A DNA stretch of 64,000 bases from Porphyromonadaceae bacterium H1 (lineage in GTDB: Bacteria; Bacteroidota; Bacteroidia; Bacteroidales; Paludibacteraceae). The DNA lies in the NCBI GenBank assembly GCA_001653155.1, contig BDEJ01000001.1, positions 1 through 64,000 on the forward strand. The letters are read 5' to 3'. The notes beneath the pieces were generated by a model. The model saw only the letters and a list, made by a program, of their open reading frames with translations, did not search any database and was not told the origin of the DNA. The position numbers and the translations under genes are program-made. Of this stretch, positions 1-64,000 are shown piece after piece (position 1 is the first letter of the stretch; each line of letters starts with the position of its first letter).

Positions 1-41
1 CGTCGATGGTACTGCGTAAGCGGGAGAGTAGATAGCTGCCG
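1..41 (+). rRNA. rrf: 5S rRNA, 3' end (partial)
   Basis: The first 41 bases match the conserved 3' part of bacterial 5S rRNA: the GATGGTACTGCG block followed by GGGAGAGTAG and a closing CTGCCG. The gene starts left of the window, so an rRNA operon presumably lies upstream. A strong terminator follows ten bases later, as expected at the end of such an operon. The assignment rests on recognising the conserved helix IV/V sequence; no covariance search was run. Confidence 0.85.
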
Positions 42-50
42 TTTTTTCGA

Positions 51-90
51 AAAGTCCTCATGATTTTGATTTATCATGAGGACTTTTTTT
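51..90 (+). terminator. Rho-independent terminator of the rRNA operon
   Basis: A perfect 14-bp inverted repeat (51-64 with 73-86, 8-nt loop) runs into seven T residues. It sits directly after the 5S end and would release the rRNA transcript. It separates the rRNA operon from the acyl-CoA ligase gene. Confidence 0.9.
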
Positions 91-226
91 GTTGGGGAAA
101 GACCTCTTGATAAAGCCTGTTCCGGAACAGCCCTTGTATCGGGTATCAATCCGGCATCTTCAAAGAATAAACTTGAAAATCCTCCAGGCTCGAGCTTTAC
201 AAGGAAGAGATACTTGTAAAAAAGTG

Positions 227-234
227 TATCTTTG
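227..234 (+). promoter_or_regulatory. Candidate -7 promoter box for the acyl-CoA ligase gene
   Basis: TATCTTTG fits the Bacteroidota -7 consensus TAnnTTTG and lies about 70 bp before the start codon. I see no good TTG -33 box at 19-21 bp upstream, so this is a single-box match. Confidence 0.45.
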
Positions 235-303
235 CAAGCGTTTGTTTTGCTTCGCTCTGGCTTGAGTTGCTATCGGGGCAAATGTATGTAAAATCAAAAT
301 CTC

Positions 304-2205
304 ATGAAAAGAACAACTATTATTGATTTATTGAACGAGAGTGTAGCGAAGTTTGGAAACAATCCTTTCCTCTGGGAGAAAACAAGGGATCGTTTTGAGC
401 CCACCAGCTACGCTGAAACAAAACAGGCGGCGCATGAATTGGCAGCCGGACTCATCAGTCTCGGAGTGGAAAAGGGCGACAAGGTAGCCTTGCTTTCCGA
501 AGGACGTAATGCATGGATTATCGGAGAATTGGCTATTCTGCATACCGGAGCCGTAAATGTCCCCCTTTCGATAAAGCTGGAAGAAAGCAACGACCTGATC
601 TTCCGCTTGATGCATTCCGATACGAAATACATTCTTGTTTCCGGAGGACAGTTGAAAAAGATACGTAGTATCGTAGAGGCCCTGCCTCTTCTGAAGCGTG
701 TGATTGTGCTTGACGAACAAGAGCATTATCAGACGCAGGAAATAAGTCTGAAAGAAGTCGCAAGTCTCGGTTCGGCATATCTGAAAGAGCACCCTCGGGC
801 GATAGAGGAACGCGTCGAGGCCATCGCACCCGATGATTTGGCTAACATCAGCTATACCTCCGGTACGACAGCCGACCCCAAAGGTATTATGCTCACGCAT
901 CGTAACTACACGGCTAATGTCGAACAGGCGCTCACACTCATGAGTATCCCCACTACTTATCGGACCTTGATCATTCTGCCTCTCGACCATTGCTTTGCAC
1001 ACGTAGCCGGTTTCTATAGCTTTATGGCCTCGGGAGCCAGTGTGGGAACCGTTCAGGTAGGAAAAACGGCTTTGGAAACTCTCAAAAATATACCGGTCAA
1101 CATTAAGGAGCTGAAACCCAACTTGCTGCTTAGCGTGCCCGCATTAGCAAAAAACTTCCGTAAAAATATCGAAAGCAATATCCACGCACAGGGCCCTATG
1201 GTCGAAAAGCTTTTCCGTGTGGCTATGCGTCTGGCTTATTCCTACAACAAGGAGGGGTACAACAAAGGTAGAGGCCTCCAGATATTAAAGAAACCTTTAT
1301 TGGCTTTGTTTGATGCCGTTCTTTTCCGGAAAGTTCGGGAGGCTTTCGGAGGACAGCTTGATTTCTTTATCGGTGGTGGGGCATTGCTCGATATCGATCT
1401 GCAGCGCTTTTTTTATGCCATTGGTATTCCCATGATGCAGGGCTATGGTCTTTCGGAAGCTACGCCTATTATTTCCTCCAACAGCCTTGGAAAACATAAG
1501 CTCGGTTCCTCCGGACATCTCGTAAAATACATGGATCTGAAAATTTGCGATAGCGATGGTCGCGAGCTTCCCAACTATGAAAAAGGGGAAATTGTAATCC
1601 GAGGTGAAAACGTAATGGCCGGATATTATAAGAACGAAAAATCGACTGCCGAAACCATAAAAGACGGATGGCTCCATACCGGCGATATGGGGTATACGGA
1701 CGATGACGGCTTCCTTTACGTGGTAGGCCGATTCAAGAGCCTGCTCATATCGAGTGACGGTGAGAAATACAGTCCGGAAGGTATCGAGGAATCTCTGGCT
1801 GATAATTCCTCCTACATCGAACAGGTGATTCTCTATAACAATCAAAATGCCTATACCTCGGCGCTTCTTGTACCCAATAAAGAGGCCTTGAAAGCTTACA
1901 TCCGGAAAGCCGGCTTGGATTGGATCAGCCCGGAGGCTAAAGCTGAGGCCCTTAAAAAGCTTCAAGCCGAAGTGAACGAATACCGTAAAGGTGGCAAATT
2001 TGAAGGTGTTTTCCCGGAACGTTGGTTGCCGGCTGCTATTGCGGTCATTGGAGAGGCCTTTACCGAACAAAACGGACTGGTCAACAGTACCATGAAGATT
2101 ATGCGCGGTAAAGTTGAGAAGCATTACGAAGACCGTATTGCCAAGCTTTACGAAGCGGGAGCTAAAGATATCGTCAATGAGGAGAACCTGCAGGCTCTGG
2201 CTTAA
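304..2205 (+). CDS. fadD: Long-chain fatty acid--CoA ligase (AMP-forming)
   Basis: A 633-aa adenylate-forming enzyme expected to activate fatty acids to acyl-CoA with ATP at the cytoplasmic face of the membrane. The nucleotide-binding loop YTSGTTADPKG is at about residue 184, the second ANL motif GYGLSEATP at about 380, and the GWLHTGDMGY motif with the ribose-binding Asp at about 455. Length suits the long-chain group common in Bacteroidota. The ATG at 304 gives a normal N-terminus, and a TAnnTTTG box lies upstream. No terminator follows the stop. Only 11 bp further on an Rhs core fragment begins, in the same reading frame, so the ligase transcript probably runs into the toxin island. The exact chain-length preference cannot be read from the sequence. 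Confidence 0.9.
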   Translation: MKRTTIIDLLNESVAKFGNNPFLWEKTRDRFEPTSYAETKQAAHELAAGLISLGVEKGDKVALLSEGRNAWIIGELAILHTGAVNVPLSIKLEESNDLIFRLMHSDTKYILVSGGQLKKIRSIVEALPLLKRVIVLDEQEHYQTQEISLKEVASLGSAYLKEHPRAIEERVEAIAPDDLANISYTSGTTADPKGIMLTHRNYTANVEQALTLMSIPTTYRTLIILPLDHCFAHVAGFYSFMASGASVGTVQVGKTALETLKNIPVNIKELKPNLLLSVPALAKNFRKNIESNIHAQGPMVEKLFRVAMRLAYSYNKEGYNKGRGLQILKKPLLALFDAVLFRKVREAFGGQLDFFIGGGALLDIDLQRFFYAIGIPMMQGYGLSEATPIISSNSLGKHKLGSSGHLVKYMDLKICDSDGRELPNYEKGEIVIRGENVMAGYYKNEKSTAETIKDGWLHTGDMGYTDDDGFLYVVGRFKSLLISSDGEKYSPEGIEESLADNSSYIEQVILYNNQNAYTSALLVPNKEALKAYIRKAGLDWISPEAKAEALKKLQAEVNEYRKGGKFEGVFPERWLPAAIAVIGEAFTEQNGLVNSTMKIMRGKVEKHYEDRIAKLYEAGAKDIVNEENLQALA

Positions 2206-2216
2206 GTCTGTCTGAC

Positions 2217-2475
2217 TTGGGCGGGGAACCCGGTGCAGCGTGTGGAGTACCTGCCCTTTGGCGAGACCTTTATCGACGAGCGTACGGCCAGCCCGGGCTT
2301 GCCCTATAAGTTCAACGGCAAGGAGCTGGACGAGGAAACGGGCCTGTATTACTACGGCGCCCGCTACTACGACCCCAACCTCAGCCTCTGGCTAAGCGTG
2401 GACCCGCTGGCAGAAAAATACCCGAATATATCGAGCTATGCCTACTGTGCCAATAATCCGGTGAAGTATATTGAT
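2217..2475 (+). repeat. Rhs core direct repeat, copy 1
   Basis: About 259 bp encoding the end of the Rhs/YD-repeat core (from WAGNPVQRVEYLPFGE to YCANNPVK). It is nearly identical to 5981-6229, with about seven mismatches counted by eye up to the NNPV codons. A shorter copy lies at 4263-4424. The copies are GC-rich while the flanking toxin domains are AT-rich. Such repeats are plausible sites of homologous recombination for swapping toxin tips. Confidence 0.85.
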
Positions 2476-3087
2476 CCGGATGGGAGAGATGCAATAATTG
2501 TTGTAGAAGGGGATGAAATTATAGTTCGAGCAAATATAATTCTTTATAGTGAGACTGGAAAAGTCAGTAGCAAGACAGTTGCGAACTTCCAAAGTCAGAT
2601 AGATAACGCATGGGGAACTGACGGCAACGGGAATGCATGGACGTATACTGATGAGCGCGGCAAGTTATATAATGTTACCTTTGATGTCAAAGTATCTACA
2701 GTAAAAGAAGGTAGTGATATAAGGCATGACGGAGTAAATAACTATATTAAAGTGGTTGAAGGAGGTGATAATACATTTAGACCATATGTAGATAATACTA
2801 ACATGGGAACTTGGCCTGAAAATACAAAATCAGTTGCTCATGAATTTGGGCATCTTATTGGACTGGATGATAGATATACTATGAAGCCTGATGGTAGTTC
2901 AATTCCAGATGAAGGATATAAAGGAAACATTATGGGAGAGTATAAGGGAAAGGTAGAACAAAAAAACATAGATGCTTTTCTATCACGTCCTGTGAGAGAT
3001 GCCCAAAATAGTGTTAACTCTCCTTGTAATCTCATAAAACGCCCTTTCCCTCAGTACATAAATAAAAAAAACAGAGAAAAAAGGTAA
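2233..3087 (+). CDS. Orphan Rhs C-terminal tip with zincin-like toxin domain (module 1)
   Basis: The first ~80 residues are the hyper-conserved end of an Rhs core: YLPFGET, GLYYYGARYYDP, SYAYCANNPVKYIDPDGRD. The N-terminal shell that would normally precede it is missing, so this is a displaced tip and not a full Rhs protein. The remaining ~200 residues are AT-rich and unrelated to the other tips. They carry HEFGHLIGLDDR (residues 203-214), an HExxHxxGxxD pattern of metzincin-type zinc proteases. GTG at 2233 is the only near start; the frame is open back to the ligase stop at 2205. The exported protein that follows is the likely immunity partner. Toxin function is inferred from the architecture known for polymorphic toxins. 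It may be silent until recombined into a full-length rhs gene. Confidence 0.7.
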   Translation: MQRVEYLPFGETFIDERTASPGLPYKFNGKELDEETGLYYYGARYYDPNLSLWLSVDPLAEKYPNISSYAYCANNPVKYIDPDGRDAIIVVEGDEIIVRANIILYSETGKVSSKTVANFQSQIDNAWGTDGNGNAWTYTDERGKLYNVTFDVKVSTVKEGSDIRHDGVNNYIKVVEGGDNTFRPYVDNTNMGTWPENTKSVAHEFGHLIGLDDRYTMKPDGSSIPDEGYKGNIMGEYKGKVEQKNIDAFLSRPVRDAQNSVNSPCNLIKRPFPQYINKKNREKR

Positions 3088-3098
3088 AATAAAAAACA

Positions 3099-3527
3099 AT
3101 GAAGATGAAAAGGCAGATATTATACATGTTTTTTTTTATTCTTTTTCCATGTTCTTTTTGTGCATGTAAAAAAAATGTATCAAGCACAACGGGACAACTT
3201 AAGAAGTTGGAAAAATTAATGACGAAAGACATTCTTCTATGGGATGATTTAGGGTATGAGGGTCAAACAGAAGATGTGATTTGCTTACAATTAGGGAATC
3301 CTAGTCAAGAAAAAATTATGATTATAAATATTCATAATCGAAGAAATTTCCATCCTTTGTATAGACCATTGACAAGATTTATACCTTTGGGAACAGATAC
3401 AATATTGATAAAAGAATTGTTTTGGAATAAGCCCTCTCATGTATTATATATTTGGTTTGTAGAAGAAAATTCTATTTGGCATGCTGTTGATGGAATAGAA
3501 TACGATCCTAATTGTGTAGAATTTTAA
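3099..3527 (+). CDS. Putative immunity lipoprotein for Rhs module 1
   Basis: A 142-aa protein with a hydrophobic signal segment ending in a lipobox-like FCAC, so it is probably a lipoprotein of the cell envelope. I recognise no family. It starts 11 bp after the module 1 toxin and shares its low GC content, which is the usual position of an immunity gene behind a polymorphic toxin tip. Export of the partner suggests that the toxin acts outside the cytoplasm. It could instead be an unrelated cargo lipoprotein. Confidence 0.5.
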   Translation: MKMKRQILYMFFFILFPCSFCACKKNVSSTTGQLKKLEKLMTKDILLWDDLGYEGQTEDVICLQLGNPSQEKIMIINIHNRRNFHPLYRPLTRFIPLGTDTILIKELFWNKPSHVLYIWFVEENSIWHAVDGIEYDPNCVEF

Positions 3528-3600
3528 ATTATAGACCCGCCTCGCTTGCCGAGCGTGGTGTGTCTGGTTTTGAAATAGGGTTACATAAAAAAGTATTGTT

Positions 3601-3672
3601 ATGAAAGGGACAGAAAAAAGTGCTTACATCAAGTATGGGGGTAGGCGTATAGATCCAAAACTTTTTGAATGA
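3601..3672 (+). pseudogene. C-terminal remnant of a lost Rhs toxin tip (module 2)
   Basis: A 23-codon reading frame whose stop overlaps the start of the next gene by ATGA (3669-3672). The same 4-bp coupling links toxin and immunity genes in module 3 (5018-5021). A stop codon lies five codons upstream of 3601 in this frame and no Rhs core precedes it. I interpret it as the tail end of a toxin domain whose front was deleted. The piece is too short for any functional call. Confidence 0.35.
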
Positions 3673-4221
3673 TGAAAAAATATTTATATATACTTTTATT
3701 ATGTTCGGCTACTTGCTGTTGCTTTCATAAATTTATAAAAGAAAGACATCTCTTAAACATCTTGAATAGTGCTGAAAAAACTTATGAAAAAACAGATAGA
3801 AATATTCTCTTTTGCTTGGATGTACAGACGTGCTACATCTTATTAAAGAAATTAGGAATAATTCGAAATATAGGGATGTGAATTATAAAGAATTTATTAG
3901 CAATCTACTTCTTCACAAAAAGGAGATAAGATGCAATGACCCAATTCTGCTGATGTGTTTTTCATTAAATGATAGTATAACCGAACTCTACAATAAAGAA
4001 ACTTTTGAGAATTTTTTTCTACTTATGTCGATAGGGAATACAATAATAACGAATGTCAAATAAAAAGTCTACAGATGGCAGAAAATTCGTTCTATGCTGT
4101 TCTTTATTATTTATGTGTAAATGATTATTATTCATCTTTTGATGAATACAGCGGTTATTGGTTTTGTAGAAAAATAGATGATTTCAATTCGCAATTGCTG
4201 CAAATAAATATATATGACTAA
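3669..4221 (+). pseudogene. Broken immunity lipoprotein gene (module 2)
   Basis: Three overlapping frames together read as one ~180-residue exported protein. Frame one (3669) gives a signal peptide with a cysteine-rich lipobox region. The sequence moves to a second frame near 3812-3825, continuing as CTDVLHLIKEIRNN. It moves again near 4020-4063 into a third frame containing MAENSFYAVLYYLCVNDYY and ends at the TAA at 4219-4221. Two frameshifts therefore disable it. Start-codon overlap with the 23-codon toxin remnant supports its origin as that toxin's immunity gene. No recognisable family. Confidence 0.55.
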
Positions 4222-4262
4222 ATCGAATGTTGGTAATGTCTCCAATTAGGAGTTAAGTCCCA

Positions 4263-4424
4263 GACGAGGAAACGGGCCTGTATTACTACGGCGCCCGCTA
4301 CTACGACCCTGGCCTCAGCCTCTGGCTCAGCGTGGACCCACTGGCGGAAAAGTACCCGAATATATCGAGCTATGCCTATTGCGCCAATAATCCGGTGAAG
4401 TTTGTTGATCCGGATGGGAGAGAA
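4263..4424 (+). repeat. Rhs core direct repeat, copy 2 (short)
   Basis: About 160 bp covering only the last part of the core, from DEETGLYYYGARYYDP to the PDGRE codons. It begins abruptly at 4263 after the decayed module 2, so the junction marks a deletion or recombination endpoint. The matching stretches in copies 1 and 3 start at about 2330 and 6095. Confidence 0.8.
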
Positions 4425-5021
4425 TGGGAAAATCCTGAACAAGCACAGCAACTTAAAAATAATATAAATGATAAAATAAGCTATCTGAATGAGATAATTT
4501 ATTCTCGTCAAGATATAATAAAACGAGGTGGATTAACTCAAGAAAAGATGGAGAACTATAATTGTGAAATAAACGCTCTTAATGATAGAATATCAGAGCT
4601 CAACTCTTCCATTGCTGATATTAATCAGTTAGGCAATGATAAGAAAAATATATACATCCTTAATAATAATGGACAACTTCAAGGGAATGTCTTTAAAAAC
4701 CAAGATGGGAAAATTAGTATCAATGTAGGGATAATTGGATTAATGATACATGAAATTAAGCATGTTAGCCAATCGTTAGATGCGGGAAGGCTTGAGTTCA
4801 ATAAAGAGAACATGCTACAGTATTACGCATCGGGAATTGAGGCTCAAATAAAGGCAGAAATAGCGGCATACAAAGCTCAATTTTCATATAACGGATATTT
4901 TCCGATTGCTTCCTTTTGGAGTCCTAATGATATTACTCCTCAAATGATAGGAAATATTAGGAAAAAAGACGGAAGTTTATTGTATCCAGGTATATATAAT
5001 TTTTACAATACTAAAAAATGA
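4332..5021 (+). CDS. Orphan Rhs tip with gluzincin-like toxin domain (module 3)
   Basis: The frame is open from 4257, immediately after a TAA, and encodes about 55 residues of Rhs core end; GTG at 4332 is the first plausible initiator. After the core (NNPVKFVDPDGRE) comes a predicted coiled-coil-like, Asn/Glu-rich stretch. HEIKH (residues 140-144 from 4332) is then followed by an EAQIKAEIAAYKAQ segment that could provide the third zinc ligand, a gluzincin-like layout. The toxin domain is unrelated to modules 1 and 4. Its TGA overlaps the ATG of the next gene by four bases, so the two are translationally coupled. Activity and whether it is expressed are inference: the core is truncated and no promoter is visible. 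Confidence 0.65.
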   Translation: MDPLAEKYPNISSYAYCANNPVKFVDPDGREWENPEQAQQLKNNINDKISYLNEIIYSRQDIIKRGGLTQEKMENYNCEINALNDRISELNSSIADINQLGNDKKNIYILNNNGQLQGNVFKNQDGKISINVGIIGLMIHEIKHVSQSLDAGRLEFNKENMLQYYASGIEAQIKAEIAAYKAQFSYNGYFPIASFWSPNDITPQMIGNIRKKDGSLLYPGIYNFYNTKK

Positions 5022-5713
5022 AAATGTATAATAGGATAATCAATCTTATATTCTTAATTTTCATGCTCTCTCAGACATGTGTTTTTTCTCAGAACAGTAA
5101 AAACTATGGAGTATACGTGGGTCAGGAAGGGGAAACAATAATCATCGAAAATAATAGCTTTAAAATTTTATCCGATAGGCTAAATATTGAACTTGGGCAG
5201 GATAATTCTATTGTGGCTTTTGGTGATGCCAAATTTCTTGATAATGACTTTGTTGAATTGAACTCTGTTAACCATCATGAGAATGTAATACAGAGCACAA
5301 TTATTTCTGAATCTGAGAATTTAACTATCAAAGACAGCCTTTTTATAAAGTTCTCTTTCCCCTTCTCGGGAGAATATAAAATAGAAATTTATATCGGAGG
5401 GTATTTAATTGAATATGGGATGACTAACAGGTCGGAAATTAAAGTGCCAATGGAGAAAATTAGAAATCAATCAATACAGTTCAGAATATTCAATTTGGAT
5501 CTATCACCTCAAATTTCCGGATATTATTACAAGGCTTTGGCTTTTTACTATTATCCTCTGTATTTTATGAAAAATGAACATTCGAACTCTCTTTTCATCT
5601 CAATACCCGAATTGACAAATAAATTTTTTCAGTATTACTTTATTAAAGGGGAATATGCCCGAGTTAAAAATGGAATCTTATGGTGGAGAGGGAATTACTA
5701 CGAAAAGCAGTGA
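5018..5713 (+). CDS. Putative exported immunity protein for Rhs module 3
   Basis: A 231-aa protein with an N-terminal signal peptide (hydrophobic stretch ending CVFSQ), so periplasmic or outer-membrane-facing. No family recognised; the body is predicted to be beta-rich with many aromatic residues. It overlaps the module 3 toxin stop by ATGA, the tight coupling typical of toxin-immunity pairs. AT-rich like its toxin. Confidence 0.5.
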   Translation: MKMYNRIINLIFLIFMLSQTCVFSQNSKNYGVYVGQEGETIIIENNSFKILSDRLNIELGQDNSIVAFGDAKFLDNDFVELNSVNHHENVIQSTIISESENLTIKDSLFIKFSFPFSGEYKIEIYIGGYLIEYGMTNRSEIKVPMEKIRNQSIQFRIFNLDLSPQISGYYYKALAFYYYPLYFMKNEHSNSLFISIPELTNKFFQYYFIKGEYARVKNGILWWRGNYYEKQ

Positions 5714-5873
5714 TAAATTTAAAAGTAGGGATATTCTTGTTTGTCTTTGGCTATTTTACCCCGGATTTCCCCGCTTGTATGCCGATTGAATTCGTGAGAC
5801 GGATTATCGGATGCCGGCAAGTGAGGATATAAGAAGTATTGGTTAGCAAACCCCATAGTAGTGTGATTTTTAC

Positions 5874-6836
5874 TTGTTAGCAAGCTCTCATGCTTTTCTT
5901 GTCTGGAAGTGCCTTTACATTAGAAATTTATTGTACTTTTACTCGCGCGACCACTTGGGCAGCACGGCTTTTGTGTCGGATTGGGCGGGGAACCCGGTGC
6001 AGCGTGTGGAGTACCTGCCCTTTGGCGAGACCTTTATCGACGAGCGTACGGCCGGCGCGGGCCTGCCCTATAAGTTCAACGGTAAGGAGCTGGACGAGGA
6101 AACGGGCCTGTATTACTACGGCGCCCGCTACTACGACCCCGGCCTCAGCCTCTGGCTCAGCGTGGACCCGCTGGCAGAAAAATACCCGAATATATCGAGC
6201 TATGCCTACTGTGCCAATAATCCGGTGAGGTACACTGACCCAACAGGAATGGAGGTAGAAGCAGACGAACTTTCAAGGAAAAACATAAGTAATACATTAA
6301 CAAAGCAAGAGGCTAAGTATGTAAGATTTGACAAAAATGGAATACTTGATACAAAAAGATTAAACAAATCAAAAAGTACATCTGAAAATATGACTGCTTT
6401 GAAAGCATTAGCGAATAGTGAAATAGTATATAGTTTTCAGGTCGCTGGTAAAGACCACGATGGTAATGTCTATTTCGATAATTCCGCAATAGGCGGAAAC
6501 TATTACAGAGGTACAACTGAAATGCCAAATGCAGAGTCTAATCCATCACCCGATGATAAAGTATATATTCTTGTTGGAAGTGTTTTGAATGAGAAACAGC
6601 AAGTAATGACTACCGCTCACGAAGCTTTTGGGCATGCTTATTTTTACGAAAATTCTCGCAATGTTGAAAGAGCAAGTCATACCTATAAATCAGAAGGTCG
6701 TATGATTTGGGACGAGGAGTTACAAATGAATGTTTTTGAAAGCACAAAAGTTCCTACAAATCTTACTTTGGAAAATCAAATAAAAACAGTTGTAAAACAA
6801 GCTGAAAACAATTATGATAAAAGGAAGAAAAAATGA
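5874..6836 (+). CDS. Orphan Rhs tip with HEAFGH toxin domain (module 4)
   Basis: The true Rhs homology starts near 5938 with YSRDHLGSTAFVSDWAGN, the longest core piece of the island, and runs through PFGE, GLYYYGARYYDP and NNPVRYTDPTGME. The ~20 residues before that are probably not native coding sequence, so the start at 5874 is nominal. The AT-rich tip contains TTAHEAFGHAYFYE, with HEAFGH at residues 249-254. This spacing (HExxxH) has one residue more than the classic zincin HExxH. The tip stops inside the start of the next gene. It is a displaced toxin module lacking the Rhs shell. A zinc-protease role is plausible but less secure than for modules 1 and 3. Confidence 0.65.
   Translation: MLASSHAFLVWKCLYIRNLLYFYSRDHLGSTAFVSDWAGNPVQRVEYLPFGETFIDERTAGAGLPYKFNGKELDEETGLYYYGARYYDPGLSLWLSVDPLAEKYPNISSYAYCANNPVRYTDPTGMEVEADELSRKNISNTLTKQEAKYVRFDKNGILDTKRLNKSKSTSENMTALKALANSEIVYSFQVAGKDHDGNVYFDNSAIGGNYYRGTTEMPNAESNPSPDDKVYILVGSVLNEKQQVMTTAHEAFGHAYFYENSRNVERASHTYKSEGRMIWDEELQMNVFESTKVPTNLTLENQIKTVVKQAENNYDKRKKK
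5981..6229 (+). repeat. Rhs core direct repeat, copy 3
   Basis: About 249 bp nearly identical to 2217-2475, extended a further ~40 bp upstream by core-like sequence that copy 1 lacks. Spacing between copies is about 2.0 and 1.7 kb, matching one or two toxin-immunity modules each. Confidence 0.85.
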
Positions 6837-7275
6837 AATATTATTGATGGCATTGTTCTTTTGTTTGACTAATGTTGTTTTTGGACAAATCCGAACAAAA
6901 ACAGATACGATATTATGCCATAATAAGAATATAATTATCAAGTATCCAACAATAAACAAAATTAATATTGTTAATTATGAAGAGGGGTATTTCAAAACAA
7001 TAAATTGTGTTTTAGATACTGCTATAATAACAATACATTGTGGAAGTATGTTAAATTTGCCATTAACAGATTTGACAGATAAGATAATATGCAGTGAATT
7101 TATGTTGGGTAAAGAAGTCCGCAGTATAAGAGGATACTATATGACAAGTAAAAGGAAAAAATATTTTAGAGAAGATAATTATTTTAAATATGGTATTACT
7201 ATTGTCTATGACAATGTTGAAGAAACAAGATTGATATGCTACGAACACTTCTTCAACGATATAAAAATAGAATGA
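6814..7275 (+). CDS. Putative exported immunity protein for Rhs module 4
   Basis: A 153-aa reading frame with a hydrophobic signal segment (MALFFCLTNVVFGQ). The more natural start is ATG at 6847, which would leave a normal signal peptide and 142 residues. The start at 6814 would overlap the toxin by 23 bp. No family recognised. Position, low GC and export match the other candidate immunity proteins in the island. A terminator closes the module 15 bp after the stop. Confidence 0.5.
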   Translation: MIKGRKNEILLMALFFCLTNVVFGQIRTKTDTILCHNKNIIIKYPTINKINIVNYEEGYFKTINCVLDTAIITIHCGSMLNLPLTDLTDKIICSEFMLGKEVRSIRGYYMTSKRKKYFREDNYFKYGITIVYDNVEETRLICYEHFFNDIKIE

Positions 7276-7290
7276 AAAATGAAGGGACAA

Positions 7291-7330
7291 AAAGAGGGAA
7301 CCAGGCAAACACGTGGTTCCCTCTTTTTGT
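7291..7330 (+). terminator. Rho-independent terminator closing the Rhs island
   Basis: A perfect 13-bp inverted repeat (7291-7303 with 7314-7326, 10-nt loop) followed by T residues. It ends the plus-strand island; the next gene is on the minus strand. Bases 7331-7573 are AT- and pyrimidine-rich with short CCCTCTTTT repeats and no gene. Confidence 0.85.
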
Positions 7331-7573
7331 TTTGGAGTGTTCTTTTGAGTAACTTTACTACTAAAAAAAGTTTTAGGAATACTTTTTCTATCTTATTTTT
7401 CTCTTTTTTACTCTCAAAAATCCCCTCTTCCCCAAAAAGTTATCAATAATTTGCTTTTTGCTATCAAACGCTTTGCCTGTGGGCGTTTCGCCCTCTTTTC
7501 CCCTCTTTTTTGCGCCCTCTTTTCCGACAGGCGTTTTAGTGGGTTGGGAAGAAGAACCTTTCTTTTTTAGCTT

Positions 7574-9454
7574 TTAGAAAGGAAAGAGGATCGGTAGTAC
7601 GAGTACCATTACCAACGCAAAAAGCAGTTGCAGGGGGAGGCCTACCTTTACGTAATCCATGAAACTGTAACGGCCGGCCGACATCACCAATGCGTTCGGT
7701 GGTGTAGAGAAGGGGCTGGCAAAGCACATGCTGGCTGCTACAGCCACAGCAAAGAGGAAGGGCACGGGGTTTAATCCGAGTTTCAAAGCCGATGTGATGG
7801 CAATAGGCGCCAGCAATACGGCTGTAGCGGTGTTGCTGATGAACATGGTGGTTAATGACGTAGTCAGGTAAATGCCGGCCAGCAGGATGATGGGGTGGAA
7901 GGCGCCGAGCGAAGCTACCAGCGTGGACGATACGGCTGCCGAAACGCCTGTTTTCTCCAATGCCATCGACATCGGTAGCATGGCGCCTATCAGTACGATG
8001 CTCTCCCAGTTGATGGTTTTGTAAGCGGCTTCCACATTGCGCAAACAACCCGTCAGGATCATAAGCATAGCTGCCGTCAGAACGGCAATGACACTCGGTA
8101 GCAGGTTGAAAGCCATAACGCCTACCATCGCCGTAAGAATGATAGCGGCCAAGGGCGCTTTGTGATCAAGGGTGAGTTTTGAGGCTTCGTTTAGGGGTTG
8201 TCCTACCACTACCCAATTGGAGCTGTCGTTGTTCAGCAAGGCAATGTTCGACCATTCCCCCTGTACCAGCAGTACGTCTCCCGAATGAATTTTCTCTTCC
8301 TTTACGTTTTTCAGTATGTATTGCTTGCTCCGCTGTATGCCGAGTATGTTCAGGTGGTATTGGTTGCGGAAGCCGGAGTCTTTCACACGTACATTTACCA
8401 AGTTTGAATTCGACAGGATGACTACCTCGGCAATACCGATATCGTCAAATTTGAGCTTCCCCGAGTCGCTTCCTTCGCTTGTATTGCTGGCGCCTATCCA
8501 TTCCAGTTGGTTCTCCTCCACAAAGCGTTGTATGTTTTCAATCTCTCCCAATACATAGAGCACGTCGTTGGGCAGGAGGATGCTCTGAGGGCCGGCCATC
8601 TTTTGGTCGACCGATTTGGAGAAAAGACCTTTTTCGCCCGACTTTCGCCTGATTTCGATTAAATTCAGGTTGTATTTGCGTGTTATGTCCAAGTCTTGCA
8701 ATTGTTTCTCGAGCAAGGGCGACTTTGCTTTTACCAGTACCCGGTAAAGATTCTCCGACAGTTGGTATTCCTTAGCCAGGGATTCGAGGGATTTACGCTG
8801 CTCGCCTTTCTCTTTTTTGTTCTCTTTTTTAGACAGAAAACTCTTACTCAATGGCCGCAGCGCGACGATACCCAAGGCTACTGCTATCAGTCCTACGGGG
8901 GTAAAGGAGAAGAAGGACAAGGCTTCGTATCCGGCCTTCTCCAGCTCGTTGCTGATAACCAGGTTGGGCGGCGTACCGATGAGGGTCATCATACCTCCCA
9001 TGCTGCTGGCAAAGGCCATGGGCATCAGCAGGCGGCTTACACCGACACGGGCTCCCGCCGCGAGGCTCACTACTATCGGGAGCATTAGCGCCACGGTTCC
9101 CGTGTTGCTTACAAAAGCGCCGATCCCTGCCGTTGTGAGCATTACCAGCAGGTAGAGCTTATAGGGCTTGTCGCCGGCCAGCAAAACAATCTTATTACCG
9201 ATAATCTTGGCCAATCCCGTTTGGAATATCCCTCCGCCAACGACAAAGAGCCCTACCATCATGATAACAATCGGGTTGGAGAATCCGGAAAGAGCTTCTT
9301 CGGGATTCAGAATGCCGGATACGGTAAGGATAAGCAGCGAGGCGAGGGCAACGATGTCGGAACGGAGTCTGCCGTTAACAAAGAAAAACATGGCTGCCGC
9401 CAGTGTGGCCAAGGTTACCCACTGCCCGTATTCGGCTATGAAGGAAGTGTGCAT
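7574..9454 (-). CDS. SLC13/DASS-family transporter with TrkA-C domains
   Basis: A 626-aa inner-membrane permease of the divalent anion:sodium symporter superfamily. Both halves carry the family's SNT motif, in FVSNTGTVALMLP near residue 114 and in MFISNTATAVLLAP near 545. The GTPPNLVIS motif of the first half is present. Between the membrane halves lie about 200 soluble residues that look like two RCK_C/TrkA-C regulatory domains, each with a DVLYV or DVLLV strand. Likely substrates in this subgroup are sulfate or dicarboxylates; the sequence does not decide. It is followed on the same strand, 29 bp upstream, by asd, so the two may be co-transcribed. Confidence 0.85.
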   Translation of the reverse strand: MHTSFIAEYGQWVTLATLAAAMFFFVNGRLRSDIVALASLLILTVSGILNPEEALSGFSNPIVIMMVGLFVVGGGIFQTGLAKIIGNKIVLLAGDKPYKLYLLVMLTTAGIGAFVSNTGTVALMLPIVVSLAAGARVGVSRLLMPMAFASSMGGMMTLIGTPPNLVISNELEKAGYEALSFFSFTPVGLIAVALGIVALRPLSKSFLSKKENKKEKGEQRKSLESLAKEYQLSENLYRVLVKAKSPLLEKQLQDLDITRKYNLNLIEIRRKSGEKGLFSKSVDQKMAGPQSILLPNDVLYVLGEIENIQRFVEENQLEWIGASNTSEGSDSGKLKFDDIGIAEVVILSNSNLVNVRVKDSGFRNQYHLNILGIQRSKQYILKNVKEEKIHSGDVLLVQGEWSNIALLNNDSSNWVVVGQPLNEASKLTLDHKAPLAAIILTAMVGVMAFNLLPSVIAVLTAAMLMILTGCLRNVEAAYKTINWESIVLIGAMLPMSMALEKTGVSAAVSSTLVASLGAFHPIILLAGIYLTTSLTTMFISNTATAVLLAPIAITSALKLGLNPVPFLFAVAVAASMCFASPFSTPPNALVMSAGRYSFMDYVKVGLPLQLLFALVMVLVLPILFPF

Positions 9455-9483
9455 GTATGTGGAGTGAAAGAGCGATTAAAGGA

Positions 9484-10491
9484 TTATATGTTTTTTTCGC
9501 GAATCAGGTACTCGGCTATCTGTACGGCATTAAGAGCAGCCCCCTTGCGTATCTGATCGCTCACACACCAGAACGCAAGCCCGTTGGGATTGCTTAAATC
9601 CTTGCGGATACGTCCCACGTGTACGGGGTCTTTTCCGGATAAAAAGAGGGGCATGGGGTACTTCTTTTCGGCCGGTTCGTCTATCAATTCTATTCCCGGA
9701 GCTTTTGCAAAGGCGGCTTTTGCCTCCTCGACACTGATGGGTTGTTCGGTTTCCACCCAAATGCTTTCGGAGTGCGCTCTCAGGGCCGGGACGCGCACGC
9801 AGGTGGCGCTTACTTCGATATCGGAGTGCATGATTTTACGTGTTTCGTGAAACATCTTCATCTCCTCTTTGGTGTAACCGTTGTCCGTAAACACGTCGAT
9901 GTGCGGAATGAGGTTAAATGCCAGCTGATAGGCAAACTTGCTGACCGTGGGAGTTTGTCCGGCAATTATTTCGCGATGTTGCTGTTCCAGTTCGTCCATG
10001 GCTGCTGCTCCCGCACCGCTTGCTGCCTGATAGGTCGAAACGTGTACCCGTTTGATGTGCGAAAGTTGTTCAATGGCTTGAAGAGCGACGACCATTTGTA
10101 TGGTGGTGCAGTTGGGATTGGCTATAATGCCGCGGGGACGCTGTTTGGCATCCCTTGCATTAGCTTCGGGTACCACGAGGGGGACATCTTCGTCCATCCG
10201 GAAAGCGCTTGAGTTGTCGATCATCACCGTGCCGAATCGGGTAATGTCCGCTGCGAACTCCTTCGAGATACTTGCTCCGGCCGAGGTGAAAGCGATAGCC
10301 ACGTCTTTAAAATCGTCACCGTGTTTGAGTTCTTTTACCCGGAGCTGTTTCCCCTTAAACGGGTAGCTGTTTCCCGCACTGCGTGAGGAACCGAATAGAA
10401 GCAGTTCCGTCAGCGGAAACTTTCGTTCTTCCAAAACGCGCAAAAACTCCTGACCTACGGCGCCACTTGCACCAACAATTGCTACTTTCAT
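9484..10491 (-). CDS. asd: Aspartate-semialdehyde dehydrogenase
   Basis: A 335-aa cytoplasmic enzyme that reduces aspartyl phosphate to aspartate semialdehyde with NADPH, the branch point to lysine, diaminopimelate, threonine and methionine. The N-terminal Rossmann motif [14 protein letters not shown] starts at residue 7. The catalytic cysteine lies in [12 protein letters not shown] (Cys128). Length and both ends fit the family. It is divergent from the lamin-tail protein gene at 10614 and lies just upstream of the SLC13 transporter gene. Confidence 0.95.
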
Positions 10492-10510
10492 TCTTTAAAT
10501 GGATTAAATC

Positions 10511-10541
10511 TTTGATTATCGGTTTTATTCTCTTATTTTTG
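10511..10541 (+). promoter_or_regulatory. Bacteroidota-type promoter for the 10614 gene
   Basis: TTTG (10511-10514), then 19 bp, then TATTTTTG (10534-10541): a full match to the Bacteroidota -33/-7 pattern. The expected transcription start near 10548 leaves a leader of about 65 nt and rules out the longer reading frame that opens at 10383. Confidence 0.75.
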
Positions 10542-10613
10542 TTCTGTGTTCTTTTTTTACTTCTCAAAGAAACGATTGCAAAAATAATTCATTTTCACGT
10601 AATAGACTTAAAA

Positions 10614-12398
10614 ATGAAGAAATCGACCTTGTTTTTTATATTTATTACTCCATTTTTTGTATTTGCCCAGGTACAGGAAGATTTTTCCGATGGAGATTTT
10701 ACGAAAGACCCCGTTTGGGAGGGCAATACGGAGCGATTTGTTGTGAATGCTGCGGGGCAGTTGCAGTCGAATGCTTCCGCTGCCTCCCGGTCTTTTTTGT
10801 TTACACCCTCTCAAAGCATCAACAATGCCGTATGGGAGTGTAGCGTCAAAATAAATTATACGACTTCGGCCAACAACTATGCTTCGGTTTATGTTGTATC
10901 GGATCGCGCCGATGTTTCCGCTGAGGCAAATGCTTATTATGTGAAGATCGGGGGGAGCGATGATGAGGTTTCGCTGTTTGTGCAACAAGGGAAGAAGCAG
11001 CGCAAAATTATAGACGGGACGAATAAAAGGACGGAAGGAAATCCCGTAATGCTCCGTGTAAAGCTAATCCGGGATGATGCCGGTAATTTCGAGCTGTATA
11101 GCAAATTGGCGACGGAGGATAGCTTTGTTCTCGAAGGGAAGGTGCAAGATGAGACTTTCAAACGCAGCTCTTACTTCGGACTCTCGTTCTCAAATACGGC
11201 GGCAAGCGGAAAAAGTTACTTCTTTGATGACATAGCGGTAAGCGGCGAAAGCTTTGTGGACAACGAAGCTCCTGTTTGGGAGGCTTTGAGCGTGGAAGCT
11301 CCGAATCGTTTGCGCCTTCGTTTCTCCGAAGCGGTGAATGTCGACAAGGCCGTTTTCGAACTGAACAATGGCCTCGGGCTGGCAGTAAGCAAAGTTCCGG
11401 AAGGAGATTTTGAGCTTTTGCTCGAATTCGAACGGCAGTTTCAGCCGGGAACCCTGTATACCCTGTACATAACAGGCTTGACCGATCTGTCGGGCAACGA
11501 GCTGCTTGACGGGAAAAAGCTTTTCGGCATCCCGCAGGAGCTTGAAGCCGGCGATTTGCGCATCAACGAAATCCTCTTTGAAGCCCCGGAGGCTTCGGTC
11601 GAATACATCGAGCTTGTTAATGCCTCGAACAAGTTATTGGATATTTCGAATTTTCTACTTGCCCTCCGCAAAAAAGACAAGTCCTTGCAGTCCGGTGTTA
11701 AGATTCCTTCCGGATGCTACATCCTTCCGGGGGCTTGTGTGGCTTTCTGCTCCGATGCCGAAAGACTTCGTAATTATTACCGTCTTTCCGGAGAGGAGGC
11801 TGTTTTGACAACAGAAACCTGGCAATCCCTTCCCAATCAAGAGGCTACTGTCGTCGTAACCAATAGCGATAAAAGCCTTGTTTGCGACGAGTTGACCTAT
11901 AACGCCAAATGGCATAACCCTCTCTTTATAAATACTGTGGGGATTGCTTTGGAGCGGATCCATCCTGCCTTAGCTACGCAAGATCCCGCCTCTTGGCATT
12001 CGGCTGCTTCGGAAGTGAATTATGGGACACCCGGCTATAGAAACTCGCAATATGTGGATATCACCTCTTCCCCTCAAAACGAAAAACGACTTTGGCTTGA
12101 GCCCGAAGCCTTTTCTCCCGACAACGACGGGGTGGACGACCTTTGCCGCATCCGCTACAAGTTGGAAGAAGCCGGCTATACGGCCAATGTTTTTATTTTT
12201 AATGCGCTCGGCAATGTCGTTTGCCGGCTGGCTGAGAATGTATTACTCCAGTCCGAAGGCGTCCTGTTGTGGGACGGGCGTACGGAACAAGGGAGGAATG
12301 CCGATTCGGGAGTGTATGTCGTATTTTTTCAGGCTTTTAACTTGTCAAATGGGAAACGCCTTGATATAAAATTACCTTTGGTGCTTTCCATGCGTTGA
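10614..12398 (+). CDS. Secreted protein with lamin-tail domain and FlgD/gliding-type C-terminal domain
   Basis: 594 aa. The ATG at 10614 is chosen because it gives a clean signal peptide (FIFITPFFVFAQ) and lies after a good promoter; the same frame is open back to 10383 but overlaps asd. Residues ~20-210 look like a beta-sandwich of the laminin-G/concanavalin type and are followed by an Ig-like segment. A lamin-tail domain then starts at DLRINEILFEAPEASVEYIE. The C-terminus (EAFSPDNDGVDD through LLWDGRTEQGR to SGVYVV) is the FlgD-Ig/gliding-motility-associated C-terminal domain seen on surface proteins of Bacteroidota. Export by T9SS is possible but not certain. The molecular function is unknown. 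Confidence 0.7.
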   Translation: MKKSTLFFIFITPFFVFAQVQEDFSDGDFTKDPVWEGNTERFVVNAAGQLQSNASAASRSFLFTPSQSINNAVWECSVKINYTTSANNYASVYVVSDRADVSAEANAYYVKIGGSDDEVSLFVQQGKKQRKIIDGTNKRTEGNPVMLRVKLIRDDAGNFELYSKLATEDSFVLEGKVQDETFKRSSYFGLSFSNTAASGKSYFFDDIAVSGESFVDNEAPVWEALSVEAPNRLRLRFSEAVNVDKAVFELNNGLGLAVSKVPEGDFELLLEFERQFQPGTLYTLYITGLTDLSGNELLDGKKLFGIPQELEAGDLRINEILFEAPEASVEYIELVNASNKLLDISNFLLALRKKDKSLQSGVKIPSGCYILPGACVAFCSDAERLRNYYRLSGEEAVLTTETWQSLPNQEATVVVTNSDKSLVCDELTYNAKWHNPLFINTVGIALERIHPALATQDPASWHSAASEVNYGTPGYRNSQYVDITSSPQNEKRLWLEPEAFSPDNDGVDDLCRIRYKLEEAGYTANVFIFNALGNVVCRLAENVLLQSEGVLLWDGRTEQGRNADSGVYVVFFQAFNLSNGKRLDIKLPLVLSMR

Positions 12399-12437
12399 AT
12401 TTTGAATTATTAACATCATGTAATTCATTAAATCAGC

Positions 12438-12445
12438 TATCTTTG
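12438..12445 (+). promoter_or_regulatory. Candidate -7 box for the FKBP gene cluster
   Basis: TATCTTTG matches TAnnTTTG, 153 bp before the first FKBP gene. No clear TTG box lies at the right distance upstream. Expected to drive 12598-15231. Confidence 0.45.
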
Positions 12446-12597
12446 CAACCTTGAAAAAAAAGATTGTTTTGTAGCATTTTTATCTTAATACTTGCTTTTT
12501 GATGGCTTTGCTGCAGGGCATGAATTGAATCCGGGAATTTATTTCACTAATTTTCATCCTTCGGAATTACTTTAAGCAATTTTTTTGAAACATAAAT

Positions 12598-13188
12598 ATG
12601 GACATGAATAAAATAAGCTACGCCTTGGGCCTGAGTTTGGGAAACAACCTCAAAAGTAGTGGTGTTAAATCCTTGGTTTATGAGCGTCTGTCCCAAGCGA
12701 TACAAGACGTGTTGGAAGACAGGCCTTTGGCCATGACTGCCGAAGAGGCGCAGGGGGAACTGGATGCCTTCTTTCGGGACTTGCAGGCCTCCTTGTCTCG
12801 GCAAGCCAAGGAGGAGGGCGAAGCTTTCCTTGCGGAAAATGCCAAACGCCCCGAAGTTGTAACGCTCCCCAGTGGTTTGCAGTATGAGGTACTCGTAGCG
12901 GGAAAGGGAGCCCTTCCGACGGCTTCGGATACGGTTAAGGTGCATTATCACGGAAGTTTTATCAGTGGCGCGGTTTTCGACAGTTCACTGCGCCGCGGCG
13001 AGCCGGCTACTTTCGGCGTTACACAGGTCATTAAAGGTTGGGTGGAAGCCCTTCAGCTGATGCCTCTCGGTTCGAAGTGGAAGCTTTTTATTCCCTCCGA
13101 CCTTGCCTACGGAGCTCAGGGGGCAGGAGCCTCCATACCTCCTCATTCGGCCTTGATTTTTGAGGTTGAACTTCTCGAAATTATCTAA
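12598..13188 (+). CDS. FKBP-type peptidyl-prolyl isomerase (cytoplasmic form)
   Basis: 196 aa without a signal peptide. The N-terminal ~85 residues match the FKBP_N dimerisation domain (KISYALGLSLGNNL). The C-terminal ~110 residues are an FKBP domain: VKVHYHGSFISG, FDSSLRRGEPATF, IKGWVEALQLMPLGSKW, IPSDLAYG and a closing LIFEVELLEI. It resembles E. coli FklB/Mip. ATG at 12604 is an equally possible start. It is first of three tandem FKBP genes sharing one strand, and probably catalyses cis-trans proline isomerisation during folding in the cytoplasm. Confidence 0.9.
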   Translation: MDMNKISYALGLSLGNNLKSSGVKSLVYERLSQAIQDVLEDRPLAMTAEEAQGELDAFFRDLQASLSRQAKEEGEAFLAENAKRPEVVTLPSGLQYEVLVAGKGALPTASDTVKVHYHGSFISGAVFDSSLRRGEPATFGVTQVIKGWVEALQLMPLGSKWKLFIPSDLAYGAQGAGASIPPHSALIFEVELLEII

Positions 13189-13212
13189 CTCATAACAAGA
13201 TACTGATTTATT

Positions 13213-13944
13213 ATGAAAAAAATATTCTTGCTCCTGCTTCTTGTTGCTTTGCTGCAGCTACCGGCCGAAGCCAAATGGAAAAAGAAGAAAAAATCTAAAA
13301 AAGAAGAAGTGCCTGCCTGGACTCTGAGTAACGAGGTAGACTCCATGAGTTACGCATTGGGAATAAATCTGGGAACTAACTTCAAGGAGAATCTGAAAGC
13401 GATTCCCGGAGGCCGCTCCAATGCGGAATGGCTTATAAAGGCTTTTGCGGCTTCGTTGCGGGGAGACTCGGTGCTGATGACCAAGGAAGCTGCCAATGAG
13501 TACTTCGGCAATTACATCGCCAAGCATCAGGCCCTCGATACTGAAAAGCGGAAAGCGGAAGAAGCCGGTTTCTTTGCGGCAAATAGAGAAAAGGAAGGAA
13601 TTGTAACGACTGAAAGCGGTTTACAATATCAGGTTTTGCGGCCGGCCGAAGGTACTAAACCCTTACCTGAGGATCGTGTGAAAGTGCACTACGAAGGTTC
13701 TCTTATTAACGGTACTTCTTTTGATAGCTCCATAAAACGCGACAAGCCTTTGGTAATCACCCTTAATGCCGTGATTCCGGGTTGGATAGAGGGCTTGCAG
13801 TTAATGTCTCCCGGTGCGAAATACCGCTTCTTTGTCCCCCATCACCTCGGATATGGCGAACATGGGGCCGGAGATATTATTCCCCCTTATTCCGGTTTGA
13901 TATTTGACGTGGAACTGCTCGAAATTAATCCCGAAAACGAATAA
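13213..13944 (+). CDS. FKBP-type peptidyl-prolyl isomerase, exported
   Basis: 243 aa with a signal peptide (IFLLLLLVALLQLPAEA) followed by a very lysine-rich stretch (WKKKKKSKK). Then FKBP_N (SMSYALGINLGTNF) and a full FKBP domain (VKVHYEGSLING, FDSSIKRDKP, PGWIEGLQLMSPGAKY, VPHHLGYG, LIFDVELLEI). A periplasmic folding catalyst is likely. It begins 24 bp after the first FKBP gene and is part of the same transcription unit. Confidence 0.9.
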   Translation: MKKIFLLLLLVALLQLPAEAKWKKKKKSKKEEVPAWTLSNEVDSMSYALGINLGTNFKENLKAIPGGRSNAEWLIKAFAASLRGDSVLMTKEAANEYFGNYIAKHQALDTEKRKAEEAGFFAANREKEGIVTTESGLQYQVLRPAEGTKPLPEDRVKVHYEGSLINGTSFDSSIKRDKPLVITLNAVIPGWIEGLQLMSPGAKYRFFVPHHLGYGEHGAGDIIPPYSGLIFDVELLEINPENE

Positions 13945-13989
13945 ATATTTAAAACAGATTTAATATAAAAACAGAAAAGTATTGTAAAA

Positions 13990-15231
13990 ATGAAAACAAA
14001 CAAATTGATTTTGGCTCTCTTGACGGCAGCAGCCTTTGCTTCCTGCGGAAAGACCTATAAGGTGCAGCAAGTAACACTTAAAACTCAAAGCGATAGTGTG
14101 AATTATGCCATGGGAGTATCCTCGGCAGTTTCTTTGAAGATGGCTTTTCAACAAGAAGATTCTACCGGAAAACTGCAACAAAAATTTTTCAGCGAAGTGG
14201 ACAAGGCTTACAACAGCTCTATTGCCCGCATGAGCTCCGAAGAAATTCAGGCTTATTTTCAAGGAAAATCCTTGGGAGCTAACATCAAAGCGCAACCTTT
14301 CTTTGGTGATTCGGCTCTTGTGGTGTTGCCTAAAGTAGCTCAAGAGGCTATGGAAAGCACCCTCTTGGGCAAAAAACTCAAAATATCGGTAGAAGATGCC
14401 CGTCCCGTTGTGGACCGACTGTTCGCCAAGTTTAACAACGACTCGTTGAAGCTGAAACCCAGCAAAGAAGAATTGGACAGCCTCAACTACGCAGTGGGGG
14501 TAAGCAGTGCAGCCCAGATGAAGGAATATTATTTCGCTTCCGATTCGAACCTTGTAGCTAGCAAAGCCTATTTGAAAGGTCTGGAAAAAGGCTTGACACA
14601 AAAGGAAAAAAGCGGAATCTTGATGCAGGCCGAAAGCCTCGGGATAGGACTTAAACAAGCTTCTTCGGGCGCCGGTCTGTTTGGCGACTCTACTGTGATG
14701 GCACAAAAAGACCTCTTCCTGCAAGGTATGATAAATGCCTTGGCAGATGCCGACAGCGTCTTTAAGACGATAAACCCCCAGCAATATGTTCAAGAGGTGA
14801 TTCGTAGGCAACAAGAAGCCCGGGTTAAAGAACTCTACGGAGCCAACAAAGTGGCCGGAGAGGCTTTCCTCGCTGAGAACGCAAAGAAAGAAGGTGTTGT
14901 AAGCACCGAAAGCGGATTGCAATACAAAGTTGTGAAAGTCGGCAAAGGCAAAACTCCTCTTGCCACCGACCGCGTGAAGGTACACTATCACGGAACGCTT
15001 ATTGACGGAACGGTTTTCGACAGCTCACTGGAGCGCAAGGAGCCTTCCGTGTTTAATGTTGATGGCGTTATCAAAGGTTGGACCGAAGCCCTGCTGCTTA
15101 TGCCCGTAGGTTCGAAATGGACCCTCTACATTCCGCAAGACCTGGCATACGGATCGGCCGACATGGGGACTATTAAACCTTTCTCTACACTCATCTTCGA
15201 TGTAGAGCTTATCAGCATCGAGAAGAAATAA
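13990..15231 (+). CDS. FKBP-type peptidyl-prolyl isomerase lipoprotein with duplicated FKBP_N
   Basis: 413 aa lipoprotein: signal peptide with lipobox, ending AAAFASCGK. Two FKBP_N-like domains follow (SDSVNYAMGVSSAV near residue 35 and LDSLNYAVGVSSAA near 162), then one C-terminal FKBP domain (VKVHYHGTLIDG, FDSSLERKEPSVF, IKGWTEALLLMPVGSKW, IPQDLAYG, LIFDVELISI). The duplicated N-terminal part makes it about twice the usual Mip length. Together the three genes place one isomerase in the cytoplasm, one in the periplasm and one on a membrane. A terminator follows. Confidence 0.9.
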   Translation: MKTNKLILALLTAAAFASCGKTYKVQQVTLKTQSDSVNYAMGVSSAVSLKMAFQQEDSTGKLQQKFFSEVDKAYNSSIARMSSEEIQAYFQGKSLGANIKAQPFFGDSALVVLPKVAQEAMESTLLGKKLKISVEDARPVVDRLFAKFNNDSLKLKPSKEELDSLNYAVGVSSAAQMKEYYFASDSNLVASKAYLKGLEKGLTQKEKSGILMQAESLGIGLKQASSGAGLFGDSTVMAQKDLFLQGMINALADADSVFKTINPQQYVQEVIRRQQEARVKELYGANKVAGEAFLAENAKKEGVVSTESGLQYKVVKVGKGKTPLATDRVKVHYHGTLIDGTVFDSSLERKEPSVFNVDGVIKGWTEALLLMPVGSKWTLYIPQDLAYGSADMGTIKPFSTLIFDVELISIEKK

Positions 15232-15280
15232 TTTGCTCCGCAGGCTTCTCGTTATATGCAGCCTGAGCAAGGACACACAA

Positions 15281-15317
15281 AAAGCAGCCCGGAAATTTTC
15301 AGATCCGGGCTGCTTTT
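15281..15317 (+). terminator. Rho-independent terminator after the FKBP cluster
   Basis: A perfect 13-bp stem (15281-15293 with 15304-15316, 10-nt loop) rich in GC, with a short T run. It closes the three-gene FKBP unit. Confidence 0.8.
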
Positions 15318-15408
15318 GCGACCTGTATTATTTTAAATTACGATTTTTCTGCTGTCTAAAATCTAAGTACAGTATTTAAAATTAATTCATTAAACACTTA
15401 ATTTTTTT

Positions 15409-16338
15409 ATGAAAATAAATTCTCTTAAACTATTTCTTATTGTCATAACGATGATATTTGTATGTGCTGCATCGCTTCGAGCTGAAAACTATGGCTTCGA
15501 GATTTGCGGAGTAGCTATCACCTCGGATAACTATCAAGAAATTGCCACTATTCCCGGAGTGAAAAGCGGTAATGTCAGCTACCTGCCCTCGACTCAGACT
15601 CTCACGCTTGAGAATGCTGTGATAGAGTCTTCCAAGACGGCTATCTGGAACGATCATGTTAAAGCTCTGAGCATTGTGTTGAAAGGTGATAACCGCGTAC
15701 AGGCAGATCAAAGTACAGCTATCTCCAGCCACCTCGGTACCCGGCTAACCATAAAGGGTAGCGGCAGCCTGCAGGCTACAGGGAAGAAGGCGGATGGTCT
15801 TTGCGGCATTCAGGCTTGGGGGGACTTAAACATCATCGGTTGCCGGGTAGCGGCGATGGGAGATGTCGGTATTTACAGCGAAGGTACGATACACATTGAC
15901 AATGCTGAGGTAAAGGCTACGGGTCGTACATACGGTTCCATTGAAGGGAAGAGCAATGTTAAGTTTATACTTACTAACGGACAGATTACGAAGCCCGCCG
16001 GAGCGGTTTGGAATAGCCATAAAAAAGCTGTTTGCGATGCCGGCGGAGTCGATGCCAAAGCCATCAAAATAGAAGTGGTGATTACGGCCAAAGGGACTAA
16101 TTTGCCTGATTTTAAGTCTATTGGTCTTTCTTTCTTCCCCAATCCCGTACGGGATGTGTTGTACATTCGTCCCGCAGAAGCTGTCGAAAGTATCCGTATC
16201 TACAACATCTACGGTGCGGAAGTTGCTCATGCCGAGCACAGTGCAGCTGTCAGTATGGCCCATTTGCCGGCAGGAGTGTACAGTGTCCGTATAGCTACTG
16301 CTTCGGGTATTGCCACACAACGAGTACTGAAGCGATAA
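15409..16338 (+). CDS. T9SS cargo protein with carbohydrate-binding beta-helix-like domain
   Basis: 309 aa with signal peptide (ITMIFVCAASLRA). The central ~200 residues have a repeating pattern of short strands (LTLENAVIESSKTAIW, LSIVLKGDNRV, LTIKGSGSLQA, IYSEGTIHIDNAEVKA) typical of right-handed beta-helix proteins of the Cthe_2159 carbohydrate-binding type. The last ~75 residues are a type A T9SS sorting domain: FFPNPVRDVLYIRP, then SIRIYNIYGAEV and LPAGVYSVRIAT, ending VLKR. The protein is therefore probably secreted across the outer membrane and anchored or released at the surface. The ligand is unknown. It is flanked by terminators on both sides, so likely a single-gene unit. Confidence 0.75.
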   Translation: MKINSLKLFLIVITMIFVCAASLRAENYGFEICGVAITSDNYQEIATIPGVKSGNVSYLPSTQTLTLENAVIESSKTAIWNDHVKALSIVLKGDNRVQADQSTAISSHLGTRLTIKGSGSLQATGKKADGLCGIQAWGDLNIIGCRVAAMGDVGIYSEGTIHIDNAEVKATGRTYGSIEGKSNVKFILTNGQITKPAGAVWNSHKKAVCDAGGVDAKAIKIEVVITAKGTNLPDFKSIGLSFFPNPVRDVLYIRPAEAVESIRIYNIYGAEVAHAEHSAAVSMAHLPAGVYSVRIATASGIATQRVLKR

Positions 16339-16368
16339 GCCGAAACAGACTAAAGAGATAAGAATAGA

Positions 16369-16407
16369 AACAGCTCGGAAAGAGAGAGTTCCGCGCTGTT
16401 TTTTTTG
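16369..16407 (+). terminator. Rho-independent terminator
   Basis: A 12-bp stem with one mismatch (16369-16380 with 16389-16400, 8-nt loop) followed by a T tract to 16407. It ends the T9SS cargo gene; the next gene is convergent on the minus strand. Confidence 0.8.
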
Positions 16408-16447
16408 ATTCCTTTCCCGAAGCCACTCCGGAGGCATGATTCAAGAC

Positions 16448-17287
16448 CTACTTCTTGTCAGTGGAGGACAGCGGTATCTCGTAAACCTTTGTTCTCACCC
16501 ATTGCGCCCATTCGTAGAGGCTTTTGCTTTTATCGAAATGTTGCCAGGGAATGGCTTCTCCAATGTGAATGCGGTGATGCTTGCCGCGCTGTTTGGCGAA
16601 CTCGTCGGCAAGGTAGAGGGATTCGATATTGGCTTTTATGCCTAAAAACTTACGAAAATTCGATAAGTTGTAAAAGAAGTTGGAATTGCGCCCTTCGAAA
16701 TAAATGGGCACAACGTCTCGCTGATACTCTATGGCTTTCCCTATAAAGTTCTTCTTCCACTCGAGGTCTTGTATGCGTCCGTTTATTTTTCTCGAGCAGG
16801 TTCCGGCCGGGAAAGTGATGAGGTGTTTGTCGGATCGGAAGAAATTTTGGGTTATTTCGGCATTCGCTTTTGCTTGTCCGCCTGTTTTGTTTATCGGAAT
16901 AAAAAGGTCGTTCAGTGGTTTTACAAACAATAGCACATCGTTGGCATAAATCCGGACTTGGTCGTTATAGGCCCGGCCGATGTAATAGGCCAGACTTACG
17001 CCATCCATCCCTCCGAGAGGATGATTGCTTACAAAGATATAAGGCCTCCCGTCCTGTGGGAGCCGCTCCTGTCCCAGTACGGTCGTTGTGATCTTGTAAA
17101 AGTCGTGTATCCCTTCGATAAAGGCCATATTTTTCTTCTGGCCGTGTATTTCCATAAAGTTATTCAGCTCTTTTTCGTGGATAATCCGGCGCAGATAGCT
17201 GACGATGAACTTCGGAATACGAGCTTTGGGAAACTTCTTTTTCAGAATCTTGGCGACATCAAATCGCAGTTCTTCTTCGTTGTACAT
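16448..17287 (-). CDS. PlsC-like acyltransferase
   Basis: 279 aa, no signal peptide; predicted membrane-associated lysophospholipid-type acyltransferase. The N-terminal motif reads VSNHPLGGMDG, a variant of NHxxxxD in which five residues separate His and Asp. A second block, FPAGTCSRKING, corresponds to the FPEGTRS motif with Glu replaced by Ala. These variants mark the LPLAT subgroup that includes hemolysin-like and lipid O-acyltransferases of Bacteroidota, for example enzymes of aminolipid (glycine or ornithine lipid) synthesis. Which acceptor is used here is unknown. It starts 19 bp after the end of miaB and is probably co-transcribed with it. Confidence 0.75.
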   Translation of the reverse strand: MYNEEELRFDVAKILKKKFPKARIPKFIVSYLRRIIHEKELNNFMEIHGQKKNMAFIEGIHDFYKITTTVLGQERLPQDGRPYIFVSNHPLGGMDGVSLAYYIGRAYNDQVRIYANDVLLFVKPLNDLFIPINKTGGQAKANAEITQNFFRSDKHLITFPAGTCSRKINGRIQDLEWKKNFIGKAIEYQRDVVPIYFEGRNSNFFYNLSNFRKFLGIKANIESLYLADEFAKQRGKHHRIHIGEAIPWQHFDKSKSLYEWAQWVRTKVYEIPLSSTDKK

Positions 17288-17306
17288 GCTGTTTTATTTC
17301 GGGAAT

Positions 17307-18677
17307 TTACACGACTTCTCCAATTAGGGTGGCCGACGATGCCGAGTTTATTTTTACCCGGATGATTTCTCCGATTCTTCTCCCTTCTCGGGGGAATATG
17401 ACCACTTTGTTTTGTGACGTACGACCGAAAAGCTGTTCGCGCGAACGTTTCGAGAAGCCTTCCACCAGTACTTCGAATGTTTTTCCGATGTCTTTGTGGT
17501 TGCTCTCCTGCGACAGTTCGTTTTGGAGTGCGATAATTTCGTTTAGGCGGCGTACCTTGGTCTCTTCCGGTATATCGTCGGGTAGGCGTCGGGCTGCCAG
17601 CGTTCCCGGCCGCTCGGAGTATTTGAACATGAAGGACATATCGAAAGCGGCTTCGCGCATGAGCGAGAGTGTTTCCTGATGGTCGGCTTCCGTTTCGCTG
17701 TGGAATCCGCAGAATACATCCGTCCCGATCGACACTTCGGGGATAATGCGTCTGATGGCTTGTATCCGTTCCAGGTATTGCTCCCGCGTATAGCGCCGGT
17801 TCATGAGGCGCAGGATGCGGTTGCTTCCCGATTGCACGGGCAGATGGATGAAACGGCAGAGGTTCGGGTATCGGGCGATGACCTCAAGGCTTTCGTCGCT
17901 CATATCGGTAGGATAGGAGGTTGTAAAGCGAATGCGCATTTCCGGGGCGGCCTCAGCAACAATGCGGAGTAGATTGTGGAAGTAAAGCGTTTCCCCCTGC
18001 CATTCGGTTTTGTAGGAGTTTACGGTTTGACCGAGCAGGGTTACCTCCTTGAAGTTCTTTTCTTTCAAGTCGTCAAGTTCCCGGAGGATACTGTCCACGT
18101 CGCGGCTTCGTTCCCGGCCTCGGGTGTAGGGGACAACGCAGTAGCTGCAAAACTTGTTGCAGCCCCGCATGATGGACAGAAAGGCTGAGATGGGATTCCC
18201 GATACGCGCCGGAATAACATCCTTGTAAGTCTCGGTTTTGGAGAGTTCCACATTTATGGCTTTTTCGCCTTTCTCGACCAATCCGACCAGATTGGGAATA
18301 TCCAGATAGGCGTCCGGGCCCACTACAATATCGACACCGTGGCCGGTGATGAGCTCATCCTTTACCCGTTCGGCCATACAGCCTATTACTCCGATGATGA
18401 GTTCTTTGTTCTTGCGTTTGAGCGACTGCAGGTATTTTAAGCGCTGGATTACTTTTTGTTCCGCATTGTCGCGGATGGAGCAGGTGTTTACAAAAATAGC
18501 GTTGGCCTCTTTAATCTCTTCCGTCAAGGCAAAGCCGTCCATCTGCATGATGGATGCGACCACCTCGCTGTCGGCCACATTCATTTGGCAGCCGTAGGTT
18601 TCGATAAAGAGCTTTTTGTCGTTCAGAACAGATTTAGAGTCTGCTGTTTCGACAGTAGGGCTTTGTTCGTTCATCAA
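17307..18677 (-). CDS. miaB: tRNA-2-methylthio-N6-dimethylallyladenosine synthase MiaB
   Basis: 456-aa radical-SAM methylthiotransferase that converts i6A37 to ms2i6A37 in tRNAs reading UNN codons. N-terminal UPF0004 domain ligates one [4Fe-4S] cluster through Cys30 (ETYGCQMN), Cys66 (NTCSIR) and Cys100 (IGCMAE). The radical-SAM cluster motif is GCNKFCSYC at 172-180. A TRAM domain closes the protein. An extra ~20 N-terminal residues precede the core. A TAATTTTG -7 box lies on the minus strand at 18706-18713. Confidence 0.96.
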   Translation of the reverse strand: MMNEQSPTVETADSKSVLNDKKLFIETYGCQMNVADSEVVASIMQMDGFALTEEIKEANAIFVNTCSIRDNAEQKVIQRLKYLQSLKRKNKELIIGVIGCMAERVKDELITGHGVDIVVGPDAYLDIPNLVGLVEKGEKAINVELSKTETYKDVIPARIGNPISAFLSIMRGCNKFCSYCVVPYTRGRERSRDVDSILRELDDLKEKNFKEVTLLGQTVNSYKTEWQGETLYFHNLLRIVAEAAPEMRIRFTTSYPTDMSDESLEVIARYPNLCRFIHLPVQSGSNRILRLMNRRYTREQYLERIQAIRRIIPEVSIGTDVFCGFHSETEADHQETLSLMREAAFDMSFMFKYSERPGTLAARRLPDDIPEETKVRRLNEIIALQNELSQESNHKDIGKTFEVLVEGFSKRSREQLFGRTSQNKVVIFPREGRRIGEIIRVKINSASSATLIGEVV

Positions 18678-19051
18678 TTACTGTTTACGTGTTTGTATTT
18701 CGCTGCAAAATTACATCTATTAATTTGAACAGAAAAACACTCCCCTGCGTAGCTTTGTTGGAGGCGTTTGAGATTTTTAATAACCGAAGCTTATTCGTGT
18801 ATTCAAAATATTTCTGCGATTTTAATATTTTTTTGCTATTTTTTGTTCTGATATATTTGTTGGAGTAAATAATTATTCTCAACTTTGCTGACGTAAACAA
18901 ACAGATAGATTTTTCATAGTTAAGGTTTAGGTTAAAATGGTAATGGGTGGCTGTGAAGTTGCCCATTACTTTTTCGCTGTCTGTGAAATAAGAAATGTCC
19001 TGCATCTGATAATAATTTTTTATCTTTGTAGCACGTAAAAGTTTCTCCCTT
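18678..19051. promoter_or_regulatory. Divergent promoter region, no gene
   Basis: A 374-bp AT-rich gap between divergent genes. On the minus strand TAATTTTG (18713-18706) is a candidate -7 box for miaB. On the plus strand TATCTTTG (19021-19028) is a candidate -7 box for the 19052 gene. Neither has an obvious TTG partner. A reading frame across the gap on the minus strand is not convincing as a gene, and I see no RNA gene. Confidence 0.5.
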
Positions 19052-19483
19052 ATGGACGATTTAGGAAATATCATTTATGTGCTTTTGTTGCTTGTCGGCT
19101 TGTTTGTAAGCGGGCTTAGCAAGATGAAAGCCAAAACTAAGCCCAAGAAGGTACACGAGAAAGGTTCACCGTTTGGTGGTGAATGGGAGGAGCTGCGGGA
19201 CATTTTCGAGCAAGCCGGTCGTGAAGAAGTTGTTGAGTCTCTTCCCATACCGGTGCAACAAACGCAGGAAGTTACTCGGCCCCCCCGGATAGAAAGCTAC
19301 GAAACGGTCGCAAACAATGCCGATTTAAGAGTGAAAAATCGCTTAAAAACCGCAAAAAAAAGTTTTGAAGAAAATCTGAGGACGGAGGACAGTTCGGATC
19401 TTGCCGACGAAATAAGCCTCAGCACTCCGGAAGAAGCACGGAGGGCTTTTGTCTACTCCGAAATTTTTGCAAGAAAATATTGA
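19052..19483 (+). CDS. Small membrane-anchored protein of unknown function
   Basis: 143 aa. One N-terminal transmembrane helix (IIYVLLLLVGLFVSGL) is followed by a basic stretch (KMKAKTKPKKVHEKG) and a polar, probably disordered cytoplasmic tail ending EARRAFVYSEIFARKY. No family recognised. A TAnnTTTG box just upstream and a terminator downstream suggest its own transcript. The conserved-looking last residues may be a docking segment; this is speculation. Confidence 0.6.
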   Translation: MDDLGNIIYVLLLLVGLFVSGLSKMKAKTKPKKVHEKGSPFGGEWEELRDIFEQAGREEVVESLPIPVQQTQEVTRPPRIESYETVANNADLRVKNRLKTAKKSFEENLRTEDSSDLADEISLSTPEEARRAFVYSEIFARKY

Positions 19484-19565
19484 AAATTAGTAGGAACATG
19501 TGAACACACACTGAGTCCTTTGTAAGAAAAGGGCAAAAGAAATGAAAAATACGGTTGAAAGAAGA

Positions 19566-19599
19566 GAGTTCCGGTTTGTTTTCTCCGGAATTCTTTTTT
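19566..19599 (+). terminator. Terminator between the 19052 gene and greA
   Basis: Stem of 9 bp with one G-U pair (19566-19574 with 19585-19593, 10-nt loop), extendable by A-T pairs, followed by six T. It lies 30 bp before greA, so greA must rely on read-through or on a promoter I cannot see. Confidence 0.65.
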
Positions 19600-19628
19600 G
19601 TTATTAAAAAACTAAAGAGAATGTAATT

Positions 19629-20105
19629 ATGGCGACAGTTTATATGACCGAAGAAGGTTATAACAAGTTGAAAGAAGAATTAGCAGAATTGGAAAGCGTA
19701 CAGCGCCCTGCCATTTCGAAGCAAATTGCCGAAGCTCGAGATAAGGGAGACTTGTCGGAAAATGCGGAGTATGATGCTGCAAGAGAGGCACAAGGCTTGC
19801 TCGAAATGAAAATTGCAATTTTGAAGGATAAATTAGCCTCTGCCCGTCTGATTGATGAGTCGCAGATCAATGCCGATGAAGTGCAGATTCTGACCCGTGT
19901 GAAAATCCGAAATACCAAGAATGGTCAAGAGATGGTTTATACCATCGTTTCGGAGAGTGAAGCCAACTTCAAGGAGGGTAAATTGTCGGTGGAAACACCT
20001 ATTGCGAAAGGTCTGTTGGGGAAGAAAAAAGGAGATAAAGCAACAGTGCTCGTTCCCTCGGGGCAGATGGAGTTTGAAATTATTGATATTTCGGTAGGTT
20101 TGTAA
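19629..20105 (+). CDS. greA: Transcription elongation factor GreA
   Basis: 158 aa, the standard GreA length. The N-terminal coiled coil (YNKLKEELAELESVQRP to GDLSENAEYDAAREAQG) contains the acidic tip motif DLSENAEYDA, which reaches into the RNA polymerase secondary channel to stimulate cleavage of backtracked RNA. The C-terminal FKBP-like domain ends with LLGKKKGD and VPSGQMEFEI. It is followed 24 bp later by the HIT protein gene, a neighbour arrangement consistent with one operon. Confidence 0.96.
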   Translation: MATVYMTEEGYNKLKEELAELESVQRPAISKQIAEARDKGDLSENAEYDAAREAQGLLEMKIAILKDKLASARLIDESQINADEVQILTRVKIRNTKNGQEMVYTIVSESEANFKEGKLSVETPIAKGLLGKKKGDKATVLVPSGQMEFEIIDISVGL

Positions 20106-20129
20106 AATAAACAATCGGAGGAAAGAGAT

Positions 20130-20522
20130 ATGGCAAGTGTTTTTAGTAAGATTGTGGCTGGGGAGATACCCTGTTACAAAGTGGCTGAAGATGCCGAGTT
20201 TTTAGCTTTTTTGGATATTAATCCGATGACTCCGGGGCATACGCTGGTTATTCCCAAGCAGGAAGAAGATTATATTTTTCGCCTGGATGATAGCAGCTAC
20301 CTGAAGCTTATGGCCTTTGCTAAAAAGGTAGCTTTAGCCATTGAGAAAGCTTTGCCTTGCTTACGTGTAGGGCTTGCTGTTATCGGATTGGAAGTGCCTC
20401 ATGTACACATTCATCTTATCCCCATCCAAAAAGAGGCGGACATGAACTTTTCAAATCCGAAACTCAGCCTGTCTGCCGACGAGATGAAGAGTATTGCCGC
20501 ACAGATTGCCGAGCGTATGTAA
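20130..20522 (+). CDS. HIT-family nucleotide hydrolase
   Basis: 130-aa histidine-triad protein. The catalytic motif HVHIHLIP is at residues 91-98, with the N-terminal signature FSKIVAGEIPCYKV and the FLDINPMTPGHTLVIPK strand characteristic of the Hint branch. Such enzymes hydrolyse nucleoside phosphoramidates or dinucleotides such as AMP-lysine adducts. The specific substrate is not evident. Second gene of the greA unit, with a terminator 26 bp after its stop. Confidence 0.93.
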   Translation: MASVFSKIVAGEIPCYKVAEDAEFLAFLDINPMTPGHTLVIPKQEEDYIFRLDDSSYLKLMAFAKKVALAIEKALPCLRVGLAVIGLEVPHVHIHLIPIQKEADMNFSNPKLSLSADEMKSIAAQIAERM

Positions 20523-20547
20523 AAAGAACGTTATTTCTACATCAGCT

Positions 20548-20581
20548 GAGGGACTTCCGAAAGGATATGTCCCTCTTTTTT
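20548..20581 (+). terminator. Terminator after the greA-HIT unit
   Basis: GAGGGAC (20548-20554) pairs with GTCCCTC (20569-20575) around a 14-nt loop, followed by six T. Confidence 0.75.
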
Positions 20582-20668
20582 GTCCGGTGATTCTCAGGCT
20601 TTCCTCTGGCTTAGGGGAGCATGTCTGGGGTTGCGATAAACGAAAAAGCAGCTCCGGAAATAATAAAT

Positions 20669-20697
20669 ATCCCTCCGGTTTTTTTAACCGGAGGGAT
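20669..20697. terminator. Strong hairpin between convergent genes
   Basis: A perfect 12-bp inverted repeat (20669-20680 with 20686-20697) around five T. It lies between the greA-HIT unit and the convergent gene ending at 20760, so it may stop transcription from the minus strand. There is no T tract on either side, so it could instead act in 3'-end stabilisation. Confidence 0.5.
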
Positions 20698-20759
20698 GGG
20701 GTGTTACAAACAGATATTGCACGTCTTTATTTATACCTTAGTTGTGCCGTTTTTGTGTT

Positions 20760-22013
20760 TTAGCGGGATCGTGGAGAGCTTGAATTGCTTCGCGAAGAGT
20801 GACTTTCTCCGGAGCTTCTTCCGCTTGTTGAAGATCTGGGAGAAGACTCCGAGCTGCTCCCTCGTTCCATGTTTCCGCCGGAAGATCGATTGCTTCGTTG
20901 AGAATTATTTTCAAAATTTGTGCCAGAATTTCTCTCGTTGTTGCTCCGGGTTCTCGGACTTACGCTTGAATTTCTCGGCGCTTGTTGATTCATTTCGGAA
21001 GAGCGGCCCGATGAGCTGCTGCGAGGAGACTCGGCTCTTTCCCATTTTTGCTCGTAGGAGTCGCTTCTTGTACTTCTTGTTGAAGATGAGCGAGAAGATG
21101 TTCCGCTTCTACTCCGGTCGTATTGTCCGGAAGAGGAGCTTCCGGAGCCCATTCTCGATTCCGATTTGCTGCTGCGCGAACTCCGATTCATCTCTTCGGA
21201 ATGATTGTGGCTTGATCGTGGAGATGCAGAGTAGCTCCTGCTATCGGAATTCAAGCCGGAAGAGCCGTAGCTACCCGAGCGGAGGTCGCGTGAGTTAATA
21301 GCATTGGAGTTTCGATTCTGGAAAGAAGCCTCGGGACGGCGTGTTTCGTAATCGTTCCGGCTGATGCTGTTGAACATTCTTCGGCCTCTGTCGCTGTAGT
21401 GAACGGTATTGGTGTAGCCGTAGTAATGGTCGTGGTTGATGTAATTGTACACATTTTTTACATAGACATTTACCGGAGTCGGGCGGCGGTAATGGTAGTA
21501 GGCAGGATAGTGCCCCCAATAGTAGGGCGACTGCCAAACTACGTAATACCGGCTCCTGAACATGCGATAGATACGCGGTGTTACTACAAATACCGGTTCT
21601 ATAACATAGTTGACGCCGTATAAGTAAGGACTTCCGATAATCTGCACCCGTATTTTGTTCCAACGCTTCCGTTCTACTACGATACTGGCTACGTCTTGAT
21701 ATACGTTGTCGTCGAGTACTGCCTGAATAACGATTACGTTCATTCTGTTTTCATAGGACTCCACTACCCGCAAGTAATCGATATAGCCATCGTCGTTTAA
21801 ATCCAGGTTGGATAGGTGGTTGTCCGGATTGTTTAATTCTCTCTCAAACTCTTCCAAATTATAAACATTGGAGAATAATGTGGCGACAGCTTCTAAATCG
21901 AGGTTATAGCTTATGTCATGGCTTGTGGTTTCGATGCTGATTCGATTTTGTCCTCCGGCCGCAGCAGCCCCCAGAAGAATGAGGCTTAGTGATAGAATGC
22001 TCTTGAGTTTCAT
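20760..22013 (-). CDS. Exported Tyr-rich protein with long Ser/Arg-rich tail
   Basis: 417 aa. Signal peptide (ILSLSLILLGAAAAGG), then a folded N-terminal region containing DLNDDGYIDYLRV, an EF-hand-like or dockerin-like calcium loop. Next comes a Tyr/Trp-rich segment (RYYVVWQSPYYWGHYP). From about residue 240 to the end the chain is low-complexity, dominated by Ser and Arg with Asn and Gly (SSRSSSTRSTRS and similar), and surely disordered. A similar N-terminal architecture occurs in uncharacterised Bacteroidota envelope proteins. The function is unknown; the basic tail suggests binding to anionic polymers or surfaces. Apparently single-gene. Confidence 0.65.
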   Translation of the reverse strand: MKLKSILSLSLILLGAAAAGGQNRISIETTSHDISYNLDLEAVATLFSNVYNLEEFERELNNPDNHLSNLDLNDDGYIDYLRVVESYENRMNVIVIQAVLDDNVYQDVASIVVERKRWNKIRVQIIGSPYLYGVNYVIEPVFVVTPRIYRMFRSRYYVVWQSPYYWGHYPAYYHYRRPTPVNVYVKNVYNYINHDHYYGYTNTVHYSDRGRRMFNSISRNDYETRRPEASFQNRNSNAINSRDLRSGSYGSSGLNSDSRSYSASPRSSHNHSEEMNRSSRSSKSESRMGSGSSSSGQYDRSRSGTSSRSSSTRSTRSDSYEQKWERAESPRSSSSGRSSEMNQQAPRNSSVSPRTRSNNERNSGTNFENNSQRSNRSSGGNMERGSSSESSPRSSTSGRSSGESHSSRSNSSSPRSR

Positions 22014-22164
22014 AGTTTGTTTTTATTGTGTTTTTTACCCTGTCCAAGCTTTGTCATAAAGCCGGATTTCTTGTAAATGTTTCAATTATTATGCCAGAAC
22101 CATCCTGTGGCTCATAACCAGTCACTTACACAAAGAGTAGGGGTGTTGTGAGAAAAGGGGGAGT

Positions 22165-22902
22165 TTAGGCGAGTAATTCTTTTCCGAAGAAGTTTTCGGC
22201 AGCTTCGAGGGCATCTATTTTTCCTACGTCAATCATGCTGAAATGATCCGGTGTGAATCCTTTTATGCTGTACTTTTCAGCCTGAGACAGGTATAAGTCC
22301 ATGATGGGGAAGCGTTCGGGGAATCCTTCCAACAAATTGAAAATCTTGGGAGAGACAACTTGAATTCCCGAAAAGGCCAGTCTGTGACAGGATGCCACAT
22401 CCTGGAAGCCTGCAGGCTTCACCTCTCCCGTTTCCGTGTGTATCCAAGCTCTTAGACGCTCTTCCGCATCAAAAAGAAGATAGCGCTTCGTCTCACGCGG
22501 GCTGACCAAAAGGGTTGCCAGGCTGTTCTTGTCGTGTTGACGGTAGAATGCTCCGAGGTCCGCGTTGGAAAGAATATCCACATTGTGCAAGAGGATCGCC
22601 TCATCCCCTTGAAGCCAAGTTGCAGCTTTTCGCAGGGCGCCTCCCGTTTCGAGCAGGCAGTCCCGTTCGTCGGATATTCGGATGTCGATGCCAAAAGAAT
22701 CTCGCTCGGCTATAAAACGGATGATTTGATCAGCAAAATGGTGTACGTTTACCACGATGTGCCGAAAGCCCGCAGCTTTCAGTTTCAAGATTAGCTGTTC
22801 GAGCAGTGTTTTCCCGCCAACGGGTATGAGGGCTTTAGGGATGCTGTCGGTCAGCGGTCGGAGGCGGGTTCCAAGTCCGGCAGCAAAGATTAAAGCTTTC
22901 AT
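22165..22902 (-). CDS. Sugar-phosphate nucleotidyltransferase (MurU-like)
   Basis: 245 aa starting at ATG 22902-22900, chosen because it opens directly on the family signature MKALIFAAGLGTRLRPLTD; the longer frame overlaps the upstream gene. This GlgC/RmlA-type nucleotidyltransferase core has the NTP-binding GLGTRLRP loop and a PKALIPVGG motif. The Asp of LLHNVDILS is the expected metal ligand. Its start overlaps the stop of the kinase-RapZ gene by ATGA, so the two proteins are made together. With an AmgK-like kinase as partner, the best reading is uridylylation of N-acetylmuramate-1-phosphate (MurU) in peptidoglycan recycling. Another sugar-1-phosphate is possible. Confidence 0.75.
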   Translation of the reverse strand: MKALIFAAGLGTRLRPLTDSIPKALIPVGGKTLLEQLILKLKAAGFRHIVVNVHHFADQIIRFIAERDSFGIDIRISDERDCLLETGGALRKAATWLQGDEAILLHNVDILSNADLGAFYRQHDKNSLATLLVSPRETKRYLLFDAEERLRAWIHTETGEVKPAGFQDVASCHRLAFSGIQVVSPKIFNLLEGFPERFPIMDLYLSQAEKYSIKGFTPDHFSMIDVGKIDALEAAENFFGKELLA

Positions 22903-24338
22903 GTATTGCGATAGTTGCGGGGAAGAAATATGTTTTCGATGTTTTGTTCGCGATGCACCAGCTGTACTTCTATATCGAATTTGGCGTGTATATGTTCGGC
23001 CATTTTTTGCGCTGAGTAGACGGAGCGGTGTTGCCCGCCGGTACAACCGAAGGCAATCATTAGGCTCGTGAATCCGCGGTCGATGTAACGCTTTACGGAA
23101 GCGTCGGCCAGCGCATAGGCGTGTTGCAGCAAGCTTAGGATTTCGCCATCTTCTTCGAGAAACTGTATTACGTTTTCGTCCAAGCCGGTGAAGTGTGCAT
23201 AACGCTCGTATTTTCCGGGGTTATTAACAGCCCGACAGTCGAATACAAAGCCTCCTCCATTGCCGGAGTCGTCGTTCGGGATGCCTTTTTTATACGAGAA
23301 GCTGTATATTTTTACAACGAGAGGCTTCCGGACGGAGACTTCACGGAATTGCTTCAGCTCGGTCATTTTTGATAATACTTCTCTTAGGTAAGGATATTCT
23401 CTCAAGCCGTCGCGTAAGATGCTGCGGAGGTTTTCGATAGCAAAAGGTATGCTTTGGAGGAAATGAGGCTTTTTCTCGAAATACCCCCTGAAACCGTAGG
23501 CTCCCAAAACCTGCAGAGTCCGGAAAAAGACAAAATGTTTCAGTTGTTTTCGGAAATCCGCCTCATCAACCGGTTTTAACTTTTTCAGGGAACTGAGGTA
23601 AGTTTGCAGGAGTTCCTCTTTTAGCTCCGAGCTGTATTGGGCCTTAGCCTGCCACAGAAAAGAGGCCACATCGTAGTAGACCGGTCCGCGTCGGCCTCCC
23701 TGAAAATCAATGAAATAGGGTTTCTCGTCTTTTATCATTACATTCCGGCTTTGGAAGTCGCGGTAGAGGAAAGCGTCGTGCTGTCCGGCCAGCAACGTGC
23801 GTGAGAATACTCCGAAATCGTTCTCCAAACGATCCTCCTGAAATTCGAGACCGGCCGGTTTCAGAAAGCAGTATTTGAAGTAGTTCAGATCCCATAAGAT
23901 GGAACGTTCGTTAAATTCCGCTTGAGGATAACAGACCGAAAAGTCGAGGCCTTCGGCGCCTCGTATTTGGATGTCGGCCAGTTTTTCGATGGTTTTTTTG
24001 AGCATATTCTTTTCACTCTCGCAAAATACACCTGTTTTCCGGCCTTCGGCGATGTAGTCGAACAGCAAGGTATTTCCCAAATCCTCCTGGATGTAGAAAC
24101 GGTCGTCCTCACTGGCCGCATAAAGCTGTGGAACGGGGAGTCGCTGTTTGTAAAAATGCTTAGCCATAGCCATGAAAGCCCTGTTTTCCTCCACGGAAGT
24201 GCCCTCCACACCGATAACGGAGGTTTTCTCGCCTTGCAGGCGGAAATATTTACGGTTGGAACCCGATGCCGAGAGCTCCGTCTTGGACAAAAGACGGTCA
24301 GCGGTGTATGCCTTGAAAAGTTTCTCTAATTCGTTCAT
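22899..24338 (-). CDS. AmgK-like sugar kinase fused to RapZ C-terminal domain
   Basis: 479 aa, two domains. Residues ~1-330 form an aminoglycoside-phosphotransferase-type kinase. The catalytic loop YRDFQSRNVMI has Asp194 and Asn199, with Tyr in place of the usual His of HxD. The metal-binding FIDFQGGRRGP has Asp211. This set resembles AmgK, which phosphorylates MurNAc/GlcNAc at C1. Residues ~340-479 match the C-terminal domain of RapZ (KIYSFSYKKGIP, GGGFVFDCRAVNNPG, FGCTGGQHRSV, HAKFDIEVQLVHRE). In E. coli this domain senses glucosamine-6-phosphate and steers decay of the GlmZ RNA. The RapZ N-terminal ATPase domain is absent. Start overlaps suggest co-translation with the MurU-like gene downstream. 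A TAAGTTTG -7 box is at 24398-24405. Confidence 0.8.
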   Translation of the reverse strand: MNELEKLFKAYTADRLLSKTELSASGSNRKYFRLQGEKTSVIGVEGTSVEENRAFMAMAKHFYKQRLPVPQLYAASEDDRFYIQEDLGNTLLFDYIAEGRKTGVFCESEKNMLKKTIEKLADIQIRGAEGLDFSVCYPQAEFNERSILWDLNYFKYCFLKPAGLEFQEDRLENDFGVFSRTLLAGQHDAFLYRDFQSRNVMIKDEKPYFIDFQGGRRGPVYYDVASFLWQAKAQYSSELKEELLQTYLSSLKKLKPVDEADFRKQLKHFVFFRTLQVLGAYGFRGYFEKKPHFLQSIPFAIENLRSILRDGLREYPYLREVLSKMTELKQFREVSVRKPLVVKIYSFSYKKGIPNDDSGNGGGFVFDCRAVNNPGKYERYAHFTGLDENVIQFLEEDGEILSLLQHAYALADASVKRYIDRGFTSLMIAFGCTGGQHRSVYSAQKMAEHIHAKFDIEVQLVHREQNIENIFLPRNYRNT

Positions 24339-24397
24339 AATTGATTTTGCATCCAGCAGATTTGCAGTGTGAAGCGCGTTCTTTCGCTTTGCTTTTG

Positions 24398-24405
24398 CAA
24401 ACTTA
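24398..24405 (-). promoter_or_regulatory. Candidate -7 box for the kinase-RapZ gene
   Basis: On the minus strand this reads TAAGTTTG, fitting TAnnTTTG, 60 bp upstream of the start codon. No TTG box at the expected distance. Confidence 0.45.
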
Positions 24406-24433
24406 CATAAAAAACAGGAATTATTGCCTGTGC

Positions 24434-25492
24434 TTAAAAGCGAACTCCATCCAATAGGTTGATGTATAGGTCTATAGCTTCGGATATCTCCTCAGGGATG
24501 ATGTATTCATCGGCCGTATGGGAACGAGCCGAATCGCCGGGGCCCATCTTTAGACTAGGAAAAGGCATCAAAGCCTGATCGGAAAGCGTTTGGGAACCGA
24601 AAGTATGTCTCGACAGGGCAATGCCTCGCTTCACTATCGGATGGTCTGCAGGTGTGGCAGAGGAGCTCAAACGGGTGGAACGAGCCTCTACTTCGCATTC
24701 GACCTGCTCTTTGATGATTTTAAGAAGTTCTTCGTTCGAATACAACTCGTTGCTGCGTACATCCACAACAAAGCTACAGGAGTCCGGGATGACGTTGTGC
24801 TGTGTTCCGGCATTGACCTGCGTTACCGACATCTTGACTGCGCCCAAGAGTTCTGATTTTTTAGGAAAGTCGTAACTACGGAACCATTCCAGAATGGGGA
24901 GGGCTTCGTAAATGGCGTTGCGGCCTTCGTTGCGTGCGGCGTGTCCGGCAATGCCTCGCACCACGCAGTCGAGTACCATCAAACCTTTCTCGGCGATGGC
25001 CATGTTCATCAGAGTTGGCTCTCCTACTATGGCAAAATCGATTTTCGGCAATTCGTCCAGCAAGCTTTCTATGCCGTTTCTACCCGATATTTCTTCTTCG
25101 GCCGATGCGGCAAAGATCAGGTTGTAGGGCTGATTACGCTTTGTGAGCAGGAAAAAAGCCTGTAGCAGGCTGACAAGCGAGGCTCCCGCGTCGTTACTCC
25201 CTAATCCGTAGAGCTTACCGCTATCCGTTAGCGCTTCGAAGGGCGGGCGCGTCCAACCCGAAACGGGTTTCACCGTGTCGATGTGGGAGTTGAGCAGTAG
25301 GGTCGGTCGGGCTGTGTCGAAGCCCGGCCCCATCAGCCAGAGGTTGTTAGCTTTCCGGGATACGCTGTAACCTCGTTCTTCGATATAGCGCTCCAGAAAA
25401 TCGCAGGCATTTTTCTCCTGCTTGCTGAAAGAGGGAATACTGATTAGCTGTTCGAGCAGTTTGATAGCGTCTTGTGCTGCTTCGGAAAACAT
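24434..25492 (-). CDS. M20-family metallo-hydrolase (ArgE/DapE-like deacylase)
   Basis: 352-aa cytoplasmic amidohydrolase using two metal ions. Metal-binding motifs are LLLNSHIDTVKP (His and the adjacent catalytic Asp), GSNDAGASL (bridging Asp) and SAEEEISGRNG (catalytic Glu plus ligand). Bacteroidota homologues include N-acetyl- or N-succinyl-ornithine deacylases of arginine synthesis. Its position 65 bp downstream of the fused carbamoyl-phosphate synthetase, on the same strand, would fit an arginine role, but no other arg gene is in the window. Dipeptidase or DapE activity remains possible. Confidence 0.8.
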   Translation of the reverse strand: MFSEAAQDAIKLLEQLISIPSFSKQEKNACDFLERYIEERGYSVSRKANNLWLMGPGFDTARPTLLLNSHIDTVKPVSGWTRPPFEALTDSGKLYGLGSNDAGASLVSLLQAFFLLTKRNQPYNLIFAASAEEEISGRNGIESLLDELPKIDFAIVGEPTLMNMAIAEKGLMVLDCVVRGIAGHAARNEGRNAIYEALPILEWFRSYDFPKKSELLGAVKMSVTQVNAGTQHNVIPDSCSFVVDVRSNELYSNEELLKIIKEQVECEVEARSTRLSSSATPADHPIVKRGIALSRHTFGSQTLSDQALMPFPSLKMGPGDSARSHTADEYIIPEEISEAIDLYINLLDGVRF

Positions 25493-25557
25493 AATACTGT
25501 TTGATGTAAGAGACTAAATATAAAACAACTGATTCGGTATAAAGGTTGAGAGGGAGC

Positions 25558-28500
25558 TTATCGATACTCATCCCAACTTTTTATTTTTATATCGGCTAAT
25601 GACATAGAACAGAAGGCATGGATGAAGGCGCTTGCCAATCGGGCATTGGTTAACAGCGGGATGTTGAAGTCAATGGCCATGCGTCGGATCGTATAGTCGT
25701 TTTCCAGTTCTCGGTTGCTGTTATCTTTCGGAATGTTGATGACGAGGTCGAATTTTTTCTCCGAAATCATTTCTTTTACATTCAAATCGCCTTTTTCGTC
25801 GGGCCATTGTACCGCTGTACTTTTTATTCCGTTATCTTGCAGGAATTTTTGTGTCCCTCGTGTAGCATAGAGTTCGTAACCTTTTTCCTGCAACAAGTGG
25901 CAGGCATCAAGCAGATCGACTTTCGATTTCGTTTGTCCGGAAGATATGAGTATGGTTTTCCGGGGTATGCGGTAGCCTACCGATAGCAAAGACTTGAGAA
26001 TGGCTTCGGAAAAGTCATCGCCGATACAACCCACTTCACCTGTTGAGGCCATATCTACCCCTAATACGGGATCGGCCTGTTGCAGACGGGCAAAGGAGAA
26101 TTGAGAGGCCTTGATGCCTACATAATCCAAGTCGAAGGCTGATTTTTCGGGCCTTTCTATCGGGATTCCCAGCATTATTTTTGTCGCCAGCTCAATCAGG
26201 TTGATTTTGAGTACTTTGGATACGAAGGGGAAGCTTCGCGATGAGCGTAAGTTACATTCTATCACCTTGATGTAGTTGTCTTTGGCCAGAAACTGTATGT
26301 TGAAAGGACCCGATATTTGCAGGGATTTGGCAATTTCGCGGGCGATATTTTTGATGCGCCGGATGGTTTCCACATAAATCTTTTGTGGAGGGAATTGTGT
26401 CGTGGCATCGCCCGAGTGTACGCCTGCAAACTCCACATGTTCGGAAATGGCATAGGCTACGATATCGCCTTTTTCGGCCACGGCGTCTATTTCTATTTCC
26501 TTACAGCGTTCGATAAACTCCGATATCACTACGGGGTGTTTTTTCGATACCTCGGTTGCCAGTTTTAAAAAATTCTCGAGTTGCGATTTGTCGTGACATA
26601 CGTTCATTGCAGCACCTGAAAGCACATAGGATGGGCGCACAAGAACGGGGAAGCCAATGCGGTCGACAAATTCATTGACATCGTCGAATGTTGTCAACTC
26701 CTTCCAGCGTGGTTGGTCAATACCCAAGCGGTCGAGCATCGAAGAGAATTTATGGCGATCCTCAGCCATGTCGATGTGCTGAGCCTGAGTCCCTAAAATT
26801 CGTACCTGAGCATCGGCTAATTTCAGTGCGAGGTTGTTGGGTATTTGTCCGCCCGTAGAAACGATTGTCCCCATTGGGTTTTCCATTTCGAGGATGTCCA
26901 TGACGCGCTCGAAACTCAATTCGTCGAAATAAAGCCGGTCACACATGTCGTAGTCGGTCGATACGGTTTCCGGATTGTAATTAATCATCACCGAGCGGAG
27001 TCCTTCTTTACGAATGGTGTTCAAGGCATTGACTCCACACCAGTCAAACTCAACCGAAGATCCGATGCGATAAGCTCCCGATCCGAGTACAACGACAGAA
27101 CGATGATCCCCCAGATACTTCACGTCGTTTGTGCAGCCGTTATAGGTCAGGTAGAGGTAGTTGGTTTGCGCCGGGTATTCACCGGCCAATGTGTCGATTT
27201 GTTTTACTACGGGCAAAATACCCCGGCTCTTGCGGTAAGAGCGGGTTTCTTTTATGGCTTCGTCGATGAGGTCGTTGCTGCATTTTTTTACCAGACGAGT
27301 CAGCTGGAAGTCGGAGAATCCACATTTTTTGGCTTCGCGGAGTAATTCGTCGGGTAAGGTTTCGAGGCTGTTGTAGCTCTCCAGCTCGTGCTCCATCTCT
27401 ACAATGTGCTTCAACTTGTAGAGAAACCATCGGTCTATCTTGGTAAGTTCGTAGAGTCGTTCGATGGAATAGCCTTTGTGGAGGGCATTAGCCAGATAAA
27501 ATATCCGTCGGTCGGTGGGCTTAGCCAAAGCGCTGTCCAGATCGGCAACGGCAAAGTCTTTGTTTGCTACGAAGCCGTGCATGCCCAAGCCAATCATCCG
27601 GAGACTTTTCTGGATGACTTCTTCGAAACTCCGGCCGATGGCCATGATCTCGCCTACGGACTTCATGCTGCTTCCCAGTAAACGGGATACGCCTTGGAAC
27701 TTACCCAAATCCCAGCGAGGCACCTTGCAGACAACATAGTCGAGCGCCGGCTCGAAGAAGGCAGTGGTAGTCTTCGTTACCGAGTTTTTCAATTCGGGTA
27801 ATCCGTATCCCAAGCCCAATTTGGCAGCAACGAAAGCCAGCGGATAACCTGTTGCTTTGGAGGCCAGAGCCGACGAGCGGCTTAGGCGGGCGTTTACTTC
27901 AATCACCCGATAGTCTTCCGAGATGGGATCAAAAGCGTATTGTACGTTGCACTCGCCCACGATGCCGATATGGCGAATGATGCGGATGGCCAATTCGCGG
28001 AGGCAGTGGTACTCGTCGTTTGTGAGTGTCTGAGAGGGAGCCACTACAATACTTTCGCCGGTGTGTATGCCCAGAGGGTCGAAATTCTCCATGTTGCATA
28101 CCGTGATGCAGTTGTCGTACTTGTCGCGCATCACCTCGTATTCAATCTCTTTCCAGCCTTTGAGCGATTTTTCTACCAGCACTTGAGGGGAATAGGAGAA
28201 GGCTTTTTCTACCGTTTCTTTTAATTCCCGGTCGTTGTCGCAAAAGCCGCTGCCGAGTCCGCCCAAGGCGTATGCAGCCCGGACGATAACGGGGTAGCCC
28301 AACTCGTTGGCTGCTTTGATGGCATCGTTTAAGTTGGTTACGGCCTCGCTTTTGATGTATTTGACATCTATTTCAGACAGTTTTTGGTTGAATATTTCCC
28401 GGTCTTCGGTGTCGATAATGGCCTGTACGGGAGTCCCTAAAACGCGTACTCCGTATTTTTCGAGTACCTTGTTTTTGTAGAGCTCCACACCGCAATTGAG

Positions 28501-29931
28501 CGCCGTTTGTCCCCCGAAAGAAAGGAAAATGCCGTCGGGACGCTCTTTTTCAATTACGCGTTCTACAAAGTCGGGCGTTACGGGTAGGAAGTACACGCTG
28601 TCTGCAATGCCTTCGGATGTTTGTACCGTGGCTATGTTCGGATTAATGAGCACGGTTTGTATGCCTTCTTCTTTTAAGGCTTTCAGAGCCTGCGAACCGG
28701 AATAGTCAAATTCTCCCGCCTCGCCTATTTTTAAAGCTCCCGAACCCAAAACGAGTACTTTTTTGATGTCCCGTATCGAAAAATCGTCGTAGCTGTGTTG
28801 ATTTTTCTGTCTGGATTGTATTTCTTCCTCAATAAGATTTGTTACGGATCGTCTGTCGCCTGCCAACATGCGGATGAAAACGTCGAAGAGCAATTTGGCA
28901 TCGGTAGGCCCTGAGGTGGCTTCGGGGTGGAACTGAGCAGAGAACCAAGGTTGCGTTTTGTGACGGATGCCTTCGTTGGAGCCATCGTTCATGTTTACGA
29001 AGAGGGCTTCCCAATCTTCTCCCAGGCTGTTGTTATCTACAGCGAAACTATGATTTTGCGAAGTAATAAAAGCTCTTTTGCTTCCGGTTAGCTGTACGGG
29101 TTGGTTGTGGCTGCGGTGACCGTATTTCAATTTGTAAGTTTTAGCTCCTCCGGCTGTGGCCAGGAGTTGGTTCCCCATGCAAATACCGAAAATGGGCTTT
29201 CCCGTTTTCATGAAGCGCCGGATGTGTTCGACGGTTTTTTGGCAGTAAGACGGGTCGCCCGGCCCATTGGAAATGAACAGTCCGTCGCAGTCCAGTGTGT
29301 TGAAGTCGTAATCCCAGGGAACGCGTATGACCGTGGTGTCTCGTTGCAACAAGCAGCGTATGATGTTGTGCTTAACGCCGCAATCTACCAATGCGATGCG
29401 GTATTTGCCTGTCCCGTAGTGTATTACTTCGCGACAACTTGCTTTTTCGACTTGATTTTCGCTGTTGGGGTCGCTAAAAGCTATGTCTTCTCCGTCCGGA
29501 AAAACAAGTTTGCCTTTTAGGGTTCCTTTCTCCCGTACAAGCTTGGTGAGGGCCCGGGTATCTACATCGAATATACCCGGAACCTTGTGCTCTTTTAACC
29601 AGTCGTTGAGACTTTTTGCCGCATTCCAATGGCTGTACTCAAAAGAAAAATCGGAAACAATCAAGGCGGAGACTTGAATTTTTTCCGATTCGTAAAATGA
29701 AGAGAGTTGATTTTGGATACTGTCTTCCGGCACGCCGTAATTCCCGATTAAAGGATAGGTGAGACAGAGCATCTGCCCTCGATACGAGGGATCGGTGAGG
29801 CTTTCGGGGTAGCCGACCATGGCGGTGCTGAAAACCACTTCGCCGGCGACGGCTTTTTCGTAGCCGAAGGATTTACCTTTGAAGACCGTCCCGTCTTCCA
29901 ATATCAAATGAAAGGCTTTGAATTGCTGCAT
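25558..29931 (-). CDS. carAB: Fused glutamine-dependent carbamoyl-phosphate synthetase (CarA-CarB)
   Basis: 1457 aa in one uninterrupted frame. Residues 1-~365 are the glutaminase subunit: Cys251 in FGICMGNQL and His335/Glu337 in AQFHPEATS form the triad. The usual GICLGHQ His is Asn here. A ~20-residue linker leads to CarB at ~385 (IRDIKKVLVLGSG). CarB then runs ~1070 residues, the normal length of the free subunit: two ATP-grasp halves (VEKSLKGWKEIEYEVMRD; second half beginning VVVLGSGAYRIGSSVEFDW) and a C-terminal MGS-type allosteric domain (KTILISSGQTKSKVDLLD). It makes carbamoyl phosphate for pyrimidine and arginine synthesis. In most bacteria these are two genes; the fusion recalls eukaryotic CPSases. 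Confidence 0.93.
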   Translation of the reverse strand: MQQFKAFHLILEDGTVFKGKSFGYEKAVAGEVVFSTAMVGYPESLTDPSYRGQMLCLTYPLIGNYGVPEDSIQNQLSSFYESEKIQVSALIVSDFSFEYSHWNAAKSLNDWLKEHKVPGIFDVDTRALTKLVREKGTLKGKLVFPDGEDIAFSDPNSENQVEKASCREVIHYGTGKYRIALVDCGVKHNIIRCLLQRDTTVIRVPWDYDFNTLDCDGLFISNGPGDPSYCQKTVEHIRRFMKTGKPIFGICMGNQLLATAGGAKTYKLKYGHRSHNQPVQLTGSKRAFITSQNHSFAVDNNSLGEDWEALFVNMNDGSNEGIRHKTQPWFSAQFHPEATSGPTDAKLLFDVFIRMLAGDRRSVTNLIEEEIQSRQKNQHSYDDFSIRDIKKVLVLGSGALKIGEAGEFDYSGSQALKALKEEGIQTVLINPNIATVQTSEGIADSVYFLPVTPDFVERVIEKERPDGIFLSFGGQTALNCGVELYKNKVLEKYGVRVLGTPVQAIIDTEDREIFNQKLSEIDVKYIKSEAVTNLNDAIKAANELGYPVIVRAAYALGGLGSGFCDNDRELKETVEKAFSYSPQVLVEKSLKGWKEIEYEVMRDKYDNCITVCNMENFDPLGIHTGESIVVAPSQTLTNDEYHCLRELAIRIIRHIGIVGECNVQYAFDPISEDYRVIEVNARLSRSSALASKATGYPLAFVAAKLGLGYGLPELKNSVTKTTTAFFEPALDYVVCKVPRWDLGKFQGVSRLLGSSMKSVGEIMAIGRSFEEVIQKSLRMIGLGMHGFVANKDFAVADLDSALAKPTDRRIFYLANALHKGYSIERLYELTKIDRWFLYKLKHIVEMEHELESYNSLETLPDELLREAKKCGFSDFQLTRLVKKCSNDLIDEAIKETRSYRKSRGILPVVKQIDTLAGEYPAQTNYLYLTYNGCTNDVKYLGDHRSVVVLGSGAYRIGSSVEFDWCGVNALNTIRKEGLRSVMINYNPETVSTDYDMCDRLYFDELSFERVMDILEMENPMGTIVSTGGQIPNNLALKLADAQVRILGTQAQHIDMAEDRHKFSSMLDRLGIDQPRWKELTTFDDVNEFVDRIGFPVLVRPSYVLSGAAMNVCHDKSQLENFLKLATEVSKKHPVVISEFIERCKEIEIDAVAEKGDIVAYAISEHVEFAGVHSGDATTQFPPQKIYVETIRRIKNIAREIAKSLQISGPFNIQFLAKDNYIKVIECNLRSSRSFPFVSKVLKINLIELATKIMLGIPIERPEKSAFDLDYVGIKASQFSFARLQQADPVLGVDMASTGEVGCIGDDFSEAILKSLLSVGYRIPRKTILISSGQTKSKVDLLDACHLLQEKGYELYATRGTQKFLQDNGIKSTAVQWPDEKGDLNVKEMISEKKFDLVINIPKDNSNRELENDYTIRRMAIDFNIPLLTNARLASAFIHAFCSMSLADIKIKSWDEYR

Positions 29932-29983
29932 GTTGATTAAAGAAATATTCGTCGTATTTTTTTTTGAGTCTTTGTCTTTGTTG

Positions 29984-30029
29984 CAGCGGGTAGCCCACCG
30001 TAGTTAGCCCGTCGGTCGACTGCCCGCTG
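29984..30029. other. Structured element between recA and carAB
   Basis: CAGCGGG (29984-29990) can pair with CCCGCTG (30023-30029). The loop contains two similar TAGCCC-led segments and a GTCGAC palindrome. It lies downstream of recA and 53 bp upstream of the carAB start, so it could end the recA transcript or belong to a carAB leader. There is no T tract and I recognise no known riboswitch. Confidence 0.3.
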
Positions 30030-30085
30030 TATGTTCTGTATTTATCCTGATCGGGAGCTTGCTTTTACAAAGCCGCACTTTGTCG

Positions 30086-31108
30086 TTACTTGGCTTGTAT
30101 GGCGGCAACGATTTTTTCTCTTAGCTCTTCCATCAGTTCGGGGTTGTCTTTGATGAGGTTTTTTACCGCATCGCGGCCTTGGCCGAGTTTTACTTCACCG
30201 TAACTGAACCACGATCCGCTCTTTTTGATGATTCCATGCTCTACTCCTAAATCGAGAATTTCGCCTGAGCGGGAGATGCCTTCGCCGAACATGATATCGA
30301 ACTCGGCTTTACGGAAGGGGGGAGCAACTTTGTTCTTCACCACTTTGACACGAGTCTGGTTTCCAACGGCTTCTTCGCCGTCTTTTATCTGGCTGATGCG
30401 GCGAATATCGAGACGTACCGATGCATAGAATTTCAAAGCATTTCCTCCGGTTGTGGTTTCCGGGTTGCCGAAAGTGATGCCTATCTTCTCGCGCAGCTGG
30501 TTGATAAAAATACAAGTCGTGTTGGTCTTGTTGATGTTGGCCGTCAGCTTACGGAGCGCCTGCGACATAAGGCGAGCCTGAAGTCCCATTTTCGATTCGC
30601 CCATGTCGCCTTCCAACTCGGCTTTTGGGGTAAGGGCTGCTACCGAGTCGATAACTACGATGTCGACGGCTGAGGAGCGAATCAGTTGGTCGGCAATCTC
30701 AAGGGCTTGCTCGCCGCTGTCGGGTTGGGAGATGAGCAGCTCATCGATGTTGACACCCAGTTTTTCGGCATAAAAGCGGTCGAAGGCATGCTCGGCGTCG
30801 ATGATGGCAGCGATACCTCCTGCCCGTTGTGCTTCGGCGATGGCGTGAATGGCCAAGGTGGTTTTACCCGAGGATTCGGGGCCGAAAATTTCGATAACAC
30901 GGCCACGCGGGTAGCCGCCTACCCCCAAGGCCAGATTCAGACCAATGGAGCCTGACGAGATGACGGCAATTTCCTCCACGTTGCTGTCACCCATCTTCAT
31001 GATGGTGCCTTTTCCGTGGTCTTTCTCTATTTTGTCCATTGCCAGCTGCAGGGCTTTTAATTTTTCCAGAGAGGGCTTTTTGACTTCTTTGCTGTTTTCT
31101 TCCGACAT
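30086..31108 (-). CDS. recA: Recombinase RecA
   Basis: 340 aa, standard length. Walker [10 protein letters not shown] at residues 76-84, Walker B ([11 protein letters not shown]), and loop L2 region ([21 protein letters not shown]) are all present. It forms ATP-dependent filaments on single-stranded DNA for recombination and repair. A TACATTTG -7 box on the minus strand (31165-31158) lies 50 bp upstream. I see no SOS box that I could name, and LexA sites in this phylum are not well defined. Confidence 0.98.
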
Positions 31109-31157
31109 ACTTTGTCTTAATTTTAGGCTTTGTTTAAACGTGCTTTAATTTTCCCCA

Positions 31158-31165
31158 CAAATGTA
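31158..31165 (-). promoter_or_regulatory. Candidate -7 box for recA
   Basis: Minus-strand TACATTTG, fitting TAnnTTTG, 50 bp before the recA start; no clear -33 partner. Confidence 0.45.
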
Positions 31166-31262
31166 CGGCATTTTTTGGAATATATCGATAGGATTTCTCT
31201 AATTTGCTTGCCGAGAGGGAGAAAAAGCTTCCATCGATTGGGAGAAATTCTTCCGAAATCCG

Positions 31263-31270
31263 TATTTTTG
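31263..31270 (+). promoter_or_regulatory. Candidate promoter for the SIMPL gene
   Basis: TATTTTTG fits the -7 box; a TTG at 31238-31240 lies 22 bp upstream, slightly longer than the usual 19-21. Confidence 0.45.
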
Positions 31271-31330
31271 CTGCTGGACTGCCGATGTAGTCCGGTAACT
31301 CATTTATTTCTGAATTAAAAAAAAGAGCGT

Positions 31331-32050
31331 ATGAAACGATTTATTTTGGCTTTGCTCTCGACTTGTTGTGTTGTGGCAAACTATGCCCAAAGCGGCGAAA
31401 AAAACTTTATCGACCAAAATTACATCGAAGTGTCGGGCAAGGCCGAAGCCGAAGTGCAACCCGACCGGATTTATCTGAAAATCATTCTGGATGAGAAGGA
31501 TTTCAAAACCAAACAAAGCCTCGACGATATGGAAAAGCGCATGCTTGCCAAACTACGTGAGTTGGGCATCGATGTGGCAAAAGACCTCTCGCTGCTCGAC
31601 TTTGCGAGTAATTTCAAATCCTACATTTTCTCCAAAGACGTAGTTTTAATCAAGGACTTTCAGTTGATTGTGCGGGACACGAAGACCTTGCAAGCCGTTT
31701 TCTACGAGTTGCGTAAGCTCGGCATATCGAATATCTCGATTGAAAAGACGGAATACTCTGACATCGAGCAACTGCGTAAGGATGTGAAAGTGAAAGCCGT
31801 CAAAGCCGCTCGTGAGAAGGCCGGACTCTTAGCTGAGGCGCTGGGACAGAGTCTCGGGCGGGCGCTTTACCTGCAGGAAACGCAGTATATGAATCCGGAA
31901 TTCGTATCGAATGCCTTTTTAAGAGGCGCTTCCTCCGGTATTAAAATGCGCGGCGCCGTTCCCGAACAACTTGATGTGACGTATCAGGATTTGGAGTTCG
32001 AAAAAATCAAGGTGGAGAGTAGCCTGCTTCTGCGTTTCGAGTTGAAGTAA
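31331..32050 (+). CDS. SIMPL-domain (DUF541) periplasmic protein
   Basis: 239 aa with signal peptide (LALLSTCCVVANYAQ). The body begins with the SIMPL signature YIEVSGKAEAEVQPDRIYLKI and includes the helix KVKAVKAAREKAGLLAEALGQSLG typical of the family. SIMPL/BP26-like proteins form large periplasmic oligomers and have been linked to oxidative-stress tolerance and surface properties. The biochemical role is not established. It is followed 25 bp later by a broken SDR gene that was probably in the same operon. Confidence 0.85.
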   Translation: MKRFILALLSTCCVVANYAQSGEKNFIDQNYIEVSGKAEAEVQPDRIYLKIILDEKDFKTKQSLDDMEKRMLAKLRELGIDVAKDLSLLDFASNFKSYIFSKDVVLIKDFQLIVRDTKTLQAVFYELRKLGISNISIEKTEYSDIEQLRKDVKVKAVKAAREKAGLLAEALGQSLGRALYLQETQYMNPEFVSNAFLRGASSGIKMRGAVPEQLDVTYQDLEFEKIKVESSLLLRFELK

Positions 32051-32075
32051 GTGAAATATCAATACCTAACAATAC

Positions 32076-32857
32076 ATGAAAAAAGCTATTATTGGAGCAA
32101 GTTCCGGTATCGGAAAGGAATTAGCACGCACCTTGGCCCGAGATGCTTATCGGGTTGGCATCACCGGACGTCGTGAATCTTTTTTGGCAGCTTTGAAGAA
32201 CGAAGCACCCGATTCGTTTCTCCCTCAAGTGCTGGATGTAAGCGATACGGAAACTTGTATTTCATAGTTGGATGCCTTGGTTGAGCGTTTGGGTGGGTTT
32301 GATTTGATGGTTATTTGTGCCGGTACTCCGATACCGGCAGGAAATCCCTTTCGCAACATAGTTTGATTTGATGGTTATTTGTGCCGGTACGGGTGAGATA
32401 AACGATGACTTGCTTTTCGAAATTGAACGGGAGACCATCGCTACCAACGTGCTGGGATTTACCTGTGTAGCCGATTGGGTTTTTCGCTATTTCCGTCGGC
32501 AGGCTTTGGGAGGGCATCTGGTTACTGTAACTTCCGTGGGAGGTCTTCGTGGCAACCGCCGTGCACCCCGCTTACGGAGCCACAAAAGCTTTCCAAATTA
32601 ATTACAGCGAAGCATTGAGGCAGTTGGGCTTGCGCAGTAATCCGAGAATTTTTGTGACCGATATTCGTCCGGGTTTGGTGGATACGGCCATGGCCAAAGC
32701 TGAAGGCCTGTTCTGGGTTATGCCGGTGAAGAAAACCGTTGCCCAGATGTGCCGGGCTATAAAAAGGAAACGTAAGGTCGTCTATGTAACCAGACGCTGG
32801 GGCTTTATGGCCGCTCTTTCGCGACACATGCCTCGTTTTATTGTCGATAGTCTATAG
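32076..32857 (+). pseudogene. Disrupted short-chain dehydrogenase/reductase gene
   Basis: Read across three frames this is a complete ~240-residue SDR. The NAD(P)-binding GASSGIGKELA is near the start, CAGT follows DLMVI, a TSVGG strand carries the catalytic Ser, and YGATK is the YxxxK catalytic pair. Three lesions break it. A TAG at 32265-32267 sits where a CAG codon would restore the frame. A 64-bp partial duplication (30-bp direct repeats at 32297-32326 and 32361-32390) shifts the frame. One extra C lies in the CCCC run at 32566-32569. All conserved residues are otherwise intact, so inactivation looks recent. Confidence 0.85.
32297..32390 (+). repeat. 30-bp direct repeat flanking a 34-bp insert inside the SDR pseudogene
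   Basis: Bases 32297-32326 and 32361-32390 are identical. The intervening 34 bp (32327-32360) joins the first copy to make a CCGGTA/TACCGG inverted repeat. Removing one 64-bp unit restores the SDR frame (DLMVICAGTGEINDD). Confidence 0.9.
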
Positions 32858-32907
32858 AGAGGAATCTAAAGATCACCCCTTTGACTCTTTGCTGCCGTAT
32901 GATTTTT

Positions 32908-32943
32908 ACCGGGTCTCGGCTTGACTCGAAGTCGAGATCCGGT
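32908..32943. other. Hairpin between the SDR pseudogene and parA
   Basis: An 11-bp stem with one G-U pair (32908-32918 with 32933-32943, 14-nt loop) 51 bp after the SDR stop. It has no T tract, so it is a weak candidate terminator or an mRNA 3'-end structure. Confidence 0.4.
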
Positions 32944-33009
32944 ATGAAATGCCCTCCATATTTATCGGCCTTAAAAAAACTTATTTATCTTCTTCCCGTT
33001 TTCGCTACA

Positions 33010-33040
33010 TTGAGCGGATGGATTTATTTTACTATCTTTG
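33010..33040 (+). promoter_or_regulatory. Bacteroidota-type promoter for parA
   Basis: TTG (33010-33012), 20 bp, TATCTTTG (33033-33040). The expected transcription start near 33047 leaves a ~90-nt leader before the ATG at 33140. Confidence 0.75.
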
Positions 33041-33139
33041 CCCTCCTCTCGAAAGGGAAGACGAGCGCAGTCAGAATGCCTCTAAGGCTGTTTGTGCTGC
33101 CTTAAGAACAGTAAATTTATTATAGCGGAAAAAGTTTTT

Positions 33140-33910
33140 ATGGGAAAAATTATTTCATTGGCTAACCAGAAGGGCGGAGTAGGAAAAACCACTACAGCCA
33201 TAAATTTGGCAGCCTCTCTTGCCTCGTTGGGGAAGAAGACCTTACTCGTCGATGCCGACCCGCAAGCGAATGCCTCTTCCGGTTTGGGCTTGGATGTGCG
33301 CTCGCTCAGCGCTACCATTTACGAATGCCTTATCGATGGCTTGGATCCTGCACAAGCTATACAACCCACCGAAGTGGAGGGGCTTTTCCTCCTTCCTTCG
33401 CACATTGATTTGGTAGGAGCTGAAATTGAGATTCTTAATATGGATAACCGCGAGCGGGTGATGCAGAACCTGTTGAGCCCCCTCAAAAACAATTACGATT
33501 ACATACTGATCGATTGCTCTCCCTCGCTCGGACTGATAACCGTCAATGCCCTGACGGCTTCCGATTCGGTCATCATACCCGTGCAATGCGAGTACTTTGC
33601 CCTCGAAGGTATCAGTAAGCTCTTGAATACCATAAAAATCATCAAAGGCAAGCTGAACCCCTCCTTAGCTATCGAAGGTTTTCTGTTGACAATGTACGAC
33701 AATCGTCTCCGCTTGGCAAATCAGGTTTATACCGAGGTGAAAACCCACTTCGAAGGCATGGTTTTCGACACCGTTATTACACGCAATGTCCGCTTGAGCG
33801 AAGCGCCCAGCCACGGGAAGCCGGTCTTGCTCTACGATGCCGAGTCCAAAGGAGCCAGCAATTACATCGACTTAGCCAAAGAACTTATTGCTTCGGCAGT
33901 AAAAGCATAA
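33140..33910 (+). CDS. parA: Chromosome-partitioning ATPase ParA (Soj)
   Basis: 256 aa from the ATG at 33140, which opens directly on [18 protein letters not shown]; the frame extends 16 codons upstream but those residues do not fit the family. The deviant Walker A KGGVGKTT (residues 11-18) has the signature Lys. Walker A' ([16 protein letters not shown]) and Walker B ([13 protein letters not shown]) follow. It is an ATP-dependent DNA-binding partner of ParB in segregation of the replication origin region. First gene of parA-parB-DUF5683-transglycosylase, an order often seen in Bacteroidales. Confidence 0.95.
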
Positions 33911-33945
33911 AAAATAAAAAACATCCTAAATACTAAAAACAACCT

Positions 33946-34839
33946 ATGGCAAAACAACCCGGATTAGGACGCGGCTTGGGAGCCCTTATCGATACCACTC
34001 CCGTAACTACGAGCGGTTCCTCCTCCATCAGTGAAGTAGAACTCAGCCTCATCGTGGCCAATCCCAATCAGCCCCGCGCGCATTTCGACGAAGAGGCTCT
34101 CACGGAACTGGCAACATCCATTCGCGAATTGGGTGTGATTTCGCCCATCACCTTGCGCAAAAACGAAGACGGAACTTATCTGATTATAGCCGGAGAACGC
34201 CGTTTTCGCGCCTCTAAAGAGGCAGGACTGAAAACCATACCGGCTTACGTAAAAACCGCTGCCGACGAACAGGTGATGGAAATGGCCCTCATCGAGAATA
34301 TTCAGCGTGAAGACCTCAATGCCATCGAAATTGCCTTGTCCTTTTCGCGGCTGATAGAAGAATATCAGCTCACACAAGAGCGTTTGAGCGAACGTGTGGG
34401 GAAAAAACGCGCTACCATAGCCAACTACCTCCGTTTGCTTCGCTTACCGGCCGAAATACAAATGGGTATCAAGGACAAAAAACTGGAGATGGGACATGCT
34501 CGCGCTATTTTGGGGCTCGACAACCCTGCCGCACAGTTGCAGATTTACGAAAAAATTCTGGCAGAAGCTCTCTCCGTACGAAAGGTGGAAGAACTCGTGC
34601 GGCGTTACTCTGAGACCGGTAGCTTTGACGAAGCCCGCATTCCGACGAAGGCCAAAACACCGCCTGCCCATCCGGCCCCGGAAGCCGAAGATATCCGGAA
34701 ACAACTAAACGACCTTTTCGGAACGAAGGTGCAGTTTGCCTGCGATGCGAAAGGTAAGGGGAAAATAACCATACCCTTTGCCAACGATGCGGATCTGACC
34801 CGAATCATGGAGTTGTTCGACAAAATACATGCAGAGTAA
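33946..34839 (+). CDS. parB: Chromosome-partitioning protein ParB (Spo0J)
   Basis: 297 aa. The CTP-binding/arginine-rich box is present (IAGERRFRASKEAGL) after the N-terminal PNQPRAHFDEEALTELA. The helix-turn-helix for parS binding is around LTQERLSERVGKKRATIANYLRLL. The C-terminal dimerisation region ends at about residue 297. I found no parS palindrome near it by eye. The last 11 bp overlap the next gene. Confidence 0.95.
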   Translation: MAKQPGLGRGLGALIDTTPVTTSGSSSISEVELSLIVANPNQPRAHFDEEALTELATSIRELGVISPITLRKNEDGTYLIIAGERRFRASKEAGLKTIPAYVKTAADEQVMEMALIENIQREDLNAIEIALSFSRLIEEYQLTQERLSERVGKKRATIANYLRLLRLPAEIQMGIKDKKLEMGHARAILGLDNPAAQLQIYEKILAEALSVRKVEELVRRYSETGSFDEARIPTKAKTPPAHPAPEAEDIRKQLNDLFGTKVQFACDAKGKGKITIPFANDADLTRIMELFDKIHAE

Positions 34840-35530
34840 AGCAAAGCATAAAATTCTGTGCATCTTCGGTCTGTGTCTGTTTGCATTTTTACCGCTGTGC
34901 GCACAATCCCCCGACAGTTTGCAGATACTCCCTGTCCCGGATAGTATTGCTGCAGGAAGGGATTCCGTCTTCTTTCTGGGAAATGAGGGATTTGTCCGCT
35001 TGGACAGCTTGTCGCAGAAAGAAGATTTTAAACCCGATCCCGGCCGCGTATTGTGGATGAGCGCGATCTTTCCGGGCTACGGACAGTTCCTCAACCGGCA
35101 ATATTGGAAAATTCCCATCGTATATGCCGGATTTTTGGCTTGTGGTTATGCCATATCGACAACAAACATGCTCTACCATAACTATAAGATAGCTTATCGG
35201 GACATTATCGACAGCGACCCTGCAACAAACAGTTTCCTCGATATACTCCCGCGAGGCTATACTATTGAAAGTATCGGAGGAAAGCAGCAATACGCCACCT
35301 TGCTGAAAACCCGGCAGGATCAGTACCGTCGTTTCCGCGATTTGAGTATCATCGTATCCATTGCCTACTACGGTCTGACGATATTGGAGGCCTACGTGAG
35401 TGCACAGCTTTTTGAATTTGATATAAGTACCGATTTGTCACTTTCTGTAAAGCCGGCTTTGCTTCCGCAGCATCGGCAAAACATACCCGGAGCTGCTCCG
35501 GGCATGCAGATTTGTTTTAATTTGAAGTAG
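34829..35530 (+). CDS. DUF5683-like membrane protein
   Basis: 233 aa with signal peptide ([14 protein letters not shown]). After a variable linker comes the conserved block [21 protein letters not shown] followed by two predicted transmembrane helices ([14 protein letters not shown] and the [19 protein letters not shown] region), as in DUF5683 proteins of Bacteroidales. The function is unknown. It overlaps parB and precedes the transglycosylase, so it is probably translated from the same mRNA. Confidence 0.75.
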
Positions 35531-35556
35531 TGTATACAAAACTCGATAGAAGAAAA

Positions 35557-36933
35557 ATGAATTATTATATCGGCTTGCTGCTGGGCTTATGCGTAGCTAT
35601 CGGTAGCCAGCAACTTTGGGCTCAGTTGCCCCCGGTTAAACCGCAGACAACGAAATCCGAATCGGATTTGGAAGAGGCATTTAACGAAAAAAATGCCGAT
35701 ATTGATACCATCATGCCTCGTCCTTCGGATTTTGACGGACTCTTGGACAAGGCCGCCGAGCCTCGACCCGAATCGGATAACGGTATCTCGATGCCACCTC
35801 AGTTTTCTGAAATGCTCGATTTTTTGACGCACTCCTGGGCCGTAAAGAGGAGTCGTCCGGTCGACTGCTTCCCCGATGAAAGCATGTTGCCCCTGCTTCC
35901 CGATTCGGTTTATAAGGAGCGTTTGGCCAAGCTCCCTTGCGTTATGGAAATGCCCTATAATTCCTCGGTGCAGTCTTTCATCAACATGTACACCGTGCAG
36001 AAACGCCGGCAAGTGGAATATATGCTGGGTATCGGGCGGTATTACTTCCCTTTTTTCGAACAGGCTTTGGCTGCTAACAGTATGCCTTTGGAATTGAAAT
36101 ACTTGCCGGTAATAGAGTCGGCTCTCAATCCCAATGCTTATTCGCGTGTGGGAGCTGCCGGACTGTGGCAGTTCATGATAGGCACTGGGCGCGTTTACGG
36201 CCTGGAGATAAACAGTTTGGTTGACGAACGCTTGGATCCGGGCAAAGCTACCGAAGCTGCGATTCAATACCTGAAAGAGCTTTACAGCATTTACGGGGAC
36301 TGGCATTTGGTAATTGCTGCCTATAATTGTGGCCCGGGAAATGTACGCAAAGCCATCAGCCGCTCGGGAGGAAAGCGGGATTATTGGGCTATTTATCCCC
36401 ATCTGCCTCGTGAGACACGGGGATATGTTCCCATCTTTATTGCGGCAACCTATACGATGGAGTATGCTCGGGAACATAAACTTTGCCCCTCTTCAGTGGA
36501 ATTTCCTGTTTTGACGGACACCATACACGTAGGTGAAACCATTCATTTCGAACAGATAGCAGGTGTTATCGGTATTTCGGTAGAGGAGCTTCGTTTTCTG
36601 AATCCCCAGTACCGCAAGAATATTGTGCCCGGTCAGTACAAACCTTACCCCATCCGCTTGCCGCATCACTACCTGAATCCTTTTATCAAGAGGTATAAGG
36701 AGATCGTGGAACATCGTGCCGATGAACTTATTAATAACCGTCGGAGTGAAATAGAGGTCTCCCGCTCTTCTTACAGCGGTTCCGGAAGGGTTGTCTACCA
36801 CAGCGTCCGGAAGGGAGAGACCTTGGGTCAAATTGCTCGTCGCTATGGTGTTTCGGTGAACAAGCTGCGACAATGGAACCGTTTGCGCGGAAATACCATC
36901 CGTGTCGGACAGCGTTTGAAAATAATGAAATAA
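35557..36933 (+). CDS. mltD: Membrane-bound lytic murein transglycosylase with LysM (MltD-like)
   Basis: 458 aa from the ATG at 35557, chosen because it gives a signal peptide ([20 protein letters not shown]); a GTG at 35530 in frame is less likely. The GH23/SLT domain is in the middle: catalytic Glu in [13 protein letters not shown], then GAAGLWQFM and [11 protein letters not shown] degenerate LysM-like stretch ([19 protein letters not shown]) is followed by a clear C-terminal LysM ([20 protein letters not shown]). It cleaves peptidoglycan glycan strands to 1,6-anhydroMurNAc products, which links it to the recycling genes at 22165-24338. Confidence 0.9.
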
Positions 36934-36951
36934 TCATTCCCTTTGCCTCCC

Positions 36952-37269
36952 ATGCAGAAACTCTATTACTCGATATCCGAAGTATCGGAGATGCTGGGTA
37001 TCAGCCTCTCGAACTTGCGTTTTTGGGAAAAAGAATTCAAACAACTGAAACCCAGGCGGAACAGTAAAAATACGCGTTTTTATAGCGAGGAGGATCTGAA
37101 ACTCATCAAGCAGATACAGTTTTTGGTAGATGAACAAAAGCTTACTCTGGAAGGTGTTAAGCAGCGGCTCAGCCAGAAGAAAGACCGTGTCGGACGACAG
37201 CAGGAGCTGGCTGAGCGCCTTAAGGCAATAAGACAGGAGCTTATCGGCATCTCCAAACAATTGGAATGA
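36952..37269 (+). CDS. Short MerR-family transcriptional regulator
   Basis: 105 aa from the ATG at 36952. The winged helix-turn-helix is complete (YYSISEVSEMLGISLSNLRFWEKEF, then NTRFYSEEDLKLIKQIQFLV). A short dimerisation helix follows and there is no effector-binding domain or metal-binding cysteines. This stripped-down form is widespread in Bacteroidota. It starts 18 bp after the transglycosylase, so it may regulate that operon, but the target is unknown. Confidence 0.85.
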   Translation: MQKLYYSISEVSEMLGISLSNLRFWEKEFKQLKPRRNSKNTRFYSEEDLKLIKQIQFLVDEQKLTLEGVKQRLSQKKDRVGRQQELAERLKAIRQELIGISKQLE

Positions 37270-37308
37270 ATCATTCACTCCTTCGGAAACTTACTAAAAA
37301 CAAGAACA

Positions 37309-40188
37309 TTGACAGAAGAAAGCACCATACATCCTCCTGCAGGCGATCAGCGAATTGAAATTTCGGGCGCCCGTGTGCATAATTTGAAGAACATCGATGT
37401 GTCTATTCCGCGGAATGCGCTCACTGTTATCACGGGGTTGAGCGGTAGCGGTAAGTCGTCTTTGGCCTTCGATACTATTTTTGCCGAAGGGCAGCGGCGC
37501 TACATCGAAACTTTCTCTGCTTATGCCCGTAGCTTTCTCGGGAATCTGGAACGTCCCGATGTAGACGAGATACAAGGCCTGAGTCCGGTTATCTCGATCG
37601 AGCAAAAAACGACCAATCGCAATCCTCGCTCTACGGTAGGTACGAGTACCGAAATTTATGACTTCCTGCGCTTGCTGTATGCGCGTGCCGGAACGGCCTA
37701 TTCTTACATCACAGGCGAGAAAATGGTGAAGTACTCCGAGGAGCAGATTGTCGATTTGATTATAAAAAACTACGATGGTCGGAAGACAGCTCTGCTTGCT
37801 CCTGTTGTACGTGGCAGAAAGGGGCACTACAAGGAGCTTTTTGAGCAGATACGTAAAAAAGGTTACTTGCACGTACGTATCGATGGCGAGATGAGGGAGC
37901 TTGTGCCGGGTATGCGTGTGGATCGCTATAAGATTCACAACATCGAGATGGTAATCGACCGTTTGGTGGTGAACGATAAAGACCGACGTCGCCTGAAAGA
38001 TTCGGTTTCCAAGGCTATGCAGCAAGGTAACGGTGTGCTGATGACCCTTGAGATACCGGATGCCGGAGCTGCTGCGGAGCCTCGTTATTACAGTAAGTCG
38101 TTGATGTGCCCTGGCAGCGGTATTTCCTACGATGAGCCTGCACCTCATAACTTCTCGTTTAACTCGCCACAAGGGGCTTGCCCACATTGCAAGGGCTTGG
38201 GCTATGTCCATCGTATCGATTTGGAGAAAATAATTCCCGACAAATCGCTGAGTATTTATAACGGCGCCATTCTTCCCTTGGGTAAATACAAAAATACTAC
38301 TATTTTCTGGCAAATCGAAGCCATTTTGGAGAAGTATGGCCTGAAAATCAAGCAAGCCGTTTCGGACTTGCCGGCGGAAGCCCTTGATGAAATCATGAAT
38401 GGTACGACGGAGCGCTTGAATATTAAAAATCAGTCTTTGGGTAACTCCAACTACTTTCTGAGCTACGAAGGTATACTCCGCTACATCGAGATACAACAGG
38501 AGAACGCCACCTCAGCCAGCGAACAGAAGTGGGCGAGCCAGTATTATACTACATTGAGATGTCCCGACTGCCAAGGTACCAAGCTGCGCCGGGAAGCTTT
38601 GCATTTTCGCATTGCCGGAAAGAATATTGCCGAACTGGCCGCCATGGATTTGAGCGAGCTTGCGGCTTGGGTGCAAAGTGTAGGAGAAAGCCTGTCGGGC
38701 AAGCAACAGGCCATAGCCAGCGAGATATTGAAAGAAATTGCTACACGCCTTTCTTTTCTTCTTGATGTAGGCCTTTCTTATCTTTCTCTCAGTAGGAGTT
38801 CGCAATCGCTTTCGGGCGGAGAGAGTCAACGCATACGCTTGGCCACACAAATAGGCTCGCAGTTGGTGAATGTACTTTATATCCTCGATGAGCCGAGCAT
38901 CGGCTTACATCAGCGCGACAACATGCGGCTCATTAATTCCCTCAAACAGCTCCGAGACATCGGGAACTCGGTAGTCGTTGTGGAACACGATCGGGATATG
39001 ATGCTTGCCGCCGATTACGTGGTGGATCTCGGCCCGCGTGCCGGTCGTCTTGGCGGTGAGGTCGTCTTTGCCGGAACGCCCGAGCAGATGCTTGCTGCCG
39101 ATACCCTTACCTCGGCCTACCTGAGGGGAACGAAGCGTATTGAAATACCCGAAGAACCGCGTCGTGGGAATGGCTGCGAGATTATTCTCTACGGCGCACG
39201 AGGGAATAATTTGAAAAATCTGACTGTTTCCTTTCCGCTTGGGAAGATGATTTGCGTTACCGGAGTTTCAGGCAGTGGTAAATCGACTCTTGTCTCCGAA
39301 ACGCTGCAACCCATTCTCAGTCAACATTTCTACCGTTCCTTACAAGATCCCTTGCCCTACGACCGCATTGAGGGCTTGGAACATATCGATAAAGTAGTAG
39401 AGGTCGATCAGGCGCCCATTGGACGCAGTCCGCGCTCGAATCCTGCCACCTATACCGGGGTGTTTGCCGATATCCGCAACCTCTTTGCCGCTCTTCCCGA
39501 GGCAAAAATGAGGGCTTACAAACCGGGGCGTTTCTCTTTTAATACGGCAGGAGGCCGCTGTGAGGTCTGCTCCGGAAATGGCTACAAAACCATCGAAATG
39601 AATTTCCTGCCCGACGTCTATCTCCCTTGTGAGGCATGTGGCGGCAAGCGATACAATCGGGAGACGCTCGAATTGCGCTTCAAAGGAAAGTCCATAGCTG
39701 ATGTTTTGGACATGACCATCAATCAGGCTGTCGATTTTTTTGAGAACCAGACAGCCCTGCTGAATAAGATAAAGACTTTGCAGGAAGTTGGTTTGGGGTA
39801 TATTAAACTGGGACAATCGAGTACAACCCTTTCGGGCGGAGAGAGCCAGCGGGTAAAACTGGCTACCGAGTTGGCTAAGCGTGATACGGGAAAGACCCTT
39901 TATATCTTGGATGAGCCTACTACCGGACTGCATTTTGAAGACATACGCGTGTTGCTTGCCGTTCTGAATAAATTGATTGACAAGGGGAATACCGTTATCA
40001 TTATTGAGCATAACCTTGATGTGCTTAAGGTTGCCGATCACATCATTGATATCGGCCCTGAAGGAGGGGCCGGTGGTGGCAGACTCATTTGCGCCGGTAG
40101 CCCACGTGAAGTGGCCGACTGTCCCGAGAGTTTTACCGGATATTTCCTGAAACAGGAGTTTGAGAGGCCTGTTCAGGAGAAGCCCTAA
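37309..40188 (+). CDS. uvrA: Excinuclease ABC subunit A
   Basis: 959 aa damage-recognition ATPase of nucleotide excision repair. It has two ABC modules, each with Walker A ([14 protein letters not shown] near residue 44; [10 protein letters not shown] in the second half) and an LSGGESQR signature. Zinc modules: ACPHCKGLG, and CEVCSGNGY with CEACGGKRY. The first half of the first zinc site reads CPGSG and so lacks one of the four cysteines of the E. coli protein. The start appears to be TTG at 37309, since no in-frame ATG lies between the upstream stop region and the conserved [14 protein letters not shown]. Confidence 0.96.
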
Positions 40189-40266
40189 GTTATGCTCTTT
40201 ATAAGCTTATACCGCGTATAAAGTTATACTCAATAACGGCAAATTATTACATTCGTTTTTAGAAAA

Positions 40267-40310
40267 ATATCAAGAGGCCTGTCGAAATGTTTCGACAGGC
40301 CTCTTGATAT
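40267..40310. terminator. Bidirectional terminator between uvrA and the M13 peptidase gene
   Basis: A perfect 21-bp inverted repeat (40267-40287 with 40290-40310, 2-nt centre) between convergent genes. AT-rich ends give T runs in both directions. Confidence 0.85.
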
Positions 40311-40330
40311 TGTATTTTTAGGATGCCATC

Positions 40331-42385
40331 TTACCAGATGGCTACACGCTTCTCGGCAGCTACAAAGAGCGGATCACTTTCATTAATACCGAAGGCCTCG
40401 TACCAAGCTGTAATGTGCGGTAAGGCTCCGTTTACGCGCCAGCGTCCGAGGGAATGAGGATCGGATTTGGTGCGCGACAATATCTCTTCGTCGCGAATGT
40501 TGCCTGCCCACACGTTGGCGTAGGCCAGGAAGAAACGCTGTTCGGGACTGAAACCCTCTTTCGTGGGGAGCGGCTTGTTTGCAGTAGCTTTGCGGAAAGC
40601 CTGGAAGGATACTTGCAGCCCACCATTATCGGCAATATTTTCTCCAAGGGTAAACTTGCCGTTGGCATGTACGCCGGGTGCCACCTCGATGCTGTCGAAG
40701 AAAGCTACCATTACTTGTGCCCGTTCTTCGAAGCGTTTGGCATCATCGGCAGTCCACCAATCGGAAAGGTTACCGTCCTTATCGAACTGTCGTCCTTGAT
40801 TGTCGAATCCGTGGGTCATTTCGTGACCGATTACGACCCCTATGGCTCCATAATTAAAAGCATCATCGGCCTCCATGTCGAAGAAGGGGTACTGGAGGAT
40901 ACCGGCCGGGAAGCATATTTCGTTGGTGGTAGGGTTGTAATAGGCATTCACGGTTTGAGGGGTCATGTGCCATTCGTCCTTGTCAACGGGTTTACCCAGT
41001 TTGGAGAACATGTACTCGTGCTCGAAACGGCTGGCTCGCTGTATGTTGGCATAATACGAGTCGTCGGCTATGTGGAGGCTGCTGTAGTCGCGCCATTTAT
41101 CGGGATAGCCGATTTTGATATGGAAAGCAGCGAGTTTTTCCAAGGCTTTGGTCTTGGTAGAATCGCTCATCCATTCCAGTGCCTCGATGCGTTCGCCCAA
41201 GGCTGTTTGCAGGTTCTTAACCAAGGTAATCATGCGAGTCTTAGCCGCTTCGGGAAAGTGTTTCTTCACGTACATCTGTCCCACGGCTTCGCCCAATACA
41301 GCGTTGACGGTACTCACGGCACGCTTCCAGCGAGGTTGAGGCGCTTCGCGACCCGAGAGACTGCGGCCGTAGAAGTCGAAATTCTGGAGAAATATATCGT
41401 CACTCAGGTAGGAGGCCGCTTCGTCAATGAGTTTCCAGCAGAGATAGGCTTGATGGTCGGCAAGACTTTCGCTTTCCATCAACTTGCTGACGGCAGCTAT
41501 AAAGTTCTTTTGGCCTACGCTCAGCTGCTTGGGAGCTTCGATGCCAAAGGCTGCAAAATAACTATCCCAATCGAGAGCAGGAGCAAGTTCCTTCAATTCG
41601 GCAAGACTCATCTTGTTGTAATTGGCCTGCGGATTTCTCAGTTGTACGTTGTCGAAAGAGGCTTCAGCCAGTTGAGTCTCGATGCGCAGGACGGCATCGC
41701 GCATATCTGCAGCTTCGGAAGGCGTATGACCGGTGAGGAGGAACATCCGCTCTACGTGCTTGCGGTAGGCTTCACGTATCTTACGGGTATGATCGTCGTT
41801 GTCCAGATAGTATTCGCGTTCGCCCATGCCGATGCCCCCTTGATAGGTTTGTAACAGATACTCATTGCTGCTCCTCGGATCTACACCGACGTAGAGGATG
41901 AAATAGGCGCTTACTCCTTGCAGTGCCAAGCGAGGAATGAAGCTCGCAAGTTCTTCTTTGCGTTTGAGCGCTTTGATGGCGGCCAGATCGTTGCGTATGG
42001 GGGCGTATCCTTCGGCGTTGAGCTTGCTGCTGTCCATCGCCAGTTTGTAGAGGTCGGCTATCTGCTGTTCTACCGATCCGGGACGGATATTCTCCATTGC
42101 GGCGATGCCGGCTATGAGTTCGCGCAACTGGGTGCGGTTATCTTCCGCCAGCTTATCAAAGCTCCCGAAACGCGCATATTCGGGTGTGAGTGGGTTACGC
42201 GCCATCCAACCTCCGCAGGCGTATTGGTAGAAGTCGCTGCGGGGCGAGGCAAGCGTGTCGAGATTTTCCATTCGGATACCCGCCGTTTGAGGGGCGGATT
42301 TGTTACAACTGATCATAAATGTACTACTTAAGATTAAACCGAGTGCGAGACTCAGTAAATTACACGTCATTCTTTTTGTTTTCAT
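40331..42385 (-). CDS. pepO: M13-family (neprilysin/PepO) metalloendopeptidase lipoprotein
   Basis: 684 aa. Signal peptide with lipobox (LSSTFMISCNKS), so envelope-anchored. Zinc site HEMTH in GVVIGHEMTHGFDNQG at about residue 518, with the third ligand in LGENIADNGG about 60 residues on. The conserved NAYYNPTTNEICFPAGIL precedes it. The protein ends VAIW, the normal M13 terminus. It degrades peptides in the periplasm or at the surface. It lies 48 bp downstream of dusB on the same strand. Confidence 0.93.
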   Translation of the reverse strand: MKTKRMTCNLLSLALGLILSSTFMISCNKSAPQTAGIRMENLDTLASPRSDFYQYACGGWMARNPLTPEYARFGSFDKLAEDNRTQLRELIAGIAAMENIRPGSVEQQIADLYKLAMDSSKLNAEGYAPIRNDLAAIKALKRKEELASFIPRLALQGVSAYFILYVGVDPRSSNEYLLQTYQGGIGMGEREYYLDNDDHTRKIREAYRKHVERMFLLTGHTPSEAADMRDAVLRIETQLAEASFDNVQLRNPQANYNKMSLAELKELAPALDWDSYFAAFGIEAPKQLSVGQKNFIAAVSKLMESESLADHQAYLCWKLIDEAASYLSDDIFLQNFDFYGRSLSGREAPQPRWKRAVSTVNAVLGEAVGQMYVKKHFPEAAKTRMITLVKNLQTALGERIEALEWMSDSTKTKALEKLAAFHIKIGYPDKWRDYSSLHIADDSYYANIQRASRFEHEYMFSKLGKPVDKDEWHMTPQTVNAYYNPTTNEICFPAGILQYPFFDMEADDAFNYGAIGVVIGHEMTHGFDNQGRQFDKDGNLSDWWTADDAKRFEERAQVMVAFFDSIEVAPGVHANGKFTLGENIADNGGLQVSFQAFRKATANKPLPTKEGFSPEQRFFLAYANVWAGNIRDEEILSRTKSDPHSLGRWRVNGALPHITAWYEAFGINESDPLFVAAEKRVAIW

Positions 42386-42433
42386 ATGCGTAGTTATTAG
42401 GATTTATGTAAGATTATCAAGAGATGGCTTGTT

Positions 42434-43474
42434 TTACTTGTTACCTGCGGAAGAATTCAATTCTCCGGGTTCGACCCGATCTATAATATCGAAAAGTTCC
42501 GCGAGGGTCTCGGCACGTAGCATAGCGATACGCGTATCGCGAAAGTTAGGAATGCCTTTAAAAAGAGGCGATGCTGCCAAATGGCGCCGACTGTGGATGA
42601 TGCCTTTGAGGCGTTGATGCATTACCTCTTCGATGGGCGTATCTTCCGCTAGATCGAGCCAATAAATGGCTCGGATGATGTATTCTTTCAATACGGCCTT
42701 CTGTTCGTCAAAACTCAGGAAGGCGTCGTTCTTGCCTGTGTCGAGAAAATGCCGCATTTCAGCAAATATCCATGGCCGCCCCAGGCTAGCCCGTCCTACC
42801 ATCACGGCATCTACTCCGTAAAGTTCGAAGCATTGGAGACAGCCTTCCGCTGTTGTCACATCTCCGTTTCCGATAATGGGGATGTGCATTCGCGGATTGT
42901 TTTTTACACTCCCGATAAGACTCCAGTCGGCTTCTCCTTTGTACATCTGTGCCCGTGTACGTCCGTGTATGGTCAGCGCTTGGATGCCGCAATCCTGTAA
43001 CCGTTCCGCCAAATCGACAATGTTTTTTCGCCCTTCGTCCCAGCCTAAGCGCGTTTTTACCGTTACGGGCAGGCGGGTGGCAGCTACTACCGCCCGAGTG
43101 ATGCTCAGCATCCGATCCGGGTCTTGCAGCAAACCGGCTCCGGCGCCTTTACAGGCTACTTTGCGTACCGGACAGCCAAAGTTCAAATCGATACAGTCGG
43201 GATTCGCCTCTTCGGCTATGCGTGCTGCCTCGACTAAAGTATCTACATCCCGTCCGTAGAGCTGGATGGCCACCGGACGCTCTGCTTCGAGGAGGGTTAG
43301 TTTCTGTTCCGTACGCTTTACACTCCGTATTAATGCATCGGCCGATACAAATTCGGTATAAACCATGTCGGCTCCAAAACGCTTGCAGAGCAGGCGGAAA
43401 GCAGGATCCGTTACGTCTTCCATCGGTGCGAGGAAGAGCGGCCGGTTACGAAAACTAATGTCAGCTATACGCAT
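42434..43474 (-). CDS. dusB: tRNA-dihydrouridine synthase
   Basis: 346 aa from ATG 43474-43472, just before the family start IADISFRNRPLFLAPMEDVTD; upstream in-frame ATGs exist (43486) but the extra residues do not look native. FMN-binding TIM barrel: LAPMEDVTD, DLNFGCPVRKVACKGAGAGLL (the catalytic Cys is in the VACKG segment), TVKTRLGWDEG and IPIIGNGDV. It reduces uridines in the tRNA D-loop. The gene is upstream of the M13 peptidase and divergent from nusB. Confidence 0.93.
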   Translation of the reverse strand: MRIADISFRNRPLFLAPMEDVTDPAFRLLCKRFGADMVYTEFVSADALIRSVKRTEQKLTLLEAERPVAIQLYGRDVDTLVEAARIAEEANPDCIDLNFGCPVRKVACKGAGAGLLQDPDRMLSITRAVVAATRLPVTVKTRLGWDEGRKNIVDLAERLQDCGIQALTIHGRTRAQMYKGEADWSLIGSVKNNPRMHIPIIGNGDVTTAEGCLQCFELYGVDAVMVGRASLGRPWIFAEMRHFLDTGKNDAFLSFDEQKAVLKEYIIRAIYWLDLAEDTPIEEVMHQRLKGIIHSRRHLAASPLFKGIPNFRDTRIAMLRAETLAELFDIIDRVEPGELNSSAGNK

Positions 43475-43793
43475 AGGGGTTGGCATGCAGAGCATCGGGG
43501 GAATACTCCCCCTTCTTGGGGATGCAAATATCTGTAAAGTTTTTGAAATGTACAAGCCTTTCGCAGCGCTTAGCGTCTTTCCTCGAGCCGAATAGATTTG
43601 TGTCTGCCTTGCTACAGCACGGGCTTTTGAGAAGACTTATAGCTTCAAATCAAAAAACGGAGAGCATGAAAGCCTCGGTCTAAGTAATCGAAATTGCGAA
43701 ATGCTTTTTTACTCTAAGACCCTCTTAGCCCTTGCCATACACAAAAAAAGGCTTACCTTTGTGGCGAATTTTACAAGCGTTCATTACCGTTCT
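43475..43793. other. Divergent intergenic region dusB/nusB
   Basis: 319 bp between divergent genes. It holds the nusB promoter at 43732-43761. I see no convincing dusB promoter, no RNA gene and no credible small reading frame. Confidence 0.6.
43732..43761 (+). promoter_or_regulatory. Bacteroidota-type promoter for nusB
   Basis: TTG (43732-43734), 19 bp, TACCTTTG (43754-43761). The expected transcription start near 43768 lies downstream of the longest-frame start at 43701 and supports ATG 43794 as the real one. Confidence 0.75.
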
Positions 43794-44735
43794 ATGATTA
43801 ATCGTACTTTAATACGGGTCAAAGCCCTGCAATTGCTTTACGCCTACTACAAAAGCGAAGCTAAAACCCTCAGCACACTCGAAAAGGAACTTGCCTTTAG
43901 TGTCGAAAAAACCTACGATCTCTATTTTTATCTTCTCTCCTTGGCGGTAGAAATAACCCGATATGCCGAGCAGCGCATCGACGCACGCAGGCATAAGTTA
44001 CGGCCGACATCAGAGGATCTCAATCCCAATACCCGTTTTATCGACAACCGCTTCGTAGCGCAGCTCTCGAACAACGAAACCCTGAATAGCCAACTTGCTC
44101 AGAAAAAGCTTTCCTGGGCCGACCGCGGTGATATATTGAAAGAGCTTTTCCTTGAAATCGAAGCTTCGGATTTTTATGTCGAATACATGAGCGCCGACCC
44201 GACCAGCATCGACTATTCGGCCGACCGGGAACTCTGGCGCAAGATTTACAAGCGTGTTATCTTGGCAAATGAAAATCTCGACGATACTCTTGAAGAGGAA
44301 AATATATACTGGGCCGATGATGTGGAGGTTGTTATCAGTTTTGTAATCAAGACCGTTAAACGCTTCGATCCCGCCGCCGGAACCCAACAGGAACTGCTGC
44401 CCATGTATAAAGACCTCGACGATGCCGAGTACGGCCGGAAACTCCTTCGATATGCTATTGAAGACAGCGAAGAGTCGCTTCACCTGATCGATAAATACAG
44501 TCGTAACTGGGAACTTGAGCGCATTGCTTTTATGGATACCCTTATCATGCAACTTGCCTTGGCAGAGCTGAAGCACTTCCCGACCATACCCGTCAATGTT
44601 ACCCTGAACGAATACATCGAAATTTCCAAAAGCTATAGCACCGATAAAAGTGCTGTTTTTATCAATGGAGTACTCGATAAGATTGTACAGGATTTGAAAC
44701 AAGAGAACAAACTTATCAAAGCTGTTGTGTTCTGA
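43794..44735 (+). CDS. nusB: Transcription antitermination factor NusB (long Bacteroidota form)
   Basis: 313 aa from the ATG at 43794 (MINRTLIRVKALQLLYAYY), chosen from the promoter position and the family N-terminus. The C-terminal NusB fold is recognisable: SRNWELERIAFMDTLIMQLALAE and PVNVTLNEYIEISKSYSTDKSAVFINGVLD. E. coli NusB is only ~140 aa. The extra ~170 residues between the first helix and the core are helical, and such long forms are usual in Bacteroidales. It helps antitermination on rRNA operons by binding boxA with S10. Confidence 0.9.
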   Translation: MINRTLIRVKALQLLYAYYKSEAKTLSTLEKELAFSVEKTYDLYFYLLSLAVEITRYAEQRIDARRHKLRPTSEDLNPNTRFIDNRFVAQLSNNETLNSQLAQKKLSWADRGDILKELFLEIEASDFYVEYMSADPTSIDYSADRELWRKIYKRVILANENLDDTLEEENIYWADDVEVVISFVIKTVKRFDPAAGTQQELLPMYKDLDDAEYGRKLLRYAIEDSEESLHLIDKYSRNWELERIAFMDTLIMQLALAELKHFPTIPVNVTLNEYIEISKSYSTDKSAVFINGVLDKIVQDLKQENKLIKAVVF

Positions 44736-44774
44736 TTTCCTTTCGACGAAAGGGAGTGTTATCCAGTCGTCTGC

Positions 44775-46235
44775 TTAGCGCATCGTCTCCATGCGTGCTG
44801 CGTCCAGGCGTAGCAAGATGAAGAGCAAGATGGTAAAACCCCATAGCGAAGAGCCTCCGTAGCTGAAAAACGGTAAAGGTATCCCGATGACCGGTATCAA
44901 ACCTACTACCATCCCAATATTTACCAGCAGGTGGAAGAAAAAAATACTTGCCACACAATAGGCATAGACTCGTGAAAATGCCTCGCGCTGTCGCTCAGCC
45001 AGAGTTAATATCCGCATTAAGAACAGCCAATAGATAAGCAGCACGAGAAAAGAACCTACAAAGCCGTGCTCTTCACCTACGGTGCAGAAAATAAAGTCCG
45101 TATCTTGTTCGGGGACGTATTTCAATTTTGTCTGTGTACCGTTCAGGAAGCCTTTCCCATAAAGTCCACCGGAGCCTATGGCGATTTTTGATTGGTTTAC
45201 GTTGTATCCTACACCAGCTGGGTCGTCTTCCATATTCAATAAAACTTTGATTCGCATTTGCTGGTGCGGTTGCAGTACTTTATTGAACAGATAACCCGAT
45301 GAGAAGGAGAACATTACAAATACCGCTGCAAACAAGGCAATCAGCCAGTAAGCTTTATGCCGGAGCAGTACTTGTATCGCCAGACAGTAGAGGCAAGAGG
45401 CCAAAGTCAGGCATATGGCCACGTAGTTATAGTTCAAACTCAAACCGGCTAAATTTAAACCCCAACAAAGCAGGCAGATTATCGTTATTCCACCCAGTAG
45501 CCACAGAGCTTCTTTTACGTGTTTTCGGAAAAAAGAAATGTAAATCAGCTCCAAAATCAAAATAATTCCCATGGCCAGTATCATGCCTAAGCTACCTTGT
45601 CCGCCGAATATTGCAACTTCACCAAAACGTATCACTACAACGAACAAAACAACCGCCAGCATACCCAGTAGCAGGATGAGTCCACTCATTCCCTCGCGGT
45701 AAAATACCAGAAAGAAAGCTGCAAATACCAAAGCCGATCCCGTTTCTTTCTGAAGTACGATAAGGGCAAAGGGAATGAAAATAACCAAGAGTAGAGGCAT
45801 CATGTCTTTGATGCTTCTTAACTTGTAGTTGTACGCACTCATGATTTTTGCCAAAGTAAGCGAAGTGGCCACTTTCGCCAATTCGGCGGGCTGGAAACTT
45901 ACGGGACCCAATACCAGCCAGGAACGCGAGCCTTTAATGTCCGGAGCCAGAAAAATGGTAGCTATCAGTAAGAGGATACTTGCTCCATACACCACATAGG
46001 CAAAAAGATTGTACATTCGATGTTCGACCAAAAGCAGCATGCCTCCTATACCCAAGGCCGTGAGAATCCAGATAAACTGTTTTCCGGCCCGCTGACTGAA
46101 ATCGAAGATGGAGGTACTGTTTTCCAAATCGTAACTTGCTCCGTAGATGCTGAACCATCCCATTGTTACCAGAATGAGGTAATAGGCCACTGTCAGCCAG
46201 TCCAATGCAAATTTGATCTTAGTAACGTTTTGCAT
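44775..46235 (-). CDS. rodA: Rod-shape-determining peptidoglycan polymerase RodA (SEDS)
   Basis: 486 aa, about ten transmembrane helices. SEDS hallmarks: RSWLVLGPVSFQPAELAKVA, then AIGSGGLYGKGFLNGTQTKLKYVPEQDTDFIFCTVGEEHGF region (GSGG loop and the E of GEEHG), and the C-terminal GIPLPFFSYGGSSL. Longer than E. coli RodA (370 aa) through extra mid-protein helices, as is common in Bacteroidota. It works as the glycosyltransferase with its partner PBP2, whose gene overlaps it by 17 bp upstream. Confidence 0.95.
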   Translation of the reverse strand: MQNVTKIKFALDWLTVAYYLILVTMGWFSIYGASYDLENSTSIFDFSQRAGKQFIWILTALGIGGMLLLVEHRMYNLFAYVVYGASILLLIATIFLAPDIKGSRSWLVLGPVSFQPAELAKVATSLTLAKIMSAYNYKLRSIKDMMPLLLVIFIPFALIVLQKETGSALVFAAFFLVFYREGMSGLILLLGMLAVVLFVVVIRFGEVAIFGGQGSLGMILAMGIILILELIYISFFRKHVKEALWLLGGITIICLLCWGLNLAGLSLNYNYVAICLTLASCLYCLAIQVLLRHKAYWLIALFAAVFVMFSFSSGYLFNKVLQPHQQMRIKVLLNMEDDPAGVGYNVNQSKIAIGSGGLYGKGFLNGTQTKLKYVPEQDTDFIFCTVGEEHGFVGSFLVLLIYWLFLMRILTLAERQREAFSRVYAYCVASIFFFHLLVNIGMVVGLIPVIGIPLPFFSYGGSSLWGFTILLFILLRLDAARMETMR

Positions 46236-48057
46236 GAGGATTCAATACTGTATTTAACATGTGCTCCAGCATCCAAGTTCGCTCGATCTTACCTGTGAGG
46301 TACTGTTCGATAAGCAGGCTGGCGATGGGGGCAGCCCAAGTTGCTCCGAAACCCGCATTTTCCACAACGACGGCTACGGCTATTTTAGGGTCATCTTTGG
46401 GAGCAAAACCAATGTAGAGGGAGTGGTCCTTTCCGTGATTGTTCTCCACCGTTCCTGTTTTTCCACATAAAGCGATGCCCGGGATGTGTGCATAACGTCC
46501 CGTACCGAAAGTGCTAACGCGCTCCATACCTTCTTTTACGATTTGGAAATGCTTCTTATCCACTCCAACGCTGTGTATCCGTTGTCGCATCGAATCCGAA
46601 CGGTTTATGTGCGGAGTGATGTAGTAGCCTTCGTTCGCAATGCTTGCTGCTACGTTGGCTAACTGCAGAGGGGTGACTAAAATTTCACCTTGCCCGATAG
46701 CCAGCGAGCGGATGGTCAGACTGCGCCATGCCGTTTTTTTCAGGTAACTTCGGTCGTAGAATGAGGTATCCGGCACATATCCCCGGCCTTGTTCGTAGAG
46801 GTCGGAATCCGGAAAGCGCTTTCCCAAACCGAAGCGCTTTAAACCCTCGCTCCAAGCTGTATATGCTTCGCGGAAGTTGACGTTCTCGTTCCCGTATCCG
46901 TTCTTTTCCAAACTTGAACGGAAGGCGCCCCAAAAAAAAGGATTACAACTTTGTTCAATGGCATTCAGCAGGCTAACCGGCGAGCCGTGGAAGTGAGTGC
47001 AGGAGATGGGCAAACTGCCTTTCCCTCCACAAGGGAAGTAAGATTTCTCGGTAATTCCACCCATCTGCAGGCAGATTAAGGCTTGTAAGGGTTTGAATGT
47101 AGATCCCGGGGAGTATTGTGCCTGTGTCGCACGATTCAACAAAGGCTTCATCGGGTCGTTAACCAGTTTTCGGTAGTTTTCCGAGCGTTGCCGTCCTACC
47201 AGTATCGATGGATCGAAAGTCGGATTTGATACCAAGCTGAGTATTTCTCCCGTAGCGGGTTCGATGGCCACGATGCTGCCCATTTTTCCGTCCATTAACT
47301 TCTCGCCCAGCATCTGAAGCTGTATGTCGATGGTTAGTTTCAGGTTTGAGCCTATTTTGGGTGCCAAGTCTTTCTTTCCGTCCTCGTAGCGCCCTTTGAT
47401 GCGTCCTTTGGCATCGCGCAAGAGTATTTCTACGCCCTTTTCGCCTCTTAGCTGCTTTTCGTAGGTGTATTCGATACCGTCACGTCCGGCGTAGTCGCCC
47501 TGTTTGTAGTAACTGTCCTGTGCGATCATTCGAGGCGATACCTCACCGATGCTTCCCAGCAGATGTGCCGCCGCCGGGTAGCTGTATTCTCGCAGTGTCC
47601 GATTTTGTATGTAGAAGCCCCGGTATTTGTAGATAAACTGTTGCATGGTCGCTATGTCCTCTGCACTCAGTTGTGTCATGAAAACCTGTGGAGTATAGGA
47701 GGAATAGCCTTTATTTTTCTTGCGATCTTTAATCTCGATCAGCCTTTGGGCGAAGTATTCCCGGGTAATATTGAGGTCTTTACATAAGGATAAAGTGTCC
47801 AGATTTTCTATCTCACGCATGATAAGCATGATGTCGTAAGCCGGTTTATTATACACAAGGAGCTTTTCATTCCGGTCGTATATCAGCCCTCGAGGCGGGT
47901 ATTGGGTTTTGTATAAAAAGGCATTGCTCTCGGCTCCCTCCTTATATTTGTCGTCTAATATCTGGATTGTAAACAGACGGACGATGTAGATGAGCACCAC
48001 TGCCGAAATGACGACAGCAATGATATACCTCCTGTTTTGAAGCGTATCGTTAATCAT
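46219..48057 (-). CDS. mrdA: Penicillin-binding protein 2 (elongation transpeptidase)
   Basis: 612 aa, one N-terminal membrane anchor (IIAVVISAVVLIYIVRLF). Pedestal domain with PPRGLIYDRN. The transpeptidase motifs are SxxK = STFK (Ser319), SxN = SCN (370-372) and KTG (533-535). It cross-links new peptidoglycan during cell elongation. The gene sits between mreD (6 bp) and rodA (17-bp overlap) within the Rod cluster. A beta-lactam target. Confidence 0.95.
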   Translation of the reverse strand: MINDTLQNRRYIIAVVISAVVLIYIVRLFTIQILDDKYKEGAESNAFLYKTQYPPRGLIYDRNEKLLVYNKPAYDIMLIMREIENLDTLSLCKDLNITREYFAQRLIEIKDRKKNKGYSSYTPQVFMTQLSAEDIATMQQFIYKYRGFYIQNRTLREYSYPAAAHLLGSIGEVSPRMIAQDSYYKQGDYAGRDGIEYTYEKQLRGEKGVEILLRDAKGRIKGRYEDGKKDLAPKIGSNLKLTIDIQLQMLGEKLMDGKMGSIVAIEPATGEILSLVSNPTFDPSILVGRQRSENYRKLVNDPMKPLLNRATQAQYSPGSTFKPLQALICLQMGGITEKSYFPCGGKGSLPISCTHFHGSPVSLLNAIEQSCNPFFWGAFRSSLEKNGYGNENVNFREAYTAWSEGLKRFGLGKRFPDSDLYEQGRGYVPDTSFYDRSYLKKTAWRSLTIRSLAIGQGEILVTPLQLANVAASIANEGYYITPHINRSDSMRQRIHSVGVDKKHFQIVKEGMERVSTFGTGRYAHIPGIALCGKTGTVENNHGKDHSLYIGFAPKDDPKIAVAVVVENAGFGATWAAPIASLLIEQYLTGKIERTWMLEHMLNTVLNPHAKRY

Positions 48058-48063
48058 GCTCGT

Positions 48064-48564
48064 TTACTCCTTTTTGAGAACTTGTATGGCAAGCAGCAGC
48101 AATACGCTCACCAGCCAGCTGAGCAGCATGCGAAGCAAGAGATTGCTGAAATCGATCCAGTTGAAAGCCTCCATGCCGAATAGGGTGGCATGATGAATCA
48201 GCACGAGAGGAAGCATATATTTTAAATAATCGGCAATCCCGAATGTTCGCAACGAAGGGCTGTAGTTGCTTCCTTCTTCGTGCAAAGAAACAAAAAGCTT
48301 GATGGCAGGCTGTCTAAGGAAGGCCATGAGTACCGTGGCAAAGGCATGCAGCCCCATTGTATTTGAAAATATGTCGATGCTTATGCCCAATACGAAAGCC
48401 AATATCAGCTCGAGCCAGCGCGGCGTACCGAGAGGCAGGGAAAGGATAAAAAGAACGTACAAATATGGACAGATGTATCCTAAGAAATGAATGTTGTTCA
48501 GCACCAATACCTGTAAAAGTACGAGTGAGACGAAGCGTAATATGTTTTGTAGAATTACCGGCAT
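48064..48564 (-). CDS. mreD: Rod shape-determining protein MreD
   Basis: 166 aa, five to six predicted transmembrane helices (VLFILSLPLGTP, ELILAFVLGISIDIF, HATLFGMEAF). Sequence conservation in MreD is low; the call rests on size, topology, the DIFSNTMGLHA segment and placement directly between mreC and mrdA. It starts on the base after the mreC stop. Confidence 0.9.
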   Translation of the reverse strand: MPVILQNILRFVSLVLLQVLVLNNIHFLGYICPYLYVLFILSLPLGTPRWLELILAFVLGISIDIFSNTMGLHAFATVLMAFLRQPAIKLFVSLHEEGSNYSPSLRTFGIADYLKYMLPLVLIHHATLFGMEAFNWIDFSNLLLRMLLSWLVSVLLLLAIQVLKKE

Positions 48565-49401
48565 TTATTCTTCAGCTGTGTCTTCTAATTTCTTTTGTTC
48601 CGTATAATTCAAGTAGCGGATAATATTAACGTAGGAGATTGTACGGAAATTAACCGCGAGTTTTACCGAGATATTGAAGTAAGGGCTGCTGTCGTCAAGT
48701 CTGTAGTCGTCCACAACTCCGACCATGATTCCGGCCGGAAAGACTGAAGTCAAACCACTGGTTATGATGGTATCGCCTTTCATAACATTCACGTGGCGAG
48801 CAATGTCTCCCATGTTGGCATAACGGTAGTCCTCGCCTTTCCAAACGAGGGGACCACTGTAATTACTGCGTTTGAATTTGACGTTCAGTTGCAGCATGGG
48901 ATTTAAAATCGGGATAACTGTTGCAAAATGCTTGCTCACCGTTTTCACAATACCCACAACGCCGTCTTTATTAATCACTCCCATGTCCGGACGTACCCCT
49001 TCTTCCCAGCCTTTGTTCAAGGTTATATAGTTTTGCACCCGGTTCGTCGTGTTCCCAATTACGTTGGCCGAGATGTACAGACATTCCTGCTCGGGAGGAA
49101 TTGTTATTGAGGAGTAATTCTCCTGTTCGATTGAGGCAAGCCGTGTTTGAAGTATTGAAAGCCTGTTTCTCAGCTGGGTGTTCTCTTGGGATAAATCCCG
49201 GTTGATTGAAGCTAAGCTAAAAAACTCTTCAACCGAGCTGACGGCTTGCAATAAGCCGGAAACAAAGGAATTGCTTGATGATAGAAACACGCTACGCTGG
49301 TAGCTCCGATTTTCTATAATAAGGGCAAGCGATGCTAATTCCAAAGCAATAAAAAGAAAAACAACGCTGTACTTTATTAAGAAATTAATCAGGTTTTTCA
49401 T
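48565..49401 (-). CDS. mreC: Rod shape-determining protein MreC
   Basis: 278 aa. Short cytoplasmic start, one membrane helix (YSVVFLFIALELASLAL), a coiled coil (ENTQLRNRLSILQTRLASIEQE), then the two beta-barrel subdomains (YITLNKGWEEGVRPDMGV, GDTIITSGLTSVFPAGIMVG). It scaffolds PBP2 and RodA in the periplasm. The family's ITSGL..FP.GI.VG signature is intact. Confidence 0.95.
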   Translation of the reverse strand: MKNLINFLIKYSVVFLFIALELASLALIIENRSYQRSVFLSSSNSFVSGLLQAVSSVEEFFSLASINRDLSQENTQLRNRLSILQTRLASIEQENYSSITIPPEQECLYISANVIGNTTNRVQNYITLNKGWEEGVRPDMGVINKDGVVGIVKTVSKHFATVIPILNPMLQLNVKFKRSNYSGPLVWKGEDYRYANMGDIARHVNVMKGDTIITSGLTSVFPAGIMVGVVDDYRLDDSSPYFNISVKLAVNFRTISYVNIIRYLNYTEQKKLEDTAEE

Positions 49402-49481
49402 GCCATTCCTGCCGAAGTGTCTTGAGAGAATATGACGAGCAGCAGATGAACGATTTCTTCTGCTGCTTTTATTTTCTCATT

Positions 49482-50501
49482 TTAACGGATTAAGAAGGAG
49501 AAACGGTCTGCATTTTTGAGAGCGATTCCCGTCCCGCGGGCAACAGCGCGAAGCGGATCTTCCGCGATATGGAAATCGATATTCAGTTTGTCGGACAAGC
49601 GCTTGTCGAGTCCTCGTAAAAGAGCCCCGCCTCCGGCCAGATAAACGCCTCGTTGGACAATATCGGTATAGAGTTCAGGAGGTGTTTGTTCCAAGGCGCT
49701 CAATATGGCTGTTTCGATTTTCGAGATGGATTTCTCCAGACAATGGGCTATCTCTTGATATGAAACAGGCACTTCCATCGGTAAGGAAGTCATTCTGTTC
49801 GGTCCTCGAACGATGTAGTCTTCAGGGGCATCCTCCAGATCGGTCAGCGCGGATCCGGCATTTATTTTTATCATCTCGGCGGTACGCTCTCCCACTTTCA
49901 GGTTGTGCATACGTCCCATATATTCAATGATATCCATCGTGAAGTCATCTCCTGCGATACGTATCGACTTGTTGGAGACGATACCGCCCAATGATATAAC
50001 AGCAATCTCGGTAGTACCTCCACCGATATCCACAATCATACATCCGGTAGGGGCTTCTACGTCAATGCCGATACCAATCGCAGCAGCCATCGGTTCGTAA
50101 ATCATGTACACTTCGCGTCCTCCTGCGTGCTCCGACGAGTCGCGTACGGCACGAAGTTCCACTTCCGTACTGCCCGAAGGGATGCATACAACCATTTTCA
50201 GCATGGGGGAAAAGAGGCGGTGTTTGGAAGGAATCATTTTTATCAATCCGCGTATCATCAGCTCGGCCGCATGGAAGTCGGCGATCACTCCATCGCGCAA
50301 AGGGCGTACGGTGCGGATTCCCTCGTTTTCCTTCCCCTGCATCTGCCGCGCTCGTTCGCCGACGGCAATCAGTCGGTCAGTGCGTTTGTCGAGGGCGACC
50401 ACGGAGGGTTCATCGACTACTATTTTGTCGTTATGGATGATGATGGTATTGGCAGTTCCTAAGTCGATGGCTATTTCTTGTGTGAATGAAAACAGTCCCA
50501 T
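49482..50501 (-). CDS. mreB: Actin-like rod-shape protein MreB
   Basis: 339 aa, typical length. Phosphate-1 loop IDLGTANTII at the start; phosphate-2 region MIVDIGGGTTEIAVI; adenosine motif VYLAGGGALLRGLDKRL. It polymerises under the membrane to position the Rod machinery. An 80-bp gap with a short 9-bp hairpin separates it from mreC. purH ends 29 bp upstream on the same strand, and I see no separate mreB promoter in that gap, so the cluster may be driven from the purH promoter. Confidence 0.97.
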   Translation of the reverse strand: MGLFSFTQEIAIDLGTANTIIIHNDKIVVDEPSVVALDKRTDRLIAVGERARQMQGKENEGIRTVRPLRDGVIADFHAAELMIRGLIKMIPSKHRLFSPMLKMVVCIPSGSTEVELRAVRDSSEHAGGREVYMIYEPMAAAIGIGIDVEAPTGCMIVDIGGGTTEIAVISLGGIVSNKSIRIAGDDFTMDIIEYMGRMHNLKVGERTAEMIKINAGSALTDLEDAPEDYIVRGPNRMTSLPMEVPVSYQEIAHCLEKSISKIETAILSALEQTPPELYTDIVQRGVYLAGGGALLRGLDKRLSDKLNIDFHIAEDPLRAVARGTGIALKNADRFSFLIR

Positions 50502-50530
50502 AAATATTGTTGCTTTGTGTTAGATTGTAG

Positions 50531-52051
50531 TTAATGCTTAAAATGGCGGTATCCGGTTACGGCCATCGAAAGTCCGTTTGCGTTGCAGGCATCGATGGAT
50601 TTTTGATCGTTGATGGATCCGCCGGGCTGAACGATACTCTGAATACCTGCTTTCGATGCTATCTCCACGCAGTCGGGGAAGGGGAAGAAAGCGTCCGATG
50701 CCATTACTGCCCCTTGTAGGTCGAATCCGAAATGCTTAGCCTTGGCAATGGCTTGTTCCAAAGCGTCTACGCGGGAGGTCTGTCCCACGCCACTGGCACA
50801 CATTTGTTTGTTCTTTGCCAATACGATAGCGTTTGATTTTGTGTGCTTTACTATTTTGTTTGCAAATAGCATGTCTTCCTGCTCCCGCTCCGAAGCTTGG
50901 TGTTCGGTTACATTTTTCAGATCATTGCGGGTCTCGCTTTGTCTGTCTTTGTCTTGCAGCAGCACCCCGTTGAGTACGGAGCGGAATTGAATCTGCTTGT
51001 GCGGCTCATTTTTCTGTATGAGTATGATACGGTTTTTCTTTTGAGAAAGAATTTCGAGAGCTTCTAAATCGTAATCGGGAGCAATGATGATTTCAAAGAA
51101 GATTTTGTTAATCTCCTCAGCCGTTTCCTGGTCTATTACGGCGTTGGTTATCAATACGCCCCCGAAAGCTGACACCGGATCGCCTGCCAAGGCGTCTTTC
51201 CAGGCTTCGAGTATGCTTTTGCGGGAAGCTATGCCGCAGGCGTTGTTGTGTTTGAGGATTGCGAAAGTTATCTCGTCTTCGAAGTCGGCAATCAGGTTGA
51301 GGGCAGCATCGATGTCGAGCAAGTTGTTGTAGGATATCTCTTTGCCTTGCAACTGTTCGAACATCTTTTCGAATTCGCCAAAGAATATGCCTTTTTGATG
51401 AGGATTCTCTCCGTAGCGAAGTACCTTGGCATTGTTGGCTGCCACCCGCAGGGCGGAAAACTCTCCGTTGTCGAAGTAGTTGAAGATTGCGGCGTCGTAA
51501 CGAGAAGATACAGCGAAAGCTTCTTTGGCAAACCAGCGGCGTTCTTCGAGTGTTGTCTCGGCTCCGTTTTCGCTGAGAATATGCAGAAATGGCTCATATT
51601 GGGCTTGTGATGCTACGATGACTACATCTTCAAAATTTTTCGCTCCGGCACGGATGAGGGATATGCCCCCAATATCGATTTTTTCGATAATATCGGCCTC
51701 ACAAGCACCCGAAGCAAGCGTTGCCTCGAAAGGATAAAGATCGACAATAACGAGGTCTATCTCCGGAATCTCGTAGTGCCCCATTTCGTTCCGATCATCG
51801 GAGGAAGTGCGGCGTCCGAGGATGCCGCCGAAAATTTTCGGATGCAGCGTCTTCACGCGTCCGCCTAAAATGGAGGGGTAGGAGCTTAGATCTTCTACTG
51901 CCAAACAACTTATTCCGAGGGATTCTATGAAGGCCTTTGTGCCGCCGGTGGAGATAAATTCAACTCCCGCCTCGTGGAGTTTCTTTACTATAACGTCTAA
52001 GTTCTCTTTATGATAGACGGATATGAGAGCTCGTTTTATCTGTTTTTTCAC
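50531..52051 (-). CDS. purH: Bifunctional AICAR transformylase/IMP cyclohydrolase PurH
   Basis: 506 aa from a GTG at 52051-52049, in place of the longest frame from 52114. The promoter at 52084-52114 would start transcription near 52077, and the shorter form gives the usual ~507-residue Bacteroidales length. N-terminal MGS-like IMP cyclohydrolase domain (KRALISVYHKENLD, STGGTKAF, RVKTLHPKIFGGIL). C-terminal AICAR transformylase (LKHNNACGIASR, SAFGGVLITN, KSNAIVLAKN, ending GYRHFKH). It catalyses the last two steps of IMP synthesis. It leads the mre-mrd cluster on this strand. Confidence 0.95.
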   Translation of the reverse strand: MKKQIKRALISVYHKENLDVIVKKLHEAGVEFISTGGTKAFIESLGISCLAVEDLSSYPSILGGRVKTLHPKIFGGILGRRTSSDDRNEMGHYEIPEIDLVIVDLYPFEATLASGACEADIIEKIDIGGISLIRAGAKNFEDVVIVASQAQYEPFLHILSENGAETTLEERRWFAKEAFAVSSRYDAAIFNYFDNGEFSALRVAANNAKVLRYGENPHQKGIFFGEFEKMFEQLQGKEISYNNLLDIDAALNLIADFEDEITFAILKHNNACGIASRKSILEAWKDALAGDPVSAFGGVLITNAVIDQETAEEINKIFFEIIIAPDYDLEALEILSQKKNRIILIQKNEPHKQIQFRSVLNGVLLQDKDRQSETRNDLKNVTEHQASEREQEDMLFANKIVKHTKSNAIVLAKNKQMCASGVGQTSRVDALEQAIAKAKHFGFDLQGAVMASDAFFPFPDCVEIASKAGIQSIVQPGGSINDQKSIDACNANGLSMAVTGYRHFKH

Positions 52052-52083
52052 AATGTGCTTTCTGCTTGTTGTTAGTGAAGTTG

Positions 52084-52114
52084 CAAAACTACAAAAAACA
52101 TTCGTTTCGTCCAA
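52084..52114 (-). promoter_or_regulatory. Bacteroidota-type promoter for purH and possibly the mre cluster
   Basis: On the minus strand: TTG (52114-52112), 20 bp, TAGTTTTG (52091-52084). It fixes the purH start at or below ~52077. Confidence 0.75.
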
Positions 52115-52165
52115 TAAGCTAACTTGTGATTTTCAGTAAGAAAAGGAGGAAATACTGGGTTGAGG

Positions 52166-52203
52166 CATAAAAAACGGGCAATAAGTCTTACTTACTGCCC
52201 GTT
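52166..52203 (-). terminator. Terminator of rpmE
   Basis: AACGGGCA (minus strand 52203-52196) pairs with TGCCCGTT (52180-52173), with further internal pairing, and is followed on the minus strand by six T. It lies 30 bp after the rpmE stop. Confidence 0.8.
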
Positions 52204-52232
52204 AGAATGCCTGTAGCTTGTTTTTTTAACAT

Positions 52233-52493
52233 TTATTTCTTGGCTTCGCCTCTTTTAGCATAGCGATTCAAGAATTTGTCTACCCGTCCTGCCGTATCTA
52301 CCAGCTTGGATTTACCGGTGTAAAAGGGGTGCGACGAGTTTGAAATTTCGAGCTTAACCAAAGGATAGGTTATTCCGTCGATTTCTACAGTTTCTTTGGC
52401 TGCTACGGTAGAACGAGAGATGAATGTGTCGCCGTTGGACATGTCTCTAAAAGCTACCGGACGATAATTTTCGGGATGAATTCCGCTTTTCAT
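52233..52493 (-). CDS. rpmE2: 50S ribosomal protein L31 type B
   Basis: 86 aa. The start MKSGIHPENYRPVAFRDMS and the HPFYTGKSKLVDTAGRVDKF segment are diagnostic of L31. The zinc-binding cysteines of type A are absent, giving the C-minus type B form used under zinc limitation in some phyla but often the only copy in Bacteroidota. Its own promoter and terminator frame it. Confidence 0.96.
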   Translation of the reverse strand: MKSGIHPENYRPVAFRDMSNGDTFISRSTVAAKETVEIDGITYPLVKLEISNSSHPFYTGKSKLVDTAGRVDKFLNRYAKRGEAKK

Positions 52494-52590
52494 ATGATTC
52501 TGTTTTTTTGAGTTACGTTTTTTCTTCCTGTTACTCTCCTGTCCCGGAGAACCGGCCGACAGAGAACTACCTGCTGTAGTTTTGGGCTTG

Positions 52591-52620
52591 CAAAGGTAGA
52601 AAATCTATTTTAATAATCAA
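52591..52620 (-). promoter_or_regulatory. Bacteroidota-type promoter for rpmE type B
   Basis: On the minus strand: TTG (52620-52618), 19 bp, TACCTTTG (52598-52591). It leaves a leader of roughly 90 nt before the start at 52493, room for regulatory structure, though none is obvious. Confidence 0.75.
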
Positions 52621-52685
52621 AATGATTCTTGAAAATAGTATGAGTAAGAGCTTTAACTTTATCGGATTTGGATTGCCGGAGGGGC

Positions 52686-54059
52686 TTACTGGCCGTCTGT
52701 TGTGTCTTTCGCATTGCAGTTTAAATGCGGACTTTGGAATCCTAAGCGTTTTAATCCCTTTTGTACGTCGGGATGACTCATGAAGAGCTTCCAAAGTAGG
52801 CCCGAACGGTAGTTTTCAATCATTACTGCTATGGGGCCCTGGTCGATGGCTAAGTAACGCTGAGGATACCAGTGCTGCGTTTCGCTAAAAGCATCGTAAA
52901 AGCCGTATTTTCCCCAAAGCAGCTCTCGTTTCTTGTACAGATAACGCATTACCTGCATGGACTCTTGGGGTGTATATACAATGGAGGAAAGGGCTGCGGT
53001 AGGGCTTATAACACCCCAATCGTCACTTTCGTAGGGCTGATGTGCTGCATAACCGTTGATTGAATAGCTGGCGGAAAGCCCCCAGCAGTCTTCGCCGTAT
53101 CCTTTGTACTGTTTCGGGTTGCGAATGCAGTAAGCCCGATTGACAAGGCTGAGATTTTTCATTTCTTCGAAGTAGTCCGCATAACGGTCTTTCAGCCCAT
53201 TGGGATCTAAACCCAAGAATGAATAATGTGCCCAAAACAGCGGCCCCGAACCGCTTATGCTTTGATAGCGTAGTTGTAGAGGGAGGTCTTCCGCTTCGTG
53301 TGCATCCAGTAGCTTCCCGCTTTCGGCCCAGCCTTCGTGATAAGCCTCGGCAGGGATGGGGTGAGTGGGGGAGGATGCCGCCAATATGTAAGTTATAAGG
53401 CATTCGTTGTAGCCTCGTATCGGGAAATTCATTTCCCAGGTATGCTCAGCGCTCCAGTGCCAGTAGAGTAGATTCTCTCCTTTGCGATGCCAATCCCAAT
53501 CGACTTTGCGCCAAAGCTGTTCGATTCGAGAGGCAATACTCCTCTCTCGTTCGGAATCGTTGCAGTACTGCTGCACACAGAGCAGGCCTTGAAAGAGAAA
53601 AGAGCTTTCTACCAGATCACCTCCGTTGTCTTTTTCGCTGAAAGCCCGTACCTTTCCTGTTTCTCCGTTCCACCAGTGTGGAAAAACTCCGTGGAAACAA
53701 TCGGCTCTTTCAAGAAAATCCAATACTTTCTCGAAGCGCTCCATAGCTTCTTCACGTGTGATATAGCCTCTTTCCACTCCTGCAATAATGGCCATAAGCC
53801 CAAAACCGCTACCTCCCGATGTTACAATGTGATAATCGTTCTTCGGATAGATGCCGTCTATGTGATAGCGTTCGCGTGCCAAGCCGCTTGAAGGCTCTGC
53901 TCCATCCCAAAAATATTGAAAGCTCCGGTATGCTATGCTGTCCAGTAGGGCTTCGTCGGAAATTTCATTTTCCGTATCTCCGGCTTTTTTGTTCGAAGTG
54001 CATAAAAGCAGCGAACTTACAAGTATAAGAAGCAGGAAGTATCTGATGCTTTGCTTCAT
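52686..54059 (-). CDS. GH144-type endo-beta-1,2-glucanase lipoprotein (second copy)
   Basis: 457 aa with signal peptide and lipobox-like cysteine (ILVSSLLLCTSNK). The body is the alpha/alpha-barrel glucoamylase-like domain now assigned to GH144: RSFQYFWDGAEPSSGLARE, VTSGGSGFGLMAIIAGVERGYI, GVFPHWWNG, DLVESSFLFQGLL, then the C-terminal AIDQGPIAVMIENYRSGLLWKLFM. Characterised GH144 members cut beta-1,2-glucan into sophoro-oligosaccharides. It is the last gene of the locus, 4 bp after GH3. It lacks the ~100-residue C-terminal extension of the other copy at 57872. The lipoprotein signal suggests anchoring in the outer membrane or periplasmic face. Confidence 0.85.
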   Translation of the reverse strand: MKQSIRYFLLLILVSSLLLCTSNKKAGDTENEISDEALLDSIAYRSFQYFWDGAEPSSGLARERYHIDGIYPKNDYHIVTSGGSGFGLMAIIAGVERGYITREEAMERFEKVLDFLERADCFHGVFPHWWNGETGKVRAFSEKDNGGDLVESSFLFQGLLCVQQYCNDSERERSIASRIEQLWRKVDWDWHRKGENLLYWHWSAEHTWEMNFPIRGYNECLITYILAASSPTHPIPAEAYHEGWAESGKLLDAHEAEDLPLQLRYQSISGSGPLFWAHYSFLGLDPNGLKDRYADYFEEMKNLSLVNRAYCIRNPKQYKGYGEDCWGLSASYSINGYAAHQPYESDDWGVISPTAALSSIVYTPQESMQVMRYLYKKRELLWGKYGFYDAFSETQHWYPQRYLAIDQGPIAVMIENYRSGLLWKLFMSHPDVQKGLKRLGFQSPHLNCNAKDTTDGQ

Positions 54060-54063
54060 GTTT

Positions 54064-56355
54064 TTAGTTTTCTTTTAACTCGAATTTTGCCGTTTTTACA
54101 TCGCGGCTGTTAGTCCCGATCATTATCTCAAAATCGCCCGCTTCGGCAACATGCTTCAGATCATAATTGTAAAATTTTAGCATTTCTGCCGTAACAGTAA
54201 AGCTCACCTCCCGGCTTTCTCCTGCCTGAAGTGTAACTTTTTGGAATCCTTTCAGCTCTTTCACCGGTCGGGTAACACTTCCTTCGCAATCGCGTATGTA
54301 CAGTTGCACCACTTCGCTTCCGGCAAACGAGCCGCTGTTGCGCAGCACAATACTTGCTGTGAGTTGATTGTTGAAATTCATCTCCTTGCTGCTCAGCCGG
54401 ATCTCGCTATACTCGAAACTCGTATAGCTGAGTCCGTAGCCAAAAGGATAGAGGGCATCGTTGTCCACATCCAAGTAGTTGCTCCGGAATTTCTCGAACC
54501 ACTTTCCTGTCGCCAACGGTCGCCCCGTATTTTTATGATTGTAATACAGAGGTATCTGTCCCAGATTCTTAGGGAAGGTACAAGTCAGTTTCCCGCTTGG
54601 ATTTACCTCGCCGAAGAGGACATCAGCAATGGCTTCTGCTGCTTCACTTCCGCCGAACCACACGTTTAAAATCGACTGGACGTGGGCATCCTCCCAAGAG
54701 AGCGTAAGCGGTCGTCCAGTAAACAGAAGCAATACGACCGGTTTGCCTGTTTTGACCAATTCCTTTAAAAGCCGTTGTTGCGCATCGGGGATGTCCAAAT
54801 TGCTGCGTGAACTCGACTCTCCGCTCATTTCTGAAGACTCGCCTAAGGCGGCAAGAATCACATCGCATCGTTGAGCCGTCTCCAAAGCTTCTTTTAGGAG
54901 TGTTTCGTGGCTCCGGGAATCTCGTCCTAACTCCCGTCCGAACATTGTTGCCCGTGCTTCCAATTCGGCATCTTCCGTCAAATTGCTACCTTTGGCGTAG
55001 TGAATCTTACTGCTGTCTCCGATTGCTTTTTGGAGGGCTTCGAGGAGTGTTGTGGGTTTGCTCAGGTCGGCGGCAACGCTCCAAGTCCCGGGCATATTCG
55101 ACCGAGTGTTGGCTAAAGGCCCGATTAGGGCTATGGAAGCCTGCTTCTTGAGAGGGAGCAGCCCGTCTTGGTTCTTTAAAAGAACGAAACTTTCGGAAGC
55201 TATTCTGCGTGCTTTGTCTCGATGTTCCTGAGTATAAATGTTTTTTGATCGACGTGTGCCGTCGCAATATTTGTAAGGGTTATCAAATAGTCCCAACTTG
55301 TATTTGGCTTCCAATATACGCCGGCAAGCTTTGTTGATGTCGTTTTCGGTTATTTTCTTTTCATCCAAGGACTTTTTTAGTGTACTTAGAAAACCTTCAC
55401 TAACCATATCCATGTCAATACCGGCTTTCAAAGCACGCGCCGATACATTTTGCAAATTCCCGATCCCATGTGCGATCATTTCGCTGATGCCGGTGTAGTC
55501 GCTTACGACAAATCCCTCGAAACCCCATTTCTCACGTAATACCTCCGTCATCAGCCATTTGTTTCCACTGGCCGGGACGCCGTCCACCTCGTTGAAAGAG
55601 GCCATTACAGAAGCAACTCCGGCCTCGACTGCAGCTTGATAGGGATACATGTACTCGTTGAACATACGCTGGCGGCTCATATCCACAGTGTTGTAGTCGC
55701 GTCCGCCTTCAGGAGCCCCGTAGAGGGCATAGTGTTTCACACAGGCCATGATGTGTGTCGGGTCGGAGTAGCTGTTGTCTTGCTGATAGCCTTTTATCAT
55801 GGCTTTGGCTATTTGTCCGCCCAGGAAAGGGTCTTCTCCGTTACCCTCGGAAACACGCCCCCAACGCGGGTCTCTCGATACGTCCACCATCGGACTGAAA
55901 GTCCAGCAGATACCATCCGAACTTGCCTCTATGGCTGCGATGCGTGCGGATTCTTCTATTGCTTCCATATTCCATGAGCAGGATAATCCCAATGGAATCG
56001 GGAAAACGGTTTCGTAGCCATGGATTACATCCATACCGAAAATGAGGGGGATTTTCAATCGGCTTTCTTCTACGGCAACACGTTGTATCTCACGTATCTT
56101 TTCTACCCCCTTTATATTGAACAACCCTCCTATTTGTCCCGATCGAATTTTCTCCGCGGTATTGGAGTTACGGGCTTGTCCGGTTACAATGTCTCCACCT
56201 CCGCTGAGGTTAAGCTGACCGATTTTTTCATCTAAAGTCATTTCGTCCATTAACTTGTTGACAAATCGGCTCATTTCGGAAGTTTCTTTTTGTTGTTGAG
56301 TGCAGGCTATTGCCCCCAAGCTGCAGAGTAATAGCAGGGGAAATATTTTTTTCAT
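54064..56355 (-). CDS. GH3-family beta-glucosidase, exported
   Basis: 763 aa, with a lipoprotein-like signal (LLLLCSLGAIACTQ). GH3 TIM barrel with catalytic nucleophile Asp286 in FVVSDYTGISEM. The substrate-binding KH motif is in ACVKHYALYG and FGMDVIHGY lies upstream. The alpha/beta sandwich and a C-terminal fibronectin-III-like domain (VVQLYIRDCEGSVTRPVKELK) are complete. BglX-like GH3 enzymes of Bacteroidales include ones specific for beta-1,2-linked glucose (sophorose). Between two GH144 genes that is the most likely role here: converting imported sophoro-oligosaccharides to glucose. Confidence 0.92.
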   Translation of the reverse strand: MKKIFPLLLLCSLGAIACTQQQKETSEMSRFVNKLMDEMTLDEKIGQLNLSGGGDIVTGQARNSNTAEKIRSGQIGGLFNIKGVEKIREIQRVAVEESRLKIPLIFGMDVIHGYETVFPIPLGLSCSWNMEAIEESARIAAIEASSDGICWTFSPMVDVSRDPRWGRVSEGNGEDPFLGGQIAKAMIKGYQQDNSYSDPTHIMACVKHYALYGAPEGGRDYNTVDMSRQRMFNEYMYPYQAAVEAGVASVMASFNEVDGVPASGNKWLMTEVLREKWGFEGFVVSDYTGISEMIAHGIGNLQNVSARALKAGIDMDMVSEGFLSTLKKSLDEKKITENDINKACRRILEAKYKLGLFDNPYKYCDGTRRSKNIYTQEHRDKARRIASESFVLLKNQDGLLPLKKQASIALIGPLANTRSNMPGTWSVAADLSKPTTLLEALQKAIGDSSKIHYAKGSNLTEDAELEARATMFGRELGRDSRSHETLLKEALETAQRCDVILAALGESSEMSGESSSRSNLDIPDAQQRLLKELVKTGKPVVLLLFTGRPLTLSWEDAHVQSILNVWFGGSEAAEAIADVLFGEVNPSGKLTCTFPKNLGQIPLYYNHKNTGRPLATGKWFEKFRSNYLDVDNDALYPFGYGLSYTSFEYSEIRLSSKEMNFNNQLTASIVLRNSGSFAGSEVVQLYIRDCEGSVTRPVKELKGFQKVTLQAGESREVSFTVTAEMLKFYNYDLKHVAEAGDFEIMIGTNSRDVKTAKFELKEN

Positions 56356-56432
56356 CGTATAATCTGTTTTTGGAGAAGTCGTTTTTATGCTGCAGGGCCT
56401 TGTTTCGGGAGGGTGTCCTGTCTTTTTTAATA

Positions 56433-56484
56433 TTTCGGAAAAGGAGAAATTGCCGGGCAGGTTTAAATTTCTCCTTTTCCGAAA
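56433..56484 (-). other. Intra-operon hairpin between the T9SS cargo gene and GH3
   Basis: A perfect 19-bp inverted repeat (56433-56451 with 56466-56484, 14-nt loop) in the 136-bp gap of an otherwise tightly packed operon. On the minus strand it is followed by ATATTAAAAAAG, not by T, so full termination is unlikely. mRNA processing or stabilisation of the upstream susCD part is a better guess. Confidence 0.6.
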
Positions 56485-56491
56485 AGCGAAT

Positions 56492-57835
56492 TTATTGTAC
56501 GACTATCTTAGCATTCCCGCTTTGAGTGGATACGAAATAGATACCTTTCTGCAGTGTAACGTCAAAGATTCCGTTTATCAACTCACCTTCAGCTATATTG
56601 CGTCCTGTTGTGTCGAATATTTGCACCTTTCCGTTTATGTTTCCGGCAAAAAGAGTGTTGTCGCTGTAGTAAACCGAAATAGCTTCTAATTTAGAGCTCC
56701 GCACCGAAGAGTTCTTTGCTTTTAAGTAAGCTATGTCGTCTATGTAGAGCGTGTGTTCGACATTGTCGGCTTGATCTTGAGAAAAAAAGACGCCTTTCAC
56801 AGACTCTTTGTTGGTAAAGCTGGCATTTGCAGCCCAAATATCAGCCAGAGGAACAAAAACTTCCGTCCACGTTTTTGCTGCCAAATCACTATTTAAATAA
56901 TTGCCGAGTTTTACTTTGCCCGTTTTGTTGGGGTTTCCTGAGGTAGCTTCCAGATAGATTTGGGGTAGATCTTTTTTAGCTAATGCGCTGGGCGAATAAA
57001 TCCAAAGACGGAGGAAATTCTTGTCCAATAGGTCTTTCCCTTTCCAGTTATTGGTGGCAATAGCAGCCCAAGAACCTCCTGATGCGGATTTCCAAGTAAG
57101 CTCCAAGGCATTCCCGCTGCGACTAACTGCGGTTGTACAAGGTATTTTGCCGGGTTTTCCTTCGGGAGCCTTTAAGGTGCTGGGCGCTTGTACGTTTGCC
57201 CAGCTGGCATCGAGATAAGTGTTGTTGGCACTGTTGTCGAAGAGGGTGATCACAGGCTCTTCCTCAACTACCACGGAGGGGTCGTAAATAACTTCAATAT
57301 CATCGATGTAAACGACTGCCTTGGCATCAATGGGAGTGTAGAAGTCCGGTTGTAATCCCAATCCGGTTATTTTACTTTTGTGTAAGTCTTTCTTTACCAG
57401 ATCAAAAGTCAATAACTCCCATTCATTTGTTTTGGAAGCAGGCGCTTCAGCTAAAAACTCGTTATTGCCTCCGGCAATGCAGTTGATACGCATTTGCGAA
57501 GTTGAATTTTTACGCAAATACTTAATGGTTATTTTGGCATATCCTCTTGGTATGGATTTTTTAAGCTGGCTGTAGAAGCCCGCCCATATTTGATTGTCTC
57601 CGGTATCGTAACGCTTCCATTCCCATACTTTGTTGCTGGTGTTGATACCGGCTTTTTTAGGATTATCCACAATGGCTACGTCGAAAGATGCCCCCGGGTT
57701 GATGTTTACCTGTTCGGTAAAACCGACCGTGTTGTTTTCGAAGTTCTCCAATACAAAAGATGCTAACTGAGCTCTCAGACTCATTCCTGCGCTTATCGTA
57801 AGAGCAAGGGCAATAGATAAAAATACTTTTTTCAT
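56492..57835 (-). CDS. Secreted glycan-binding candidate with T9SS sorting domain
   Basis: 447 aa with signal peptide (IALALTISAGMSLRA). Two beta-sandwich, galactose-binding-like regions are suggested. One runs from LENFENNTVGFTEQ to VVYIDDIEVIYDP and the other from FDNSANNTYLDASW to LYIDDIAYLKAK; each closes on a YIDDI strand. The last ~70 residues match a T9SS sorting domain (ISVYYSDNTLF, VQIFDTTGRNIAEG, LQKGIYFVSTQSGNAKIVVQ). It occupies the place where Sus loci carry a SusE-type surface glycan-binding protein, so binding of beta-1,2-glucan at the surface is the likely role. No catalytic motif is visible. Confidence 0.7.
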   Translation of the reverse strand: MKKVFLSIALALTISAGMSLRAQLASFVLENFENNTVGFTEQVNINPGASFDVAIVDNPKKAGINTSNKVWEWKRYDTGDNQIWAGFYSQLKKSIPRGYAKITIKYLRKNSTSQMRINCIAGGNNEFLAEAPASKTNEWELLTFDLVKKDLHKSKITGLGLQPDFYTPIDAKAVVYIDDIEVIYDPSVVVEEEPVITLFDNSANNTYLDASWANVQAPSTLKAPEGKPGKIPCTTAVSRSGNALELTWKSASGGSWAAIATNNWKGKDLLDKNFLRLWIYSPSALAKKDLPQIYLEATSGNPNKTGKVKLGNYLNSDLAAKTWTEVFVPLADIWAANASFTNKESVKGVFFSQDQADNVEHTLYIDDIAYLKAKNSSVRSSKLEAISVYYSDNTLFAGNINGKVQIFDTTGRNIAEGELINGIFDVTLQKGIYFVSTQSGNAKIVVQ

Positions 57836-57871
57836 GATGCTTAATTTTAAAAGGATTATACAAGTGTTTAG

Positions 57872-59488
57872 TTATCGAAGTCTTACTGCCAAGGAATATT
57901 TCTTTCCATCGGGAGTATTCATTTTTATCGTGTAGTTTTTTCCGTTTATAATATCTTTGTGATCAAACGAATATTGGTTTTCTCCGTATTGCGAATATTG
58001 GTTCTCGGAGCTGATAATTTTATTTTGTTTGTCGATGATCTCGAAAGTCGTGTTTCCGGCTTCTTCGCAATAATATTCCAGTTCGTAGCGTTCACGGTCG
58101 GGGTGGCGCATCATGTCGTAGCTTCCCGAGAGCGATTCCGGCATTACCCTGATGAATCCCTGTTGATACTTAGGAGCGCTGATGCCTGCAGCTGATAAGC
58201 CGCGTTGGATGTGTTCGTTTTTCATCAGCAGCTTCCAAATCAAGCCGCTTCGATAATTCTCCATCATAACTACGATGGGACCTTGATCGATGGCCAGATG
58301 CCGCTTTTCGGAGCTTTGAGTTTCGAGGCAATAGGAGTCTCCAAAACCGTACTTCCCTGTTAACCAGCTTTTCTTGCTCAGAGACAATAAGACCTGCGTG
58401 CTGTAAAAAGGAGTGTAAGGAAAGGAGCTCAGAGCTGCCGTAGGGGCAATGACGCCATCGTCTTGTTGAGGGGAGCGTGCCTTGTATATCCAAGGTGGAC
58501 GCCCTCCGTAGCAAGCCGTCAGTCCCCAGTTGCTTTCGTCATAGCGGAAGGTTTTGGGAGCCTCCCTAAGGCAATAATGCCGGTTGATAAGTGTGTGTGC
58601 CGTATTCTGCTCCCAGTAATTTAAGTTCGCATCGGCTACGAGTTTGGGGTCGATACCTAAAAAAGAATAATGGGCGAAAAACAGAGGACCTCCGTAATCG
58701 GGGCCGAGAGGAAGCTTGTAGCCAAAAAATTCCCGGTTCGGATGCAGGTAAGCTCCGTTTCGCATCCATCCGGAGTTGTATTGCTCTACTGTGATGTTGT
58801 GCGGATCCGGAGCGGCCAAAGCCAATACGTAAGCGATCCATGCTTCATTCCATCCGCTGATGTCGAGCTTAAAACGCTTCTCTTGCGAATACCAAAGCCA
58901 TTTAAGACTATTTCCTCCGGCGGTATAAAAGCGCCAATCCACGGTTTTCCAAAAAGATGCTACCGAGTCACGAACTTCTTGCTCCCTTGTGTCGATGGCA
59001 TTGAAATATTCCGAGGCGCATAGTAATCCGGCCATCAAAAAGGCGCTTTCGACCACATCGCCTGTTTTTACCTGATCGCCGAAGGGATGTGCCGTCGCAT
59101 CGGGATTGTACCAGTGTGACCACATTCCTCTGAAGCGTTCTGCTTGCCCAAGGAAACGAACGATGGAGAGCATCCGCTCCAGAGCCTCTTCGCGGCTGAT
59201 CCACTTGCGTTCTATCCCTACAATCAAGGACATGATGCCGAATCCGCTTCCTCCCGATGTGATAACTTCTCCCCGTTCGTTGCCTTCCAAAGCGAGGCCT
59301 GTGGGGGAGGCTCCGTCGTAAAAGAAGCGAAAACTGCGTTCTTGCCATTCGTCGAGCAAAGGGCGCACAGAGGCGGGAGTGTAGGTCTTGTCCTGTTTCT
59401 GAACGATGATCGTCTCCTCCTCTTTTTGCCTGCAACACTGCAGGATCAGTACTACTATGCCTAAGCTAAGCAAGATATGCCGTTTCAT
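57872..59488 (-). CDS. GH144-type endo-beta-1,2-glucanase lipoprotein with C-terminal beta domain
   Basis: 538 aa from ATG 59488-59486, chosen because it starts the signal peptide (HILLSLGIVVLILQCC, lipobox Cys); the longer frame from 59524 overlaps susD. The GH144/glucoamylase-like barrel spans ~50-440: RSFRFFYDGASPTGLALEG, VITSGGSGFGIMSLIVGIERKW, GMWSHWYNPD, GDVVESAFLMAGLL and AIDQGPIVVMMENYRSGLIWKLLM. An added ~100-residue C-terminal domain (from about SLSGSYDMMRH) looks like a beta-sandwich. It lies directly after susD, the usual place of the surface endo-enzyme in such loci, so it probably makes the first cut of the polymer outside the cell. Confidence 0.85.
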   Translation of the reverse strand: MKRHILLSLGIVVLILQCCRQKEEETIIVQKQDKTYTPASVRPLLDEWQERSFRFFYDGASPTGLALEGNERGEVITSGGSGFGIMSLIVGIERKWISREEALERMLSIVRFLGQAERFRGMWSHWYNPDATAHPFGDQVKTGDVVESAFLMAGLLCASEYFNAIDTREQEVRDSVASFWKTVDWRFYTAGGNSLKWLWYSQEKRFKLDISGWNEAWIAYVLALAAPDPHNITVEQYNSGWMRNGAYLHPNREFFGYKLPLGPDYGGPLFFAHYSFLGIDPKLVADANLNYWEQNTAHTLINRHYCLREAPKTFRYDESNWGLTACYGGRPPWIYKARSPQQDDGVIAPTAALSSFPYTPFYSTQVLLSLSKKSWLTGKYGFGDSYCLETQSSEKRHLAIDQGPIVVMMENYRSGLIWKLLMKNEHIQRGLSAAGISAPKYQQGFIRVMPESLSGSYDMMRHPDRERYELEYYCEEAGNTTFEIIDKQNKIISSENQYSQYGENQYSFDHKDIINGKNYTIKMNTPDGKKYSLAVRLR

Positions 59489-59520
59489 TTCCTTGTTGTA
59501 ATCTGTCCGTATGCTTTCTT

Positions 59521-61005
59521 TCAATAGCCGGGATTTTGTACGATGACTCCCTCCGATCTGTCAATTTCTTCTTGCGGGATGGGGAAAAGTTCGTGCTTGT
59601 TGGGTACAAAATTAGGAATAACGTCTTTGGCGATGCCCCAGCGCACCAAATCGAAGAAGCGTTCGAATTCCAAGGCTAATTCAATGCGTCGCTCCTGCCG
59701 GATCTTTTCACGGAGTATGCTGCTTTCACGCTCTGTTATTTCGGGTAAAACGGAAGGATTGCCTCCTCGTGCCCGGCTTCGTACCATTTCGAGTTTTGTC
59801 AAAGCTTCGTCGATATTACCTGTTTCAAGTGCTGCCTCGGCATGCATGAGCAATACATCTGCATAGCGAATGATACGGATATTCATCCAATAGCCTTGTG
59901 AAAAGGGCGGTCGTCCGAAAATGCCCCGCTCGGATGCTCGTACGTAAGCTTTCTTATTGAAATAGGGATAGCTACCGGCCGCTACTTTCACTTTTCTGTC
60001 GTCCAGCATATCTCCGTCTGCAATTACAGTTGCTTCCTTTCGCGGGTCGCCTGCTTCGTAAGAGTCCATTAAAAGCTGACTTGGTGCGTTAAAACCCCAG
60101 CCCATGTTCGGAACTCCCCGGACACCTTGTACTTGAGCCCATTGGCTTCCTGCTTGTATTTTATCGTCAGGTTTAAATTCGCAGTTCACTTCGAATACGG
60201 ATTCCGGCCCGAATTCGTTCGCTTCGGTCCAAATATCAGCATAAGCTGTTGTGAGAGCATTGTCGCCCGAAGCAATGATGGCAGAAGTCATACTGAGGGT
60301 TTCGCTCCATTTGTTTTGATACATGTAAGTCTTGGCCAATACAGCCCGGGCTGCGTTGGCAGTTGCTCGGCCTGACCTCCCTGTAGCGATGAGGTTTTCA
60401 CGGGAGGGTAGGAGCGGAATGGCTTGCAGCAGGTCTTCTTCAATGTGCTTCCAAATTTCTTCTCGCGAGGAGCGAGCCGGTTTTTTAGCTCCCGAGGTCA
60501 AGACTTTATCCATGTAAGGAACTCCTCCGAAAGCCTGAGCCAAGCGATAGTACATTACGGCACGCAGAAACAAAGCCTCGGACTTCAGCACTTCCATCGA
60601 TACTCCCGATTCGGACAGTAAATTGATTGTTTCCAATGCCTCGTTGCTTTTGCTGATGGCTTTGTAGCAAGCGTTGTAGAAATTGACAATCTGCGCTGTA
60701 GATGCTCCGTAGCTCATAGGTTTAAATTCGAGGGCTCCGCCACCGCCGTCGTTCGGAAGGCTCCCTTTTTCCGCATCGGGAGTGGTGTAGTTGTGCATCC
60801 CCAGAACCGGAAATATAAAATGATAATCGCGTAGCGATTCGTATGCCAACACAACGTAGGACTCGGCAATAATTTCCGAAGGAATGCTATCCGACGGTTT
60901 GTAGTTTCCGGGATGGTAGTAGCCTTTAGGGTAGCGTGTGAGGAAGTCGTCGGAACAACTTAGCATCAAAGCACTTGAAATTAGAAATACAAAAACTTGT
61001 TTCAT
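59521..61005 (-). CDS. susD: SusD-family outer-membrane glycan-binding lipoprotein
   Basis: 494 aa with lipobox (FLISSALMLSCSDDF). SusD/RagB fold: DYHFIFPVLGM region, helical TPR-like core (KSEALFLRAVMYYRLAQAFGGVPYMDKVL) and the C-terminal RIIRYADVLLMHAEAALETGN and LEFERFFDLVRWG motifs. It forms a lid over its SusC partner, encoded 12 bp upstream. With the two glucanases it makes up the import complex. Confidence 0.95.
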   Translation of the reverse strand: MKQVFVFLISSALMLSCSDDFLTRYPKGYYHPGNYKPSDSIPSEIIAESYVVLAYESLRDYHFIFPVLGMHNYTTPDAEKGSLPNDGGGGALEFKPMSYGASTAQIVNFYNACYKAISKSNEALETINLLSESGVSMEVLKSEALFLRAVMYYRLAQAFGGVPYMDKVLTSGAKKPARSSREEIWKHIEEDLLQAIPLLPSRENLIATGRSGRATANAARAVLAKTYMYQNKWSETLSMTSAIIASGDNALTTAYADIWTEANEFGPESVFEVNCEFKPDDKIQAGSQWAQVQGVRGVPNMGWGFNAPSQLLMDSYEAGDPRKEATVIADGDMLDDRKVKVAAGSYPYFNKKAYVRASERGIFGRPPFSQGYWMNIRIIRYADVLLMHAEAALETGNIDEALTKLEMVRSRARGGNPSVLPEITERESSILREKIRQERRIELALEFERFFDLVRWGIAKDVIPNFVPNKHELFPIPQEEIDRSEGVIVQNPGY

Positions 61006-61017
61006 GATAGCTGATTG

Positions 61018-64000
61018 TTAGAAGTTAAGGGTTAATCCTGCTGTGTAGCTTGTAGGTATGGGATAGGTGTCCCCGTTGTCCACACCTCCATCGAGAATAC
61101 CTCCTCCTATTTCGGGAGTAAACCCGGAATTACGTTTGAAAGTAAGCGGATTTTGAGCGTTGATGAACAAGCGAGCCTTTTTTATATTCAGGCGCTTCAG
61201 TGTGTGTTGAGGCAAGTTGCACCCGAGTTGCACGCCGCGTATGCGGAGGTATGAGCCGCTCTCGATTAAATTTGTAGATGGGATGAAATTGTGAGCGCGC
61301 GAATTATCCAAAATCGGATGTTCGTAGGACGATCCCTCTCCCGTCCAACGCTCCAATGCATAGCGGTAGTAGTTGAACTGTGTAAAGGTAGATAGTTTTT
61401 TTGCATTAATTATACTGTTGCCTGCAACACCGTTGAAGTCGACTGATAAATCGAAGATCTTATAGCTGGCATACAAGTTGAATCCGTAGGTGAAGCTAGG
61501 AATAATCGAACCGATGTAAGTGCGATCTTTGTCGTCTATTTTTCCATCTTCCGATAAATTTTTGTAGCGTATGTCACCCGGTCTCGATTTCCATGGGGCG
61601 GGAAAATAATTGTCTATTTCCTGCTGGTTTTGAAAAATACCATCCTGTACATAGCCGAACAAAGCGCCTACCGGATAACCAACCATTGTTTTATGGTAAG
61701 TTTTTATGATGGGTGCATTGTTGTTGCTGAGTGAGAGTACTTTATTGTTAACGCTGGCTCCGTTCAGGCTTATCCCATAGGAGAAATCCTCCAGTTTGTC
61801 TTTCCATGATAAGACAAATTCGAAACCACTGTTGTGTATGGAACCTACATTGGTGATATTGTAAGCTTTAACCCCTGCTGGGACAACCGGATAGGCCAGT
61901 AAGTCGGATGTCTCTTTGATGTAGTAACCTGCTTCTAGCGCCAGGCGTTGCCCGAAGAAGCGTCCTTCGACACCGGCGTCGAAACCCGTGACAATTTCCC
62001 AATGTAGATTTGGATCGGGAAAGCCGTCTTGGGTAGGGAGGTAATAAGTTACGCCGTTGTAAACGATTTTAGCTCCTTTGGGATTTATCTTCGGGTATTG
62101 CAAGTAATTGGGAATTTTGTCGTTTCCCAGTTTTCCCCAAGCTGTTTTTAACTTTAGAAAATCGATTGCTGCGATATCTTGCATAAAAGCTTCTTCGGAA
62201 ATAGCCCAGGCAAGTCCTACCGACGGGAAATAGCCGATCCGATTACGGCCTCTGAATTTCGAGGATTGATCGGAGCGGAAGGTTGCAGAGAGGATGTATT
62301 TGTCCCTAAAAGAATAGTTCAGGCGGCTTAAGTAGGAAATGAAAGCTTCGGAATCGTAGGAATCTGTGTTGTTGCGGGTTTGGCTTGAACCTACGCTCAG
62401 CATCCAGAAGTCTTTATCTACGTCCCATTTGTCTGCGCCGACCAGCGTATCGGCCGAGGCTTCAAACCTTTTTGTTTCCAAAACCCGGGCGGTGTAACCG
62501 AGCATCGCATTGATGCGATGTCCTTCGATTTTCTTGTTGTAATTCAGAATAAAATCGGCCTGGTATTTCGTGTATTCGCCCGTGTTACGTGAAAATCTTG
62601 TCGTTTCGCTTTTGTGGGACGAGCTGGATGACGCATTATTCACATCGAAGCGCGGCGTGTATTTACTGCCCATGTTAATACCTACATCGGCATATCCCGT
62701 AGCTTTGAACGTGAAATCTTTTAGAAAATTAAACTCGGCATAAACATTTCCTACTCCGCGATAACCGTAAGCTTCTTCCTTCCCTTTCATAATTTCCATA
62801 GCTGCAACCGGATTGGGAATGTCCTTTTGGATGCTGGGCGAAGGCGTGTAAAAAGATCCTAAATTCTTCGGATCGTGGTCGGTCTCCGGAGCATAAGGCA
62901 GGTAAGTTGGGAGGGCTCGTACGGCATTTTCGATGCTTGCAGATTTCGGTTCCTTATCCCATTTCGTGAGTGTAATGTTTCCGCCTGCTTTTATGTATGG
63001 GGATATGTTATAGTCACCCGCCCAGCGAGCATTGAATCGTTGATAGGATTCGTATTTTATGATACCGTCCTGTTTGAAGTAACCTCCCGAGAATATGGAT
63101 TTGCCTTTCTCCCCGGCATTGCTTATGGTTATCCCGTGGTTGGTAATCAAAGCCGGGCGAATAATCCAAGAAAGCCAATCCGTTCCTTTTCCCAGTAAAT
63201 CGGGGACCCAGTCGGGTTCGAGAGGATTCTGATTTTTTATTTGCTCGTTGTATAACGTAGTAAATTCCGAGGCGTTAGTCAGATTTACCCGGTCTCTTTG
63301 ATGCAAGATTTGAGAACCTCCATAACCGTCGTAGCTTACCGAGAGCTTGCCTGATTCGGGAGAGCGTGTAGTGATGATGATAACCCCATTGGCTCCTTGT
63401 ACGCCGAATATGGCCAAGGACGAGGGATCTTTTAAAACCTCAATGGAAGCGATGTCATTCGGGTTTACAAAGTCGATGTTGTCCACAAACATTCCGTCCA
63501 CGATATAGAGCGGATCGGTTTTGGCATTGGTGGTAGCTACTCCGCGTACTCGGATGGTCGGACTGCCTCCTGCAGCACCGCTGTTGGTGATGGATAGACC
63601 CGGCACTTTCCCTTGTAGCGATTTTACCGGATTGTAGTCGGGTGAGGTTTTTAGGCTTTCTCCACTGAGAGATACAATGGAGCCTGTCAGGTCTCGTTTT
63701 CGTACCGTACCGTAACCTACGACAACAACTTCATCCAAATCTTTCGATTCGCTTTCGAGCAGTATGTTGATGTCTTCATTACCTTTTATTCGATAACTGC
63801 TGTTTTTCATCCCGATGAAAGAGAACTCCAAAACGCTGTTTTCAGGGATGTTGCTGAGTGAAAATCTGCCGTTGAAGTCCGTCATCGTTCCAATGGTGGT
63901 CCCTGCAACCTTCACCGATACGCCGGCAAGAACTTCCCCGCTTCCTCGCTCCCGAACACTTCCGCTGATGTTTGCTTTTTCCGCAACTACTGCTTTCGGG
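61018..64000 (-). CDS. susC: SusC-family TonB-dependent transporter (5' end beyond window)
   Basis: At least 993 residues are visible; the frame stays open to base 64000, so the signal peptide and start lie outside. Visible order: CarboxypepD_reg domain (ISGSVRERGSGEVLAGVSV, TMTDFNGRFSL), the SusC signature near DEVVVVGYGTVRKRDLTGS, plug domain (SLQGKVPGLSI, IRVRGVAT, LYIVDGMFVD, IEVLKDPSSLAIFGVQGANG), then a long beta-barrel ending TSYTAGLTLNF. It imports oligosaccharides across the outer membrane with energy from TonB. First visible gene of the locus; no regulator of it is in the window. Confidence 0.95.
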   Translation of the reverse strand, partial: PKAVVAEKANISGSVRERGSGEVLAGVSVKVAGTTIGTMTDFNGRFSLSNIPENSVLEFSFIGMKNSSYRIKGNEDINILLESESKDLDEVVVVGYGTVRKRDLTGSIVSLSGESLKTSPDYNPVKSLQGKVPGLSITNSGAAGGSPTIRVRGVATTNAKTDPLYIVDGMFVDNIDFVNPNDIASIEVLKDPSSLAIFGVQGANGVIIITTRSPESGKLSVSYDGYGGSQILHQRDRVNLTNASEFTTLYNEQIKNQNPLEPDWVPDLLGKGTDWLSWIIRPALITNHGITISNAGEKGKSIFSGGYFKQDGIIKYESYQRFNARWAGDYNISPYIKAGGNITLTKWDKEPKSASIENAVRALPTYLPYAPETDHDPKNLGSFYTPSPSIQKDIPNPVAAMEIMKGKEEAYGYRGVGNVYAEFNFLKDFTFKATGYADVGINMGSKYTPRFDVNNASSSSSHKSETTRFSRNTGEYTKYQADFILNYNKKIEGHRINAMLGYTARVLETKRFEASADTLVGADKWDVDKDFWMLSVGSSQTRNNTDSYDSEAFISYLSRLNYSFRDKYILSATFRSDQSSKFRGRNRIGYFPSVGLAWAISEEAFMQDIAAIDFLKLKTAWGKLGNDKIPNYLQYPKINPKGAKIVYNGVTYYLPTQDGFPDPNLHWEIVTGFDAGVEGRFFGQRLALEAGYYIKETSDLLAYPVVPAGVKAYNITNVGSIHNSGFEFVLSWKDKLEDFSYGISLNGASVNNKVLSLSNNNAPIIKTYHKTMVGYPVGALFGYVQDGIFQNQQEIDNYFPAPWKSRPGDIRYKNLSEDGKIDDKDRTYIGSIIPSFTYGFNLYASYKIFDLSVDFNGVAGNSIINAKKLSTFTQFNYYRYALERWTGEGSSYEHPILDNSRAHNFIPSTNLIESGSYLRIRGVQLGCNLPQHTLKRLNIKKARLFINAQNPLTFKRNSGFTPEIGGGILDGGVDNGDTYPIPTSYTAGLTLNF

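Follow-up and report, generated by a model that had tools for sequence, protein, structure and literature searches.

A kinase of the APH fold that resembles AmgK is fused to the C-terminal domain of RapZ in a single protein encoded in the window (the whole 64,000-nucleotide stretch of DNA analyzed here), and its gene overlaps that of a MurU-like nucleotidyltransferase (Table 1). With a probability of about one half, the fusion is a two-domain MurNAc salvage enzyme in which the RapZ pocket, a predicted sensor of amino-sugar phosphate, gates the kinase. The architecture of the protein, the co-occurrence of kinase and C-domain, the adjacency of MurU, the conservation of the pocket and the pattern of MurA loss were all obtained by computation.

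Table 1 Features of the fused gene and its MurU-like partner in the window
Feature	Position in window	Strand	Details
Fused gene	22899..24338	(-)	479 aa, ATG start
Kinase domain (APH fold, AmgK-like)	23364..24338	(-)	Residues 1-325 of the 479-aa protein; motifs R193-D194, N199, D211
RapZ C-terminal domain	22902..23351	(-)	Residues 330-479; pocket C432-T-G-G-Q-H-R438-S439
RapZ C-domain, other pocket or conserved residues			D367, R369, N373-P-G375, H462
RapZ C-domain, conserved insert N-G-G-G			G361-G363 invariant
MurU-like nucleotidyltransferase	22165..22902	(-)	245 aa; start within the ATGA overlap; GLGTRLRP signature

The original prediction described an AmgK-like kinase followed by a complete RapZ C-terminal domain and co-translated with a GLGTRLRP nucleotidyltransferase, and these elements were borne out. 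The N-terminal part of the fusion matched the APH family of Pfam (PF01636, residues 22-253, E 3.8e-15), and the three motif residues that had been named, Asp194, Asn199 and Asp211, were correct and invariant in 67 aligned fusions. Residues 341-465 matched positions 2-120 of the 121 positions of the RapZ C-domain (PF22740, E 2.2e-32), the score of 112.2 bits passing the cut-off of 27. No Pfam match to the N-terminal P-loop ATPase domain of RapZ was found in the fusion; the kinase thus occupies the place of that domain, as had been proposed. The ATGA in which the 479-aa frame stops and the 245-aa frame starts was read directly in the sequence, and the 245-aa protein, in which the GxGxR signature is present, matched the NTP_transferase family (PF00483, E 3.3e-17). 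An assembly or annotation artefact was ruled out, as the same fusion occurred in 37/395 sampled genomes and in 80/80 named relatives (the best 80 of at least 578). Elsewhere on the minus strand of the window, a 1457-aa frame (25558-29931) contains CarA fused to CarB, both chains of the glutamine-dependent carbamoyl-phosphate synthase, and a 417-aa protein rich in Ser, Arg and Asn (20760-22013) has a start that looks by eye like a signal peptide and no Pfam match at 1e-5.

Judged from its sequences, the unit appears to work like AmgK plus MurU, though neither protein reaches the respective NCBIfam cut-offs, and the fusion, in which the ATPase half is missing, is not a RapZ. It shares with AmgK, the anomeric MurNAc/GlcNAc kinase of Pseudomonas, the APH-fold kinase, the catalytic motifs and the operon partner MurU, and differs from it by the additional C-terminal RapZ domain; its scores were 65 of 550 bits for NF045759 and 39.2 of 500 bits for NF045698. 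The 245-aa protein belongs to the same nucleotidyltransferase family as MurU of P. putida (4y7t) and has the same signature. 4y7t was the best PDB match of the MurU-like family profile (E 3.2e-36), and the 245-aa protein scored below the two MurU cut-offs (NF045697, 121.7 of 370 bits; NF045761, 117.9 of 250 bits). The likeness to E. coli RapZ lies in the fold of the C-domain and the sequence of the C-x5-R pocket, whereas the fusion lacks the P-loop ATPase and about half of the RNA-contact residues, has Gly in place of His190 as well as a conserved insert, and missed the RapZ equivalog cut-off (NF003828, 95.9 of 244 bits). The RapZ homologue YvcJ of B. subtilis is likewise among the nearest known counterparts, the pocket comparison covering E. 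coli RapZ.

To determine the distribution of the two domains, 395 Bacteroidota genomes were searched with profiles for the RapZ C-domain and for the kinase. The C-domain was detected in 49 genomes; 37 of these carry it within a 476-530 aa frame, and 12 carry it as a standalone frame of 134-169 aa. All 37 long frames also matched the kinase profile, which places the fusion in about one in ten sampled genomes. Frames of 170-475 aa, a range that takes in the length of a normal RapZ, were found in none of the 49, with the reservation that an ordinary RapZ could be missed too. The domain search matched six of 14 control genomes, with B. subtilis and Bacteroides ihuae unmatched; because B. subtilis has YvcJ, absences of the domain are soft and may be misses. 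A high-scoring kinase was present in 49/49 domain-positive genomes, at E 5.2e-78 or better against 7.7e-47 for the next match; such scores are partly by construction, as the kinase profile was built in part from rows of these genomes. Conversely, the domain was found in 49 of the 50 genomes with a high-scoring kinase; in the exception, G009, a kinase and MurU were present and the domain was undetected. Kinase and domain were fused in 37 genomes, encoded by adjacent genes in eight and unlinked in four. In the eight adjacent cases among the 12 split ones, the kinase gene lay directly upstream of the domain gene on the same strand. The four unlinked kinases and that of G009 were outside the build set of the kinase profile. 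That the two parts are kept together after separation is good evidence for a joint function. In a kinase tree, a split group (f6) nested inside the fused groups, with bootstrap values not fully settled, so the split state there is probably derived. The nearest named relatives were mostly Paludibacter metagenome-assembled genomes, with best-segment identities reaching 76%. At two loci (L111 and L113) with the kinase elsewhere in the genome, the standalone C-domain gene is followed by a transporter-like gene, a major facilitator according to Pfam in the L113 copy.

The linkage to MurU extended well beyond the window. Among the named relatives, which were the best 80 out of at least 578, 62 had a MurU-like gene at most 300 bases downstream of the domain gene and on its strand, as had 37 of the 48 sampled genomes besides that of the window. 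It was unseen within this distance in the remaining 18/80 and 11/48, and some contigs or fetched stretches end at the loci scored as lacking it. When neighbours were clustered, the MurU-like gene was the sole one to recur in most loci (63/80, again the best 80 of at least 578); the second-commonest cluster occurred in 21/80, on mixed strands. Furthermore, a weaker-scoring related kinase without the RapZ domain (family f19) stood beside a NamZ-type exo-N-acetylmuramidase and a sodium symporter in all seven loci read (L136-L142), and a MurU-like gene was called in six of them; the NamZ type was assigned by Pfam on the L136 copy and by similarity on the six others. This clustering makes MurNAc the best guess for the substrate.

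The loss of genes for de novo synthesis provided the strongest independent evidence for a salvage role. Among 371 near-complete genomes (at least 90% complete, at most 5% contaminated), MurA, scored as absent when no match was found at E 1e-40, was missing from five, all of which carry the kinase and the RapZ domain. This corresponds to 5/49 domain-positive against 0/322 domain-negative genomes (Fisher p 3.3e-5, uncorrected for kinship). The five genomes span four families (f5, f36 twice, f42 and f47), and four of them also lack MurB; in the fifth, G180, MurB is present and the kinase sits on a very long branch. MurB was present in both domain-negative genomes searched for it (n=2). Five more genomes without MurA, all of family f19 and all failing the 90% completeness or the 5% contamination limit, carry the kinase without the domain. 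With MurU adjacency, and with loss of MurA, mostly accompanied by MurB, seen among near-complete genomes only where kinase and domain are both kept, the prediction of an AmgK/MurU-type salvage unit gained support. Four near-complete genomes in which MurA and MurB were unmatched (G115, G132, G216 and G267) are, from their gene content, probable MurNAc auxotrophs beyond Tannerella.

The Tannerella connection was approached through the family of G347, which was taken as Tannerellaceae because the fusion of G347 is nearest to named Parabacteroides loci. In this probable Tannerellaceae family, six of 118 genomes lacked MurA, one of them near complete (G427, 99%). G427 lacks both MurA and MurB and keeps the fusion, the overlap with MurU and the CTGGQHR motif, with a single match to the fusion profile at an E limit of 1e-20. 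Among the five incomplete MurA-less genomes of the family, the fusion was found in G399 (in two pieces), G430 and G495, and the fusion profile search did not detect it in G401 and G507, which are 54 and 60% complete. In G415, of the same genus as G427 and 99% complete, MurA was present and the fusion unseen. We infer that G427 is T. forsythia or a near relative, and the AmgK of T. forsythia would then be the fusion. T. forsythia is described in one report as lacking glmS, glmU, murA and murB (PMC5790795), and in another its AmgK and MurU provided the functional positive control of E. coli experiments (PMC13041923).

The window organism itself is differently equipped. MurA, MurB, MurQ and two NagB matches are present in its genome, which measures 2.84 Mb and is 99.87% complete, and the salvage unit would there add to de novo synthesis. 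No GlmS over the cut-off was found in this genome (best E 7e-4). Such absence was seen in eight of 56 genomes searched, all eight, including that of the window, belonging to the window's order. With GlmS missing, the E. coli target of RapZ is absent, and control of GlmS by the C-domain, which the original prediction had drawn from E. coli, found no support in this genome; GlcN6P presumably comes from NagB. AnmK, which makes the MurNAc-6-P that MurQ consumes, was not found in the window genome either. Among the sampled genomes, AnmK occurred in 31/49 domain-positive and 240/346 other ones (Fisher p 0.41), and the domain is thus untied to it. The 49 domain-positive genomes comprise 16 with AnmK and MurQ, 15 with AnmK only, five with MurQ only and 13 with neither. 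AnmK-derived MurNAc-6-P as a universal ligand of the C-domain is therefore weakened.

For the pocket, 130 Bacteroidota domains, including 117 from fusions and one gene counted twice (L100 and L122), were aligned to E. coli RapZ. In E. coli numbering, D182, R184, N188, P189, G200 and H276 were invariant, as were the stretches G246-C247-T248-G249-G250 and H252-R253-S254-V255, and the CX5R pocket was kept in all 130. By contrast with E. coli, the position of the pocket residue H190 was Gly in 130/130, and a short insert with an invariant GGG preceded it by about 10 residues in sequence. Because of this replacement and the conserved insert, the ligand may differ from GlcN6P. As far as the alignment indicates, the anion pocket is kept but remodelled, and about half of the RNA-contact surface is lost.

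Structural models were consistent with these assignments. AlphaFold gave a pLDDT of 91.7 for the whole fusion and 93.4 for the C-domain alone; the pTM of 0.70 for the whole-fusion model leaves the relative placement of the two domains uncertain. The kinase model matched 3csv best (Z 28.3; 304 residues at rmsd 2.9) and also matched the N-acetylhexosamine 1-kinase 4ocj, a GlcNAc 1-kinase (Z 19.5). The C-domain model matched E. coli RapZ (5o5o, Z 19.6; 5o5s, rmsd 1.6 A over 123 residues, 32% identity), which was the only clear match among those listed; the next were a designed ATPase, P-loop kinases and PFK, with Z below 7. In the C-domain model, the CTGGQHRS loop lies between a strand (96-103) and a helix (109-125), and a C-x5-R-[ST] loop between strand and helix is the signature of cysteine phosphatases. 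No CX5R phosphatase fold was found among the matches listed in the C-domain structural searches (50 rows each). Two bifunctional kinase/phosphatases, T4 polynucleotide kinase/phosphatase and PFKFB, were among the matches listed; both aligned through their N-terminal parts, which we take to be their kinase domains.

We infer the substrate, the ligand and the direction of control as follows. The kinase domain would phosphorylate carbon 1 of MurNAc, and possibly also of GlcNAc, and the co-translated MurU-like enzyme would convert MurNAc-1-P into UDP-MurNAc, thereby bypassing MurA and MurB. The CX5R-type pocket of the C-domain would bind a phosphorylated amino sugar, and the domain would thereby direct the kinase to channel MurNAc into the wall or to hold it back, without the RNA-adaptor role of RapZ. 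A sensor explains the retention of the domain under every combination of AnmK and MurQ. Counting against it, the invariant cysteine is, to judge by the alignment, more than a passive phosphate sensor would need.

The cysteine fits more readily with a bifunctional kinase/phosphatase, which we regard as possible, if somewhat doubtful, and which the original prediction had left out of account. Here the C-domain would strip the 6-phosphate from MurNAc-6-P (or from GlcN6P or GlcNAc-6-P) and pass the sugar to the kinase. This is the job of MupP, the MurNAc-6-P phosphatase of Pseudomonas, a HAD enzyme; a catalytic C-domain would share its step while belonging to an unrelated family. Such a reading is favoured by the modelled position of the C-x5-R-S loop, by the invariance of Cys, Arg, Ser, Asp182 and His276 in the 130 sequences, and by the 15 genomes that have AnmK but lack MurQ, in which the MupP step would be filled. 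The literature points the same way. Khan and Gorke (2020) likened the RapZ pocket to the loop of cysteine-dependent tyrosine phosphatases and suggested hydrolysis of GlcN6P (PMC7199280); a later study describes the C247A and C247S variants of E. coli RapZ as inactive and a C-domain crystal with GlcN6P as containing a probably transformed product (PMC9841335); and phosphatase activity has been attributed to the RapZ homologues YvcJ and HpaP, as cited in PMC7525490. C247S may, however, be inactive for a reason other than a loss of catalysis, because the E. coli pocket variants tested lost RNA binding as well (PMC9841335). Against a phosphatase stand the missing tie between the domain and AnmK, the lack of AnmK in the window genome, and the 13 genomes with neither AnmK nor MurQ, a misfit unless MurNAc-6-P has another source or the substrate is GlcN6P or GlcNAc-6-P. 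A futile cycle would presumably also arise where MurQ and the MurNAc 6-kinase act together, and the structural matches listed, while not excluding a CX5R phosphatase, included none. A bolder version, unlikely though conceivable, makes the C-domain of RapZ a cysteine sugar-6-phosphatase with a new type of fold. In this version the Bacteroidota fusion would carry out both steps from MurNAc-6-P (or a different hexosamine-6-P) to MurNAc-1-P on a single chain and would provide the missing MupP step, and E. coli RapZ would be a regulator that either derives from an enzyme of this kind or still works as one.

Two further roles are conceivable for the C-domain. It might merely dimerize or stabilize the kinase, with the pocket as a relic; the E. 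coli C-domain does form dimers by itself, as PMC7073468 and PMC5737377 report, yet a relic is improbable for a pocket unchanged in 130 sequences and a domain retained as an unlinked gene in four genomes. Binding of RNA, with post-transcriptional control of amino-sugar genes as by E. coli RapZ, is very improbable. Seven basic surface residues of RapZ are listed for contact with GlmZ in PMC9841335. In the 117 fusions, K170 (K/R in 116/117), R184 (117/117) and K194 (R/K in 87/117) stay basic, whereas R211, R238 and K251 are replaced in most, R196 is Lys in 44/117, and the tail position K270 holds V or I in 113/117; K281 to K283 lie past the aligned E. coli stretch. Counted between the P-loop and residue 277, the net charge is +5 in E. 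coli but drops to a median of +1, with 0 in the window, and GlmS is missing from the window genome. The RNA-binding tail is, moreover, described as limited to Enterobacteriaceae in PMC7073468, from which it also appears that the E. coli C-domain alone binds GlcN6P. With about half of the RNA-contact residues lost, the alignment gives no support to the RNA binding that had been considered for the C-domain, and gating of the kinase by a predicted amino-sugar phosphate sensor is the reading we prefer.

If this reading holds, a RapZ-type metabolite pocket, known from RNA regulation, would be tied to a metabolic enzyme, and the question of whether that pocket is a sensor or a phosphatase becomes testable in a protein whose enzymatic activity gives a clear signal. 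In Bacteroides, Parabacteroides and their relatives, the fusion would also be the probable MurNAc-1-P kinase, and the reading predicts MurNAc-dependent lineages without MurA and MurB. MurA is the target of fosfomycin. The likeness of the RapZ pocket to a phosphatase loop is already in print. No open-licence PMC paper was found on a kinase-RapZ fusion, nor one in which AmgK and RapZ appear together; the search covered open-licence papers, and the fusion may be described in the subscription literature. In public records of Parabacteroides distasonis and Bacteroides finegoldii, the two gene-named entries among four good matches in a plasmid collection, the fused protein is annotated as 'RNase adapter RapZ', a name that hides the kinase. 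In the P. distasonis record (L158, NZ_OY725790.1, 91859-93289), the partner of the fusion is called only 'nucleotidyltransferase family protein'.
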